From: an uncultured Candidatus Melainabacteria bacterium
GTDB lineage: Bacteria; Cyanobacteriota; Vampirovibrionia; Gastranaerophilales; Gastranaerophilaceae
Length of the DNA stretch: 48,617 bases
Reading direction: 5' to 3'
Assembly: GCA_945910425.1 (NCBI GenBank)
Contig: CAMDYM010000008.1
Coordinates: forward strand, 1 to 48,617
Position numbers and translations under genes: made by a program
The notes under the pieces: generated by a model
The model's input: only the letters and a program-made list of their open reading frames with translations
Told to the model about the DNA's origin: nothing
The model's database searches: none
Shown: piece by piece, positions 1 through 48,617 of the stretch
Layout of the letters: each line of letters opens with the position of its first letter
How positions within the stretch are numbered: position 1 is the first letter of the stretch

Positions 1-322
1 TATCAGGTTCAATTAAAGGTTCATCCCCTTGAAGATTGCAAATAAAAGAGATTTCGGGGTGACGTGAAACAACTTCCATGATTCTATCAGAACCGCATTT
101 GTGTTCACTTGATGTTATTTCTACCTCTCCGCCAAAAGATTTTACTTCGTTAAAAATACGTTTATCATCTGTTGCAACAATAATCATGTCGGCAAGTTTT
201 GATTTTTGAGCTTTTTCATAAACCCATTGAATTATAGATTTACCTAAAACTTTTAAAAGCGGTTTACCTTCCAGTCTTGAAGAACCGTATCTTGCAGGTA
301 TTATTATTGCTGTTTTTGTCAT
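1..322 (-). CDS. kdsB: 3-deoxy-manno-octulosonate cytidylyltransferase, N-terminal part
   Basis: Partial gene: the 107 N-terminal residues are present and the rest lies beyond the left edge of the window. KdsB transfers CMP from CTP to Kdo, activating it for inner-core LPS synthesis in the cytoplasm. The N-terminus reads IIPARYGSSRLEGKPL, the nucleotidyltransferase signature in which R, S and K contact CTP, followed by the IVATDD segment and LQGDEPLI, the family's metal/sugar-site motif. Start chosen at ATG 322 because AAGGAGAG sits 6-7 nt upstream. It follows prmA on the same strand, 59 bp downstream, with a hairpin repeat between them. Presence of kdsB implies an outer membrane with Kdo-containing LPS. 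Confidence 0.93.
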   Translation of the reverse strand, partial: MTKTAIIIPARYGSSRLEGKPLLKVLGKSIIQWVYEKAQKSKLADMIIVATDDKRIFNEVKSFGGEVEITSSEHKCGSDRIMEVVSRHPEISFICNLQGDEPLIEPD

Positions 323-344
323 TTTTTCTCTCCTTATTTTTATT

Positions 345-381
345 CCCTCGTCCGTTTACGGGAGAGGGTTTGGGTGAGGGA
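345..381. repeat. GC-rich hairpin repeat between prmA and kdsB
   Basis: CCCTC and GAGGG arms (345-349 and 364-368) with inner CCG/CGG form a hairpin; a further GGGTGAGGG follows. It lies directly after the prmA stop. Read on the minus strand (ccctcaccc...ccctctcccg...) it resembles a short intergenic repeat seen in many unrelated bacteria (recollection, not checked). It could attenuate transcription from prmA into kdsB, but there is no clean U-tract. Confidence 0.45.
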
Positions 382-1308
382 CTATTTGCCTCTTTTAACT
401 ACAAATGATGTCCACTGATCTTGTTGAATTTCTTCTATTAATTCAAGTCCTTCACGATTGTATGCTTCGATTACCATATCGCGTTTTTCATATAAAATCC
501 CGCTTAAAGACATTAAAGCGCCCTCTTTCATAATGTTTTTTAAATCACCCATAATTTCGGCAAGTACAAAGTGAAGAATGTTTGCGCAGACAAAGTCAAA
601 TTTTTCTGTAATTTTGTCAGCCGTGCCAAGTTCAAATGTACATTCAACATTGTTTTTTGCTGCATTTTCTCGAGCAACATCAATAACAGTATCATCGTTA
701 TCACATCCATAAACGTATGAGGCTCCGAGTTTTTTTGCCAAAATTGATAAAATCCCTGAACCCATACCGATATCTGCGACTTTATCATCTTTTTTCATAT
801 ATTTTTCAAGTGCTTTCATACAAAGCTGTGTAGTCTGGTGGGTTCCTGTACCAAACGCGCACCCGGGTTCAAGTTTTATTGTTACCTCATTTTCTTTTGG
901 CTGATAGTTAATCCAATCGGGAACAACGGCAATTTTATCCGTTACGTGTGTTACATCCCACTGCTCTTTCCATTTTTTTGACCAGTCTTCGGTTTCTTTT
1001 TCTTCCAGTATAAATTCCCAGCTGCCTAAGTCGTCTTCTGTTAAGCCGCGTGATAAAAATTCTTCTCGAGAGAGGTCTAAAATATTTTCAACATCATAAA
1101 GCAAATCTTCGTAAGAATCGCCGTATTCGTTTTTAAGGAAAATTTTTAAGGTTCCTTCGGTAGTTGAAACCATTTCTAAGTCTTTATATGTTTCTTCCGC
1201 GAGGACAATTCCTTCGCAGTCAAAATTTTCAAAGAAAATTTCAGAAATTAAGTCTTCCATTTCAGGATTAATTTGTAACCTTAGTTCGTAGTAACTTTTA
1301 TTATTCAT
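382..1308 (-). CDS. prmA: Ribosomal protein L11 methyltransferase
   Basis: A 308-residue SAM-dependent class I methyltransferase, the usual PrmA length. It methylates lysines and the N-terminus of ribosomal protein L11. The N-terminal third is the L11-recognition domain, ending in WSKKWKEQWD, a typical PrmA linker. The Rossmann domain follows: EPGCAFGTGTHQTT near residue 147, then ADIGMGSGILSI (SAM-binding glycines) and NILHFVL (NxxxxxL variant of the catalytic NPPY-like post-IV motif). Start ATG 1308 has AGAGGT 6 nt upstream. It is probably co-transcribed with kdsB downstream. rplK, encoding the substrate, is not in this window. Confidence 0.95.
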   Translation of the reverse strand: MNNKSYYELRLQINPEMEDLISEIFFENFDCEGIVLAEETYKDLEMVSTTEGTLKIFLKNEYGDSYEDLLYDVENILDLSREEFLSRGLTEDDLGSWEFILEEKETEDWSKKWKEQWDVTHVTDKIAVVPDWINYQPKENEVTIKLEPGCAFGTGTHQTTQLCMKALEKYMKKDDKVADIGMGSGILSILAKKLGASYVYGCDNDDTVIDVARENAAKNNVECTFELGTADKITEKFDFVCANILHFVLAEIMGDLKNIMKEGALMSLSGILYEKRDMVIEAYNREGLELIEEIQQDQWTSFVVKRGK

Positions 1309-1341
1309 GATTAAACCTCTCGGAATAATTATAGCATAAAT

Positions 1342-2016
1342 TTACCACGGGTAATCTTTAGTGATTTCCCAACCTGAGTGCATAATTAGTTCCGTGCAGG
1401 TGCTTCCCCCGTCCCAACCTGTAGCTTCTTTACCGCATCTTCTGATAAGTTCATCTCTGCTTGTTCTTTCATTTACTTGGTAAACATGCCCGTCAATTTT
1501 TACACCTGTATCTACAAAATGAAGTGCAAAATAAAAAACATCTCTTCCGACACGATTTGGACCGGAAGGACCGTTTAGGTCAACTACTACATAAAAGTAG
1601 TTTGTTCCATGGTTTGTCATTATAAAACACATTCCGTTATTTGCTAAATAACATCCATTCTGGAAGCTACCAGCAGAGTAAACTTCTTCTCCCGCGGGTG
1701 TTTTTGCCCTCCAATTTGAAATTTTTACTGTAGAACCGCTCATATAGGGGGCAAAATACGTTGCAAAAATCCCGTATTTATCGTGACTTCCTAAGGTAAC
1801 GTCGTATACCTCAGGCGGATTGTAAGTTAAATCGTCATCAGCAATGGCTTGTCTGCTTGCATTAACAAGTAACGAATAAGCTTTCTTTAATTGAGTTGCT
1901 GTTGAGCGTTTCTGATAATTAGTAATAAGCCCTGGGATTGTAATTGCAGCTACAACCCCGATTATTCCAAGAGTTATTAATATCTCAGCCAATGTAAACC
2001 CCTTTATTTTTCTCAT
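1342..2016 (-). CDS. Type IV pilin-like / pseudopilin protein (class B)
   Basis: 224 residues. The N-terminus MRKIKG|FTLAEILITLGIIGVV is a type III (prepilin) signal: short basic leader, G before the cleavage site, F+1, E+5 and a roughly 20-residue hydrophobic helix. A prepilin peptidase would cleave after G6 and N-methylate F1. The globular part contains DLNGPSGPNRVGRD (about residues 149-162), a motif shared with the other four pilin-like proteins of the window, and ends in KDYPW, resembling the KDYP ending of the pilin at 22400. Cysteine pairs suggest disulfides outside the cytoplasm. AAGGAGAA lies 5-6 nt before the ATG. It may be a minor pilin or a type II secretion pseudopilin; sequence alone cannot decide. 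Confidence 0.85.
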   Translation of the reverse strand: MRKIKGFTLAEILITLGIIGVVAAITIPGLITNYQKRSTATQLKKAYSLLVNASRQAIADDDLTYNPPEVYDVTLGSHDKYGIFATYFAPYMSGSTVKISNWRAKTPAGEEVYSAGSFQNGCYLANNGMCFIMTNHGTNYFYVVVDLNGPSGPNRVGRDVFYFALHFVDTGVKIDGHVYQVNERTSRDELIRRCGKEATGWDGGSTCTELIMHSGWEITKDYPW

Positions 2017-2122
2017 ATATTCTCCTTATATTGTCATTATAATATTATTATTTAATCAAAGTATAATATCATTCATAGATTTTGTAAAGTAAATGTATAT
2101 ACAAAATCATGGAGATGTAGTG

Positions 2123-2290
2123 ATGAAAAAGAAACTATCCCGCTCCGGCAGCGGTTGGGCGTTGTTTATGCCGAAAACTTTGTTAGAGCTTATAGACGTT
2201 AATCCTGAAGCTGATAAATTAGAAGTTAAGGTTGAAAATAACGTTATAAAAATTACCAAAGCAGAAGACGACGAAAAAAATCCTCAATAA
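2123..2290 (+). CDS. Small AbrB/SpoVT-like DNA-binding protein
   Basis: 55 residues. The sequence (KLSRSGSGWALFMPKTLLELIDVNPEADKLEVKVENN, given in parts: S-G-S-G-W, then PKTLLELI, then KLEVKVE) follows the swapped-hairpin AbrB/MazE pattern of a short strand, 'G..w.l.iPK.l.elL', then a strand rich in V/I. Such proteins are transition-state regulators or antitoxin DNA-binding domains. ATG 2123 is preferred over the in-frame ATG at 2093 because GGAGATG sits just upstream and the domain starts there. No toxin gene follows, so it is a lone regulator or an orphan antitoxin. The family call rests on pattern only. Confidence 0.6.
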   Translation: MKKKLSRSGSGWALFMPKTLLELIDVNPEADKLEVKVENNVIKITKAEDDEKNPQ

Positions 2291-2330
2291 TCATTGATGA
2301 TTTTTTAATATGATGAAATAATGCGAGAAG

Positions 2331-2500
2331 AGGTAAATATTTCAGTTGTTGACCCATTTTTCACTGTCATTGCGAGCGAATAAAATGAGTGTGGCAATCT
2401 CATTATTTCAATGTCTTTCAAATAATTTAGGTACGTATTCTTTGTTTTACCTTGATTATTAATGAGATTACTACGTCGCTTTCGCTCCTTGTAATGACAG
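2331..2500. repeat. MITE-like repeat, copy R1
   Basis: Starts with gaggTAAATATTTCAGTTGTTGAC, then CTGTCATTGCGAGCGAA...GGCAATCTCATTA, a 60-bp AT-rich centre, and TAATGAGATTACTACGTCG...CTCCTTGTAATGACAG. The outer arms are inverted repeats of each other (TGTCATTGCGAG against CTTGTAATGACA; TCTCATTA against TAATGAGA). Three related full copies lie at 8713-8923, 9259-9494 and 9440-9607. It has no coding capacity. It fills the gap between the AbrB-like gene and the DUF2229 gene. Confidence 0.8.
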
Positions 2501-2534
2501 AATAAACTGCACTAATAATCACTTACTCCTACCC

Positions 2535-3611
2535 CTATTTTGTTTCAATAAATTCAACGTTTGGAGTATATTCTGAGTTTTCGCTTTGAAGATTTAGTTT
2601 GCTGACGATACTTGCGCGTTTTTTACGGAAAAGCATGTCTACAAATGCTTCCAATCTTGTTACAAAACCTGCTTCTCCTGTTTGCTCATCAATTGTGAGG
2701 TTTAGAAGCGGTTTGTTAAACTGTTTTGCGCGTCTTGTAATACGTTCAACCATTAACGAATCAGGTCCGCAGCCGAATGCCGTAATCGTAATTACACCGT
2801 CAACTTTGTTGTCTTTTAAGAAGTGACCTGCGCTTCCTGTCATTTCATCTTCATTTGCCCAGTATTTTTCGTTACCAAGGCTTGAGATACCTTCGTCAAG
2901 TTGTTCGCCTGATAATTGAAGAGATGTACAGACTTCAACATCCATTTTCTCTAATTTATCAAGAACTTTCATGCAAACACGTTCATCATAAATGTTATAA
3001 CCGTGTCCGACAAGTGCGATTGAAATCGGATATTCTTTTGTTTTGTTTGCGATAACAACTTTACCTTGAAGAGCGTAACTTAATGCTTTAGAGTAAGGCA
3101 TTCCTGATTTTGTCATAACGTAGAAGTTGTTATAACATCTCCAGCCAGCTTTAGAAGCTTTTTTGATAAGCTTCATATCAGTAATGCCGTAAGGCTTTAC
3201 GCATTCAGCTAAAAATTCATACAATCCCTGATTCTTTTCGGATTTATCCAATGTTGCTTCTATCATTGTGAAAGGTTGTTTAATAACGTTTCTCACTAAA
3301 TCAGGCAACCCTCTGATTTTTGAACAGTTGTATATTTTGTTATCAATAGACTGAAGAGATGGTACAAAGATTTTATCAACGCCTTTGTTTAGTAAGTTCA
3401 GGATATGTCCGATATAAACCTTAATCGGCAGGCATGTTTCAGTTACAACAAGTCCTGCACCTTCTGACATTGTCTGTTTTGTTGTTACATCAGACAAGAT
3501 AATCTTAATGCCTAAGTCCGTAAAAAATCCGTAGTAAAACGGATAATTATTGTAAAAGGACATTGCTCTTGGTATACCTATAACTTTTTCTTCAGCTTTT
3601 GATTGTGTCAT
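2535..3611 (-). CDS. Acyl-CoA dehydratase activase-related protein (DUF2229)
   Basis: 358 residues. The start GIPRAMSFYNNYPFYYGFF...LG, the ETCLPIKVYIGH segment and the FVPSL...CSK region match DUF2229, the domain usually fused behind the ASKHA ATPase of 2-hydroxyacyl-CoA dehydratase activators. Here it stands alone, with conserved cysteines (in ETCLP, in YNCSK, in TAFGCGPDS near residue 277) that could hold an iron-sulfur cluster, as expected by analogy. No dehydratase subunit or ASKHA activator is adjacent, so the partner must be elsewhere. Start at ATG 3611; the upstream sequence has only a weak ribosome site (agGGAAact). Function in the cell is unknown. Confidence 0.75.
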   Translation of the reverse strand: MTQSKAEEKVIGIPRAMSFYNNYPFYYGFFTDLGIKIILSDVTTKQTMSEGAGLVVTETCLPIKVYIGHILNLLNKGVDKIFVPSLQSIDNKIYNCSKIRGLPDLVRNVIKQPFTMIEATLDKSEKNQGLYEFLAECVKPYGITDMKLIKKASKAGWRCYNNFYVMTKSGMPYSKALSYALQGKVVIANKTKEYPISIALVGHGYNIYDERVCMKVLDKLEKMDVEVCTSLQLSGEQLDEGISSLGNEKYWANEDEMTGSAGHFLKDNKVDGVITITAFGCGPDSLMVERITRRAKQFNKPLLNLTIDEQTGEAGFVTRLEAFVDMLFRKKRASIVSKLNLQSENSEYTPNVEFIETK

Positions 3612-3829
3612 GATAAGTTTCCCTAAAATAAATATTTCTATTTATATAATAGCTCAAAAAAATATTTTTTGATAGTTCGGGTAATAAAAAGTTAAGTTAA
3701 TAAAACTTAATATTTCTTTTGTAAAAAGGCAATTTTCAGGACGAAAAAAACTTTATATGTATATAAGGAATATCTAGGATATATTTTTACAGGAACAGGA
3801 TGATTAAAAATCAATAGGGAGGACTTCGC

Positions 3830-4069
3830 ATGGGCGTTGGCGCAGAAGATTACATCGATAAGATGTTAGTACAAAAGTATCAGGAAGAACGAGTTGACAA
3901 TCACGACAACATGGAATCAATGGTTGATCCGAATAAGATGTTGGAAGCTATGAATGATTATGCCGCAACTCTTAGAAACATGATGGAATTGAAACAAAGA
4001 TTAAATATTGCGTGTTATGCGATAAACGCTAGAACTGCACGTTATCAAAAATCTTTGGGTCGAAGATAA
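3830..4069 (+). CDS. Small conserved-looking protein of unknown function
   Basis: 79 residues, mostly charged helix: acidic in the first half (GAEDYIDKML..YQEERVDN) and ending in basic ARTARYQKSLGRR. No signal peptide, membrane segment or cysteine motif except one Cys. A strong GGGAGGA site lies 6 nt before ATG 3830, which supports translation. It precedes maf by 66 bp on the same strand. A 218-bp AT-rich region lies upstream, divergent from the DUF2229 gene, and probably carries both promoters. Not recognised. Confidence 0.7.
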   Translation: MGVGAEDYIDKMLVQKYQEERVDNHDNMESMVDPNKMLEAMNDYAATLRNMMELKQRLNIACYAINARTARYQKSLGRR

Positions 4070-4135
4070 TAAAAAGTTTGTGTTGAATTGTGCCTGTTTT
4101 TGGTTAAAAATAGGAAAAACACAAGGAGATACACC

Positions 4136-4720
4136 ATGGGAAAAATTATCCTGGGCTCTTCATCTCCCAGAAGAGCAGATATTCTAAAAAGGCTAAAATT
4201 GGATTTTGAAATCATTCCGTCTTCTTATGTGGAACCACATGATAAGACGGATTTCTCTTATGATTTTGTAGAAAGTCTTGCTTATAACAAGGCGCTTTCG
4301 GTTGCCAAAGGGGTAAAGGGGGTAAATGAGAAGGCTCATATAATTGGTGCTGATACAATTGTCGTTGTTGATAATAAAATTCTAGGCAAACCAAAAGATA
4401 AAGAAGAAGCTTACGAAATGCTTAAGATGTTATCAGACAGAACCCATTTTGTAGTGACTGCTGTTGCTGTTGTAGAAGCGCCTTCTCTTGAGTATAAAAT
4501 TAAGTCAACAACAACTTATGTAACATTTGAAGAGCTTACGGATGAGCAGATTGAGTATTATATAGAAAACTTTAAACCTTTTGATAAGGCAGGTTCTTAC
4601 GGAATACAGGAACTTCCTGAAGGGTTTGTTAAAAAAGTTGAAGGACCGTTAGACAACGTAATCGGGCTTCCGTCGGAAACTTTGCTTGAGTTATTGACAT
4701 TTTCAAAAAATAATAAATAA
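4136..4720 (+). CDS. maf: Maf-family nucleoside triphosphate pyrophosphatase
   Basis: 194 residues, normal for Maf. These enzymes hydrolyse non-canonical or excess dTTP/UTP to the monophosphate plus pyrophosphate and can inhibit septum formation. Visible motifs: LGSSSPRRADIL at the N-terminus, ADTIVVVDNKILGKPKD (catalytic Asp plus substrate contacts), and GSYGIQ...GFVKKVEGPLDNVIGLP near the C-terminus; the Q/K pattern fits the dTTP/UTP (YhdE) subgroup. ATG 4136 is chosen because AAGGAG is 7 nt upstream and the domain begins immediately; an in-frame start at 4088 would add a tail not typical of the family. Only 8 bp separate it from the following pilin-like gene. Confidence 0.92.
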   Translation: MGKIILGSSSPRRADILKRLKLDFEIIPSSYVEPHDKTDFSYDFVESLAYNKALSVAKGVKGVNEKAHIIGADTIVVVDNKILGKPKDKEEAYEMLKMLSDRTHFVVTAVAVVEAPSLEYKIKSTTTYVTFEELTDEQIEYYIENFKPFDKAGSYGIQELPEGFVKKVEGPLDNVIGLPSETLLELLTFSKNNK

Positions 4721-4728
4721 TTAATAAT

Positions 4729-5484
4729 ATGAAACAAGGATTTACTCTTGCAGAAGCTTTAATAACACTGGGTGTAGTCGGCATTGTTGCCGCAATGACT
4801 GTTCCTGTGTTAATTTCTAATACTAATGGCGCAAAGTATAGAAGCCAGTTAAAAAAAACTTATTCAACATTAAATCAGGCAGGTTTAATGGCTCAGGCAA
4901 AGTATGAGTTTGATTATTCGGGAACTAATGAAGTTTGTCCCGAATCTCCGGCAGACGGTGCTAAGCATAGTCCTGAAGAAGTACAAAGTTTCTGTTCCCT
5001 TTTTAACGGAACTTTACTTGGTGCAACTTATGTCGGGAAAGTTTCTAACTTAAAACGAACCGATTCAAAAAATAAAAATGCCGAGGTTGCATATTCTTTA
5101 GCTACAAGAGAAACTTTACCTGATAATTACGAAGATTTTCTGGCTTATGTTCTTCCAAACGGTACGCTTATAGCATTTCATCCGGAGGCGAAGGATTGTG
5201 ATTTGCCTATCGGAAGACGACCTGTTCAAGAGGTTTTCACAGGTACTGTTCAAGGGGTGTCTTTAAAAAATTGTGTCGGATTTATCGATGTGAACGGAGT
5301 GTCTTTACCAAATCGTGAAGTCAGATGTTCTTCAGGCGAAAATAAGGTTGATGGCGGATCAAATTGTATAGTTGATAATAATGCAAACAGGCTGCTTGAT
5401 GTTTATCCGATAGTCTTTCATAACGCGACGGTTGAACCTGCATCAGGGGCAGCCCAATTTGTATTAGATACCAGCAAAATATAG
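4729..5484 (+). CDS. Type IV pilin-like protein (class A paralogue)
   Basis: 251 residues. Very short leader MKQG|FTLAEALITLGVVGIVAA: prepilin cleavage after G4, with E+5. The mature part aligns over its whole length with the protein at 9869 (NTNGAK+RSQ.KKT.STLNQAGLMAQA, then F.CSLFNGTL against F.CAILNGTL, IDVNG, LPNREV.CS, and the C-terminal HNATVEPASGAA). It contains the shared D-V-N-G-x3-P-N motif. At least seven cysteines suggest several disulfides. No good ribosome site precedes ATG 4729, and it lies 8 bp after maf, so translation may be coupled. Codon use is more mixed than in the 9869 paralogue, suggesting lower expression. Confidence 0.85.
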   Translation: MKQGFTLAEALITLGVVGIVAAMTVPVLISNTNGAKYRSQLKKTYSTLNQAGLMAQAKYEFDYSGTNEVCPESPADGAKHSPEEVQSFCSLFNGTLLGATYVGKVSNLKRTDSKNKNAEVAYSLATRETLPDNYEDFLAYVLPNGTLIAFHPEAKDCDLPIGRRPVQEVFTGTVQGVSLKNCVGFIDVNGVSLPNREVRCSSGENKVDGGSNCIVDNNANRLLDVYPIVFHNATVEPASGAAQFVLDTSKI

Positions 5485-5506
5485 CGGGTAAAAGTAAAGA
5501 CTATAA

Positions 5507-5540
5507 GCCGATAAGTCTATATGACTATAGTTTTATCGAC
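5507..5540. terminator. Hairpin between convergent pilin and response-regulator genes
   Basis: GCCGATAA at 5507-5514 pairs with TTATCGAC at 5533-5540, with an inner CTATA/TATAG stem, between two genes that end facing each other. Followed by TTTATG on the plus strand, so only a weak intrinsic terminator. Confidence 0.4.
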
Positions 5541-5578
5541 TTTATGCCAAACTTCACCGGAGCCCCATACATTTCCTC

Positions 5579-6253
5579 CTAGACCATGCCTTCTTTTACA
5601 GCTTTAACTGCTGCTTGTACACGGTCATTAACGCACATTTTTTGTAAAATTGAACAAACATGTGCTTTTGCGGTGTGAACACTTACGATAAGTTCTTTTG
5701 CTATTTCAGTATTACTTTTACCTGCGACAAGGTGTTTTAGAACTTCAAATTCTCGTTCAGTCAGCGGAATTCGGGCTTGTTCGGATACCTGATTCCCTAA
5801 GAGTCCGATATTTTCGGTTCTCGGGATTGATTTTAATGCAAGATTTGCAACCATAGAGTCAATCCAACAAACTCCTTGAGATACATCTCTTATGACATCT
5901 GCAAGTTTTGACGGATCAATATCTTTCAGGCAATACGCGTTTGCCCCTGAACTTAATGCCGCAAGCACTTCTTCTTCTCTATCATGAGAAGTTAGTGCTA
6001 CAATTTTTATATCGGAAGACATTTCTCTGATTTTAACCATAGCTTCAATACCGTTCATCCCCGGAAGTCCTAAATCCATTAAAACAACATCCGGATGAAG
6101 TTTTTCTATTTCACTAAGACCAATTATCGCGTCTTCGCATTCTGCGACTACATTCATATCAGGATTCGCATTGAGGGCGCATCTTAAGCCTACTCTTGTT
6201 AATTTGAAATCTTCTACAATAATAATTGAAATTTGTTTTTGCTCTGTTACCAT
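5579..6253 (-). CDS. NarL/FixJ-family response regulator
   Basis: 224 residues. The N-terminal receiver domain (about 8-125) has the acidic pocket E14-D15, phosphoacceptor D60 in VVLMDLGLPG, switch T88 and K110. The C-terminal LuxR-type helix-turn-helix (about 158-220) reads LTEREFEVLKHLVAGKSNTEIAKEL.VSVHTAKAHV, split here as LTEREFEVL, then GKSNTEIAKEL, then VHTAKAHV. It should act as a phosphorylation-dependent transcription factor. No sensor kinase is adjacent, so it is an orphan. It is divergent from the GH13-like gene at 6419; a shared 165-bp intergenic region makes that gene a plausible target, though only by position. Confidence 0.93.
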   Translation of the reverse strand: MVTEQKQISIIIVEDFKLTRVGLRCALNANPDMNVVAECEDAIIGLSEIEKLHPDVVLMDLGLPGMNGIEAMVKIREMSSDIKIVALTSHDREEEVLAALSSGANAYCLKDIDPSKLADVIRDVSQGVCWIDSMVANLALKSIPRTENIGLLGNQVSEQARIPLTEREFEVLKHLVAGKSNTEIAKELIVSVHTAKAHVCSILQKMCVNDRVQAAVKAVKEGMV

Positions 6254-6387
6254 TTTTTAACACTCCATCTTTATTAAATAATCAGGCTATAACCCTTGTT
6301 AATTATGTACAAATTTATATCTTAAATGGAAGAATTGAATTAGTCAGTTGGGTAATATTAACATGTTGCGGTATTAATATTTTCTTA

Positions 6388-6396
6388 TGATATAAT
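6388..6396 (+). promoter_or_regulatory. Extended -10 promoter of the GH13-like gene
   Basis: TGATATAAT, a TGn extended -10 with perfect TATAAT at 6391-6396, 22 bp upstream of ATG 6419. A weak -35 (TTGCGG, 6366-6371) lies 19 bp upstream. The transcript would include the AGGGAGA ribosome site at 6407-6413. Confidence 0.65.
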
Positions 6397-6418
6397 TTCT
6401 ATACATAGGGAGATATTT

Positions 6419-8713
6419 ATGTTTAATTTGTTTTTTAGAAGAGAGAAAGTAAATACTGTAGCTAAGGATGTTGAACTTAATAAGGTTTATGAAGCCTTAA
6501 AAAAGGCATATCCGTTTGAAAATATTTCTGAAATGAGAAAGAAATACCTTTCAATGCATATTCAAAAGTTCGGATATTTAACATATCCTTACCAAAAGGC
6601 GCTTGATGAGTTGACAAACGAAGAAACGCTTTTTGCGCTTGAAGAAAAGTGGAAACAAAATAATGTTTTTAAAGATGGTAAGTTCCATTTTAAAAATAAT
6701 CAGGTAAGTCCTTTAGCCAGAAATCAGGAGAAAAATTCCGATTGGTTTAAAAAAGAAGGGCATAATATAAAACTCATTAATCTTGCAGCCTTAGGAAACG
6801 GAAATAAATCTCCTGAAACAGGTAAATTCTTTGACTGGTTAAAACAGTTATTGATTCTTCCGACAGGTAATTTTAATAATAAGATATACAATACAACAAT
6901 ATATTTAATACCGTTTCACCCGAGAGAATTTGGCTGCGCGTATCTTCCAAAAAGCAATGAGGTAAGTTCAAAACTTAATGATACCCATATTGAAGAACTT
7001 ACAGGCATGGATGTAAAAAAACAGGTTCAAACATTTATTGAAATGGCACAACTTGCGGGACACCCTGTAATTTATGATATACTGCCTCAAACAGGAAGAT
7101 TTTCTAAATTCGTTCTGGCAAACCCTCAGGTTGCAAGGTGGTATGATATAACAGAGCTTCAAAGACAATTAATTGCAAAAGTTGATGAAGTTGCTGAATT
7201 TTTATCAAAAGATAATGACCAGGATGATATCCAGATAGTTAAAGATATTTATGTTCAACGACTTCAAGGTAATTCAGGTGATTTAAGCCCTGCTTTTCAG
7301 GAACTTTATAACAATTTTGAAGGAATAATGTCTGAGCATAAAAAACAGTTCTCAAATACCATGCTTTCAAGAGCCTATCAGACAAAAATTCATAAGCGTG
7401 CAAAAGAAGTTGTAGCACGTGTTCATGAATTTAAAAATGATAAGAAAAAACCAGAAGAAAAAGATATAACAAAACAAATAGATGCAATTCAGGCTTTAAT
7501 GGAAGAAGGTTTGTGGCCGGCACCCGGCGGGGCATGGTGTTCTGCGGGAGTTCCCGTTTATGATGGGATGAGCGAATGCGGCGGATATCCGATGTTTAAA
7601 CATTACGATTATAAGGGAGATGACGTAACTTCTTTTGCTAATCTTGACTGCCAAACTCCTTATTATTTTGTTAACCTTGAAAACGGCAGGTTTAATGATG
7701 ATGTAATTGAATTGTTTATTGATAGTATGAAACAATTACAGCAGGATTATAACTTTGACGGATTTAGAATTGACCACATTGACCACGTTGTGGATGAAGT
7801 GTCTGAAAGAAACGGTGTTCCGATTAGTTACAGGGCGCCAAGAGTCGTATTAAATAAATTAAACTCAACTATGAAGAAAAAATTTCCGTATTTTGCAACT
7901 TTAGCAGAATACATGCTTTGGGATAACTTTTATAAAGAATATCATCAGGATATGAAATTTGACCTTTTGTGGGGTAATGATATTGTGTCGCAGTTTGATA
8001 AAACCCCTGAAAAAATCATGGATGATAATCAGTATCTTGCCTCTTATAACATTAAGTTTAAAAAAGGAAACATGCTTTCTATATTGAAAACTTACAACAA
8101 TCAAGACGGCGAGTTTCACTGTATAGACCAATATCCTGCTCAGTTAGGAGAAAACGGAGCTTTATATAAATGGGCAAAATATAAGCTTCTTCCGGGGGGT
8201 AAATACGCACAGCGTCCGATGTTGTATGTAGACGGAGATGAAAGCTTTACCCAAGGCGGTACAGAATATACAATAGGTGAAGAAGTTGCAATGAAACGTT
8301 CTTGTAACGAGGATTTTTATAACAAGTTTGACGCGATAGACAGATTTGTAAAATGTAATAATATAATTTCGCAAGGTGAAGCGCAGATTATAGTAGAAGA
8401 TGAAGACGGATTCTGCGCATGGTTAATCACAAGAGAACCTTTGCGAAAAGCATATCTTGTGGTGTCAAATTACAAAAATCCGACCGAAAAGGTTACAAAA
8501 ACAGCGCCGACAGGTGAATGTTACAGAGAAATTGTCGAAGGATCTACTATATTTGATAAAGAAATCTATATACCGAGCGATTATAATCTGAAAAACGAAT
8601 ATATATTGGAAGATAAAGATTATCAGCCTCAAGAAGTCGAAAATACTGACAGTATTCATTTTGAAAAACTTGAACCCGGAGAATTCAGAATTTTTGAACT
8701 CGAACGTGGTTAG
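6419..8713 (+). CDS. GH13-like (alpha-amylase superfamily) enzyme, divergent
   Basis: 764 residues, no signal peptide, so cytoplasmic. GH13 region II is clear: FDGFRIDHIDHV (about residue 445-456), with the R, nucleophile-position D and H. LAEYMLW near 494 fits region III with the acid/base Glu. Region I appears as VIYDILPQTG (about 216-225), without the usual DxVxNH. Region IV (hxxxHD) is not clear; the nearest candidate is FHCIDQYPAQ near 565. The middle holds WCSAGVPVYDG and GGYPMF, and the C-terminus looks like an all-beta domain. It probably acts on alpha-glucans or glucosides, but altered regions I and IV mean the substrate, or even activity, is uncertain. ATG 6419 follows AGGGAGA. No neighbouring sugar-metabolism genes. 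Confidence 0.7.
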   Translation: MFNLFFRREKVNTVAKDVELNKVYEALKKAYPFENISEMRKKYLSMHIQKFGYLTYPYQKALDELTNEETLFALEEKWKQNNVFKDGKFHFKNNQVSPLARNQEKNSDWFKKEGHNIKLINLAALGNGNKSPETGKFFDWLKQLLILPTGNFNNKIYNTTIYLIPFHPREFGCAYLPKSNEVSSKLNDTHIEELTGMDVKKQVQTFIEMAQLAGHPVIYDILPQTGRFSKFVLANPQVARWYDITELQRQLIAKVDEVAEFLSKDNDQDDIQIVKDIYVQRLQGNSGDLSPAFQELYNNFEGIMSEHKKQFSNTMLSRAYQTKIHKRAKEVVARVHEFKNDKKKPEEKDITKQIDAIQALMEEGLWPAPGGAWCSAGVPVYDGMSECGGYPMFKHYDYKGDDVTSFANLDCQTPYYFVNLENGRFNDDVIELFIDSMKQLQQDYNFDGFRIDHIDHVVDEVSERNGVPISYRAPRVVLNKLNSTMKKKFPYFATLAEYMLWDNFYKEYHQDMKFDLLWGNDIVSQFDKTPEKIMDDNQYLASYNIKFKKGNMLSILKTYNNQDGEFHCIDQYPAQLGENGALYKWAKYKLLPGGKYAQRPMLYVDGDESFTQGGTEYTIGEEVAMKRSCNEDFYNKFDAIDRFVKCNNIISQGEAQIIVEDEDGFCAWLITREPLRKAYLVVSNYKNPTEKVTKTAPTGECYREIVEGSTIFDKEIYIPSDYNLKNEYILEDKDYQPQEVENTDSIHFEKLEPGEFRIFELERG

Positions 8714-8923
8714 GGGTAAATATTATGTACCGCTGAAACTTGTTGTACTGTCATTACGAGGAGGACGAAGTCCGACGTAGTAATCACATTAATATTCAAT
8801 GTAATACAAAATAATAAGTACCTAAATTTATTGAAAGACATTGGCATAATGAGATTGCGACGCTCATTTCATTCGCTCGCAATGACAATACAAAATAAGT
8901 CAACAACTGAAATATTTACCCCC
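8713..8923. repeat. MITE-like repeat, copy R2 (complete ends)
   Basis: The most complete copy. Left end GGGGTAAATATT at 8713 and right end AATATTTACCCCC at 8911-8923 are inverted. Next inwards come CTGTCATTACGAG and CTCGCAATGACA, also inverted, then TAATCACATTA / TAATGAGATT. The core 8756-8862 matches the reverse complement of 9494-9600 with only two mismatches in 107 bp. The first G of the left end is also the last base of the GH13-gene stop codon TAG. No open reading frame. Confidence 0.85.
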
Positions 8924-8942
8924 GTAGTAATCCCATTCAAAA

Positions 8943-9230
8943 TTACAGTAAACTATCATATAAGTCTGTTTTATCTTTATTAAAATTTTCAATAAGTATT
9001 TCTTTTTTAGCTCTGGAATAATTTTTGATTTGTTTTTCTCTCAGGATTGCAGATTCAATACTGTCAGTTACTTCATAATATATTAATTTATCAAGATTAT
9101 AACGCTCTGTAAAACCTTTTACTAATTTGTTTTTATGCTCATAAACTCTTCTTATGATATTATTAGTAACACCAACGTACAGAGCTGTATTATATTTATT
9201 GGTTAATATATATACGTAATAGGCTTTCAC
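8943..9230 (-). CDS. GIY-YIG nuclease-domain protein
   Basis: 95 residues making a single GIY-YIG domain. YYVYILTN and ALYVGVTNNI give the two GIY-YIG motifs (YVY and YVG), followed by RRVYEHKN (catalytic Arg and Tyr/His region), then LIYYEVTDSIESAILREKQIKNYSRAKKEILIEN with the metal-binding Glu in REKQIK. This resembles the YhbQ/UPF0213 group of small nucleases that act on branched or single-stranded DNA. Start is GTG 9230; no convincing ribosome site is seen, only AGG about 8 nt away. It is enclosed by repeat copies R2 and R3/R4, the only coding sequence in the island, which hints at a link between the nuclease and the repeat's spread. Confidence 0.88.
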   Translation of the reverse strand: MKAYYVYILTNKYNTALYVGVTNNIIRRVYEHKNKLVKGFTERYNLDKLIYYEVTDSIESAILREKQIKNYSRAKKEILIENFNKDKTDLYDSLL

Positions 9231-9258
9231 AAATATAACCTAGCATGAATATAATCTA

Positions 9259-9494
9259 GGGTAAATATTTCAGTTGCTGACTTATAATTGTACTGTCATT
9301 GCGAGCGAATGGAATGAGCGTCGCAATCTCATTATAGCGATAATTTTCAAGTTATTTTGATACGTATTTCTTGTTTTATTCTGATTATTAATGAGATTAC
9401 TACGTCGCTACGCTCCTCGTAATGACAGAACAAATGACATGTCATTGCGAGGGGTGACTTTTGCAAATTATATTGTTACCGTACATTTACCCCC
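9259..9494. repeat. MITE-like repeat, copy R3
   Basis: Begins AGGGTAAATATTTCAGTTGCTGAC, continues CTGTCATTGCGAGCGAATGG...GTCGCAATCTCATTA, AT-rich centre, TAATGAGATTACTACGTCG, CTCCTCGTAATGACAG at about 9430. A right end ATTTACCCCC is found at 9485-9494, but the first part of copy R4 (TGTCATTGCGAG at 9440) lies before it, so the two copies overlap or are nested. Confidence 0.75.
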
Positions 9495-9607
9495 GTCGCA
9501 ATCTCATTATGCCAATGTTTTTCAATAAATTTAGGTACTTATTATTTTGTATTACATTGAATATTAATGAGATTACTACGTCGGACTTCGTCCTCCTCGT
9601 AATGACA
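9440..9607. repeat. MITE-like repeat, copy R4, interrupted
   Basis: TGTCATTGCGAG at 9440-9451 is interrupted by about 43 bp ending in ATTTACCCCC, then resumes at 9494 with CGTCGCAATCTCATTA and runs to CTCCTCGTAATGACAT. Bases 9494-9600 are an inverted, nearly identical copy of 8756-8862. With R2 it flanks the GIY-YIG gene as inverted repeats. The remaining 70 bp up to 9681 are AT-rich with nothing recognised. Confidence 0.75.
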
Positions 9608-9681
9608 TGGTAGGTTTATCTTAACAAAATTTTACAAATATGAAACCTAATTATAATAAGCGTTTTAGCGATTATAAAATA

Positions 9682-9711
9682 AAAAAACTAATCCTTAAGG
9701 ATTAGTTTTTT
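9682..9711. terminator. Perfect palindromic bidirectional terminator
   Basis: AAAAAA, CTAATCCTTAAGGATTAG, TTTTTT: a perfect palindrome with A- and T-runs on either side, usable in both directions. It isolates the downstream pilin gene from the repeat island. Confidence 0.75.
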
Positions 9712-9782
9712 ATGATTAATGTTATTTTACTAGTTAATTTGGGTTTATTATTCATATAAGAATCTAAAAATCATTCAAATGG

Positions 9783-9814
9783 TTGACAGATTTTAAAAAA
9801 AATAGTAATATAAT
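9783..9814 (+). promoter_or_regulatory. Sigma70-type promoter of the major pilin-like gene
   Basis: Perfect TTGACA at 9783-9788. TAATAT at 9806-9811 gives a 17-bp spacer; TATAAT at 9809-9814 gives 20 bp. The 5' leader before ATG 9869 is about 50 nt with an AAGAAAGGTG ribosome site. Confidence 0.75.
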
Positions 9815-9868
9815 TGGCATGTAAAGCGTATTATAAGTTAAACTTATTTAAAGAAAGGTGAAAAAATT

Positions 9869-10609
9869 ATGACAAAAAGATTCGGTTTTACTTTGGCAGA
9901 AGTATTGATTACTTTAGGTATCATTGGTGTTGTAGCAGCAATGACAATTCCTACATTGATTGCAAACACAAACGGCGCAAAATTCAGATCACAATTTAAG
10001 AAAACAATTTCAACATTAAACCAAGCAGGTTTGATGGCACAAGCACAGTATGACTTTGACTATGCAGGAACAACAGAAAAATGTACAGGTGTAGTAGCTA
10101 CAGATGCTGCTAAACACCCTGAATCTGCTATGTCATTCTGTGCAATCTTGAACGGTACATTAACAGGTCAAACTTACCAAGGTGCTGTTACAAATATTAA
10201 ACGTAGTAATAACGGTACATCAGAAGCTTATGCTATTAAAACAGTTTCAGCTTTAACAAAAGCAACAGCAGAAACTTATTTAGCTTATACATTAGCTGAT
10301 GGTTCAATCGTAGCATTTAATAAGGATGCTGTAGGTTGTGAACTTCCTATCGGACAACAATTAACTAAAGCATATATTTATACAACTCACCCTGAATGTT
10401 TAGGTTTTATCGACGTAAATGGTGCAACATTACCTAACAGAGAAGTATCATGTTCTGAAGCCGGTAAAGATGCTCAAGATGTTACAGTTCCATGTGCAGT
10501 TAAAAACGATGCTAACCACATGACAGATATCTTCCCTGTATTCTTCCACGATGCAACAGTAGAACCTGCTTCAGCAGCTGCTAAATATGTATTAACAACT
10601 TCTAAATAA
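9869..10609 (+). CDS. Type IV pilin-like protein, probably highly expressed (class A)
   Basis: 246 residues. Leader MTKRFG|FTLAEVLITLGIIGVVAAM: prepilin cleavage after G6, E+5, long hydrophobic helix. The mature protein is a full-length paralogue of the one at 4729, sharing NTNGAKFRSQFKKT, IDVNGATLPNREV and the C-terminal DATVEPAS segment. Cysteines occur in pairs. Codon choice is unusually uniform (ACA, GCA, GGT, TTA dominate) compared with neighbours, and the gene has a consensus promoter, a good ribosome site (AAAGAAAGGTG) and a strong GC-rich terminator: the profile of an abundant single-gene transcript. It may be a major structural pilin. Cellular partner genes are not adjacent. Confidence 0.87.
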   Translation: MTKRFGFTLAEVLITLGIIGVVAAMTIPTLIANTNGAKFRSQFKKTISTLNQAGLMAQAQYDFDYAGTTEKCTGVVATDAAKHPESAMSFCAILNGTLTGQTYQGAVTNIKRSNNGTSEAYAIKTVSALTKATAETYLAYTLADGSIVAFNKDAVGCELPIGQQLTKAYIYTTHPECLGFIDVNGATLPNREVSCSEAGKDAQDVTVPCAVKNDANHMTDIFPVFFHDATVEPASAAAKYVLTTSK

Positions 10610-10634
10610 TAGTTTAAGTTGCTAAAGTTTTTGA

Positions 10635-10673
10635 GGCGGAACAAACATTTGTTTGTTCCGCCTTTTGTATTTT
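10635..10673 (+). terminator. Intrinsic terminator of the pilin gene
   Basis: GGCGGAACAAAC (10635-10646), loop ATTT, GTTTGTTCCGCC (10651-10662), then TTTTGTATTTT. Twelve-base-pair perfect stem with a T-rich tail. Confidence 0.92.
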
Positions 10674-10675
10674 AC

Positions 10676-10767
10676 AGTAGGTTGGGGTTTCACCCCAACA
10701 TTATATTTATGATGATTTTACACTGTTGGGCTAAAAGCACAACCTACTTCAAAAAGCCCAACCTACC
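10676..10767. repeat. Intergenic inverted repeat of the GTAGGTTGGG type
   Basis: AGTAGGTTG (10676-10684) and CAACCTACT (10740-10748) are inverted ends; inside are GGGGTTTCACCCC and a second TGTTGGGC. A further GCCCAACCTAC follows at 10756-10766. No coding capacity. Similar GTAGGTTGGGC repeats are common in unrelated bacteria (recollection). Not related in sequence to the R1-R4 family, but sits directly beside a fragment of it. Confidence 0.65.
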
Positions 10768-10784
10768 GCTCAGAATGACTTCCT

Positions 10785-10862
10785 CCTCCTCGTAATGACA
10801 GAACAAAAGATATGCGTGCCAAAACATTTACCCCTTTTCCCCTACTTGATATTTACCCCCCC
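10785..10862. repeat. Truncated MITE-like copy R5 plus a second TTTACCCC block
   Basis: TCCTCCTCGTAATGACAGAACAAA and, 24 bp later, ATTTACCCC (10826-10834) reproduce the right end seen in R3. A second ATTTACCCCCCC occurs at 10851-10862. The left half is missing. Together with the preceding repeat it fills the 302-bp gap before gltX, whose own promoter was not clear. Confidence 0.65.
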
Positions 10863-10911
10863 TCGTGATATCCTTAAGTTGCTGAATATAAATAAGAAAG
10901 AAGGATATATT

Positions 10912-12375
10912 ATGTCAGAAGTAAGAGTCAGAATAGCTCCGTCACCAAGCGGTAACTTACACGTTGGTACTGCACGTACAGCTTTATTTAATTATTTATT
11001 TGCAAAGAAAAATAACGGAAAGTTTGTTCTAAGAATTGAGGATACAGATGCCGAAAGAACCTCTCAGGAATATATTGATAATATTTTTGACAGTTTAAAG
11101 GCATTAGGCTTAAACTGGGATGAAGGTCCTGATGTTGGCGGTCCGTACGGACCTTATACACAATCAGAACGTTTCGATATCTATCCGAAATACGTTCAAC
11201 AGCTTTTAGATTCAGGGTTTGCATATGAATGCTTCTGTACCCCTGAAGAACTTGAAGCCGAAAAAGCTCAGGCAACTGCTGAAAAAAGAGCTTATGTTTA
11301 TTCTAAAAAATGTGAAAATTTAACAGAAGAAGAAAAAGCAAAATTAAGAGCTGAAGGTAGAAAACCTGCAATCAGATTTAATATTGCAAAAGCTCAAAAA
11401 GCATTCCATGATTCTTCAATATTAGAGTTTGATGACCTTGTAAAAGGTAAATTACATATGGATACAAATCTTTTAGGTGACTTTGTAATCCAAAAATCTA
11501 ATGGTGCACCGACTTATAACTTTGCGGTTGTAATTGATGATGCTCTGATGAAGATTTCTCATGTAATTCGCGGAGAAGACCATATTTCAAACACTTATAA
11601 ACAAATTTTAATATTTGAAGCATTAGGGCTGGATGTTCCAAGATTTGGTCACTTAGGTATGATTTTGGCTCCAGATAGAAGCAAATTGTCAAAACGCCAT
11701 GGTGCAACAGCTGTTTCTGATTTTGTAAAACAAGGTTACTTGACAGATGCTTTGATTAACTTTGTGGCACTTTTAGGTTGGGCGCCGTCAGATGGTGAAG
11801 AAATTAAACCGGTTGAAGAAATCGCACAAGACTTTAGAATCGGCGAAATTTCCTCTTCTAATTCAATTTTTGAATACGACAAATTAAAATGGATGAACAG
11901 CCATTATATCAAAATGCTTCCTATTGAAAAATTGAAAGAAATGTTAAAACCATACTTAACTCAGTACAATTTAGACGAATTGACTGACGAACAGTATACA
12001 AAAATGGTTGAAATAACAAGAGAACCGTTGACATTGCTTTCAGATATTACAGATGCTGTTCCTTATTTCTTCGGAAAAGATGTTGAAATTCAGCCTGAAA
12101 CCCAAACAGGAACTCTTGATACCGAAACTGCTCAAGAAGTTTTGAAAGATTTTGTTGAAAGGGCAAAAGATTGGGAATGGACAGAAGAAAATCTTCACGA
12201 GGTTTTAGCTCAGTTTAGGGCTGATTGGAAAGAAAAAGGTGTTAAACCTAAGGTTACAATGTGGGCAGTCAGAGCTGCAATTACAGGAAGAACCTGCGGA
12301 GCTGATATGGTCGGAATCCTTGAAATCTTAGGAAAAGACACATCATTATACAGAGCAAATAAAGCTATTAAATAA
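10912..12375 (+). CDS. gltX: Glutamyl-tRNA synthetase
   Basis: 487 residues, the usual length for bacterial GluRS. Class I signatures: PSPSGNLHVGTART (HIGH-type) at residues 10-23 and LSKRHGA (KMSKS-type) near 260; the C-terminal anticodon-binding domain follows, including KVTMWAVRAAITG. It charges tRNA-Glu and, if non-discriminating, tRNA-Gln; which one cannot be told here. ATG 10912 has AGAAGGA 8 nt upstream and starts directly at the catalytic domain; an in-frame ATG at 10795 lies inside repeat sequence and would add 39 residues unlike the family. A strong terminator follows. Confidence 0.97.
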   Translation: MSEVRVRIAPSPSGNLHVGTARTALFNYLFAKKNNGKFVLRIEDTDAERTSQEYIDNIFDSLKALGLNWDEGPDVGGPYGPYTQSERFDIYPKYVQQLLDSGFAYECFCTPEELEAEKAQATAEKRAYVYSKKCENLTEEEKAKLRAEGRKPAIRFNIAKAQKAFHDSSILEFDDLVKGKLHMDTNLLGDFVIQKSNGAPTYNFAVVIDDALMKISHVIRGEDHISNTYKQILIFEALGLDVPRFGHLGMILAPDRSKLSKRHGATAVSDFVKQGYLTDALINFVALLGWAPSDGEEIKPVEEIAQDFRIGEISSSNSIFEYDKLKWMNSHYIKMLPIEKLKEMLKPYLTQYNLDELTDEQYTKMVEITREPLTLLSDITDAVPYFFGKDVEIQPETQTGTLDTETAQEVLKDFVERAKDWEWTEENLHEVLAQFRADWKEKGVKPKVTMWAVRAAITGRTCGADMVGILEILGKDTSLYRANKAIK

Positions 12376-12387
12376 GGAATTAATTTT

Positions 12388-12429
12388 AACAAAGGGCGGC
12401 GGGACTATTAGTTCCGCCGCCCTTTGTTT
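12388..12429. terminator. Bidirectional terminator between gltX and the GNAT-like gene
   Basis: AACAAAGGGCGGCGG pairs with CCGCCGCCCTTTGTT, 15 bp, loop about 10 nt, flanked by T/A runs. The last bases overlap the stop codon of the convergent gene. The stem closely resembles that at 17245-17287. Confidence 0.92.
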
Positions 12430-13402
12430 ACCCTTGTGTTACCTGGTTTTCTCCGAGTATAAAAACTTTCCAGTTAGCGGATTCTTCTTTTATAGGTTTA
12501 TAAAAATCTTTTACAAGTATCTGTTGTGTTTGGATAGGGTTATAGCCTTGTGATTTTAAAAATTCCCCGAAACTTTCGGAATTTTTTACATAATTTTTTT
12601 GTTTAACAAGCGGGTAGAATGCCCGTTTTTTGCCTGCAATCTCACAAAGCATTATATTTATAATCTTGTTATAATCAATTTCGTATCCGCTGTTTAGTGT
12701 CATATCTAAAATATAATTCAGATTATCGCTTGTTGTTATTGAAAAATATGCAAGAATATTTTTTTCATCTTCAATAACATAGCGCATTTTGTAAACATCT
12801 GTAAGCCCTTTAAAAAATACTTCCTGAAATTCTTTTGCATATCTTTGTAGTGAGGGTTTGTAAATATTTATAAGCTCAGAATTATACAGTTGTGCAACTT
12901 TTTTAGCATCAGAATCTTTTGCATAACGCCAGCGAAGGTCTGATTTTTCAGGGATTGGTTTTTCTATTTTCCATAAAGTTTCAGAAGCGCACTGCCTGAA
13001 TCCGCAGCCGTTTATAAAAAGATTAAACAGTTCATCATGGCACTCATCTATTATAACCGAAAACGATAATGCACCTTTTGCACCGTATTTTTGTACAACA
13101 AAATCAACAAGTTGTTTTCCGATTTCATAAAGATTTTCTTTAAAAATGAGTCTTGTTATATTAATTTTATGGGGGTTCCCGGGAGTTGTTGTAATCGTTA
13201 TTAATCCCAAAATCTCTTTTTTGTCAACAAGAATAAATGATTCTGATTTGAATTTTAAAGAAAGCGGCATCATTGCGTTTAAGAAACCGACAGGCTCTTC
13301 CATTATGGATTTTGCAAGTTTGTCGTTATCGTCGGTACACAGATAGGATACAAGTTTTTTCAGCTTTCTGTAATCAAAATACGTCAATCTTCTTATTTGC
13401 AT
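12428..13402 (-). CDS. Protein with probable tandem GNAT-like acetyltransferase folds
   Basis: 324 residues. Two halves of similar layout: residues 1-150 (start IRRLTYFDYRKLKKLV, then ESFILVDKKEILGLITI, N-acetyltransferase-like strands, ending GFRQCASETLWKI) and 157-310 (start LRWRYAKDSDAKKVAQLY, then MRYVIEDEKNILAYFSI, ending GYNPIQTQQILVK). The R..D...I..L opening and the 'G...GF' end in each half are typical of GNAT domains; the acetyl-CoA loop (R/QxxGxG/A) is not evident, so activity is unsure. Start ATG 13402 has no strong ribosome site. Transcribed away from ilvC. Role unknown. Confidence 0.5.
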   Translation of the reverse strand: MQIRRLTYFDYRKLKKLVSYLCTDDNDKLAKSIMEEPVGFLNAMMPLSLKFKSESFILVDKKEILGLITITTTPGNPHKINITRLIFKENLYEIGKQLVDFVVQKYGAKGALSFSVIIDECHDELFNLFINGCGFRQCASETLWKIEKPIPEKSDLRWRYAKDSDAKKVAQLYNSELINIYKPSLQRYAKEFQEVFFKGLTDVYKMRYVIEDEKNILAYFSITTSDNLNYILDMTLNSGYEIDYNKIINIMLCEIAGKKRAFYPLVKQKNYVKNSESFGEFLKSQGYNPIQTQQILVKDFYKPIKEESANWKVFILGENQVTQG

Positions 13403-13429
13403 ATGTACATTATAATCATTTTAATAACC

Positions 13430-13457
13430 TTGTGCAAGTCCTTCTTTGTGATAGAAT
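13430..13457 (+). promoter_or_regulatory. Candidate promoter of ilvC-yhaM
   Basis: TTGTGC (13430-13435), 16 bp, TAGAAT (13452-13457), placing the transcript start about 23 nt before ATG 13487 and including the CGAGG ribosome site. Confidence 0.55.
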
Positions 13458-13486
13458 AAAACTACAGAAGGGAATCGAGGTTGATT

Positions 13487-14512
13487 ATGGATAATTTAAA
13501 AATTTATCTTGATAAAGATATTAATCAAGATTTAATTAAGAGTAAAAAGATTGCAGTAATTGGGTTTGGCTCTCAAGGTTACGGTCAATCCATGAATTTA
13601 AGAGATTCAGGCTGTGATGTTGTTTTAGGTTTAAGACAGGGCGGTAAGTCCGATGTTAAAGCAAAAAATTACGGTTTTAAAACAATGCCGATTGAAGATG
13701 CCGTAAAATGGGCTGATATTGTTCAAATTCTGATTCCTGATGAGTTGCAGGCAAAGGTTTATGAAGAACAAATTAAGCCTAATATGCACTCTGGTCAGTA
13801 TTTGATGTTTTCTCACGGGTTTAATATTCATTACAAAAAAATTGTACCGCCGCCTGATATAAATGTTATTATGGTTGCGCCAAAAGGCCCGGGGCATACA
13901 GTAAGAAGCCAGTATGAAGAAGGAAAAGGGGTTCCGTCTTTAATTGCAGTTTATCAAGATTTTACAGGTGATTCTAAAGAGGTTTCGTTATCTTACGCCT
14001 CTGCAATCGGAGCCGGTCGCGCAGGTATTATTGAAACAACATTTAAAGAAGAAACCGAAACAGATTTGTTCGGTGAGCAGGCCGTAATTTGTGGCGGAGT
14101 TTCAGCGTTAATGAAAGCCGGTTTCGAGGTTTTGACAGAAGCAGGATATTCTCCTCACATGGCTTATTTTGAAGTTCTTCATGAAATGAAACTTATTATT
14201 GACCTTGTAAATCAAGGCGGTTTGGCAGATATGAGATATTCAATCTCTAATACCGCAGAATACGGTGATATGACCCGCGGACCTAAAGTTATTGGTGAAG
14301 CTTCCAAAAATGCGATGAGAGAAATCTTAAAAGATATTCAATCAGGCAAGTTTGCCGATGAATTTACAACAGAGATGGCAACAGGATGTAAAAATTTCAA
14401 CCGTTTGCGTGAAGAAAATGCCTCTCACCCAATCGAAAAAACAGGTGAAGAAATTCGTTCATCTTTTGTTTGGGGGCAGGAAGACAAGATTATAAATAAG
14501 GATAGGAATTAA
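13487..14512 (+). CDS. ilvC: Ketol-acid reductoisomerase (class I)
   Basis: 341 residues, matching the short class I KARI. It converts acetolactate or acetohydroxybutyrate to dihydroxy acids with NAD(P)H and Mg2+ in valine, leucine and isoleucine synthesis. The Rossmann motif [11 protein letters not shown] is at about residue 23-33; metal-binding residues lie in ETDLFGEQ (D and E) and later Glu residues of the knotted C-terminal domain; [10 protein letters not shown] is present. The start is ATG 13487, with CGAGG 6 nt upstream; an in-frame TTG at 13481 would abut the ribosome site. No other ilv or leu gene is nearby. The yhaM-like gene starts 2 nt after its stop. Confidence 0.96.
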
Positions 14513-14514
14513 TT

Positions 14515-15348
14515 ATGTTTAACACAGAAGACTTATACGAAGTTGTTATATTTTCAATCGGTGATACAAAAGCCGGTACAAAAATGGGAAAATTACAGCT
14601 TAAAAATACGGTTGATGAGAGTCTTCTTAACTGTATTTTGTGGGAAGAAACCCTAAACCGTTTGGATAATAAAATTTTTAGAACAGGAAACTTGGTCAGA
14701 ATAGTTTCGGCAAGTTTTAACGAAAAGTTTAATAATTGTCTAATTTCGGCACTTGAACTTGTGAAAGAAGCAAAATTAGGACTTGAAAGTTCCGAAATTG
14801 ATAAATATTGGGCTAAGTTACAGTCTTATGTCGCAAAAATAAAAGATGAAACTTTGAGAAATTTTGTAGCTTCTCAGTTTGAAAAATATGAGCAGGAATT
14901 TAAAATAAAACCTGCCGCAAAACTTATGCACCACAACTATATCGGCGGGTTGTTGGTTCATACCGTTGAATGTGCCGAGTTTGTCGAGCTTAATATGGCA
15001 AACTTTAAGTATAAGTTGAATGAAGATGAAGTTTATGCAGCTTGTTTGTTGCACGATTTTGGCAAAATCTTTGAATATACGGTCGATACGGAAACAGGTT
15101 TGATAGATTATGCTCCGGGTTTTCGTGAAGAATGGATTTCTCACTCTCAATACGGGTTTAGCGTTTGTATGACCGCGGGATTTAAAAAAGTGGCAAAAAT
15201 GATTGCCGCACATCACGGAAGAGCAGAGTGGGGCGCAATTATAGATTTAAACCAAAAAGATTTAGAGCCTGAATTATACATAATCCATTTTATAGATAAT
15301 TTGTCCGCAAAATTTGGAAAAATTAATACCAGAATGCTTGAGGGGTAA
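14515..15348 (+). CDS. yhaM: YhaM-like 3'-5' exoribonuclease (OB-fold plus HD domain)
   Basis: 277 residues. The first ~85 residues look like an OB-fold (KAGTKMGKLQLKN...GNLVRI). The HD domain follows: HHNYIGGLLVHT (H139-H149), LLHDFGK (H180-D181), AAHHGRAEWG, and HFIDNLSAK, exactly the layout of YhaM/Cbf1. These Mn2+-dependent nucleases trim RNA 3' ends (and ssDNA) and affect replication control in Firmicutes. It begins 2 nt after the ilvC stop, so the genes are co-transcribed and probably translationally coupled, though no functional link with ilvC is evident. Confidence 0.82.
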   Translation: MFNTEDLYEVVIFSIGDTKAGTKMGKLQLKNTVDESLLNCILWEETLNRLDNKIFRTGNLVRIVSASFNEKFNNCLISALELVKEAKLGLESSEIDKYWAKLQSYVAKIKDETLRNFVASQFEKYEQEFKIKPAAKLMHHNYIGGLLVHTVECAEFVELNMANFKYKLNEDEVYAACLLHDFGKIFEYTVDTETGLIDYAPGFREEWISHSQYGFSVCMTAGFKKVAKMIAAHHGRAEWGAIIDLNQKDLEPELYIIHFIDNLSAKFGKINTRMLEG

Positions 15349-15362
15349 AGGTATATTTTGTA

Positions 15363-15950
15363 TTAATCTATATGGGGAATGTTTTTTAATAAATTTTGCA
15401 TTCCTTTACCAATTTTTCTGGCATCTTTTTCTAAGAAGTTGTTATGATATTTATACATTGAAATTATTCCAGTTGGATCAGTATAATTGTCGTGTGCTTC
15501 GAAAAATTTACTAATCATATTTGAAATATTTTCACCTTTAGGAATTTCAGTTTTACCATATCCCATATCTTCAACCATTTTAATGAATTCGGGCTTAAAT
15601 CTTTCTTTCATGCAATTTTCGATTTCTTTATAGCGTTTTAATATAGCTTTAGTTTCGTTAACAGAAATATCATCACTTATAAAAGCTTCTTTAAATATTT
15701 TTTGAGCTTTTTCTATATAAGAAGACCCCCTGCCGGCTTTTTTTACTGCCAAAATTGTTCCCAAAGCCAATACTCCCAATCCGCTAAGAATTAAAGCTCC
15801 TTTGTTTGGTTTGTCGGATTTTGTGGAAATATTTGCAGTGTCATTTCCTGCTTGGTTATTAAGCGGGGTAAAATTAAGTATACCCCGTTTTAAACCCTTC
15901 TGATGATTATATCCAAATTTTGCAGGTGTAAAATTGATATTATTTAGCAT
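15363..15950 (-). CDS. Membrane-anchored protein of unknown function
   Basis: 195 residues. The N-terminus NINFTPAKFGYNHQKG... then a polar stretch, a single hydrophobic segment at about 50-67 (ALILSGLGVLALGTILAV) followed by KK, and a helical C-terminal domain (70-195) rich in K/E. No enzyme motif recognised. It overlaps the upstream gene (15940-16293) by 11 nt in another frame, so they form a two-gene unit. Convergent with yhaM, whose stop is 14 bp away, with no clear terminator between. Confidence 0.65.
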   Translation of the reverse strand: MLNNINFTPAKFGYNHQKGLKRGILNFTPLNNQAGNDTANISTKSDKPNKGALILSGLGVLALGTILAVKKAGRGSSYIEKAQKIFKEAFISDDISVNETKAILKRYKEIENCMKERFKPEFIKMVEDMGYGKTEIPKGENISNMISKFFEAHDNYTDPTGIISMYKYHNNFLEKDARKIGKGMQNLLKNIPHID

Positions 15951-16293
15951 TCATTGTATTAAAACGTTCTTCCATTACTTTATTTGCAAATGTTTTTAAA
16001 TTTTCTAGTTTCTTTTGGAGCAAATTTTTTATGTGTGCGTGTTCGCCCACATTTTTTATCGTTTCCTGAACTTCGCTTATTTGGTTCTGAATTCGTTCAA
16101 GACATGAGTTCAATTTATATAATTTTACTGTTGGACTCATAGTTTTTGTGTTTTTTGTTTTAATCTCTACAACATCAGCAGGTAAATCTTCTTTTCTGTG
16201 TGAAGATTTAAGTCCTAATTTTTTAGTTAATTTAGAAAATTTACTTTTAATTGATGGAGTAGTTGATTGTGTAAGTTTGTTAATAGTGGTCAT
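15940..16293 (-). CDS. Small coiled-coil-like protein of unknown function
   Basis: 117 residues: Ser/Thr/Lys-rich N-terminus (about 1-55) and an amphipathic, Gln/Glu-rich helix (about 57-112, LNSCLERIQNQISEVQETI then NLLQKKLENLKTF) that looks like a coiled coil. No membrane segment. GAAAGGGGAAAAA precedes ATG 16293; this ribosome-site region is itself one arm of a long inverted repeat (16289-16350). First gene of a pair with the 195-aa membrane protein, 11-nt overlap. Confidence 0.65.
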   Translation of the reverse strand: MTTINKLTQSTTPSIKSKFSKLTKKLGLKSSHRKEDLPADVVEIKTKNTKTMSPTVKLYKLNSCLERIQNQISEVQETIKNVGEHAHIKNLLQKKLENLKTFANKVMEERFNTMNAK

Positions 16294-16350
16294 TTTTTCC
16301 CCTTTCTTTTTTATTATATTTTTATAAAAAATTGGAAAGGGGAAAAATGA
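16289..16350. repeat. Inverted repeat duplicating a start-codon region
   Basis: GGTCATTTTTTCCCCTTTC (16289-16307 region) is inverted as GGAAAGGGGAAAAATGACC (16333-16351), differing by one A in a run. The left arm contains the ribosome site and ATG of the gene at 16293; the right arm therefore presents a second copy of ribosome site plus ATG reading the other way. Confidence 0.75.
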
Positions 16351-16380
16351 CCCTACCCTACCCTACCCTACCCTACCCTA
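16351..16380 (+). repeat. (CCCTA)6 pentanucleotide tandem repeat
   Basis: Six perfect CCCTA units directly behind the right arm of the inverted repeat. A 21-codon frame (ATG 16347, stop TAA) runs through it. Such short tracts are prone to slippage. Confidence 0.85.
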
Positions 16381-16420
16381 CTAACTACGCGACTTTTAGC
16401 CGTTTAAAATTTAACTTCAT

Positions 16421-16462
16421 AATTTGTAACATTTTTGGATTTATCCAAAAATGTTACAAATT
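16421..16462. repeat. 42-bp perfect palindrome
   Basis: AATTTGTAACATTTTTGGAT (16421-16440), TT, ATCCAAAAATGTTACAAATT (16443-16462): twenty perfect base pairs around a 2-nt centre. It lies 107 bp upstream of the winged-helix gene at 16569. No G/C-rich stem plus T-tract, so not a standard terminator; an operator, cruciform or double-hairpin RNA element are possible. Confidence 0.85.
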
Positions 16463-16568
16463 AAATAAAAATTTACGTTACGAAACATTTTGAGTCATGG
16501 AGCATGGTTTATGCTAAATTAAAGTTAATAAACGGATATATTTAGGAATAGTTTTAAGGAGATAATGA

Positions 16569-17237
16569 ATGTCTGAATATCTGAGCAAAGAAGAGATAAA
16601 ACAATGGAGAAGTTCATTAGAAAAAATTACATTAGAGGAATTTGCTGCGAAATTAGGGAAAAAAGTTGAAGAAAAAAAAGAAACTAACGATCTTGTTGAT
16701 ATAGTTTTACACGGTAAACCGGTTGTTTCCGAATTGCCAAGTTGGAATCCTAAAGTCGAGCGTTTAAGCGCAATCGCAGACAGAGCTTATGAAAAAGAGA
16801 AAGAACTTTATATTTCTCCGTTCTCAGCTAAAAACCTTAAAATAGATGAACCAAAAGTTGAAAAACAACCTGCAAAAAAATCAACTTCTGAGAAAAAAGC
16901 TCCTGTAGTTAAGTCTGTTAAACCCAAAACGGCTCCTAAGAAATCTGAAAAAACTATTAAAGCAGTAAAAAAAGAAGTACTTTCTGATACTAAAACAGGT
17001 GATGAGTTAAGAGATGAAGTCAGAGTTGTATTTAAAAAAGCTTTAACTGATAGAGAACAAAAAGTTTTTGATTACTTTGCAGCTCACAAAAATAAAATTG
17101 TTTATGCTAAAGATTTAGCTACACTTCTTGACCTTCCAAGAGATTATGTTTATAAGTATATTAAAAACTTAAGAGCAAAAATCGATGGCGAAGCACTTAA
17201 AAATGCTGATAAAGGTGGATTTGTCTTATCTATATAA
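16569..17237 (+). CDS. Lys-rich protein with C-terminal winged-helix domain
   Basis: 222 residues. N-terminal ~45 residues helical (SKEEIKQWRSSLEKITLEEF), then an extended Lys/Pro/Ala-rich linker (about 95-140, KKSTSEKKAPVVKSVKPK), then a C-terminal domain (about 158-222): LTDREQKVFDYFAAH, KDLATLLDLP, DYVYKYIKNLRAKI, GGFVL. The last part resembles an OmpR/PhoB-type winged helix (recognition helix 'vyvyIknLRaKi' then the wing GGFVL). It may be a DNA-binding protein with a basic tail similar to nucleoid proteins. AAGGAG lies 7 nt before ATG 16569. A long palindrome upstream could be its own operator. Ends in a strong terminator. Confidence 0.65.
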   Translation: MSEYLSKEEIKQWRSSLEKITLEEFAAKLGKKVEEKKETNDLVDIVLHGKPVVSELPSWNPKVERLSAIADRAYEKEKELYISPFSAKNLKIDEPKVEKQPAKKSTSEKKAPVVKSVKPKTAPKKSEKTIKAVKKEVLSDTKTGDELRDEVRVVFKKALTDREQKVFDYFAAHKNKIVYAKDLATLLDLPRDYVYKYIKNLRAKIDGEALKNADKGGFVLSI

Positions 17238-17244
17238 AAAGATT

Positions 17245-17287
17245 TAACAAAAGGCGGCGGTTAAATTTTAACCGCCGCCTTTTGTTA
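17245..17287. terminator. Bidirectional terminator, 21-bp perfect stem
   Basis: TAACAAAAGGCGGCGGTTAAA, one T, then the exact reverse complement (17267-17287). It serves the winged-helix gene and the convergent L7/L12-like gene. Confidence 0.95.
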
Positions 17288-17299
17288 ATATAAAAATTT

Positions 17300-17674
17300 T
17301 TATTTAATTTCTAAAGTTGCACCGACAAATTCCAGTGCTTTTTTTGTCAAATCAGCTTCTTTTTCTGAAACGTTAGATAAAACTTCTGACGGGGTTGTAT
17401 TAACGATTGATTTTGCGCTGTTATAATCAATGCCTGTAATTTGTCTTATTGTTGCCATAACAGTTGCTTTATTATTTCCGGCATCAATGAGTATAAGCTT
17501 TTTACCGCCTGTAGACCTTTTTATTGTAGAGGTTTTATTTACAGGTTTTAATTTAGCTGCGTATTTAGCAACATCAATGCTGTCCATATCAAATCCGTAG
17601 CGTTTTTTTAAGAAGTCGCGTAAAATGATGATTAACATAATAGCGATTCCGGCGTATAAAAAGTTCATATCCAT
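17300..17674 (-). CDS. Membrane-anchored protein with L7/L12 C-terminal-like domain
   Basis: 124 residues. Residues 3-19 form one transmembrane helix (FLYAGIAIMLIIILRDF), followed by KKR, so N-out with the rest cytoplasmic. Residues ~57-124 align by eye with the C-terminal domain of rplL, the next gene on the same strand: NKATVMATIRQITGIDYNSAK against [22 protein letters not shown] (quoted in part), then P..V....S.KEA....K.ALE..GATLEIK against P..V....KKEEA....[13 protein letters not shown]. The Lys/Arg residues that in L12 contact translation factors are partly kept. It probably arose by duplication of the L12 domain. Function unknown; it may bring translation factors to the membrane, but this is inference. 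GGAG is 11 nt before the ATG. Confidence 0.8.
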   Translation of the reverse strand: MDMNFLYAGIAIMLIIILRDFLKKRYGFDMDSIDVAKYAAKLKPVNKTSTIKRSTGGKKLILIDAGNNKATVMATIRQITGIDYNSAKSIVNTTPSEVLSNVSEKEADLTKKALEFVGATLEIK

Positions 17675-17745
17675 AATAATTAACGCTCCATATAATCTTC
17701 TTACTTATAAATTTATAATATCACGGCAATTTTTAAAAATCAAAT

Positions 17746-17777
17746 AAAATGGCGACCAGATTTCTGACCGCCATTTT
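17746..17777 (-). terminator. Terminator of the rplJ-rplL operon
   Basis: AAAATGGCG...CGCCATTTT with inner CAGA/TCTG stem, followed on the minus strand by ATTTGATTTTT. Lies 27 bp after the rplL stop. Confidence 0.88.
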
Positions 17778-17803
17778 TTAAAAAGTTTAAATTGATAATC
17801 AAA

Positions 17804-18175
17804 CTATTTGATTTCAACAACAGCACCAGCTGCTTCAAGAGTTTTCTTGATTTCAGCAGCTTCTTCTTTTTTGATGCCTTCTTTAACTGCTTTAGGAGCA
17901 GCTTCAACTAAGTCTTTAGCTTCTTTCAAGCCTAAACCAGTTAAAGTTCTAACTTCTTTTAATACAGCGATTTTCTTATCAGCAGGAACTGAAGCTAATA
18001 CAACAGAAACTTCAGCGTCAGCATCTTCAGCCGGAGCTGCTGCTGCAGGAGCTGCTGCAACTGCTACAGGAGCTGCTGCAGATACGCCGAATTTTTCTTC
18101 CATAGCTTTAACTAATTCAGCTGCTTCTAATAATGTTAATTTTTCAATTGATTCTAAGATTGATTCTACACTCAT
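17804..18175 (-). CDS. rplL: Ribosomal protein L7/L12
   Basis: 123 residues, standard length. The N-terminal dimerisation domain (1-33, [19 protein letters not shown]), an Ala/Pro hinge (about 35-55, [16 protein letters not shown]) and the C-terminal factor-binding domain ([21 protein letters not shown], ending VEIK) are all present. It forms the stalk that recruits EF-Tu, EF-G and IF2. AAAGGAG is 8 nt before ATG 18175. Second gene of rplJ-rplL, 118 bp after rplJ; that spacer holds a small TGCGAA/TTCGCA hairpin, which could contribute to the higher dosage of L12. Confidence 0.99.
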
Positions 18176-18293
18176 TGTTTTTCTCCTTTATAATTATTTG
18201 AGTTTTGTACTAATACTTTTTTGCGAAACTTCGCATTTTTACTGCTTTTATTTTTACCAGGCAAGGCTAATAATTTGCCCTACGCAAAATTCG

Positions 18294-18815
18294 CTAAGCA
18301 GCTTTTTGATCTCTGACAGCTGCCATAGCTCTTGTAAGTTGTGACATAACTGCATTGATAGATCCAACGATACCAGATGCCGGTGAGTTGATAGATCCAA
18401 GCATTTTTGCGAAAAGTTCTTCTTTTGAAGGAAGTTCTGCCAATGCTTTTGTTTCAGCTTCTGTAAGTAATTTACCGTCTAATACTGCACCAACAATAGT
18501 ACCTTTTTTAGTATCTTTGATAAATTTAGCTACAGCCTTAGCCGGAGTTACAGGATCTTCAAAACCGAAAGCCAAAGCGATAGGACCTGTTAATTTTTCA
18601 GCTAAAGCTTCGTATTCGGTACCTTTAACAGCGATTTTAGCCAAAGTGTTTTTTGTAACCATATAGTCGCCGCCTGTTTTTTGGATTTCACGTCTTAATT
18701 TTGTGATATCTTCAACAGTAAGACCTTGATACTCAGTGATAACTGCAACTTGCGCCTTTTCGATTTTTGCTTTTATAGCATCTATTTTTTCTGATTTAAA
18801 TGCTTTTGTTGCCAT
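18294..18815 (-). CDS. rplJ: Ribosomal protein L10
   Basis: 173 residues. The N-terminal rRNA-binding part contains AVITEYQGLTVEDITKLR and the YMVTKNTLAKIA segment typical of L10; the C-terminal helix binds L12 dimers. ATG 18815 is chosen (AAAGGAG 6-8 nt upstream); an in-frame ATG at 18854 lies in the leader. It should repress its own operon by binding the L10 leader mRNA upstream. rplK and rplA, often just upstream, are not here. Confidence 0.99.
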   Translation of the reverse strand: MATKAFKSEKIDAIKAKIEKAQVAVITEYQGLTVEDITKLRREIQKTGGDYMVTKNTLAKIAVKGTEYEALAEKLTGPIALAFGFEDPVTPAKAVAKFIKDTKKGTIVGAVLDGKLLTEAETKALAELPSKEELFAKMLGSINSPASGIVGSINAVMSQLTRAMAAVRDQKAA

Positions 18816-18880
18816 TTTTAGCTCCTTTGATTTTACTGTGATTGTTTTGTACAATCAGTTTATGTTATCGACCTGTTAAA

Positions 18881-19115
18881 AACTAAAAAAGATTTTGCTT
18901 TTCTAGCTTAGCCGCAAAATCTTACACAAATCTTTTATGTTTTGTGGTACCGTCCAAAACATTCCACCATTACGGGTCTTCCCCTTTTGGGCTTGTGCCT
19001 TGTCTTGCACCCTTGTGTAACCTCGATTAGCTTGTCTATTAAGGGCTAAGGTATTCAAATTGGGGCTTTATTCTGTACCCCTTGTACCCGCCGCCCGCTA
19101 ATTGTCTACGGCTGT
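18881..19115 (-). ncRNA. L10 leader (autoregulatory 5' UTR) with attenuator
   Basis: About 235 nt between the promoter at 19122-19150 and the rplJ gene. The RNA contains CCGTAGACAATTAGCGG near its 5' end, typical of L10 leaders, a kink-turn-like mid part (GGGAAGACCCG) and several paired segments. At its 3' end AAGATTTTGC (18889-18898) and GCAAAATCTT (18914-18923) form a stem followed by TTTTTTAGTTTTT, an intrinsic terminator. L10(L12)4 binding would be expected to favour termination. This is the largest gene-free stretch here (18816-19216). Confidence 0.8.
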
Positions 19116-19121
19116 ATGTTT

Positions 19122-19150
19122 AATATAGCGGAAAGGTAGGAAAAAATCAA
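19122..19150 (-). promoter_or_regulatory. Promoter of the rplJ-rplL operon
   Basis: On the minus strand TTGATT (19145-19150), exactly 17 bp, TATATT (19122-19127). Transcription would start near 19115, just before the L10 leader. Confidence 0.75.
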
Positions 19151-19216
19151 GTAAAAATTTTACAAAAATATACATTATAACGGCAATTTTTTGTTAAAAC
19201 GTGTTTTAATTAATAT

Positions 19217-19531
19217 ATGGTAGAAGGAAATCTTGAACTTTCGGCAAATAAAAATATGCATTACGGCATGAAAACTCTTGTGGGGGTAATCGATGCGCCT
19301 GATGTTATCAATAAGCATTCTTATTATTCCAAAAATGATGCTAAAAAGATGTATGATGAAATTCACCGAGATACATATGTCAGACTTAAAAACGCGCCTG
19401 AGCCTAAAAAAGGCGGGGTTCCAAAAATTTTGAAATATCTGACAGGTATAATCGGTATTTCCACTTTGTTTTTGTTTGGTAAAAATGTTAAAAACGGGAT
19501 TGTAAAATTTATAAAAAATCTGCCTAAATAG
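19217..19531 (+). CDS. Small protein with C-terminal membrane segment, unknown
   Basis: 104 residues: polar N-terminal domain (residues 1-65, including IDAPDVINKHSYYSK and KKMYDEIHRDTYV), a Pro/Lys stretch, and a hydrophobic helix at about 75-88 (LTGIIGISTLFLFG) near the C-terminus, so tail-anchored. No family recognised. ATG 19217 has no ribosome site; TTTAAT ends 6 nt before it, so it may be leaderless. It ends 2 bp before the convergent metallophosphoesterase gene. A later start at ATG 19256 cannot be excluded. Confidence 0.5.
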   Translation: MVEGNLELSANKNMHYGMKTLVGVIDAPDVINKHSYYSKNDAKKMYDEIHRDTYVRLKNAPEPKKGGVPKILKYLTGIIGISTLFLFGKNVKNGIVKFIKNLPK

Positions 19532-19533
19532 GT

Positions 19534-20370
19534 TTATTCTTTTATTTCAAATTCTTTTAATCTTGTGTAAATTATCGGTGAAAATTCTTTTGTTGTTACA
19601 ATATCAATGATTTTATATGAATTTGGTGCCGATAATAATGAAGGGCTTGAAATATGGTAAACTCCGTCATACATATTTTCGGAATTTACATGGAAGTGTC
19701 CTGAAATTACGGCTAAAACATTGTGATATTCAGATAGTATTTTTTTATAATCTTCAACTTTGTAAGTTTTATGTGTGCGCAAAGACGATTCAACGCCTTG
19801 CGGATACTCTACAGGAAAATGCTGTAAAATAACGACTTGTTTTTTCTTTTTATCGTATTTTGCTAATTCTTTTTCAAGCCATTTTAGGGTATCTTCTCTA
19901 TAGTAACCAACAGACCCCGGGATAATTTCTTTTGCTCCGTCGACTATTAAGAATATAAACCCGTTTTGTTTGAATTTGTAATTTGATTTGTTTTGAAAGA
20001 AGAACGGATTAGCTTTGTGTAGAAGTTCGTAGTACTTAACCTTTGATAATCCGCCTGATTTATATACATCATGGTTTCCGACTGCAACATAGTAGGGAAC
20101 TTTTAAATTTTTTACTTCTTTAGCAAAAATTTTAAGGTTTTCTTCTTTTGGATTAGCAATATTATCACCTGTAAAAACTACAAATGAAATTTCGGGTTGA
20201 GAATTTATATCATCAATTGCTGATTTAAGTGTATTTATTGAGTATTGCGAGTTTGCTGACAGGTGAACGTCTGTGACTTGTGCAAACTTAATATTATCAG
20301 CCAAAGCTTTACAGCTTGAAATAGCTAAACTCATAAATAATCCGACAATCAATAGTATAAATTTTCTCAT
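19534..20370 (-). CDS. Exported calcineurin-like metallophosphoesterase
   Basis: 278 residues. Hydrophobic signal (about 3-18, FILLIVGLFMSLAIS) followed by SSC at residues 18-20, a possible lipobox, so either secreted or a lipoprotein. The binuclear metal motifs of the family are all present: DVH (about residue 34-36), GDN, GNHD, LQHFP and GHFHVN. Substrate could be a phosphodiester, nucleotide or phospholipid headgroup; not predictable. Start ATG 20370 has GGGAGAA 9-10 nt upstream. It is divergent from rqcP. Confidence 0.88.
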   Translation of the reverse strand: MRKFILLIVGLFMSLAISSCKALADNIKFAQVTDVHLSANSQYSINTLKSAIDDINSQPEISFVVFTGDNIANPKEENLKIFAKEVKNLKVPYYVAVGNHDVYKSGGLSKVKYYELLHKANPFFFQNKSNYKFKQNGFIFLIVDGAKEIIPGSVGYYREDTLKWLEKELAKYDKKKKQVVILQHFPVEYPQGVESSLRTHKTYKVEDYKKILSEYHNVLAVISGHFHVNSENMYDGVYHISSPSLLSAPNSYKIIDIVTTKEFSPIIYTRLKEFEIKE

Positions 20371-20436
20371 AAAAACTTCATTCTCCCTGGTAAAATTATA
20401 TCATAAATTTTAAAAATATGATAAAATGTAAGTATT

Positions 20437-20682
20437 ATGAGATTAGATAAGTTTTTAAAAGTATCAAGATTAATAAAAAGACGAACTGTAGCGAACGAAG
20501 TTTCCGATATGGGAAGGGTTTTTATTAACGACAACCCTGCAAAACCTGCAAAACAAATTAAAGAAAATGATATTATAACAATTGAATATGCAAACCGTAC
20601 TGTTAAGGCAAAAGTTCTAAAAGTGCCTACAGGTAATGTCAGTATTCAGGAGTCTTCAACTTTGTATGAGTTATTAGATTAA
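20437..20682 (+). CDS. rqcP: S4-domain RNA-binding protein RqcP/Hsp15-like
   Basis: 81 residues. MRLDKFLKVSRLIKRRTVANE opens an S4 domain (RLDKFL, then R-R-T-x-A), with GRVFIND, AKPAKQIKENDIITI. This is the RqcP (YlmH-independent, YabO/Hsp15) family, which stabilises tRNA on obstructed 50S subunits during C-terminal Ala tailing with RqcH. RqcH is not seen here. There is no ribosome site; TAAAAT at 20422-20427 ends 9 nt before the ATG, suggesting a near-leaderless mRNA. Confidence 0.85.
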   Translation: MRLDKFLKVSRLIKRRTVANEVSDMGRVFINDNPAKPAKQIKENDIITIEYANRTVKAKVLKVPTGNVSIQESSTLYELLD

Positions 20683-20769
20683 GTTATGTAACATTAATTC
20701 TCCTGTTTGAAATAATGCTTTTTTAAAATACTTTATTAAAATATAGAGAGTAATAACGGAGAGCATATT

Positions 20770-21075
20770 ATGAACAACAGAATTGATGGTGCAGGCAGAA
20801 TAAATAATGATGTTAAAATTACATTAAATAATGTAAAAGAAAACTCAAAAGTTTCTGTCAACAGTGCTTTTGGTGACGGATTTGCGAGTGGTAAAACAGG
20901 ATTTGTTTCTATAGATTCAAGATTTCGAGCGCTTACGGCTAAATTTGATTTTGAGGCGCCAAACTATCCGAAAGGCGGGTTTGCACAGTTTAGTCCGACG
21001 GATTCTGATTATCAGTCTATGAAACATTTAGATTCCGTTTTAGATACACCTGAAATGGCGTATTCAGAAGCTTAG
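20770..21075 (+). CDS. Small protein of unknown function
   Basis: 101 residues, Asn/Ser/Gly/Lys-rich, no signal peptide or membrane helix. N-terminus MNNRIDGAGRINNDVKITLNN and C-terminus SPTDSDYQSMKHLDSVLDTPEM; low predicted structure. ACGGAGAG precedes ATG 20770 by about 7 nt, supporting translation. Lies between rqcP and the rplU-rpmA terminator. Not recognised. Confidence 0.6.
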   Translation: MNNRIDGAGRINNDVKITLNNVKENSKVSVNSAFGDGFASGKTGFVSIDSRFRALTAKFDFEAPNYPKGGFAQFSPTDSDYQSMKHLDSVLDTPEMAYSEA

Positions 21076-21094
21076 TTAGTGTCCTTAATATAAA

Positions 21095-21136
21095 TAAAAA
21101 AGTCGAGCTTGAGAAATTTCAAGCCCGACTTTTTGT
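21095..21136. terminator. Bidirectional terminator downstream of rpmA
   Basis: AAAAAAGTCG-a-GCTTGA, loop, TTCAAGC-c-CGACTTTTT: stem of about 14 bp with A/T runs both sides; serves rplU-rpmA on minus and the 20770 gene on plus. Confidence 0.9.
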
Positions 21137-21149
21137 TTAAAATTTTGAC

Positions 21150-21404
21150 TTATACAGCGTAAACACTAACTTGTTTTCTGTCACGTCTGTGAGGTTCAAA
21201 TTTAACAGTACCGTCAATCAATGCAAATAAAGTATCATCAGAACCGATACCTACATTGTTACCCGGGTGAATTTTTGTTCCTCTTTGTCTAACAAGGATA
21301 TTACCGGCTTTAACAGCTTCGCCACCGAATTTTTTAACGCCTAAACGCTTTGCTTCGGAGTCGCGGCCGTTACGGGTAGATCCCATACCTTTCTTATGTG
21401 CCAT
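21150..21404 (-). CDS. rpmA: Ribosomal protein L27
   Basis: 84 residues. [22 protein letters not shown] and [11 protein letters not shown] are diagnostic. The protein starts MAHKKG, i.e. the conserved AHKKG tail that reaches the peptidyl-transferase centre is directly at the N-terminus, without the cleavable Firmicute-type extension. Ribosome site AAAGGAG is 7-8 nt upstream. Follows rplU by 43 bp. Confidence 0.99.
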
Positions 21405-21447
21405 TTTTCATTTTCTCCTTTATAATTTTTTACTTTTACGATTTAGA

Positions 21448-21807
21448 CTATGCTTCAGTTGAAGCTTCTTCAGTTGAAGCAGTTTTCTTAGCCGCAGAAG
21501 TTCTGATTTTAGAAACCATTACTCTGGTGAAGCCTTGTCTGTGACCTTGTTTTTTTCTGTAACCTTTTTTAGGTCTTTGTTTGTAAACGATAATTTTCTT
21601 AGCTCTGTCATGTAACATGATTTTACCTTCTACAGAAGCACCTGTTACGTATGGCTGACCTACTTTAGATTTTTTACCGTTAACAATCATAACGATTTTG
21701 TCAAAAACTACTTTTGAATCCTTTTCGCCTTCTAATAATTCGATATCAACGTAGCGACCTTCTTCAAGTTGATACTGCTTTCCGCCTGTTTCGACTATTG
21801 CGTACAT
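21448..21807 (-). CDS. rplU: Ribosomal protein L21
   Basis: 119 residues: MYAIVETGGKQYQLEEG start and KRPKKGYRKKQGHRQGFT core are diagnostic for L21; the C-terminal 15 residues are an Ala/Thr/Glu-rich tail (AAKKTASTEEASTEA). First gene of rplU-rpmA. AAAGGAC is 8 nt before the ATG. The ~80-nt leader contains AACCCCGCAAGGGTT and GGGTTACGAAACCC, which can form alternative hairpins. Confidence 0.98.
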   Translation of the reverse strand: MYAIVETGGKQYQLEEGRYVDIELLEGEKDSKVVFDKIVMIVNGKKSKVGQPYVTGASVEGKIMLHDRAKKIIVYKQRPKKGYRKKQGHRQGFTRVMVSKIRTSAAKKTASTEEASTEA

Positions 21808-21886
21808 CTTTTTGTCCTTTCATTTGCGGGTTTCGTAACCCTTGCGGGGTTTTGTAAACGATTGACCCAAGTAATCACGTATAGTT

Positions 21887-21915
21887 ATTATCTATCGGAC
21901 ACAGCAATGTGTCAA
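21887..21915 (-). promoter_or_regulatory. Promoter of rplU-rpmA with inverted repeat over -35
   Basis: Minus strand: TTGACA (21910-21915), 17 bp, GATAAT (21887-21892). GACACATTGCTGTGTC, an inverted repeat with 6-bp arms, overlaps the -35 and could be an operator. Confidence 0.78.
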
Positions 21916-21935
21916 GTAATTTTAAAATTTGTTAA

Positions 21936-22259
21936 TTATTCTGATATGAAAATTTTAATCATTTTATAAAATTTTTCTGTCTGCTCCGGGGTAAGTTTTC
22001 GGATAAGACGAACCAGCTTATTTTCGGGCTCAGGAGTCGGAACAGTGTTGTTTGTATAAAATTTGTCGATATTAATTTGTAATACTTTAAGCATTTTCAA
22101 AAAAGTCGGAACGCTTGGAAAATGTACTCCGCGCTCGATTTTCCCTATTTGTTTATCTTCAATCCCTACAAGTTCTGCCAGTTCAAACTGTGTAAACCCA
22201 GCCTGTTTTCTGGAGTTTTTAATAATAATACCTATTTTTTGTGCGGAGATTTCATTCAT
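21936..22259 (-). CDS. XRE-family transcriptional regulator
   Basis: 107 residues. An HTH_3 domain spans about 8-63: IGIIIKNSRKQAGFTQFELAELVGI, with FTQFELAELVG as helix 2-turn and EDKQIGKIERGVHFPSV as recognition helix and following turn. The C-terminal ~35 residues (LVRLIRKLTPEQTEKFYKMI) are helical, perhaps for dimerisation. AAGGG lies 6-7 nt before ATG 22259. It is divergent from the pilin gene at 22400, and the 140-bp region between them carries two 16-bp operator-like palindromes in the two promoters, so it is most likely an autorepressor that also controls the pilin gene. Confidence 0.93.
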   Translation of the reverse strand: MNEISAQKIGIIIKNSRKQAGFTQFELAELVGIEDKQIGKIERGVHFPSVPTFLKMLKVLQINIDKFYTNNTVPTPEPENKLVRLIRKLTPEQTEKFYKMIKIFISE

Positions 22260-22273
22260 AGTTAACCCTTCTC

Positions 22274-22282
22274 ATACGCGTT
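22274..22282. promoter_or_regulatory. Operator half-site in the XRE gene leader
   Basis: ATACGCGTT matches one half plus centre of the 22355-22370 palindrome; it lies within the predicted 5' UTR of the XRE gene, just upstream of its ribosome site. Confidence 0.45.
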
Positions 22283-22294
22283 ATTTATAATCAT

Positions 22295-22324
22295 AATATA
22301 TCTATTTACCGTTAATCAGAACAA
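22295..22324 (-). promoter_or_regulatory. Candidate promoter of the XRE regulator
   Basis: Minus strand: TTGTTC (22319-22324), 18 bp, TATATT (22295-22300). Its -35 overlaps operator 22323-22338 by two bases. Confidence 0.5.
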
Positions 22325-22338
22325 CGCATAAGTGCGTT
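22323..22338. promoter_or_regulatory. Operator O2, imperfect 16-bp palindrome
   Basis: AACGCATAAGTGCGTT: arms AACGCA/TGCGTT. Lies between the two divergent -35 elements, touching that of the XRE gene; its centre is 32 bp (about three helical turns) from O1. Confidence 0.75.
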
Positions 22339-22346
22339 ATTATATA

Positions 22347-22375
22347 TTGACAACAACGCGTATACGCGTTATAAT
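22347..22375 (+). promoter_or_regulatory. Pilin promoter with operator O1 filling the spacer
   Basis: TTGACA (22347-22352), 17 bp, TATAAT (22370-22375): both hexamers are consensus. The spacer is almost wholly the perfect 16-bp palindrome AACGCGTATACGCGTT (22355-22370). A bound dimer would block RNA polymerase completely. Confidence 0.88.
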
Positions 22376-22399
22376 TTCTCCAAAACGGAGGGCGTAATT

Positions 22400-23089
22400 A
22401 TGGTTGGTAAAAAAGGGTTTACTCTGGCTGAGGTACTCATAACTCTTGGTATAATCGGTGTCGTTGCGGCATTAACAATCCCGTCATTGATGACAGCCTA
22501 TAAAAAGCATGTAATAGAAACACGCTTAAAACATTCGTATTCTTTATTAAATCAGGTAGTAAAACTTGCTCAAGCAGATTATGATGAGCCGTCAGGCTGG
22601 GATTATACGCTTGGAACGAGTGATTTTGCAAAAACTTATTTCTCACCGTATATGAAATCCGATATAAAAAAGAAAAATACGGGAAATTGGCATATCGTGA
22701 CATTGCTAAACGGGGTAACTTGGACTATTTCAAGATGGATGGGAGGACCTACTGGTGCCTCTTATCCTTATATTAGGATTAATATTGATATAAATGGAAC
22801 TTCTAAACCTAACAAACAAGGTGTAGATGTCTTTAATTTTTATATTCTTCCCCAAAAAAGAGGTTGGTATAATACAGGGGATGGTGATATTGCTTGTAAT
22901 GTTTCAGGTCCTGGTGTTTATTACGATGGGTACGGATTTTCTGATGATGAAATAAAAAATAATTATTACAGGGGGTGTGGATTTAATCCGGAAGAGGGCG
23001 AACCGTACGGTGCAGTAAATAGCTTTTGTGTTGCCTTGATTGTTCGCAATAATTGGAAAATCCCGAAAGATTATCCTATCAAGTTTTAG
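22400..23089 (+). CDS. Type IV pilin-like protein under XRE control (class B)
   Basis: 229 residues. Leader MVGKKG|FTLAEVLITLGIIGVVAAL: cleavage after G6, E+5, hydrophobic helix. The globular domain has DINGTSKPNKQGVD (about residues 134-147) and ends NNWKIPKDYPIKF, like the class B pilin at 1342. It is Trp-, Tyr- and Gly-rich with four or five cysteines, typical of an adhesive or minor pilin head. CGGAGGG is 7-8 nt before ATG 22400. A consensus promoter with an operator in its spacer implies strong expression when derepressed and near silence otherwise. No terminator precedes murF, 54 bp on. Confidence 0.87.
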   Translation: MVGKKGFTLAEVLITLGIIGVVAALTIPSLMTAYKKHVIETRLKHSYSLLNQVVKLAQADYDEPSGWDYTLGTSDFAKTYFSPYMKSDIKKKNTGNWHIVTLLNGVTWTISRWMGGPTGASYPYIRINIDINGTSKPNKQGVDVFNFYILPQKRGWYNTGDGDIACNVSGPGVYYDGYGFSDDEIKNNYYRGCGFNPEEGEPYGAVNSFCVALIVRNNWKIPKDYPIKF

Positions 23090-23143
23090 TTAACATTTAT
23101 AAATATAATATTCGTCTTAAGATTTTTGATATAAAATAATAAT

Positions 23144-24472
23144 ATGATGTTTAAACAAGATTTGATTAAGGCAACGGGAGCGGTTGTATTAAAGGATGAA
23201 ATTGAGGGGAATTTAGAGTTTAGGTTATCGACTGATACCCGTACGATTAGCCCTTCTGATATTTATTTACCCCTAAAGGGTGCAAATTTTGACGGTGAAA
23301 AGTTTATTGATTCCCCGGGGGTAAATGCGTATTTTACTACTCGGGATATTGTTACTGCTCAAGCTAAACTTGTTTTAAAGGTTGAAAATACTCTTGATGC
23401 GTATTTAAAGCTTGCGCAATTTTATATAAAGACAGTTTCGCCTGTTGTTATCGGTGTTACGGGAAGTTCCGGGAAAACTACGACAAAAGAAATTATTTAT
23501 TCCGTGCTTTCTCAAAAATTCAAAACTCATAAAACTTTTTCAAACCACAATAACGAAATAGGCTTTTGTCAGACAGCGCTTGGTATGAGTGAAGATACAG
23601 AAGTTCTTATTGTTGAAATGGGAATGAGAGGGTTAGGAGAAATTGAACTGATTTCAAAACATTTGAACCCGGATTATGCTGTTATTACAAACTGTGGCTC
23701 CGCTCATGTGGGGCGTTTAGGCTCGTTAGATAATATTGCAGTCGCAAAATGTGAGATTACATCCGGCTTAAAACAAAATGGCGTATTCCTTGCGTTAAAT
23801 CAGGATATTATTAAAAAACATGTTAATTTTAACGGTGAAAAGGTTTATTGTTCAATAAATGATGTTGAAATTCTTGAAAAATCCCCGTCACATTCAAAAT
23901 TTCGTTATAAGGGAGAAATTTATGAACTTAATGTTGAAGGGGATTATAATATAGAAAATTCACTTTCGGCAATTGAATTGGGGCTAAGGCTCGGAATGAC
24001 TTGTGAGGAGATTCGTAATGGGTTAGCTTCTTATCATCCGATAGAAAAACGTTGGGAAGTCGAAGAAATCAGAGGTTTAAAATTTATAAATGACAGTTAC
24101 AATGCTAATCCTGAGTCTATGAAGGCTTCTGTAAAAACTTTTGTCGAGCTTTATGAAAACCCTGTAGTTGTTTTAGGTAATATGGGTGAGCTTGGTGAAA
24201 ACGAGGTTGAATATCACAGGCAGGTTGGTGAGTATTTAGCAAATGTTAATGTAAATGTTAAATATTTAACTGTCGGAAGTTTGGCGCAAGAAATCGGGAA
24301 AGTGCTTTTAGCTCATGGGTTTGAGGTTGAATTTTTTGCTACAAACCAAGAGGTTTCATGTTACATTCTTGAAAACCTTGATAAGGGTAATACAATATTT
24401 TTAAAGGCTTCACGTTCAATGAAGTTTGAAGAGATTTTAGAGTCGGTAAAAAGAGGGATATGTAAATTATGA
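23144..24472 (+). CDS. murF: UDP-MurNAc-tripeptide--D-Ala-D-Ala ligase
   Basis: 442 residues. Mur ligase ATP-binding GVTGSSGKTTTKE (about residue 105-117), IVEMGMRGLGEI, ITNCGSAHVGRLGS, the FINDSYNANPESM segment and LGNMGELGE are MurF hallmarks. It adds D-Ala-D-Ala to the peptidoglycan precursor in the cytoplasm. First gene of murF-mraY-murD-ftsW-murG, overlapping mraY by 4 nt. Two tandem ATGs (23144, 23147) are possible starts; there is no ribosome site, and TATAAA (23130-23135) ends 8 nt before the ATG, so the mRNA may be nearly leaderless. Two copies of GGGGTAAAT (23265, inverted; 23318) lie in its 5' part. Confidence 0.95.
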   Translation: MMFKQDLIKATGAVVLKDEIEGNLEFRLSTDTRTISPSDIYLPLKGANFDGEKFIDSPGVNAYFTTRDIVTAQAKLVLKVENTLDAYLKLAQFYIKTVSPVVIGVTGSSGKTTTKEIIYSVLSQKFKTHKTFSNHNNEIGFCQTALGMSEDTEVLIVEMGMRGLGEIELISKHLNPDYAVITNCGSAHVGRLGSLDNIAVAKCEITSGLKQNGVFLALNQDIIKKHVNFNGEKVYCSINDVEILEKSPSHSKFRYKGEIYELNVEGDYNIENSLSAIELGLRLGMTCEEIRNGLASYHPIEKRWEVEEIRGLKFINDSYNANPESMKASVKTFVELYENPVVVLGNMGELGENEVEYHRQVGEYLANVNVNVKYLTVGSLAQEIGKVLLAHGFEVEFFATNQEVSCYILENLDKGNTIFLKASRSMKFEEILESVKRGICKL

Positions 24473-25449
24473 TAATGATAACAATCGCATTCTTGCTGGG
24501 AATGATTCTTTGTATGCTTTTAGGCGTACCTTATATTGATATGTTAAAAAAGAAAATGATTGGGCAGTATGTAAAAGAACTTGCGCCGGAAACTCATGCT
24601 AAAAAACAGGGAACTCCGACAACAGGTGGTGTTTTTATTATCGCAGCCATTATTATGGCATCTGTTACCGCGTTATCTCTTGCCCAGAAAATGACGACAG
24701 CTGCTTTGATTACGATAATGACGCTTGTTTTTTATACGTTTGCGGGATTTCAGGATGATTATATTAAAATAAAAGGTAAAGGAAATGACGGTTTAACTCC
24801 TCGCGGAAAACTTTTCAGACAAATTGCAATCGCGCTTTTGCCGACTTTGTTTTTAATAATTACTAATCCCAGTGCAACATTGTTTTCTGTCGGTAATTTT
24901 GCAATAGATTTAAAATGGTTATACCCGTTTTTTGCGGTATTTGTAATAACAGGAGCGTCAAACGCTTATAATTTAACAGACGGACTTGACGGTTTAGCAG
25001 CAGGCTGCGGAGTTCCCGCATTTATTGCCTGTGCCGTGATTTCTTTATCTATGGGTGAAACCGAATTGGCAATTATTTCAGCAGCGGTTGCGGGTTCTTT
25101 GTTGGGCTTTTTAAAGTTCAACAAACCAAAAGCCGAAGTATTTATGGGCGATACAGGCTCTTTGGCGATTGGCGGGTTGCTTGGAACGCTTGCAGTTTTG
25201 GGTAAATTTGAATTTTTATTAATTTTTATCGGCGGAGTTTTTGTTGTTGAAACTTTATCGGTGATTATTCAGGTGACAAGTTTTAAAACAACAGGTAAAA
25301 GAGTTTTTAAAATGGCGCCTATTCACCACCATTTTGAACTTTTAGGCTGGAATGAGAAAAAAGTTGTTGCGGTATTTACAACAGTTTCTTTTATTTTGTC
25401 AATCATTGCGGTTGTATTGTTTGAATTGTTCAGCAGAGGTATTTTGTAA
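24469..25449 (+). CDS. mraY: Phospho-MurNAc-pentapeptide transferase
   Basis: 326 residues, polytopic (about ten membrane segments). Motifs: KQGTPTTGGVFI, DDYIKIKG, the AYNLTDGLDGLAAG aspartate motif, FMGDTGSLAIGG and MAPIHHHFELLGW. It makes lipid I from UDP-MurNAc-pentapeptide and undecaprenyl phosphate at the inner membrane. Starts inside the murF stop region (ATGA overlap) and its stop overlaps the murD start, so the cluster is tightly coupled. Confidence 0.97.
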   Translation: MIMITIAFLLGMILCMLLGVPYIDMLKKKMIGQYVKELAPETHAKKQGTPTTGGVFIIAAIIMASVTALSLAQKMTTAALITIMTLVFYTFAGFQDDYIKIKGKGNDGLTPRGKLFRQIAIALLPTLFLIITNPSATLFSVGNFAIDLKWLYPFFAVFVITGASNAYNLTDGLDGLAAGCGVPAFIACAVISLSMGETELAIISAAVAGSLLGFLKFNKPKAEVFMGDTGSLAIGGLLGTLAVLGKFEFLLIFIGGVFVVETLSVIIQVTSFKTTGKRVFKMAPIHHHFELLGWNEKKVVAVFTTVSFILSIIAVVLFELFSRGIL

Positions 25450-26786
25450 TGGATTTAAAAGATAAAAAAGTTTTGGTTTTAGGTTTGTCAAAAAGCGGAA
25501 TTTCTGCTGCGAAGTTAGTTAAAAAACGCGGTGCGGATGTTTTTTTAACAGAAGGTAAAACTGAAGTCAATAAAGATAGAGTTGAGGAGCTTGAAAGTTT
25601 AGGTATTCATGTTGAATTTGGCGGACATAGCGATGAATTTATAAAAAATTCATCTTTTGCAGTGACAAGTCCGGGGATTCCACCGCATAGCGAGATTATG
25701 CAAAAATTAAAGGCTTTAAATATACCTGTGATTTCTGAACTTGAACTTGCTTATAAAAATTCCGATACTCCGTTTATAATTATTACGGGAACTAACGGGA
25801 AAACTACAACAACAGCATTAAGTGAGCATATTTTGAGTAAAAAATTTAAAGTTAAGGCTTGCGGAAATATTGGTCAGCCTCCTTGTGATATGGTTGATGA
25901 CGGGTTAGATTATTTTGTGTGTGAAGCAAGTTCTTTTCAGCTTGAAATGAGTCCGACGCTAAAGGCGTTTGTGTCAGTTTGGACAAATTTTACTCCCGAT
26001 CATATTGATTGGCACCAGGGATTGGAAAATTATTTTAATGCTAAGGCTAAAATTTTTAGAGGTGAACAAACAGCTCCATATAGTGTTTTAAACGCGAAAG
26101 ATGAAAAACTTTTAGAATTTTCAAAAGAAGTTTCGGGAACTGTTTTTATGTTTGGTGATAATATCGGCGATAATTGCTGTTATGTTGAAAATGATATGAT
26201 TTGTTTTAAACAAAACGGAGTTGCCGAGGAAATTATTTCACTAAAAGACTGTCCGATTATCGGAGAACACAATTACCAAAATATTATGTGCGGAATAATT
26301 TGTGCTAAGCTTGCAGGACTTGATAATGAAACTATAAAACAGGCAATTATTGAGTTTAAAGCTCCGCCACACAGGTTAGAAAAAATTACTCAAAAAGACG
26401 GAATAATTTATTATAACGATTCAAAGGCTACAAATCCTGAAGCCGCAATAGTTGCGATTAATTCATTTAATAATACGAATGTAGCATTGATTGCGGGCGG
26501 ACGGGATAAAAATACGGATTTAACGGAGTTTTGTGAATCTGTAAAAAATCATATAAAAACTGTTATCTTAATTGGGGAAGCAACCGAAAGATTTGAAGCT
26601 GAGCTTAAGAAAAACGGGTTTGATAATATTATAAGAGAAAAAACAATGCAGGATGCAATTGATAAGGGTGCAAGTTTAAACCCTGATGTAGTATTATTAT
26701 CACCTGCCTGTGCAAGTTTTGATATGTTTACGGGATATGAACAAAGAGGAGATGTTTTCAGAGAATATGTCTTATCGCGAGTATAA
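25449..26786 (+). CDS. murD: UDP-MurNAc-L-alanine--D-glutamate ligase
   Basis: 445 residues. LVLGLSKSGISAA at the N-terminal UDP-binding domain, TGTNGKTTTTALS (ATP loop), CEASSFQLE, TNFTPDHIDWH (typical MurD), NDSKATNPEA and IAGGRDKNTDL are all MurD signatures. ATG 25449 overlaps the mraY stop (TAATG). Adds D-Glu to the stem peptide. Its 3' end overlaps the ftsW start by about 20 nt. Confidence 0.97.
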   Translation: MDLKDKKVLVLGLSKSGISAAKLVKKRGADVFLTEGKTEVNKDRVEELESLGIHVEFGGHSDEFIKNSSFAVTSPGIPPHSEIMQKLKALNIPVISELELAYKNSDTPFIIITGTNGKTTTTALSEHILSKKFKVKACGNIGQPPCDMVDDGLDYFVCEASSFQLEMSPTLKAFVSVWTNFTPDHIDWHQGLENYFNAKAKIFRGEQTAPYSVLNAKDEKLLEFSKEVSGTVFMFGDNIGDNCCYVENDMICFKQNGVAEEIISLKDCPIIGEHNYQNIMCGIICAKLAGLDNETIKQAIIEFKAPPHRLEKITQKDGIIYYNDSKATNPEAAIVAINSFNNTNVALIAGGRDKNTDLTEFCESVKNHIKTVILIGEATERFEAELKKNGFDNIIREKTMQDAIDKGASLNPDVVLLSPACASFDMFTGYEQRGDVFREYVLSRV

Positions 26787-27972
26787 ATCACCACAAAGAC
26801 TTGAAAGAGAACGTAAAGAACGACGCAGGAAGAAAAGAAATTCTGATGTAATTCTTTCTCCGCCTGACCATTCGTTGATAGTTATAGTAGCTTTTTTGGT
26901 TATTATAGGTTTTTTGGCAATATTTTCAACAACTGCCCCAAAATGTATGAGAGAAGGAGTTAACCTTGTAACCTTTCTTGTAAAACAAGTAATTTATGCA
27001 GGTGTAGGTTTTTTTGCTATGGGCTTTTTTGCTCATTTTGATTATAAAAAGCTTGAAAAATATAATGATAAATTCATGTGGACTGTAATTGTTTTATTGT
27101 TAATTTTACAGTTTACACCGCTTGGGGTTGTTATTAATGGTGCAAAAAGGTGGATAAATCTCGGGTTTATGCAATTGCAGCCGTCTGAGCTTGCAAAACC
27201 TCTGTTTTGTATGGTTATAGCAAGTATGTTTAAAGACAGGGTTGATTTAAATGTGTTTGCTAAAAATCTTACAAATATTATTATTCCGATGGGTGTAATT
27301 CTTTTACTTATCTTAAAACAACCAAACTTAAGTATGGCAATAATTCTTTGTATGACAACGCTTGCTCTTTATATCTGTGCACGCGGGCCTTGGCTTCCTA
27401 TTTGGATTGGCTCGGGGGTTATGGGGTTAGGTATTTTAACTATGCTTCCAAAACTTTTGCATGGGTACCAAATGGACAGAATAAATATCTGGCTTAACCC
27501 GGGAAGTGACGCGCAGGGTAAAGGTTATAATATTATTCAATCTTTAATAGCCTTTGCTTCAGGCGGATTTAGCGGTGCAGGGTATGGCGGTTCAATCCAG
27601 AAGCTTGCGTATTTGCCTGAATGTCATACGGACTTTATTTTTGCAATTATCGCAGAAGAATTTGGGTTTTTGGGATGCTTCTTTGTTGTAGGGTTATTTG
27701 TGGCGCTTGTTCATAGAGGATTAAGAATTGCAAAACGCTGTCCTGATATGTACGGAAAACTTCTAGCCGTTGGTATTACATTTATTTTCGGATTTCAGGC
27801 GTTTTTAAATATGTCTGTTGCAAGTTCGTTTATGCCTGTAACAGGTGTTACTTTACCGTTTATAAGCTATGGCGGAACCTCAATTATTGTTTCCCTTGCC
27901 ATGGTCGGGGTGTTGTTAAATATTTCTAAACAAAGGATTAAAAGAATCAGAGCGGAGGAAGTTAATGCGTAA
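26767..27972 (+). CDS. ftsW: Lipid II polymerase FtsW (SEDS family)
   Basis: 401 residues. About 50 N-terminal residues are cytoplasmic and strikingly basic (RLERERKERRRKKRNSD), then roughly ten membrane segments. SEDS motifs: GAKRWINLGFMQLQPSELAK split as GAKRWIN and LQPSELAK, then AFASGGFSGAGYGGS and TDFIFAIIAEEFGFLG, and GVTLPFISYGGTS near the end. The glycosyltransferase works with a class B PBP in septal peptidoglycan synthesis. Start uncertain: ATG 26767 is preferred; ATG 26752 abuts the GAGGAG site. RodA is the alternative, but the location between murD and murG favours FtsW. Overlaps murG by 8 nt. Confidence 0.92.
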   Translation: MSYREYKSPQRLERERKERRRKKRNSDVILSPPDHSLIVIVAFLVIIGFLAIFSTTAPKCMREGVNLVTFLVKQVIYAGVGFFAMGFFAHFDYKKLEKYNDKFMWTVIVLLLILQFTPLGVVINGAKRWINLGFMQLQPSELAKPLFCMVIASMFKDRVDLNVFAKNLTNIIIPMGVILLLILKQPNLSMAIILCMTTLALYICARGPWLPIWIGSGVMGLGILTMLPKLLHGYQMDRINIWLNPGSDAQGKGYNIIQSLIAFASGGFSGAGYGGSIQKLAYLPECHTDFIFAIIAEEFGFLGCFFVVGLFVALVHRGLRIAKRCPDMYGKLLAVGITFIFGFQAFLNMSVASSFMPVTGVTLPFISYGGTSIIVSLAMVGVLLNISKQRIKRIRAEEVNA

Positions 27973-29071
27973 ATATTTTATAACAGGCGGAGGAACAGGC
28001 GGACATATTTACCCTGCGGTTGCTGTAGCCGATGAACTTTTAATGCTTGATGATACAGAAAAAATATACTATGTCGGAAATCCCGATAACCTTGAAGCAA
28101 CAATTGTCAAAGATAAGAACTATGAATTTTTACCCGTAAAATCTTCAGGCATGCCAAGAAAACTAAGTTTTGAGCTTGTTAAATGGGCGTTTAAGATGAT
28201 GTTTGCATGGTTAAAATGCTGTAAATATATTTATAGATATAAGCCTGATGTGATATTTGGGACAGGCGGTTATGTATCAGCACCCGTAATTTTTGCAGGG
28301 GTTACAATGAAGGTTCCTGTTGTTTTGCACGATTGTGATGCTAACCCGGGGCTTGTGACAAGAAAATTGGCTCCGTTTGCCAAAAATGTTTCCGTTGCTT
28401 TTGATGCTGCAAAAAGTAAGCTTAATAACAAAAATTGCTTTGTTAACGGAAACCCTATAAGAGAAAAATTTTCGACATTAACAAAATCTCAGGCAAGACA
28501 AGATTTGGGACTGGAAGATAAATTAACGCTTTGTATAATGGGCGGCTCTCAGGGGGCTAAGACGATTAATTCAGCATCTGTCGGGATTTTGAAAGATTTG
28601 TCTTTAAAATACGGTTTGCAGGTGATTTTTCAGACAGGAAAAAGAAATTTTGATGAGGTCGAAAATCAATTAAATGAAATTTACCCTGAATATAAAACTG
28701 ATAAAAATCTGATAGTAAGACCTTATTTTGAAGATATGGTAACTGTTTTAAAAGCTTGCGATATTGCGGTTTCTCGTGCGGGTTCGTTAAGTATCTCCGA
28801 ACTTTGTGCAAGCGGAATTGCTCCGATATTTATACCTTATCCGTATGCAGCAGCTGATCATCAGCGAAAGAATGCAAAATGTATGCTCAAAAGCGGTGCC
28901 GGGGTGTATTTGGAAGATGCTGAAACAACAGCTGAAACCCTTTTGCCGTTGATTATAGATCTTGTTAATAATCCTGAAAAGCTAACTCAAATTCAGCAAT
29001 CATCATTAAATCTTGCAAAATTTGACGGAGTTAAGGCTATTGTCAAACAGATTCAGAATTGTTTAGGCTAA
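27965..29071 (+). CDS. murG: UDP-GlcNAc--lipid I GlcNAc transferase
   Basis: 368 residues. TGGGTGGHIYPA at residues 7-18 (lipid I site), GTGGYVSAPV, HDCDANPGL, IMGGSQGAKTIN, and SRAGSLSISEL / PYPYAAADHQRKNA for UDP-GlcNAc binding. Makes lipid II at the cytoplasmic face of the membrane. GCGGAGGAA lies 5 nt before ATG 27965, inside the ftsW end. Last gene of the cluster; its stop overlaps the stop of the convergent M16 protease by 9 nt. murC, murB, murE, ddl, ftsQAZ, often next in other bacteria, are absent here. Confidence 0.97.
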   Translation: MRKYFITGGGTGGHIYPAVAVADELLMLDDTEKIYYVGNPDNLEATIVKDKNYEFLPVKSSGMPRKLSFELVKWAFKMMFAWLKCCKYIYRYKPDVIFGTGGYVSAPVIFAGVTMKVPVVLHDCDANPGLVTRKLAPFAKNVSVAFDAAKSKLNNKNCFVNGNPIREKFSTLTKSQARQDLGLEDKLTLCIMGGSQGAKTINSASVGILKDLSLKYGLQVIFQTGKRNFDEVENQLNEIYPEYKTDKNLIVRPYFEDMVTVLKACDIAVSRAGSLSISELCASGIAPIFIPYPYAAADHQRKNAKCMLKSGAGVYLEDAETTAETLLPLIIDLVNNPEKLTQIQQSSLNLAKFDGVKAIVKQIQNCLG

Positions 29072-31912
29072 CTTTGTCAAATAATCTTTATTAGCGTCAA
29101 GTGTTGCTTGAGTTGCTGTCATTGAGTATACAGGATTGCCTTTAAATATGTAATTTGCTGCGTTTAAAACGTCATCTGCCGTTATTGTATCAATTATTTC
29201 AAGAACTTTATTTGCAGTGTCTACACCGTAGAAAGACTTACTGCCAGAATCAATCATTCTTGTTTTACCTTTTGTCGTTTCAAGAATTGTAAGCATATCG
29301 GATTTTATTGCCTTTTTAGCTGCTTCAAGTTCTTCTTCTGTTACTTTTTGTGTTTTTAATTTTTGAATATTTTCGTTAAATCCGTCGATTGCTTTTTGAA
29401 CATTTTCAAACGATTTTTCGCCTGTTTCAAGGTTTTCTGTGGTTGTTTTAATGTAGAGTTCCATAACCCCCATATCGTCAAAATAGTCAATTTCTGAAAA
29501 TACGTTATATGCAAGGTGTCTTGTTTCGCGTAAGTCTGAAAATAATCTTGAAGATGCGTTTCCGCCAAGAATCATATTTAAAATATCTAATGTTGTTTGG
29601 TCTTTGATATTTCCGTTATGTTTAAACTTAAAGCCTTCAATGATTTCTGCCTGGTTTTTATTGTTTGCTTGTGTGAATACTTTCGGTTTTTCAACTGGAG
29701 CGTAAGTTTTATTTAAAGAAATATCTTTTGGCTGAACTTTTGGGTAAACATTTAAAGAATTAAATATATCCTGTTTCAGTTCAGGGTGTTTTGAAAACGG
29801 TGCAGACACCGTAATAGAACCTTGTGCATTTTGAAGTATTTCTTTGTGGAAAGCTAAAACATCATTCAGTGTAATTTTATCAAGGCTTTCTAAAGTTTCT
29901 TTTGCACTAAATTGCATTGGCAGACCTTTGAACATTTCTGCTTCAAATTTATCGTAAGCTGTCGGTTCTGCCGTTGATAATCTGTTTCTTAATCTTTCAA
30001 CTGATTTTTGGAATAACTCCTGATTAAATTCAGAATTTAATATACGCGCATTAGATACTTCAAGCGCTTGTTTCAGGTTTTCAACAGGTACATTCAAGCT
30101 TAAGGATATACCGTAGTTTCCTGCTTTAAGTGATGAAGAAACACCTAAGGTATCAAAAAGTTTTGAAAGTTCATTGCCTGATTTGTTATTTTTAATCCCT
30201 GCATATTCAAACATATCGGAAAGAACAGCAGCAGTTGCGGCTTGTTTTGGAGTCCATTCTTTTTCATCAAGATTAAATTTTACGACAGCAGTATTTGTAT
30301 TAACATCATTCAGGGTTACTTCAAAGTTGTTATGAGTTTTGTATGATGTTATTGCATCCGTATTTATCGGAGTTTTTTTGTTTGCGCCGGTAAATGAGAT
30401 GTTTGAGCTTTTGCTAAAGTTACTTTTAATACTTGCTTCTGTAGCTGTGCGCGGATGAACTACTGTTAAGGCGGCTTTATTCAGGTTTGCGTATTTTTTT
30501 GCAGCGTTCATAATATCTTCTGCGGTGATTGAATCAACTATTTTGTCAAAGTCTTGAATATTGTCTTCAATGCCGTTTAAGAATGCTCTGCCAAGAGTAT
30601 TATTGAGCGCGTGAGAATTTTCGAATGTATTTGATTGAGCTTTTTTTAATTTGTTTTTTACTGCAGTAAGCTCTTCTTCTGTGGCCGGAACTTTTGATAA
30701 ATTATCTATTGCGCCGTATAAATCTTTCAAAAACTCTTCGACTTTATCGTCAGGAATTGATGCTCCAACCATTAAAAGATTTCTATCCTGAGGTCTTGAA
30801 CTTATTCTTTCTGTTTCAAAATGAATACCGTTTCCGTATTTTTTTTCAATAGGTGCTGTTCTTGAGTATATCAGTCCGCCTGCAAGTTCGTTCATCGCTC
30901 TTACTATAAGCTTTTCTTTGTAGTTATTATTTTCAGGACCTGCAAAACCTAAAAATACTGATGCTGCGCCTTCTGATTTTGGTGAAATTATATCCTGTCT
31001 TATTGTATTTTCAATCGGAGTAAGTGTTTCAAAATGACGTTCCTGAGTTACTTTATTTGGGGAGTTGAAGTATTTTGAAACAAGTTTCATTGTTTCATCA
31101 GGGTCAACTTCACCTGTAATAATGGTTGTCATATTTGCAGGATAATAATTGTTATTAAAGTAATTTACAACATCATCTCGTGTTAAGTTTGTGATATTAT
31201 CGGTTGTTCCTGCGACTAAATCCAAGGATGATGATTTTATATTAAACAGGTTTTTAATTGTCTGAGTTTCCCCGATACTAAAGTCTTCGCCCATATACAT
31301 GTTAATTTCAGAGTTAACGATTTTCTTTTCTTTTTCTAATTTTTCCGTCAGGAACTTAGGAGAAGTGAGCATTCCGGCATGAAGCTCGATTTCTTTTTCT
31401 AAATCTGTGTCTTCTAACAAATTTGAAGATATAAAATAATCTGTGACTGAAAATGATGTTGAAGCGTTAGTATCAGCCCCCATTTTGTTAACTTCGTCAA
31501 AAAATACTTTATCTCCCAGCGCTTCAGAGCCGTTAAACAGGTTATGCTCAATATAATGGCTTATTCCTCGAATATTATCGGTTTCGTTAAATGAACCCGT
31601 ATTTACGTATGATTTAACAACAGTTGGACCGTCTTTAGGCAGGATAACAACTTTTTGACCGTTAGCAAGTCTGTAGCATTTTGCCGTTAAATCATCATTT
31701 AACTTGATATCTTTAAGCTTTGTATACGCAATCGGTGTCCTGACGTTATAATCAGGCTGAACTGGTTGAAGTTCTGTTACATTTTGCTCATTTTTGGAAC
31801 CTTTTGCTTGAGGTATTGTGATTTTCTTATTTACTCCGACCCTATTTACCCCTACCCCTTGAGCGGATGGCGTATTGTTTGTTGTTAATAAATAATTTTG
31901 TAAATAATTCAT
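29063..31912 (-). CDS. M16 (insulinase/PqqL-type) zinc protease, two fused halves
   Basis: 949 residues. The active half has the inverted zinc motif H119-Y-I-E122-H123 (ISHYIEHNLFNG) and a third ligand E202 in VNSEINMY, about 78 residues later, as in M16 enzymes. A second M16 half (about 540-949) lacks HxxEH and would close the chamber, containing GGNASSRLFSDLRETRHLAY. The first ~60 residues are a low-complexity, Asn/Gln-rich extension; no signal peptide is seen. Likely degrades peptides, but substrate is unknown. The 5' region encodes GVGVNRVGVN from DNA holding ATTTACCCC (31844-31852). Convergent with murG, 9-nt overlap. Confidence 0.88.
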   Translation of the reverse strand: MNYLQNYLLTTNNTPSAQGVGVNRVGVNKKITIPQAKGSKNEQNVTELQPVQPDYNVRTPIAYTKLKDIKLNDDLTAKCYRLANGQKVVILPKDGPTVVKSYVNTGSFNETDNIRGISHYIEHNLFNGSEALGDKVFFDEVNKMGADTNASTSFSVTDYFISSNLLEDTDLEKEIELHAGMLTSPKFLTEKLEKEKKIVNSEINMYMGEDFSIGETQTIKNLFNIKSSSLDLVAGTTDNITNLTRDDVVNYFNNNYYPANMTTIITGEVDPDETMKLVSKYFNSPNKVTQERHFETLTPIENTIRQDIISPKSEGAASVFLGFAGPENNNYKEKLIVRAMNELAGGLIYSRTAPIEKKYGNGIHFETERISSRPQDRNLLMVGASIPDDKVEEFLKDLYGAIDNLSKVPATEEELTAVKNKLKKAQSNTFENSHALNNTLGRAFLNGIEDNIQDFDKIVDSITAEDIMNAAKKYANLNKAALTVVHPRTATEASIKSNFSKSSNISFTGANKKTPINTDAITSYKTHNNFEVTLNDVNTNTAVVKFNLDEKEWTPKQAATAAVLSDMFEYAGIKNNKSGNELSKLFDTLGVSSSLKAGNYGISLSLNVPVENLKQALEVSNARILNSEFNQELFQKSVERLRNRLSTAEPTAYDKFEAEMFKGLPMQFSAKETLESLDKITLNDVLAFHKEILQNAQGSITVSAPFSKHPELKQDIFNSLNVYPKVQPKDISLNKTYAPVEKPKVFTQANNKNQAEIIEGFKFKHNGNIKDQTTLDILNMILGGNASSRLFSDLRETRHLAYNVFSEIDYFDDMGVMELYIKTTTENLETGEKSFENVQKAIDGFNENIQKLKTQKVTEEELEAAKKAIKSDMLTILETTKGKTRMIDSGSKSFYGVDTANKVLEIIDTITADDVLNAANYIFKGNPVYSMTATQATLDANKDYLTKLA

Positions 31913-31982
31913 AAAAACCCTACCTGTATATTTTTATAAAAAACATATATGTATAAAAATTTGCGGATTTTATTAAGAAATA

Positions 31983-33263
31983 TTACTTGAAGATTGTTTG
32001 TTCTCTGGCAGGTCCAACAGAAACTATAGAAATCGGAGTTTCAAGAATTTCTTCCAAGCGTTCAAGGTATTTTCTGCAATTTAGCGGTAATTCTTCGTAT
32101 GAGCGAATGCCTGAAATATCTTCCCCCCAACCTGCGTGAGTTTCATAAATCGGTTCTAAGTATTTGTGAGAGAAAACATCTGTCGGGTATGATGTGTAAA
32201 TTTTACCGTCGCGGGTGTCTTTGTATGCTGTACAAATTTTTATCTCATCAAAGGTATCAAAAACATCTATTTTAGTTAAAGCAATTGAGGTTAATCCTCC
32301 GACAAGACAAGCATATTTCATAGTAACTGCGTCAAACCAGCCGCATCTGCGAGGTCTGCCTGTTGTTACCCCAAATTCATGCCCGATTGTTTGAATTGAT
32401 TTACCGGTTTCATCGGTTAATTCGGTTACAAACGGACCTTCGCCGACTCTTGTTACGTAGGCTTTAGCTACACCTATAACTTCATCAATTACAGTCGGTC
32501 CATAGCCTGAACCGGTTCCTGCTCCGCCTCCTACAGGGTTTGAGCTTGTTACAAACGGGTAGGTTCCAAAATCTACATCAAGCATTACGCCCTGAGCGCC
32601 TTCAAATAAAATCTTTTTGCCTTCGCGTTTTGCGTCGCGAAGCATGTCTTGCCATTCAAAACATACGTATGGTCTGAAGATTTCGGCATAATGCTTGCAA
32701 AGTTCAAGTACTTCTTCTTTTGTGTATGTTTTTAGATTATAAACTTCTTTAAGCTGTTTGTTTTTGATAGGTAAAATTATGTCTAATTTTTCAGATAATG
32801 CAACAGGAGAGTATAAATCTTCAATTTTTAACCCTATTCTTTGCATTTTATCTGTGTAAGTCGGTCCGATACCTTTCTTTGTAGTGCCGATTTTACCTTT
32901 ACCCGCAACGCTTTCGCTGTATCCGTCAACTTCTGTGTGCCAAGGCATTGTGATTGAAGCTAAAGGACTTACTTTTAAGCCTGATAAGTCAATATTTTCA
33001 GCTTTTAGTCCGTTTAATTCTTCTTCAAAATATTCAGGTAAAATAACGGTTCCGTTACCGATTAAACAAGTTTTGCCTTTATATAAAATTCCTGACGGGA
33101 TAAGGTGGAATTTGAAAGTCTTTCCGTTTGCAACAACTGTATGCCCTGCATTACATCCACCTTGGTAACGTATTATTAAATCAGCGTCCTGAGCCAGTAA
33201 ATCCGTAATTTTAGCTTTACCTTCATCTCCCCACTGTGCGCCGACTACAACTCTGTTTGTCAT
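31983..33263 (-). CDS. purA: Adenylosuccinate synthetase
   Basis: 426 residues, usual length. GTP-dependent ligation of Asp to IMP, first step to AMP. The N-terminal P-loop-like motif reads QWGDEGKAKITDLL: most family members have GDEGKGK, so the second Gly is Ala here; catalytic D and the following His (GHTV) are intact. Others: GTTKKGIGPTYTDK, GAQGVMLDVDFGTYPFVTSSN (in part), GRPRRCGWFD, ITKIDV-like LTKIDVFD. Start at ATG 33263, with GAGGGAT 9 nt upstream; an upstream in-frame start at 33311 is rejected. Monocistronic as far as seen. Confidence 0.97.
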   Translation of the reverse strand: MTNRVVVGAQWGDEGKAKITDLLAQDADLIIRYQGGCNAGHTVVANGKTFKFHLIPSGILYKGKTCLIGNGTVILPEYFEEELNGLKAENIDLSGLKVSPLASITMPWHTEVDGYSESVAGKGKIGTTKKGIGPTYTDKMQRIGLKIEDLYSPVALSEKLDIILPIKNKQLKEVYNLKTYTKEEVLELCKHYAEIFRPYVCFEWQDMLRDAKREGKKILFEGAQGVMLDVDFGTYPFVTSSNPVGGGAGTGSGYGPTVIDEVIGVAKAYVTRVGEGPFVTELTDETGKSIQTIGHEFGVTTGRPRRCGWFDAVTMKYACLVGGLTSIALTKIDVFDTFDEIKICTAYKDTRDGKIYTSYPTDVFSHKYLEPIYETHAGWGEDISGIRSYEELPLNCRKYLERLEEILETPISIVSVGPAREQTIFK

Positions 33264-33336
33264 AATTTTATCCCTCATATTAAATATCAACTGCGTAATT
33301 AATTTTATCACAAAAAGAAAGAGGCTGACAGTGTAA

Positions 33337-33365
33337 TTGATTTTAATCAGAAATTACGCTAAACT
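33337..33365 (+). promoter_or_regulatory. Promoter giving a leaderless ABC-ATPase mRNA
   Basis: TTGATT (33337-33342), 17 bp, TAAACT (33360-33365), then only 6 nt to ATG 33372: transcription would start at or next to the A of the start codon. No ribosome site exists. Confidence 0.6.
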
Positions 33366-33371
33366 CGTTTT

Positions 33372-34334
33372 ATGACAGATAATCTTTTGGAAATAAAAAA
33401 TCTTGATGTGGTATACCGCTCGCAAAAAAATGTACTTGGCGGTGAAAGCTTAGTTTATGCAGTAAATGATGTGTCGCTTGAGATTAAAAAAAGTGAAATT
33501 CTCGCGATAGCAGGTGAATCAGGATGCGGTAAATCCACTTTAGCCAAAACTGTTATGAAACTTGTAACACCTGAGCGCGGTGAAATCCTTTTTGAAGGTA
33601 AAAATATTTTAAGTTTAAATGATTTTTATAAAAAGGTTCAGATAATTTTTCAAAATCCTTATTCAAGCCTTAATCCGAAGATGAAAATCGGTGAAATTTT
33701 AAGAGAACCGCTTGAAATTAATACAAAATTAAAAAAATCCGAGATTCAAAAGATTGTCGAAGATAAAATTCAAAAAGTAGGACTGGATAAAAATATTTTG
33801 AAATTATACCCGCATGAGTTTTCAGGCGGACAAAGGCAAAGAATTGCGATTGCGCGTTCACTTATTTTAAGCCCTGAATTTATTATTGCGGATGAACCCG
33901 TAAGTGCACTTGATGTCAGTATCCAGGCTCAAATCATTAATCTTTTGAAACAGTTAAAAGAAGATTTTAATCTGACGTTTTTATTTATATCGCATGATTT
34001 GAGTGTTATAAAATATATTTCAGACAGAATCGCCGTTATGTATTTAGGAGAAATTGTTGAAATCGGATTAACAGAAGAAATTTTCTCAAATCCGAAACAT
34101 CCGTATACAAAAGCACTGTTAAGTGCGGTTCCGGAGCTTAACCCGGCAGATGAAAAGGGACGAATTTCCCTGACAGGTGAATTGCCTTCCCCTGAAAATA
34201 TCCCTTCAGGTTGTAAATTCCATACCCGATGTCCTTATGTTATGGATGTTTGCAAAACGACACGCCCTGAAAATATTAAATTTTCTGACAATCATAGCTG
34301 TAAGTGTTTTTTATATGACAACTATGTGGTATAA
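33372..34334 (+). CDS. Oligopeptide/dipeptide ABC transporter ATP-binding protein
   Basis: 320 residues, OppF/DppF type. Walker A GESGCGKST (about 49-57), Q-loop FQNPYSSLNP, signature FSGGQRQRIAIARSL, Walker B FIIADEPVSALD and switch H in FISHDLSVIKY. The C-terminal oligopeptide-family extension (GLTEEIFSNPKHPYTKAL, then GCKFHTRCPY.MDVC) has four Cys/His residues. It would power peptide import with permeases and an OppD-type partner not found in this window. Followed 7 bp later by smpB, though smpB has its own -10 box. Confidence 0.92.
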   Translation: MTDNLLEIKNLDVVYRSQKNVLGGESLVYAVNDVSLEIKKSEILAIAGESGCGKSTLAKTVMKLVTPERGEILFEGKNILSLNDFYKKVQIIFQNPYSSLNPKMKIGEILREPLEINTKLKKSEIQKIVEDKIQKVGLDKNILKLYPHEFSGGQRQRIAIARSLILSPEFIIADEPVSALDVSIQAQIINLLKQLKEDFNLTFLFISHDLSVIKYISDRIAVMYLGEIVEIGLTEEIFSNPKHPYTKALLSAVPELNPADEKGRISLTGELPSPENIPSGCKFHTRCPYVMDVCKTTRPENIKFSDNHSCKCFLYDNYVV

Positions 34335-34341
34335 TTAATAT

Positions 34342-34791
34342 ATGGATAAAAAAGTTGTTACAACAAACAGAAAAGCTTTTCACGACTTCACGATTTTTGA
34401 AAAATATGAAGCCGGAATTGTTTTGACAGGAACCGAAATAAAATCCATAAGAAAAAGTGCAATAAATTTAAAAGACAGTTTCTGCAAAATTGAAGATAAT
34501 GAAATCTTTCTTTATAACTGTCACATTTCACCTTATGAGCAGGGCAATCGTTATAATCATAAAGCTGATAGGGTGAGAAAACTGCTTTTAACAAAAAAAG
34601 AAATACTTAAAATGCATTCTAAAATAAAAAAGGACGGTTATACGATTGTACCGCTTGAAGTGTATATAACAAAAGGCTTTGCAAAAGTTGAAATTGGGCT
34701 TGCAAAAGGTAAAAAATTACACGATAAACGTGAAGATATAGCTAAAAAAGATCAACAAAGAGAAATGGCACGAGCATCCCGCAGAGGATAA
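34342..34791 (+). CDS. smpB: SsrA-binding protein SmpB
   Basis: 149 residues. KAFHDFTIFEKYEAGIVL, TGTEIKS.RK, HISPYEQGNRYNH and the basic tail ending ARASRRG identify SmpB, which carries tmRNA to stalled ribosomes. TATAAT (34330-34335) ends 6 nt before ATG 34342 and there is no ribosome site, so a leaderless transcript is likely, in addition to read-through from the ABC gene. tmRNA itself is not seen. Confidence 0.97.
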   Translation: MDKKVVTTNRKAFHDFTIFEKYEAGIVLTGTEIKSIRKSAINLKDSFCKIEDNEIFLYNCHISPYEQGNRYNHKADRVRKLLLTKKEILKMHSKIKKDGYTIVPLEVYITKGFAKVEIGLAKGKKLHDKREDIAKKDQQREMARASRRG

Positions 34792-34812
34792 ATTTAATTT
34801 GGGGGTATTCGA

Positions 34813-35454
34813 TTGAGGAACAAATCAATATTAACGGGAAATAATTCGGGTAAAAGAGGTTTTACTTTAACTGAGATATTATTGGCGGTTGCAATTGTCG
34901 GAATTATTGCGGCGTTGGTTTTACCTATGGTAATAAAAAATTATCAGGATAAGACTCTTGATGCAGCTTTGAAGCGTGAAAAGCAAACTCTGGAAAGTTC
35001 AATTGCAGCTTTAATTGTTAATGAGAATACGGATGATTATAAAAAAACAATGCTTTATACTTATGCTGAGGAGCTTACGGATTACTCTAATTCAAGCGGA
35101 GCATTCATAAAAAAATATTTAAAAGTTTCAAATTATTGCGGGGATAATAACGGAGATTGCTTTGCAAGTAAGTATTACGAGTATAAAGACGGAGATAAGG
35201 TAGAATACACTCCGACATATAAAGGTGCCTGCGCAAGTTTAAAAAACGGTTCAAGTATATGTATGGAACCTGAAAATCCTAAACATGGAGTAAAATTATT
35301 ACTTGATGTTAACGGTAAAAAAGGACCAAATGTTTATGGACGTGATTTACATGTATATGAAATAACGTTACCGAAAAAAGGCAGTTTATACAGGTCAACT
35401 GATGACCCTGATTGGGATTATAAATTGATTGATATTAATTCTGCTGAACCTTAG
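34813..35454 (+). CDS. Type IV pilin-like protein (class C, long leader)
   Basis: 213 residues from TTG 34813 (GGGGG about 7 nt upstream; no ATG is available before the signal). The leader is 16 residues, longer than in the other four, and the cleavage/helix motif reads KRG|FTLTEILLAVAIVGIIAALVL, with T at +4 instead of A. Mature domain: LDVNGKKGPNVYGRD (about 166-180), the shared D-x-N-G-x3-P-N motif; two Cys pairs near YCGDNNGDCF and GACASLKNGSSIC (disulfide loops). 22 bp after smpB. Could be a minor pilin; its different leader suggests a separate assembly role. Confidence 0.82.
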   Translation: MRNKSILTGNNSGKRGFTLTEILLAVAIVGIIAALVLPMVIKNYQDKTLDAALKREKQTLESSIAALIVNENTDDYKKTMLYTYAEELTDYSNSSGAFIKKYLKVSNYCGDNNGDCFASKYYEYKDGDKVEYTPTYKGACASLKNGSSICMEPENPKHGVKLLLDVNGKKGPNVYGRDLHVYEITLPKKGSLYRSTDDPDWDYKLIDINSAEP

Positions 35455-35477
35455 GAGTCTGAAAAATATTTGATAAA

Positions 35478-35506
35478 TTAGCGCTCACTATTTTTGTGAG
35501 CGCTAA
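35478..35506. terminator. Hairpin after the pilin gene
   Basis: TTAGCGCTCAC (35478-35488) pairs with GTGAGCGCTAA (35496-35506), 11 bp. On the plus strand it is followed by A's rather than T's, so termination in that direction is doubtful; on minus it reinforces the adjacent terminator. Confidence 0.55.
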
Positions 35507-35533
35507 AAAAAACCTGATTTCATAGAAATCAGG
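35505..35533 (-). terminator. Intrinsic terminator of the small gene at 35588
   Basis: Minus strand: CCTGATTTC, TAT, GAAATCAGG followed by eight T's. Lies about 55 bp after the stop of the 57-codon frame. Confidence 0.85.
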
Positions 35534-35587
35534 GATAAAATTTGTAGGGGAAAAATTAAATTGGAGTTAAATATAAAATAAAACCTT

Positions 35588-35761
35588 TTATGCAATGTGT
35601 AACAACTGTTTGTTATATGCTGCAATAAAATTCATTTGTTCAAATAATAAATCTGATTTGTCAACAAATGGTTCAGGGGTTACTGCAACTGTTGTTGTTA
35701 CCTGATCTTTATAAATGTCTTGCAATTTCTTATCAATCTTTTTTAAATTTGCTAATGCCAT
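35588..35761 (-). CDS. Hidden 57-residue small protein
   Basis: ATG at 35761, stop TAA at 35588. The protein begins MALANLKKIDKKLQDIYKDQ, has a middle TTTVAVTPEPF and ends EQMNFIAAYNKQLLHIA: a helical N-terminus, Pro-containing link and second amphipathic helix. AGAGAGA lies 6-8 nt upstream and a strong intrinsic terminator downstream on the same strand; together they argue for a real transcription unit in a 430-bp gap otherwise without genes. Divergent from the 701-aa gene. Function unknown; not a recognised toxin or leader peptide. Confidence 0.65.
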   Translation of the reverse strand: MALANLKKIDKKLQDIYKDQVTTTVAVTPEPFVDKSDLLFEQMNFIAAYNKQLLHIA

Positions 35762-35940
35762 TTTTAAATCTCTCTCTTATTAGTTATCTCTTGTATATAT
35801 ATAAAGTATATACCATTTTTAAAATTTCACTTACAGCTTAATCTTGTTACATTTCTTTACATTAAGTAAGATTTTTTCATAAAATGGCAAAATTTTGTCA
35901 TAGAATGTTTTTATATACTTGTAGGGAAAAGGAAGTTTTC

Positions 35941-38046
35941 ATGTCCAATCAAGTTAATACTTTGAATATTCCAACTTTAGACAATAAAAAGTCTGTTACT
36001 TTCCAACAAGGAAATCTTCCTGCAATGCAAGGTGCAGCTGCTGAAAATGTAAAACACGCAGTAGATAAAACTGTTGACACAAAATATTTGTCAAACAGGG
36101 TTAATGCTTCAAAAGAAGCTGACCCGAGGGCTGTTTTAGGAGCAACCGCGGGAACTTGGTATTTAACTAACCTTGCAATGGATAAATTCGGTCCAAGATG
36201 TACTGGGGATTATAATAAAACTATTTTAGGAAAGCTCGGCGGCTGGGGAGATACGTTCTGCACAAAGACCTGGGTCGGAAGACAACTTGAAAAAGGGCTG
36301 AGAAAGATTGATGTTGCCTTATATAAATTATCAAAGAAAAGTAAAATTATTTATTCTCTGCGTAATCACAGGACAAAACCTGAATGGGGGTTTGCAAAAG
36401 TTCCCGGGGCAGGTATTCACGGTTTCCTTGCGCAGGATACCGAACATCTTTTTGAAGAGTTTTTAAAACCTATTGCAAATAAAAGTTCAATGATGGGGAT
36501 GAATCATTCAAATTGTATTCAAAAACTTGAACAATACGGAATGAGTCAGAAAGAGATTGACGCGTTTGCTCAAAGATTAAAAGGAAAACCTTTTAGTGTT
36601 CAGGCTTTAGCGCTTCAGAAAAAAGAATTAAGCTTACTTGGTGCTGATTCCAAAGTCGTTGAAAGAATTTTTAGAAACAAAGGTATGGCAGGGCTTCAAG
36701 GTTATGCTCAACATTTGAAAGTTCAAATGTTAGGCTTTAAGTCAATGAAAGAATTTAACGCTTTAAAAGGTAAATTCCTTGAAAATCCGAAAAAAGTTAT
36801 TGCAGCTTTAGAAAATGCTGTTAAGAAAAATCCTAATTTAAAAATTTCAATATGGCGAACAAACGGTTCATTAGGAAGGGTTAAAAATCATTTCTTTGGC
36901 AGAACGGCTACGATATCTGAATATTTGAACAAATATAAAGCTACATTAGGCTTAGGTAATAAAACAAAACTCGGTAGATTTTTGCCAAAAGCTTTGGGCT
37001 GGTTGACAGAAGGCTGTACAAACAGATTTGCAGGCGGTAAATTGGGCGTATTTATGCAGGCTTACATCTTTGGTGATATGCTTGTTAATACGTTTAATGC
37101 TCCTAAAGGCGAAAAATTAAAAACTCTTGCTGAACGCTTTGTAAACGATTTCTCATACTTCTTAGCATTACCTTTAGGTATGTTCGCAATGCATAAAATC
37201 GGTGGATTTAAGTTCGCAGGTCTTGATAAAAAAGGTGCTGCCGCTTATGAAAAAGCACTTAATAAGCTTAATGCAAAGAATGCAAGAAAAGGTTTTGCAA
37301 GTAAAAAAGCTTATCAACAGGCTGTGAAAGCACTTAATCAAAAACTGGGTGCAAAAAATATTAAAAATCCTATAACTAAACTTTTACATAAAGTCGGTAA
37401 GTTTATCAATATGGGTAATCAAAGAATAAAACCTTATAAGTCCGCTTCAAAATGGAATTTGAATTGGCTTAGAGCATTTAAGAATGCGAATATTTTGGGT
37501 GTTCCGTTAAGAATTATTATTCCTATGGCTATGGTATCACCGTTTGTTGCAAAATGGGCAACAAAGGCAGTTCACGCCGTATTTGGAAGACCTACACATT
37601 CGGTTTTGGATGATGAACCGGAAGAAGCACAAGAGCCGCAGCAAAATGTTCCATTCCAGGGAACACCAAAGACTCCGCAAAATCAAACCGAACAAACTAC
37701 GGCCGCTAATTCGGTAAAACCTGCTAAACCAAACGATTATGAAGATACAAATCTTATCAAGCAAAGAATTAATGGCGGTAATAAACAGCCTGCTAAGCCT
37801 GTAGAAACTCAGAACGAAGATAATAACTCAGGTGAGCCTGTAAGAACTTATGTTCCATCTCCTGAGGGTGTAGTTATACAATCAAAAGATGATAACACCA
37901 AAGACCAAAGCGAACCTGCAAGGTCATATATCCCGTCACCTGAAGCTGTAGTTTTACAGCCAAAAGATGAAACTCCTGCTCAAATGGCGTTAGCTAAAGC
38001 TGACAGAGCTGAAAAATACATTCAAGATACTTTAAAAAGTATGTAG
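35941..38046 (+). CDS. Large Lys-rich protein of unknown function with C-terminal repeats
   Basis: 701 residues. ATG 35941 has AAGGAAG 6-7 nt upstream; an in-frame ATG at 35884 is rejected. N-terminal ~60 residues polar; middle very basic with many 'K..L..K' helices (for example RQLEKGLRKIDVALYKLSKK). Two hydrophobic segments near residues 398-418 (DFSYFLALPLGMFAMHKIGG) and 520-545 (GVPLRIIIPMAMVSPFVAKW). A Pro/Gln/Glu-rich tail follows and ends in two tandem copies, about 631-656 and 657-681, of EP.R.Y.PSPE.VV.Q.KD. No known domain recognised. Could be a membrane-associated or secreted effector-like protein; no signal peptide seen. Confidence 0.75.
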   Translation: MSNQVNTLNIPTLDNKKSVTFQQGNLPAMQGAAAENVKHAVDKTVDTKYLSNRVNASKEADPRAVLGATAGTWYLTNLAMDKFGPRCTGDYNKTILGKLGGWGDTFCTKTWVGRQLEKGLRKIDVALYKLSKKSKIIYSLRNHRTKPEWGFAKVPGAGIHGFLAQDTEHLFEEFLKPIANKSSMMGMNHSNCIQKLEQYGMSQKEIDAFAQRLKGKPFSVQALALQKKELSLLGADSKVVERIFRNKGMAGLQGYAQHLKVQMLGFKSMKEFNALKGKFLENPKKVIAALENAVKKNPNLKISIWRTNGSLGRVKNHFFGRTATISEYLNKYKATLGLGNKTKLGRFLPKALGWLTEGCTNRFAGGKLGVFMQAYIFGDMLVNTFNAPKGEKLKTLAERFVNDFSYFLALPLGMFAMHKIGGFKFAGLDKKGAAAYEKALNKLNAKNARKGFASKKAYQQAVKALNQKLGAKNIKNPITKLLHKVGKFINMGNQRIKPYKSASKWNLNWLRAFKNANILGVPLRIIIPMAMVSPFVAKWATKAVHAVFGRPTHSVLDDEPEEAQEPQQNVPFQGTPKTPQNQTEQTTAANSVKPAKPNDYEDTNLIKQRINGGNKQPAKPVETQNEDNNSGEPVRTYVPSPEGVVIQSKDDNTKDQSEPARSYIPSPEAVVLQPKDETPAQMALAKADRAEKYIQDTLKSM

Positions 38047-38059
38047 GCTATTAAGGTAC

Positions 38060-38089
38060 TTTACAATTTTAGTTAATATATGCTAAAAT
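38060..38089 (+). promoter_or_regulatory. Promoter of the 175-nt RNA
   Basis: TTTACA (38060-38065), 18 bp, TAAAAT (38084-38089). Seven bases downstream is A38096, exactly where the RNA's closing stem begins. Confidence 0.65.
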
Positions 38090-38095
38090 ATATTA

Positions 38096-38270
38096 AGCTT
38101 TCGTATAGGCGTTAATTTTGTTCCTACATTTTTATAAATAGGGAGAGTTAACTCCAGGACATTGAAGTATACCCGCCGATAGCTTTATCGCCAGCGGGAA
38201 ACGGATTATCTCCGGGTTCTCACCCACCTGCGAGCAACAGCAGGTAACAAAATCCGCTTATACGGGGGCT
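38096..38270 (+). ncRNA. ssrS: Probable 6S RNA
   Basis: A 175-nt non-coding unit. AGCTTTCGTATA (38096-38107) pairs with TATACGGGGGCT (38259-38270), helped by G-U pairs, then GGCG..TTTTGTT with AACAAAATCCGC extends the closing stem, and TTTTTT follows as terminator. Inside are a large bubble, a 3'-side hairpin ACCTGC...GCAGGT preceded by CTCACCC, an upper stem (GGGAGAG...CTCACCC, AACTC/GGGTT) and an apical hairpin CCCGCCGATA..TATCGCCAGCGGG. Length, closed ends, central bubble with a 3'-side hairpin and long rod match 6S RNA, which traps housekeeping RNA polymerase. It is not SRP, tmRNA or RNase P. Recognition is by structure, not by search. Confidence 0.6.
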
Positions 38271-38276
38271 TTTTTA

Positions 38277-38305
38277 TTGCGATTAGTTTTGCTGTATGTT
38301 ATAAT
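38277..38305 (+). promoter_or_regulatory. Promoter of the TadZ-like operon
   Basis: TTGCGA (38277-38282), 17 bp, TATAAT (38300-38305), directly behind the RNA terminator; start of transcription near 38312, including AAGGGGTG before ATG 38327. Confidence 0.78.
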
Positions 38306-38326
38306 GAAACTGTAAGGGGTGTGTTT

Positions 38327-39502
38327 ATGCGCAAGATTTCAACAGTAATTCTGACAGATGAATTTTCTACAGCAGAAGTTTTAAAGTTATTTTTGAGTGA
38401 ATTTGATAATTTGGATATAATTGAAGCTGCTCATAATTCGTCTGAAATTTTAGAATCTATTTCAATTATTGAAGAAAAATCGTTGTTTATTGTTGATTTA
38501 TCTGACAGAACCTCTGAAAAACTGGATTTGATATTAAAGGTTTCAAAAAACTATTCTGATTGTAAGATTCTTGCAATGTCCGATAATCCGTCTGTTGATT
38601 TGATTATCAAAGTAATGAGAGCGGGAGCGAATGAATTTATTCCTATTCCGCTTATTAAGGGTGAGTTTTTCGAGGGGGTAAATAAGCTTATCCGTGAAAA
38701 TTCTGAAGTCCGAAAAAATAATAAATGTAAGATTATTTCCGTGTTTTCAAATAAAGGCGGAATCGGTAAAACCTCTTTGGCAGCTAATTTAGCGGTTGAA
38801 CTTGCCAAAAATACAAAAGAAAATGTTGCCTTGATTGATTTAAACTTCCAAATGGGTGATATTACAACTTTTTTGAATTTAAAACCGTCATTTAATATTT
38901 CTTATATGCTTGAAAATTTTGATAAGATTAACGAAACATTTTTGCTAAGTACTTTAGAAAGGTATAAAAATTCAAGTCTTTATGTTTTGGCAGATCCTCC
39001 GTATTTTAAGCAGGCAGACAATATTAAGCCTAAACAGATTTCAAAACTGTTTGATACTTTAAAAGAAACCTTTTCATATATTATAGTTGATGCAGAGTCA
39101 AGCTTTGACGGTAAAAACATAGCTGCGCTTGATAATTCAGATGTTATTTTGCTTGTATCTGTAGCAAATCTTCCTGCGCTTCGAAATACTCAAAGGTGCT
39201 TGGAATTATTTGACAAACTAGGATATGACAAAAATAAAACAAAAATTGTAATAAATCGATATATGGAAAACGACGAAATAAAAGAAGCTGATATTGAAAC
39301 ATTGTTGTCAAAAGATATTTATTGGAAGGTTCCGAATAATTATTTTGCAATAATGTCTGCAATAAATAAAGGTGTTCCTGTCAGTGATATGAACTCTTCA
39401 ACTAATGTCGCACAAAGTTATAAAGACTTGGCGTATCATATCTCAGACAGCTTATTTAGACAAAATATGGTTAAGAAGTTTGAAAATATATTAAATAATT
39501 AA
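38327..39502 (+). CDS. TadZ/CpaE-like pilus-assembly ATPase (MinD/ParA family)
   Basis: 391 residues. The first ~125 residues form a receiver-like domain (ILTDEFS, FIVDLSD with D57, ILAMSD, ANEFIPIP) but the usual Lys is missing, so probably a pseudo-receiver. From about 135 there is a MinD-type ATPase: deviant Walker A SNKGGIGKTS (K143, K148), ALIDLNFQMGD, and IIVDAESSFDG (Walker B-like). This architecture is that of TadZ/CpaE, which places Tad pili at the pole. The other tad genes are not here. Start ATG 38327 with AAGGGGTG; a GTG at 38321 is less likely. Followed 11 bp later by a 93-aa gene. Confidence 0.85.
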   Translation: MRKISTVILTDEFSTAEVLKLFLSEFDNLDIIEAAHNSSEILESISIIEEKSLFIVDLSDRTSEKLDLILKVSKNYSDCKILAMSDNPSVDLIIKVMRAGANEFIPIPLIKGEFFEGVNKLIRENSEVRKNNKCKIISVFSNKGGIGKTSLAANLAVELAKNTKENVALIDLNFQMGDITTFLNLKPSFNISYMLENFDKINETFLLSTLERYKNSSLYVLADPPYFKQADNIKPKQISKLFDTLKETFSYIIVDAESSFDGKNIAALDNSDVILLVSVANLPALRNTQRCLELFDKLGYDKNKTKIVINRYMENDEIKEADIETLLSKDIYWKVPNNYFAIMSAINKGVPVSDMNSSTNVAQSYKDLAYHISDSLFRQNMVKKFENILNN

Positions 39503-39513
39503 TAGGTGATAAA

Positions 39514-39795
39514 ATGGGATTAGCAGACAGATTTAAGGATAGTTTAGACCAAAAAGACATATTTAATACCACAAAGGTTTCAAATCCGATAAAAATCGGT
39601 AATGAATTTGATGATTTGGAAACAGATATTATCGATAAAATAAGAAAAACTCCTTATTGGAGTGAATATTCAACATCCGAGCAAAAAAAGATGATTGGAG
39701 CATATTTTAGTCGTAAACTAAATGATAAGTCTTATTCGGCATTTGAAAAAGAAGAATTTGTACAAAATATTTTAATATTGTCAAATAACAAGTAA
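39514..39795 (+). CDS. Small protein co-transcribed with TadZ-like ATPase
   Basis: 93 residues, no Cys, no membrane segment. N-terminus GLADRFKDSLDQKDIFN is amphipathic; the middle DDLETDIIDKIRKTPYW and the end FVQNILILSNNK are helical. AGGTGATAAA precedes ATG 39514. It is the last gene of the operon (terminator follows). Not recognised; position suggests a TadZ-partner or localisation factor, which is inference only. Confidence 0.7.
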   Translation: MGLADRFKDSLDQKDIFNTTKVSNPIKIGNEFDDLETDIIDKIRKTPYWSEYSTSEQKKMIGAYFSRKLNDKSYSAFEKEEFVQNILILSNNK

Positions 39796-39835
39796 AAAAA
39801 GAGGGGCTTTAATTTTAACCCCTCTTCTTTTATTT
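39794..39835. terminator. Bidirectional terminator
   Basis: AAGAGGGG (39799-39806) pairs with CCCCTCTT (39819-39826), inner TTTAA pairing, A-run before and T-run after. Separates the TadZ operon from the convergent membrane-protein gene. Confidence 0.9.
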
Positions 39836-40710
39836 TATTCTTTTTCTTCAAGATTTTCTTTGTAGACATCAATTAAGTCTGCGGTGTAACTCAGTCCTAC
39901 TATAGAATTTATGTAAGATTCAATAACTCCGCAGATTGTCATTATAAGAACAAACACAGTTATATATACAGGGTGGTATTCAATATTTGCATTTTCAGGC
40001 AGAATAAATGCCATAACCCCCATAACTACAAGTAAAAGCAGTACAAAGATTAAATATATAAATCCTGTTCCAAATGCTGCAATGATTCCTGCAAGCAAAT
40101 ATTTTAAAGCAACTATAATTGAAGGTTTGAAGGATTTTTTTATATATTCAATTATTGTTAAAGGGTTAAATAATCTTGTTAAATATTTAAAATCTTTAGC
40201 GTATTCAATAATAATAAAGCTAAAAAACGGAGTAAATAAAATCATTGCAATTACCAATGCCGTAATAAGCAATACTCCTAACAATATGCCTAACCATAAG
40301 ATTTTAATGCCAATTATAACCGAAGGTATTGCGGCAATTGCAACCAATGCAATAAACAATATTATTGAATAAATACACCATACAAGAACCAGCGGGAATG
40401 CTTTTAAACCTAAAACAAGAGATTCTTTATTAACCTCAGGAATATTTTCTTTTATCCCGCAATATCTGTTATTGATAAATTTAATTGTAATTCCGTAAAT
40501 TGTAAACCAAGGAATTATTGATAAAACAAAAAATATCAGAGCTCCGATAAGCAGTACCATTTTTAATGTTGTCGGCATATCTTTATCTATATAACTTTTA
40601 ATACTTCCTGCAATTGCCGGTAAGATAAATAATAACGAATAAATCAGATGTCTTTTTACTACATCTTGTCCTTTGTATAGGCTTTTCAATGTTTCTAAAA
40701 CTTTTTCCAT
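39835..40710 (-). CDS. Multi-pass membrane protein of unknown function
   Basis: 291 residues with about seven hydrophobic segments, for example 21-37, 49-75, 103-130, 133-165, 198-235 and 252-270; only short loops. Long runs of Ile/Val/Leu, few charged residues. Resembles, in general style, DUF4013-type membrane proteins and the protein at 42828, but identity is low by eye. AAAGGAG is 4-5 nt before ATG 40710. Divergent from uvrB. No transport or enzyme motif recognised. Confidence 0.7.
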   Translation of the reverse strand: MEKVLETLKSLYKGQDVVKRHLIYSLLFILPAIAGSIKSYIDKDMPTTLKMVLLIGALIFFVLSIIPWFTIYGITIKFINNRYCGIKENIPEVNKESLVLGLKAFPLVLVWCIYSIILFIALVAIAAIPSVIIGIKILWLGILLGVLLITALVIAMILFTPFFSFIIIEYAKDFKYLTRLFNPLTIIEYIKKSFKPSIIVALKYLLAGIIAAFGTGFIYLIFVLLLLVVMGVMAFILPENANIEYHPVYITVFVLIMTICGVIESYINSIVGLSYTADLIDVYKENLEEKE

Positions 40711-40756
40711 AGCTTCTCCTTTTTTTATTTATCATAGCAGTTTTTTTGAATTTAGC

Positions 40757-40787
40757 AAGCCCCATCTTATATGTTGGGGGGCTTTTT
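40757..40787 (+). terminator. Terminator-like hairpin upstream of uvrB
   Basis: AAGCCCC (40757-40763) and GGGGCTT (40778-40784) followed by TTTTT. No plus-strand gene ends nearby, so it may insulate uvrB or end a short unrecognised transcript starting in the preceding 45 bp or antisense to 39835. Confidence 0.55.
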
Positions 40788-40809
40788 AATTTGTGCTATT
40801 ATGTTAACT

Positions 40810-42801
40810 ATGGAACACAGGGAATTTAAAATCAGTTCAAAATATTCACCCTCAGGCGATCAGCCAAAGGCGATTGAGCAGTTATCGCAAGGTGTTATAA
40901 AGGGTTACGATACCCAGACTCTTTTAGGTATAACAGGTTCAGGGAAAACTTTTACTATTGCAAATGTTATAGAAAAAGTTCAAAAACCGACTTTGATTAT
41001 TGCGCATAATAAAACCTTGGCAGCCCAGTTATATAACGAGTTTAAAGAACTGTTTCCCGATAATGCGGTTGAGTATTTTATAAGTTACTATGACTATTAT
41101 CAGCCCGAGGCTTATATTCCGCGAACAGATACATATATTGAGAAATCTTCTTCAATAAATGAAGAAATCGACAGGCTCCGCCATAATACTACAAGAAGTC
41201 TTTATGAGCGTGATGATGTTATTGTAATCTCATCAGTCAGCTGTATTTACGGTTTGGGATTGCCTGAAAACTATTTTAAGGGTTCTGTTGAAATAAATGT
41301 CGGTGATGAAATCGATAGAGATGATTTACTGAAACACTTTGTCAATGTCCGATATGAGCGTAATGATTTGGAATTAAAATGTTCAACTTTCCGTGCGCGC
41401 GGTGATATTGTCGAAATTATGCCTGCATATGAAAAAATTATTACAAGATTTTATTTCTTTGGAGATGAAGTAGAAAAAATTGTCAGAATTGATAATGTAT
41501 CGGGTGAAATCATTGAAACCCCTCAATCTGTGGTTATTTATCCTGCAGTTCACTACTTATCAGATGATGATAATGTCGATGAAACAATTGACTTAATCAG
41601 ACAGGAATTGCAGCAGCGGCTTATTGAACTTAATAACGAAAATAAACTTGTTGAAGCTCAGCGCTTGGAGCAGCGTGTAAAATACGATATCGAAATGATT
41701 AAGGAAATGGGATATTGTACGGGGATAGAAAATTATTCAAGAATAATTGAACGTCGTCCTCCCGGTTCTGCTCCTGCAACTTTACTTGATTATTTCCCGA
41801 AAGATTTTCTTGTTGTTGTTGATGAATCTCACGTAACTTTACCTCAAATTAAAGGTATGAGCCACGGGGACGCCGCAAGAAAAAAAGTTCTTGTTGATTA
41901 CGGTTTCAGGTTGCCTTGTGCTAAAGATAACAGACCGCTTACAAATGAAGAGTTTTATAACAAAGTTGGTCAAAAAATTTATATCTCGGCGACTCCTGCT
42001 GAGTTTGAACGTGAAATGTCTGAGCAAATTGTAGAACAAATTATCAGACCTACAGGACTTTTAGACCCTAAGGTTTCTGTTCGCCCGATAGATACACAAA
42101 TTCAGGATTTGAAATCGGAAATTAAAAAACGTGCCGAAAAAGATGAAAGAATACTTATTACAACGCTTACTAAACGTATGGCAGAAGATTTAACAGACTT
42201 TTTTGTTCAGGAAGGCATAAGAGTCAGATATCTTCATAGTGAAATTAAATCAATTGAGCGTGTTGAAATCTTAAGAGATTTGCGGTTGGGCGAATTTGAC
42301 GTTTTAATCGGTGTTAACTTGCTAAGAGAAGGGCTTGATATTCCTGAAGTATCGCTTGTTGCGATAATGGATGCTGATAAAGAAGGTTTCTTACGCTCAG
42401 AAACCAGTTTGATTCAGACAATTGGGCGAGCGGCGAGAAACTCTTGCGGAGAGGTTATAATGTATGCCGATAAAATGACCGAATCTATGGAAAAAGCGAT
42501 AAAAGAAACCGAACGAAGACGAAAACTTCAAATTGAATATAACCAAAAATACGGTATTGTACCTCAAACTATTAAAAAGCCTATTGAAAACAACTTGTTA
42601 TCACTTGTTGCAAGCTACAGGGATTTAGAAGATATAGTTGCAGAAGAGATGGTAGATTTGGGTATTGAGAAAAAAGATTTGCCAAAACTTATTGATAAAC
42701 TTGAAAAAGATATGCATAAAGCCGCAAAAATTCTTGATTTTGAACGTGCGGCACAAATTCGCGACCAACTTAAAAAACTCCGTGAAATGAAGGATGGGTA
42801 A
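40810..42801 (+). CDS. uvrB: Excinuclease ABC subunit B
   Basis: 663 residues, normal UvrB length. Motif [23 protein letters not shown] (beta-hairpin that clamps DNA), [10 protein letters not shown] (Walker B/helicase motif II), [58 protein letters not shown], and the C-terminal UVR motif ([23 protein letters not shown]) that binds UvrC. Start: ATG 40810 gives the usual N-terminus [27 protein letters not shown] (40797-40802) ends 7 nt before it with no ribosome site. The alternative ATG 40801 would lie inside that box. Confidence 0.97.
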
Positions 42802-42827
42802 AGGGGTAAATAGTAACCCCTCTTGCT

Positions 42828-43595
42828 TTATTGCCCGTTCATTCTTGTTGCGGCATCGTCAATAACGTTAATCTGTACGTTTTCATCATATTCTTCATTG
42901 TTGCCTTTTATTTGTTCATAAGATGCTTGAGCAAGGTAATTTGCCAATATAGATATATTTACAACAAACGCCATTGAGTAATAAGCAACAAATCCCCAGT
43001 GATTTATAAAATTAGGGTTAAATACTGAAAACACATACGCAACAGGGCCAACTAAAATAACGTTAGCAAGTGCCAATTGCGGAATAAAGAATAAAAAGCT
43101 TATTAAAACATCAATACAAGCTTCAAATATTACTTTATAATTAAAACCTTGTTTTATTCTTAAGTATTTTGCAAAAGAAAGATAAGAGGTTAAAACTATA
43201 GAAAAAACAATTGCCCAAACCAATATTGAATAAATTAACGGAACTTGCGGTAGGTCAATCGGAATGGTGACTTTTGTTGTTAAATTATATCCTATTGCTC
43301 CGAAAATTAAAATTTGCGGAGCAAGTACAATTATAGCTTTTAATAATGCTTTTCCAAGCTGTAACGGGTTTAAAGACAGAATTTCACGTTTGTTCATTCT
43401 GACATTGTTAATCCCTTGAGTTAACAGGGCAAGAAACAACAATATTGCAATTGGAGCAATAAACGGAAGTGCGTCAGTCTTGCCGATAACAAACATGTTC
43501 GCAATAATATATACGGGAATTGCGTAAACTGCAATTTTTACGTATGCCATATTTTCTGTTAATGAATCGTTAAAAGCATCAACTATATTCGCCAT
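42828..43595 (-). CDS. Multi-pass membrane protein downstream of pilT
   Basis: 255 residues with six or so membrane segments (about 18-37, 42-60, 88-108, 120-145, 162-190, 200-225) and a hydrophilic acidic C-terminal tail (GNNEEYDENVQINVIDD). No catalytic motif. It starts 14 bp after pilT on the same strand, so co-transcribed. Might be an accessory membrane component of the pilus apparatus, or unrelated; nothing recognised. Weak ribosome site (AAGGGTA 7-8 nt upstream). 26 bp from the convergent uvrB stop. Confidence 0.7.
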   Translation of the reverse strand: MANIVDAFNDSLTENMAYVKIAVYAIPVYIIANMFVIGKTDALPFIAPIAILLFLALLTQGINNVRMNKREILSLNPLQLGKALLKAIIVLAPQILIFGAIGYNLTTKVTIPIDLPQVPLIYSILVWAIVFSIVLTSYLSFAKYLRIKQGFNYKVIFEACIDVLISFLFFIPQLALANVILVGPVAYVFSVFNPNFINHWGFVAYYSMAFVVNISILANYLAQASYEQIKGNNEEYDENVQINVIDDAATRMNGQ

Positions 43596-43609
43596 AAAAT
43601 AATATACCC

Positions 43610-44677
43610 TTATCCTTGGATTAGTCGTTTCAATTCATTCGGTTTGGAAGATTTAGAAAGCGCATCTTCAATCGAAATAAGACCTTTTTTGTACAACTCT
43701 GCAAGAGCAGCTTCAAGGGTTTGCATGCCTGCACCTGAAGAGGTTTGAATTGTAGAATAAATCTGAGCGGCTTTAGCTTCACGAATAAGGTTAGCTACAG
43801 CAGGTGTAACAACCATGATTTCCTGAGCCATAATACGACCTTTTTGAGAACCGTCAGGCTGACGTTTTGGAAGAAGGGTTTGAGAAAATACAGCAACTAA
43901 AGAGTTAGCAAGCTGTACACGAATTTGTTGCTGTTGACCTTCAGGGAATACGTCAATGATACGGTCAATTGTTTGGGAAGCAGAAGAGGTGTGAAGTGTT
44001 CCGAACACTAAGTGACCTGTTTCTGCTGCTGTTAATGCTAATGCGATGGTTTCGTGGTCACGCATCTCACCGACCAGAATAATATCAGGGTCTTCACGAA
44101 GTGCGGATTTTAAAGCGTTAGCAAAAGATCTTGTATCCATACCCAATTCTCTTTGGTGTATAACACTCATTTTTGAGGTATGCACAAATTCGACCGGGTC
44201 CTCAATGGTAAGAATATGTTCAGCTCTTGTTCTGTTAATATAGTCAACCATTGCAGCCAAGGTTGTTGATTTACCTGAACCTGTAGGTCCGGTTACAAGA
44301 ACAAGTCCGCGCGGTTTTTCAGCAATTGTAGTAACAATTGGAGGCATACCAAGTTCTTCTAATTGCGGAGCGGATGTCGCAATTGTACGAAATGCTGCTG
44401 CGTAACAACCTTTATCTTTATAGAAGTTCACACGGAAACGACCTACATTTTCAATACCGTAAGAAAAGTCCAGTTCCCATTCTTGTTCAAGGTGACGTCT
44501 TTGTTCGTTTGACATCATAGGAAATAACAAAGATTCAACCTGTTCAGGTGTTAGCGGGTCATAGTCAAGCCTTATAAGTTTACCGTCGATACGTGCAATT
44601 GGCGGTAATTTACTTGAAATATGCAAGTCGGATCCTTTTTTATTTGTCAACTCTTTTAATAAATCTTCTATAATCAT
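43610..44677 (-). CDS. pilT: Type IV pilus retraction ATPase PilT
   Basis: 355 residues. N-terminal PAS-like domain; Walker A GPTGSGKSTT (residues 130-139), Asp box ILTIEDPVEFVH, Walker B REDPDIILVGEMRD, His box TGHLVFGTLHTSSA, and the retraction-specific motif PAVANLIREAK (AIRNLIRE-like). PilT powers pilus retraction for twitching and DNA uptake. Middle gene of a three-gene unit: 83-aa protein, pilT, membrane protein. GGGGCTTGC precedes ATG 44677. PilB, PilC and PilD are not in the window. Confidence 0.96.
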   Translation of the reverse strand: MIIEDLLKELTNKKGSDLHISSKLPPIARIDGKLIRLDYDPLTPEQVESLLFPMMSNEQRRHLEQEWELDFSYGIENVGRFRVNFYKDKGCYAAAFRTIATSAPQLEELGMPPIVTTIAEKPRGLVLVTGPTGSGKSTTLAAMVDYINRTRAEHILTIEDPVEFVHTSKMSVIHQRELGMDTRSFANALKSALREDPDIILVGEMRDHETIALALTAAETGHLVFGTLHTSSASQTIDRIIDVFPEGQQQQIRVQLANSLVAVFSQTLLPKRQPDGSQKGRIMAQEIMVVTPAVANLIREAKAAQIYSTIQTSSGAGMQTLEAALAELYKKGLISIEDALSKSSKPNELKRLIQG

Positions 44678-44697
44678 AACTTCGCAAGCCCCTTTTC

Positions 44698-44949
44698 TTA
44701 TTCTGAGTAATTCATAATGGCATCATTTTCTTTTGCAGCCATTTCAATAAGTAAATATGTCATATAAGCACCTAAAGCCACTGCCTTAGGGTCTAAATTT
44801 GTTTTATTTGCAGCTTCAATAATCGCAGTATTTATTTCCGGATTCTCGTCTTTAATGTAGTGAATCATTTTCTTACGCCAGGAAGGCATATCTTCAAATA
44901 TTTCACTAAAAGCTGTAGTTGCAATATCTTCTGAAATAACCGGTAACAT
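44698..44949 (-). CDS. Small acidic helical protein upstream of pilT
   Basis: 83 residues, rich in Ala, Glu and Met: MLPVISEDIATTAFSEIFED, then SWRKKMIHYIKDENPEINTAIIEAAN, and DPKAVALGAYMTYLLIEM. One moderately hydrophobic helix (about 56-71). No family recognised. GAAGGGTAGAG is 5 nt before the ATG, and TATAAT lies about 25 nt upstream, so it starts the pilT operon (20 bp to pilT). Might be a regulator or chaperone of PilT; no evidence beyond position. Confidence 0.68.
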   Translation of the reverse strand: MLPVISEDIATTAFSEIFEDMPSWRKKMIHYIKDENPEINTAIIEAANKTNLDPKAVALGAYMTYLLIEMAAKENDAIMNYSE

Positions 44950-45057
44950 AATCTCTACCCTTCACTTATTATAATATTCAATAAATCCAGTATACACTAA
45001 AATCGTAACCTTGTCTATATTTAGCTAAAAATCATTTGTTTGAAGTATAATTATAAT

Positions 45058-46176
45058 ATGAAACTTAAGTCGCTTAGTTTGACAAATTACAGAAATTGTA
45101 AAGAGCTTTTATTGGATTTTAATAGGTCAAAAGTTCTTATTATAGGTAAAAATGCGCAAGGGAAAACTAATATTTTGGAAAGTATTTATTTCCTTTCCTG
45201 CTTGAAATCTCCGCGAACCTCTAATAATGTTGAATTAATTAATTTTGAGAGCGATTATTTAAAAATTGAATCTGATGTAATAAAGTCAAATACTGATATA
45301 AGTTTATGTTATGCTTACAATAATGAGAAAAAGCGAGAAGTAAAGGTTAATCATACAAAATCAACGATAAAAGATTTTAAGTCGGTTGTTAAAACGGTTT
45401 TATTTTCGACAAATGATTTGCTTTTATTAAGGGGTGCGCCGCAAGATAGAAGAGATTGGCTTGATAGTGCGATTTCTCAGATTTATCCTGCTTATGACGA
45501 TAGGTTATCAAAATATGAAAAAATCAGGGTTCAAAAAAATAACTTCTTAAAAGAATGCGCAAAAATCGGTGTTGTTAATTATGCGCTTTTAGATGTTTAT
45601 AACGAGCAACTTTCGGTAACGGGCAGTAATATAATTTATATTCGCCAAAAATATTTAAAAGAAATAGAAAAAATAGCAAGAGATAAACATAAAACAATAA
45701 GTGAAACGGAAGACTTATCTGTCAAGTATGATTCATCTGTCGGTGAGCATACAGAAATTGAAGCTATACAGTATGCGTTTTTAGAAACTCTTGAAGCTCG
45801 AAAACAAGAAGAAATCCGCCGTTGTCAATCTTGTGTCGGGCCGCACAGAGATGATATTGTTTTTTATATAAATAATCTTGATGCAACAAAATACGCTTCT
45901 CAAGGTCAGCAAAGGACAATTGTTCTTGCGCTAAAGCTTTCTGAACTTGATATTATAACAGATAAAACGGGAGAAGAACCGATTTTATTATTAGATGATG
46001 TTTTGGCAGAACTTGATGATATCAGACAGAATTATTTGTTAAAATCGATAAGTCCGAATACTCAAACAATTATAACATCTGTTGATACAATTCTGTTTGA
46101 AGACGAATTTTTACGTGATGTTGAAATCTATAAGATAGAAAATGGAAAAATATGTAGTACTTCCTATGGAAAATAG
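45058..46176 (+). CDS. recF: DNA replication and repair protein RecF
   Basis: 372 residues, SMC-like ATPase. Walker A GKNAQGKTNILE (about 33-44), LLRGAPQDRRDWLD, CVGPHRDDI, signature QGQQRTIVLALKL and Walker B EEPILLLDDVLAELD. It loads RecA at gapped DNA with RecO and RecR. Start at ATG 45058 (KLKSLSLTNYRNC); an in-frame TTG at 45040 is unlikely. TATAAT (45046-45051) ends 6 nt before the ATG with no ribosome site, so probably leaderless. Not linked with dnaA/dnaN, unlike in many bacteria. Confidence 0.95.
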   Translation: MKLKSLSLTNYRNCKELLLDFNRSKVLIIGKNAQGKTNILESIYFLSCLKSPRTSNNVELINFESDYLKIESDVIKSNTDISLCYAYNNEKKREVKVNHTKSTIKDFKSVVKTVLFSTNDLLLLRGAPQDRRDWLDSAISQIYPAYDDRLSKYEKIRVQKNNFLKECAKIGVVNYALLDVYNEQLSVTGSNIIYIRQKYLKEIEKIARDKHKTISETEDLSVKYDSSVGEHTEIEAIQYAFLETLEARKQEEIRRCQSCVGPHRDDIVFYINNLDATKYASQGQQRTIVLALKLSELDIITDKTGEEPILLLDDVLAELDDIRQNYLLKSISPNTQTIITSVDTILFEDEFLRDVEIYKIENGKICSTSYGK

Positions 46177-46212
46177 CACTTAAGTCTATAAGTCTATAAG
46201 AATATTTATCTC

Positions 46213-47565
46213 CTAAACCTCTTTAATCTTTGCGGTAATAGCTGTTGCTATAAGTAAGCATGCTGCACCGATAAAGAATGAGTATTCGTAATGGTAATTT
46301 AAGTATCCGCCGCTCTGGATTATTGATTTATTGATAATCCAGGCAACAAGTGTGCATACAAAAACTTGCGGACCTGCAATGAATATGTTAAATAAACCCA
46401 TTACAGAGCCTTCCGTTCCCGGTTTAATGTAGCGTGAAAGCATTGCAAACGGAAGCGCGCAAACACTTGCCCAGCCAATACCTGATAATGCCATCGCACC
46501 TCCGACAATTATCGGGTTTGTTTTAAAAATTCCCATAATCATGTATGCTACAACCATTGAAAGCATTGAAATTATGTGGACTTTTTTGTTTCCGAATTTG
46601 CCTGCTAAAATTCCTATTGGAATGGCAATTATAAAGCAGACCAAATTAAAGATTGCAAAACAAATTGAAGAGTAATTTGTTGCAGTAGTCTGGGTTGACA
46701 TAAATTGAGCCTGAACCTCTGCGGCTAATTTTGTTAAATCAGGCACCCCGTAAACTGTATGAATTGCAAAGTTTGTGAAAAATATCAACAGGCACATCAT
46801 ACCAATCCAGGTAAAAAATTGCATAGTACAAATTTTTGAAACTTCGGGAGATAGAGCGAAAAACTCTTTCATAGATTGCCAAAATCCGACTTGTTCTTTT
46901 TTATCTTCAACATCAGAATTTAAAGTGCTGTGTTCTTTAATCGTTAAACAAGTCCAAATCATAGCAAGCGAGAAAGCCAAAGCGGCCATTACAAATTGGG
47001 CAGGGATTGACATTTGATAGTGAAACGCAAATTTTAAAAACGGAGCTGTCGCAGCAGCTATAACAGAACCCAATCCGATAGCTAAACTTATATAAGAATT
47101 TGCAACCGCGTGTTGTTCAACAGGAACTACATCAGGAATTAAGGCTCTATACGGACCTTGTGCGATATTTATACAAGCATCAATTACCCAAATCATAATT
47201 GCTGCGATAATCAGTCCGAAAATTGTCGGTAAATGCAGTACTTCTGCAATATTTCCCGAATTTGGAAATAACCATAATGCAATTGATGCGATGATTGCTC
47301 CACTCAACAAATAAGGCCTTCTTCTGCCAAAACGTGATTTTGTTTTATCGGATAATGCGCCGATTAAAGGTTGCACAACCATACCAGTAAAAGGTCCTGC
47401 AAGCCAGATTAAGCCGTAAATAAATGGATCTGCTCCTAAGCCTTCTGTGACAGGTGCTGATAAAATTATTCTCATTTGCCACGCAAATTGTAATCCTAAA
47501 AATCCGAGTGCAAAATTTAAAAAATTAACCGTCGTAAACTTTTTCAATCCCACATTATCTGTCAT
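46213..47565 (-). CDS. MFS sugar transporter (SLC45/GPH-like)
   Basis: 450 residues, about 12 membrane segments. The loop GALSDKTKSRFGRRRPYLL (after TM2) is the MFS signature of the sucrose/maltose (SLC45) and GPH groups, and a second copy of the loop type, GILAGKFGNKKVH, is near 328. It likely imports a disaccharide or glucoside with H+ or Na+. Start at ATG 47563-47565 with AAAGGGAAA upstream; a longer frame from 47622 is not needed. Together with the GH13-like enzyme it hints at use of alpha-glucosides, but the genes are 37 kb apart. Confidence 0.85.
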   Translation of the reverse strand: MTDNVGLKKFTTVNFLNFALGFLGLQFAWQMRIILSAPVTEGLGADPFIYGLIWLAGPFTGMVVQPLIGALSDKTKSRFGRRRPYLLSGAIIASIALWLFPNSGNIAEVLHLPTIFGLIIAAIMIWVIDACINIAQGPYRALIPDVVPVEQHAVANSYISLAIGLGSVIAAATAPFLKFAFHYQMSIPAQFVMAALAFSLAMIWTCLTIKEHSTLNSDVEDKKEQVGFWQSMKEFFALSPEVSKICTMQFFTWIGMMCLLIFFTNFAIHTVYGVPDLTKLAAEVQAQFMSTQTTATNYSSICFAIFNLVCFIIAIPIGILAGKFGNKKVHIISMLSMVVAYMIMGIFKTNPIIVGGAMALSGIGWASVCALPFAMLSRYIKPGTEGSVMGLFNIFIAGPQVFVCTLVAWIINKSIIQSGGYLNYHYEYSFFIGAACLLIATAITAKIKEV

Positions 47566-47746
47566 TGAAAATTTCCCTTTCTTTAATATACTCTTCTCCT
47601 TATTTGAATATATATATAACACGTGCGAAAAGCAAGTTTCCGAGAAAAACGTTACATATTACAATTGTAATAAATTTTAATAATTTAGCAAAATTTAAGA
47701 AAAATTTGTTTTCTTATGATTATGAAAAGAAAGTAAAGGAGATTTT

Positions 47747-48617
47747 ATGCCGAATATTAATAGGTTTACGAATAAAGTATTTACCAAAGCCGCAGAAAGT
47801 TTAAGTCATACAAAGATTGCAAAAACAGCAGCAGAATTGGCTTCTGAAGCCAGAGAATTAGAAATGATTCCTAAGGTTTTAACACTTCAAACAGTAACTA
47901 AAGGAGCGCAAACAGTTGATAGATTTTCTCAAGAAGAGATTTCTGCTATTACAAAACTTTTTAAAGGCCATGAAACAAATATGTCAAAGTATGACTTAAT
48001 GAAAGAACTTGTTAATATCGGAAGCTCCAAAGGTGAGCCGTTAAGTTTTCAACATATTTCTGATTTTCTTGGGGCAACCTCTTCAATGTCTGAAAATCAA
48101 TTAAAAAATGTTCTAAAATATATGAGAGCAGCATCAGAAGATATTGACTTTGTTCAAAATGCAACAAAATATAACGATGTCATGCACAATGTAAGACGGG
48201 CTGATGCTTTAGGGTATATAAGTCAAAGACATCCTGAATTTGTCGAAGTTGTTTCAAAAGCAAAGGATCCTGAAACTTTAGCACATGTTGTTAATGAAGT
48301 TGGGGTTAATCAGGTTGTAACGTGTGCTCCTGATGCTTTGACCGATGTTTGCACTGTAAGCGGTCGTAATCTTACATTAATAAAAGATTTAACAAGGGCG
48401 TTTTATCCGTCTGAAGTTAAAGAAATTGCCGCAAAATTGGCAGAACGATTAAAAACGGGTAAATTAAAAGATTTAAGTAAGTATACTTCTTTTACTTATG
48501 AACCTCACCAGGTTTCTATTGGGATAACTCCAAGCTTAGCGACTCAGCGTAAATCAATATTAAATGCGTTAGACCTAACAGGTGAAATTAATTTACTTCC
48601 GCTCCGTAAAAAAGAAC
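47747..48617 (+). CDS. Unknown helical protein, C-terminally cut by the window
   Basis: 290 codons to the right edge, no stop. AAAGGAG is 7 nt before ATG 47747. Begins MPNINRFTNKVFTKAAES and is mainly amphipathic helix with Lys/Glu/Ala/Leu; contains two Cys near ~200 (VTCAPDALTDVC). No signal peptide or membrane segment in the visible part. The pattern resembles other long lineage-specific proteins of the window (for example 35941), without detectable similarity. Confidence 0.7.
   Translation, partial: MPNINRFTNKVFTKAAESLSHTKIAKTAAELASEARELEMIPKVLTLQTVTKGAQTVDRFSQEEISAITKLFKGHETNMSKYDLMKELVNIGSSKGEPLSFQHISDFLGATSSMSENQLKNVLKYMRAASEDIDFVQNATKYNDVMHNVRRADALGYISQRHPEFVEVVSKAKDPETLAHVVNEVGVNQVVTCAPDALTDVCTVSGRNLTLIKDLTRAFYPSEVKEIAAKLAERLKTGKLKDLSKYTSFTYEPHQVSIGITPSLATQRKSILNALDLTGEINLLPLRKKE

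Follow-up and report, generated by a model that had tools for sequence, protein, structure and literature searches.

The stretch of DNA analysed here (the window, 48,617 nucleotides) comes from a gut-dwelling relative of the cyanobacteria, in whose 1.76-Mb Gastranaerophilales genome it is contig C8, and carries a small XRE-family regulator gene that diverges from a type IV pilin-like gene, with a perfect palindrome, O1, filling the spacer of the pilin promoter. Judged from its sequence, the single locus is well supported as a putative autoregulated repressor unit, and we consider it very probable that this dedicated, local XRE protein represses one pilin through O1 and limits its own expression. 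Both the repressor and the pilin are of ordinary kinds; it is their massed one-to-one pairing that is unusual, and the point of interest is the repertoire of XRE-pilin units to which the locus belongs. The features of the locus are given below in window coordinates.

21936..22259, minus strand: XRE-family putative repressor gene (107 aa, HTH_3)
22274..22282, no strand: O3, ATACGCGTT, putative half-site of an operator, located in the 5' leader of XRE directly before the ribosome-binding site
22295..22300, minus strand: predicted XRE -10, TATATT (5/6), an AT block kept in most orthologues (sequence and footprint alignment)
22319..22324, minus strand: predicted XRE -35, TTGTTC (weak, 3/6), sharing 2 bp with O2 (sequence)
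22323..22338, no strand: O2, AACGCATAAGTGCGTT, with 6-bp arms and a non-symmetric 4-bp centre
22347..22352, plus strand: pilin promoter -35, TTGACA (promoter scan)
22355..22370, no strand: O1, AACGCGTATACGCGTT, perfect 16-bp dyad filling the -35/-10 spacer; putative main operator
22370..22375, plus strand: pilin promoter -10, TATAAT (promoter scan)
22400..23089, plus strand: type IV pilin-like gene (229 aa; N_methyl motif GFTLAE, DUF6613); putative regulated cargo

The divergent XRE and pilin genes are separated by 140 bp, and the closest named records with the XRE protein are Gastranaerophilales or Melainabacteria MAGs. The pilin promoter consists of TTGACA, a 17-bp spacer and TATAAT, matching the consensus at 12 of 12 hexamer positions, and the earlier note's claim of a perfect palindrome nearly filling this spacer is borne out; any perfect 16-bp dyad was obtained in 93 of 20,000 shuffles of the intergenic region. 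The predicted XRE promoter, with 18 bp between TTGTTC and TATATT, is weak by consensus, and its -35 was not reported by the consensus promoter scan. O2 lies upstream of O1, at a distance of 32 bp from centre to centre. The second palindrome that the same note had placed at this distance over the XRE -35 is therefore present, but it overlaps that hexamer by just 2 bp and its conservation is at background level, whereas the half-site proposed for the XRE leader was recovered as O3 and is partly conserved. Elsewhere in the window, a 6S RNA at 38092-38275 scores above the Rfam gathering score.

The putative O1 operator is probably private to the window XRE and would act on one pilin alone. In the window genome, the pattern AACGCN6GCGTT has three matches, two at this locus and the third inside a coding sequence. 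When up to three mismatches to AACGCGTATACGCGTT were allowed, O1 and five further sites were found, each of the five with three mismatches; the four inspected lie within coding frames and the fifth, at 21336-21351, is inside the gene at 21150-21404. A second good O1 site was thus not found in this genome with either pattern, and a regulon of many pilins under the window XRE was rejected on this ground. Across the family, the O1 pattern was scanned as AACGCGNATNCGCGTT in 383 genomes and gave exactly seven matches, one each in G000, G007, G008, G023, G100, G161 and G185. The same seven genomes rank top by score in a separate XRE profile search, and in all seven the site is located about 90-110 bp from the XRE orthologue; the reversed control pattern matched in four other, unrelated genomes. 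It is because XRE and O1 are coupled one-to-one in the 383 genomes, with no good second site, that we judge the operator to be private.

Alignment of ten orthologous loci revealed a footprint in which the conserved blocks are the -35, O1 and the -10, with mean majority fractions per element of 0.97, 0.89 and 0.93, respectively, compared with 0.73 for O3, 0.59 for O2 and about 0.61 elsewhere. The next-best intact XRE proteins after the top seven are those of three loci, one in G299 and two in G353, and at the promoter position of O1 the G299 locus has AACGCACATGTGCGTT and G353a has GACGCGTATACGCGTT. The centre of O1 is GTATAC, GCATGC or ACATGT and is symmetric every time, that is, the changes are paired; in G007 and G023 the dyad reaches 24 bp, at the expense of the -10 consensus. 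Orthologues that keep the regulator without the palindromes were looked for, as the earlier note had suggested: nine of the ten recognisable orthologues keep the O1 dyad and G353b has a half-site alone. G222 has an eleventh, degenerate XRE orthologue, which lacks its 5' end along with the operator region. The dyad count for G353a was taken at the O2 region and not at O1, which understates its agreement, and that for G353b was taken at the upstream copy. O3 is recognisable in seven of the ten loci and missing in three; O2 is clear in the window, G008 and G353a; G007 has half of it, and at several other loci it cannot be recognised. The conserved core of the predicted unit is thus O1 together with the leader half-site O3, not the O1-O2 pair, and a two-operator cooperative pair as the conserved core was rejected because the conservation of O2 is at background level. 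This also disposes of the idea of two palindromes set three helical turns apart for cooperative binding of two dimers, which is not a conserved feature. What stands of the lambda-like autorepressor of a single pilin, as first described, is an XRE with an operator built into the pilin promoter, coupled one-to-one; what falls is the cooperative O1-O2 pairing. The ten intact XRE proteins form one clade (100/99 support) apart from six paralogues of the window genome, and their tree does not distinguish one move from several between the rplU and groES sites.

The pilin cargoes change faster than the regulator and its predicted operator: in the orthologues of the window locus the latter two endure, whereas the outer domain of the pilin can no longer be recognised, is broken or is missing. 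In a comparison of the window with G007, identity is 78% for the XRE and 87% for the neighbouring ribosomal protein L21, but 26% for the pilins past the first 45 residues, with values of 19-38% in other pairs. The unit adjoins rplU-rpmA in the genus of the window and groES-groEL in another genus, with the operator intact. In three orthologues the pilin has decayed or gone while XRE and O1 are intact: in G023 it is split into two ORFs (L038:3097-3879), in G100 a 63-aa leader remnant is left (L169:1989-2180) and in G185 it has disappeared (L171, upstream of 1501). As O1 and XRE outlast the pilin in these cases, O1 may also have a part in the control of XRE; alternatively, the pilin losses may be of recent date. 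The G353a pilin (L174:342-1364) has a weak C-terminal Lcl_C-like match, below the cut-off, and some of the pilin cargoes may be lectin-like adhesins. By eye, the pilins of G161 and G299 (L172:1983-3146 and L173:1962-3248) have a C-terminal sequence similar to that of G353a.

The XRE protein matches HTH_3 with 39.1 bits (cut-off 23), its helix-turn-helix domain spanning about residues 6-67 and being followed by C-terminal helices at 77-87 and 91-106. Its AlphaFold model (pLDDT 87) shows a lambda-repressor-like five-helix domain and then two helices. Among solved structures it comes nearest in fold to SinR, a transposon-related DNA-binding protein of C. difficile, HipB, C.BclI and P22 c2; SinR (1b0n) is the best Foldseek match, and Z is about 10 with P22 c2, C.BclI and SinR. 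The closest named family is RstR (NF041951), with 48.2 bits under a cut-off of 80, and the neighbours of the XRE gene are rplU, rpmA, the pilin and a Mur ligase, with no filamentous prophage carrying rstA, so the protein is not assigned to that family. The recognition-helix segment DDKQxGKIERG hardly varies among carriers whose overall identity is 42-78%. A toxin-antitoxin or defence system was considered and rejected, as its matches were weak and to the HTH only and a partner was absent. For the pilin, the prepilin motif is supported by N_methyl (24.5 bits versus 21.2) and TIGR02532 (26.8 versus 16.3); its model, of moderate confidence (pLDDT 75), has an N-terminal helix at 9-60 (52 residues) and a beta sheet, and the matches to solved type IV pilins are weak (Z 2.5-4.8). 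The window genome also encodes pilus-assembly ATPases, with four places scoring above the cut-off of the T2SSE family, and a platform protein, T2SSF being matched in one gene. The window itself holds a T2SSE (type II/IV secretion ATPase) gene at 43742-44671 (164 bits) and other pilin-like genes at 9869-10609 and 34813-35454; no XRE ORF was seen upstream of the former.

The DNA shows directly the parts, how they are spaced and conserved, the one-to-one coupling of XRE and O1 and the family of modules; from these we infer binding, dimerisation, repression and autorepression. An operator between consensus -35 and -10 hexamers predicts steric repression at sigma-70 promoters, and an XRE dimer on O1 would keep RNA polymerase off the pilin promoter. 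XRE bound at the half-site O3, where its own transcript begins, would limit its own level, as would XRE bound in the window genome at O2, over its own -35; loss or inactivation of XRE would free a very strong pilin promoter. That XRE might instead turn the pilin on, as an activator or as a dual regulator in the manner of C-proteins or MerR-type spacer binders, is suggested by the presence of C.BclI, C.AhdI and C.Esp1396I among the closest solved folds and by the paired operators that C-proteins use. However, a promoter that matches the consensus at 12/12 positions and has the optimal 17-bp spacer does not require an activator, O1 is placed between the hexamers and not upstream, and the sole upstream site, O2, is unconserved, so that we regard activation as very unlikely. 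It is still harder to see the dyads as RNA hairpins or terminators and not as protein sites, a reading to which we attach almost no probability: a terminator scan flags both dyads, but O1 is upstream of the predicted pilin start site, the tails are not T-rich, conservation tracks the XRE gene and the transcribed leaders are without unusual folding.

A true bistable, lambda-like switch, in which cooperative dimers at O1 and O2 would give heritable ON and OFF pilin states, could account for the two dyads 32 bp apart between divergent promoters in the window genome and would suit a SinR-like fold. We nevertheless think it unlikely, because O2 and its spacing are not conserved and the second arm, a regulator repressing XRE, is absent, the divergent partner being a pilin and not a regulator; any bistability would thus be an extrapolation, as are the 'all-or-none switch' and 'surface antigen' of the earlier note. 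The chance is slimmer again that the unit is a phage-derived or addiction-type cassette, that is, an RstR- or HipB-like XRE of mobile-element origin beside which the pilin is incidental. RstR is the closest named model, although below its cut-off, phage repressors are matched in PHROGs, and the distribution is patchy, with two chromosomal sites. Against this, neither a phage nor a toxin gene is adjacent, and a pilin partner recurs across the XRE family.

The earlier note had described one unit; this single-locus view was rejected, as the window genome contains about 41 divergent XRE-pilin pairs, the window locus among them. This census was taken by searches together with fetched stretches. The prepilin motif occurs in 93 sequences of the genome, and the window XRE has 34 matches there. 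Of these, 20 diverge from a pilin that is no more than 400 bp away, compared with 0.36 expected, and over the distances scanned none of the 34 adjoins a pilin in a non-divergent orientation. When a broader XRE profile was used, a divergent XRE was found within 600 bp of 41 of the 87 distinct pilin N-termini in the 1.76-Mb genome. When the window genome and its relatives are taken together, 63 of 128 XRE ORFs have a divergent pilin within 700 bp, a count that includes redundant loci and carries a best-hit bias. The number of XREs is correlated with that of pilins across 36 genomes of the genus (Spearman 0.69, the largest counts being lower bounds). In the 2.2 Mb of one relative, G008, XRE matches number at least 49 and pilin matches at least 115. 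The XRE paralogues of the window genome have a mean identity of 32% and a maximum of 47%, and this low average identity indicates an old radiation.

Whether the other modules carry operators of the same type was examined in several ways. XRE-paired pilin promoters are nearer to the consensus than unpaired ones (p=0.018); dyads, however, are no commoner in XRE-paired than in XRE-less pilin promoters (p=0.26), and 15 of 60 XRE-pilin modules beat their own shuffles for dyads at p<=0.05. With no excess over XRE-less pilin promoters, dyad operators may or may not be a general trait of the modules; palindromic putative operators are supported for the subfamily of the window XRE, not for the modules as a class. 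Modules of different genomes with like recognition helices have promoter-spacer elements in common, such as CTATYCRTAGG in L073, L137 and L153 and GTATGCAAA in L120 and L144. Over the whole set, the correlation between helix and operator shows a step at a helix identity of about 0.62 and is weak with ancestry controlled (partial Mantel p=0.04); therefore, a family-wide match of helix and operator is not separable from common ancestry.

The unit combines traits of several known systems. It resembles the phage-type autoregulated Xre repressors (lambda and 434 CI, P22 c2 and CTXphi RstR) in its small HTH_3 repressor, in promoters that diverge, in dyad operators placed within the core promoter and in presumed self-repression, but differs from them in lacking phage genes, in having no cleavage or peptidase domain (107 aa) and in its pilin cargo. 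SinR, of the SinR/SlrR system of Bacillus subtilis, is likewise a small Xre repressor, acting on genes for surface and biofilm functions, and is the best fold match; however, SinR is global and has the antagonist SinI, whereas here one local repressor is found per pilin and no antagonist was seen. C-proteins (C.BclI and C.Esp1396I), which have paired operators and autoregulation, share the fold, whereas the window unit has no restriction-modification genes and its operator is in the promoter spacer of the target. In Caulobacter, a radiation of paralogous XRE proteins regulates adhesion through the holdfast (PMC10688885); those proteins act on a shared set of genes and are able to form heteromers, whereas here each XRE has its own pilin gene. 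For the Gastranaerophilales, the pilus genes pilA, pilB, pilC, pilT and pilD have been reported (PMC5877343), a few pilus genes of the same order; the available portion of that report does not describe a large pilin repertoire or paired XREs. In the open-licence papers searched, on pilins of Gastranaerophilales, Melainabacteria and Vampirovibrionia and on divergent XRE-pilin pairs in general, we found no description of such a repertoire or of the massed one-to-one pairing.

Variation of surface fibres is known to occur mainly via DNA rearrangement, slippage or methylation. The presence of about 40 repressor-pilin pairs in one small genome points to many surface fibres, each under separate control. 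If dozens of pilins are privately repressed, changes in transcription may suffice for an uncultured gut lineage to vary its surface, which would bear on adhesion, immune recognition and phage receptors. More tentatively, and with somewhat less than even confidence, we propose that a genome may hold about 40 orthogonal one-repressor/one-pilin modules, each with its own operator specificity and switching independently, in which the repressor and operator would persist or relocate while the cargo is replaced; this would amount to surface variation based on transcription factors, distinct from recombination, slippage and inversion. The modules also provide a natural set of many related repressors, at least some subfamilies of which have distinct conserved promoter elements, and should be useful for studies of specificity divergence. 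As a separate observation, the 5' ends of the pilin genes at L071, L089, L100, L135, L007, L112 and L119, in several genomes, contain in-frame insertions in the prepilin leaders, with the FTLAE motif doubled around a GATHV... segment, or with CHSELVSES...KQVQGD and SLAPCGRG-type repeats, as if repeat elements enter the leader and leave the gene unbroken.
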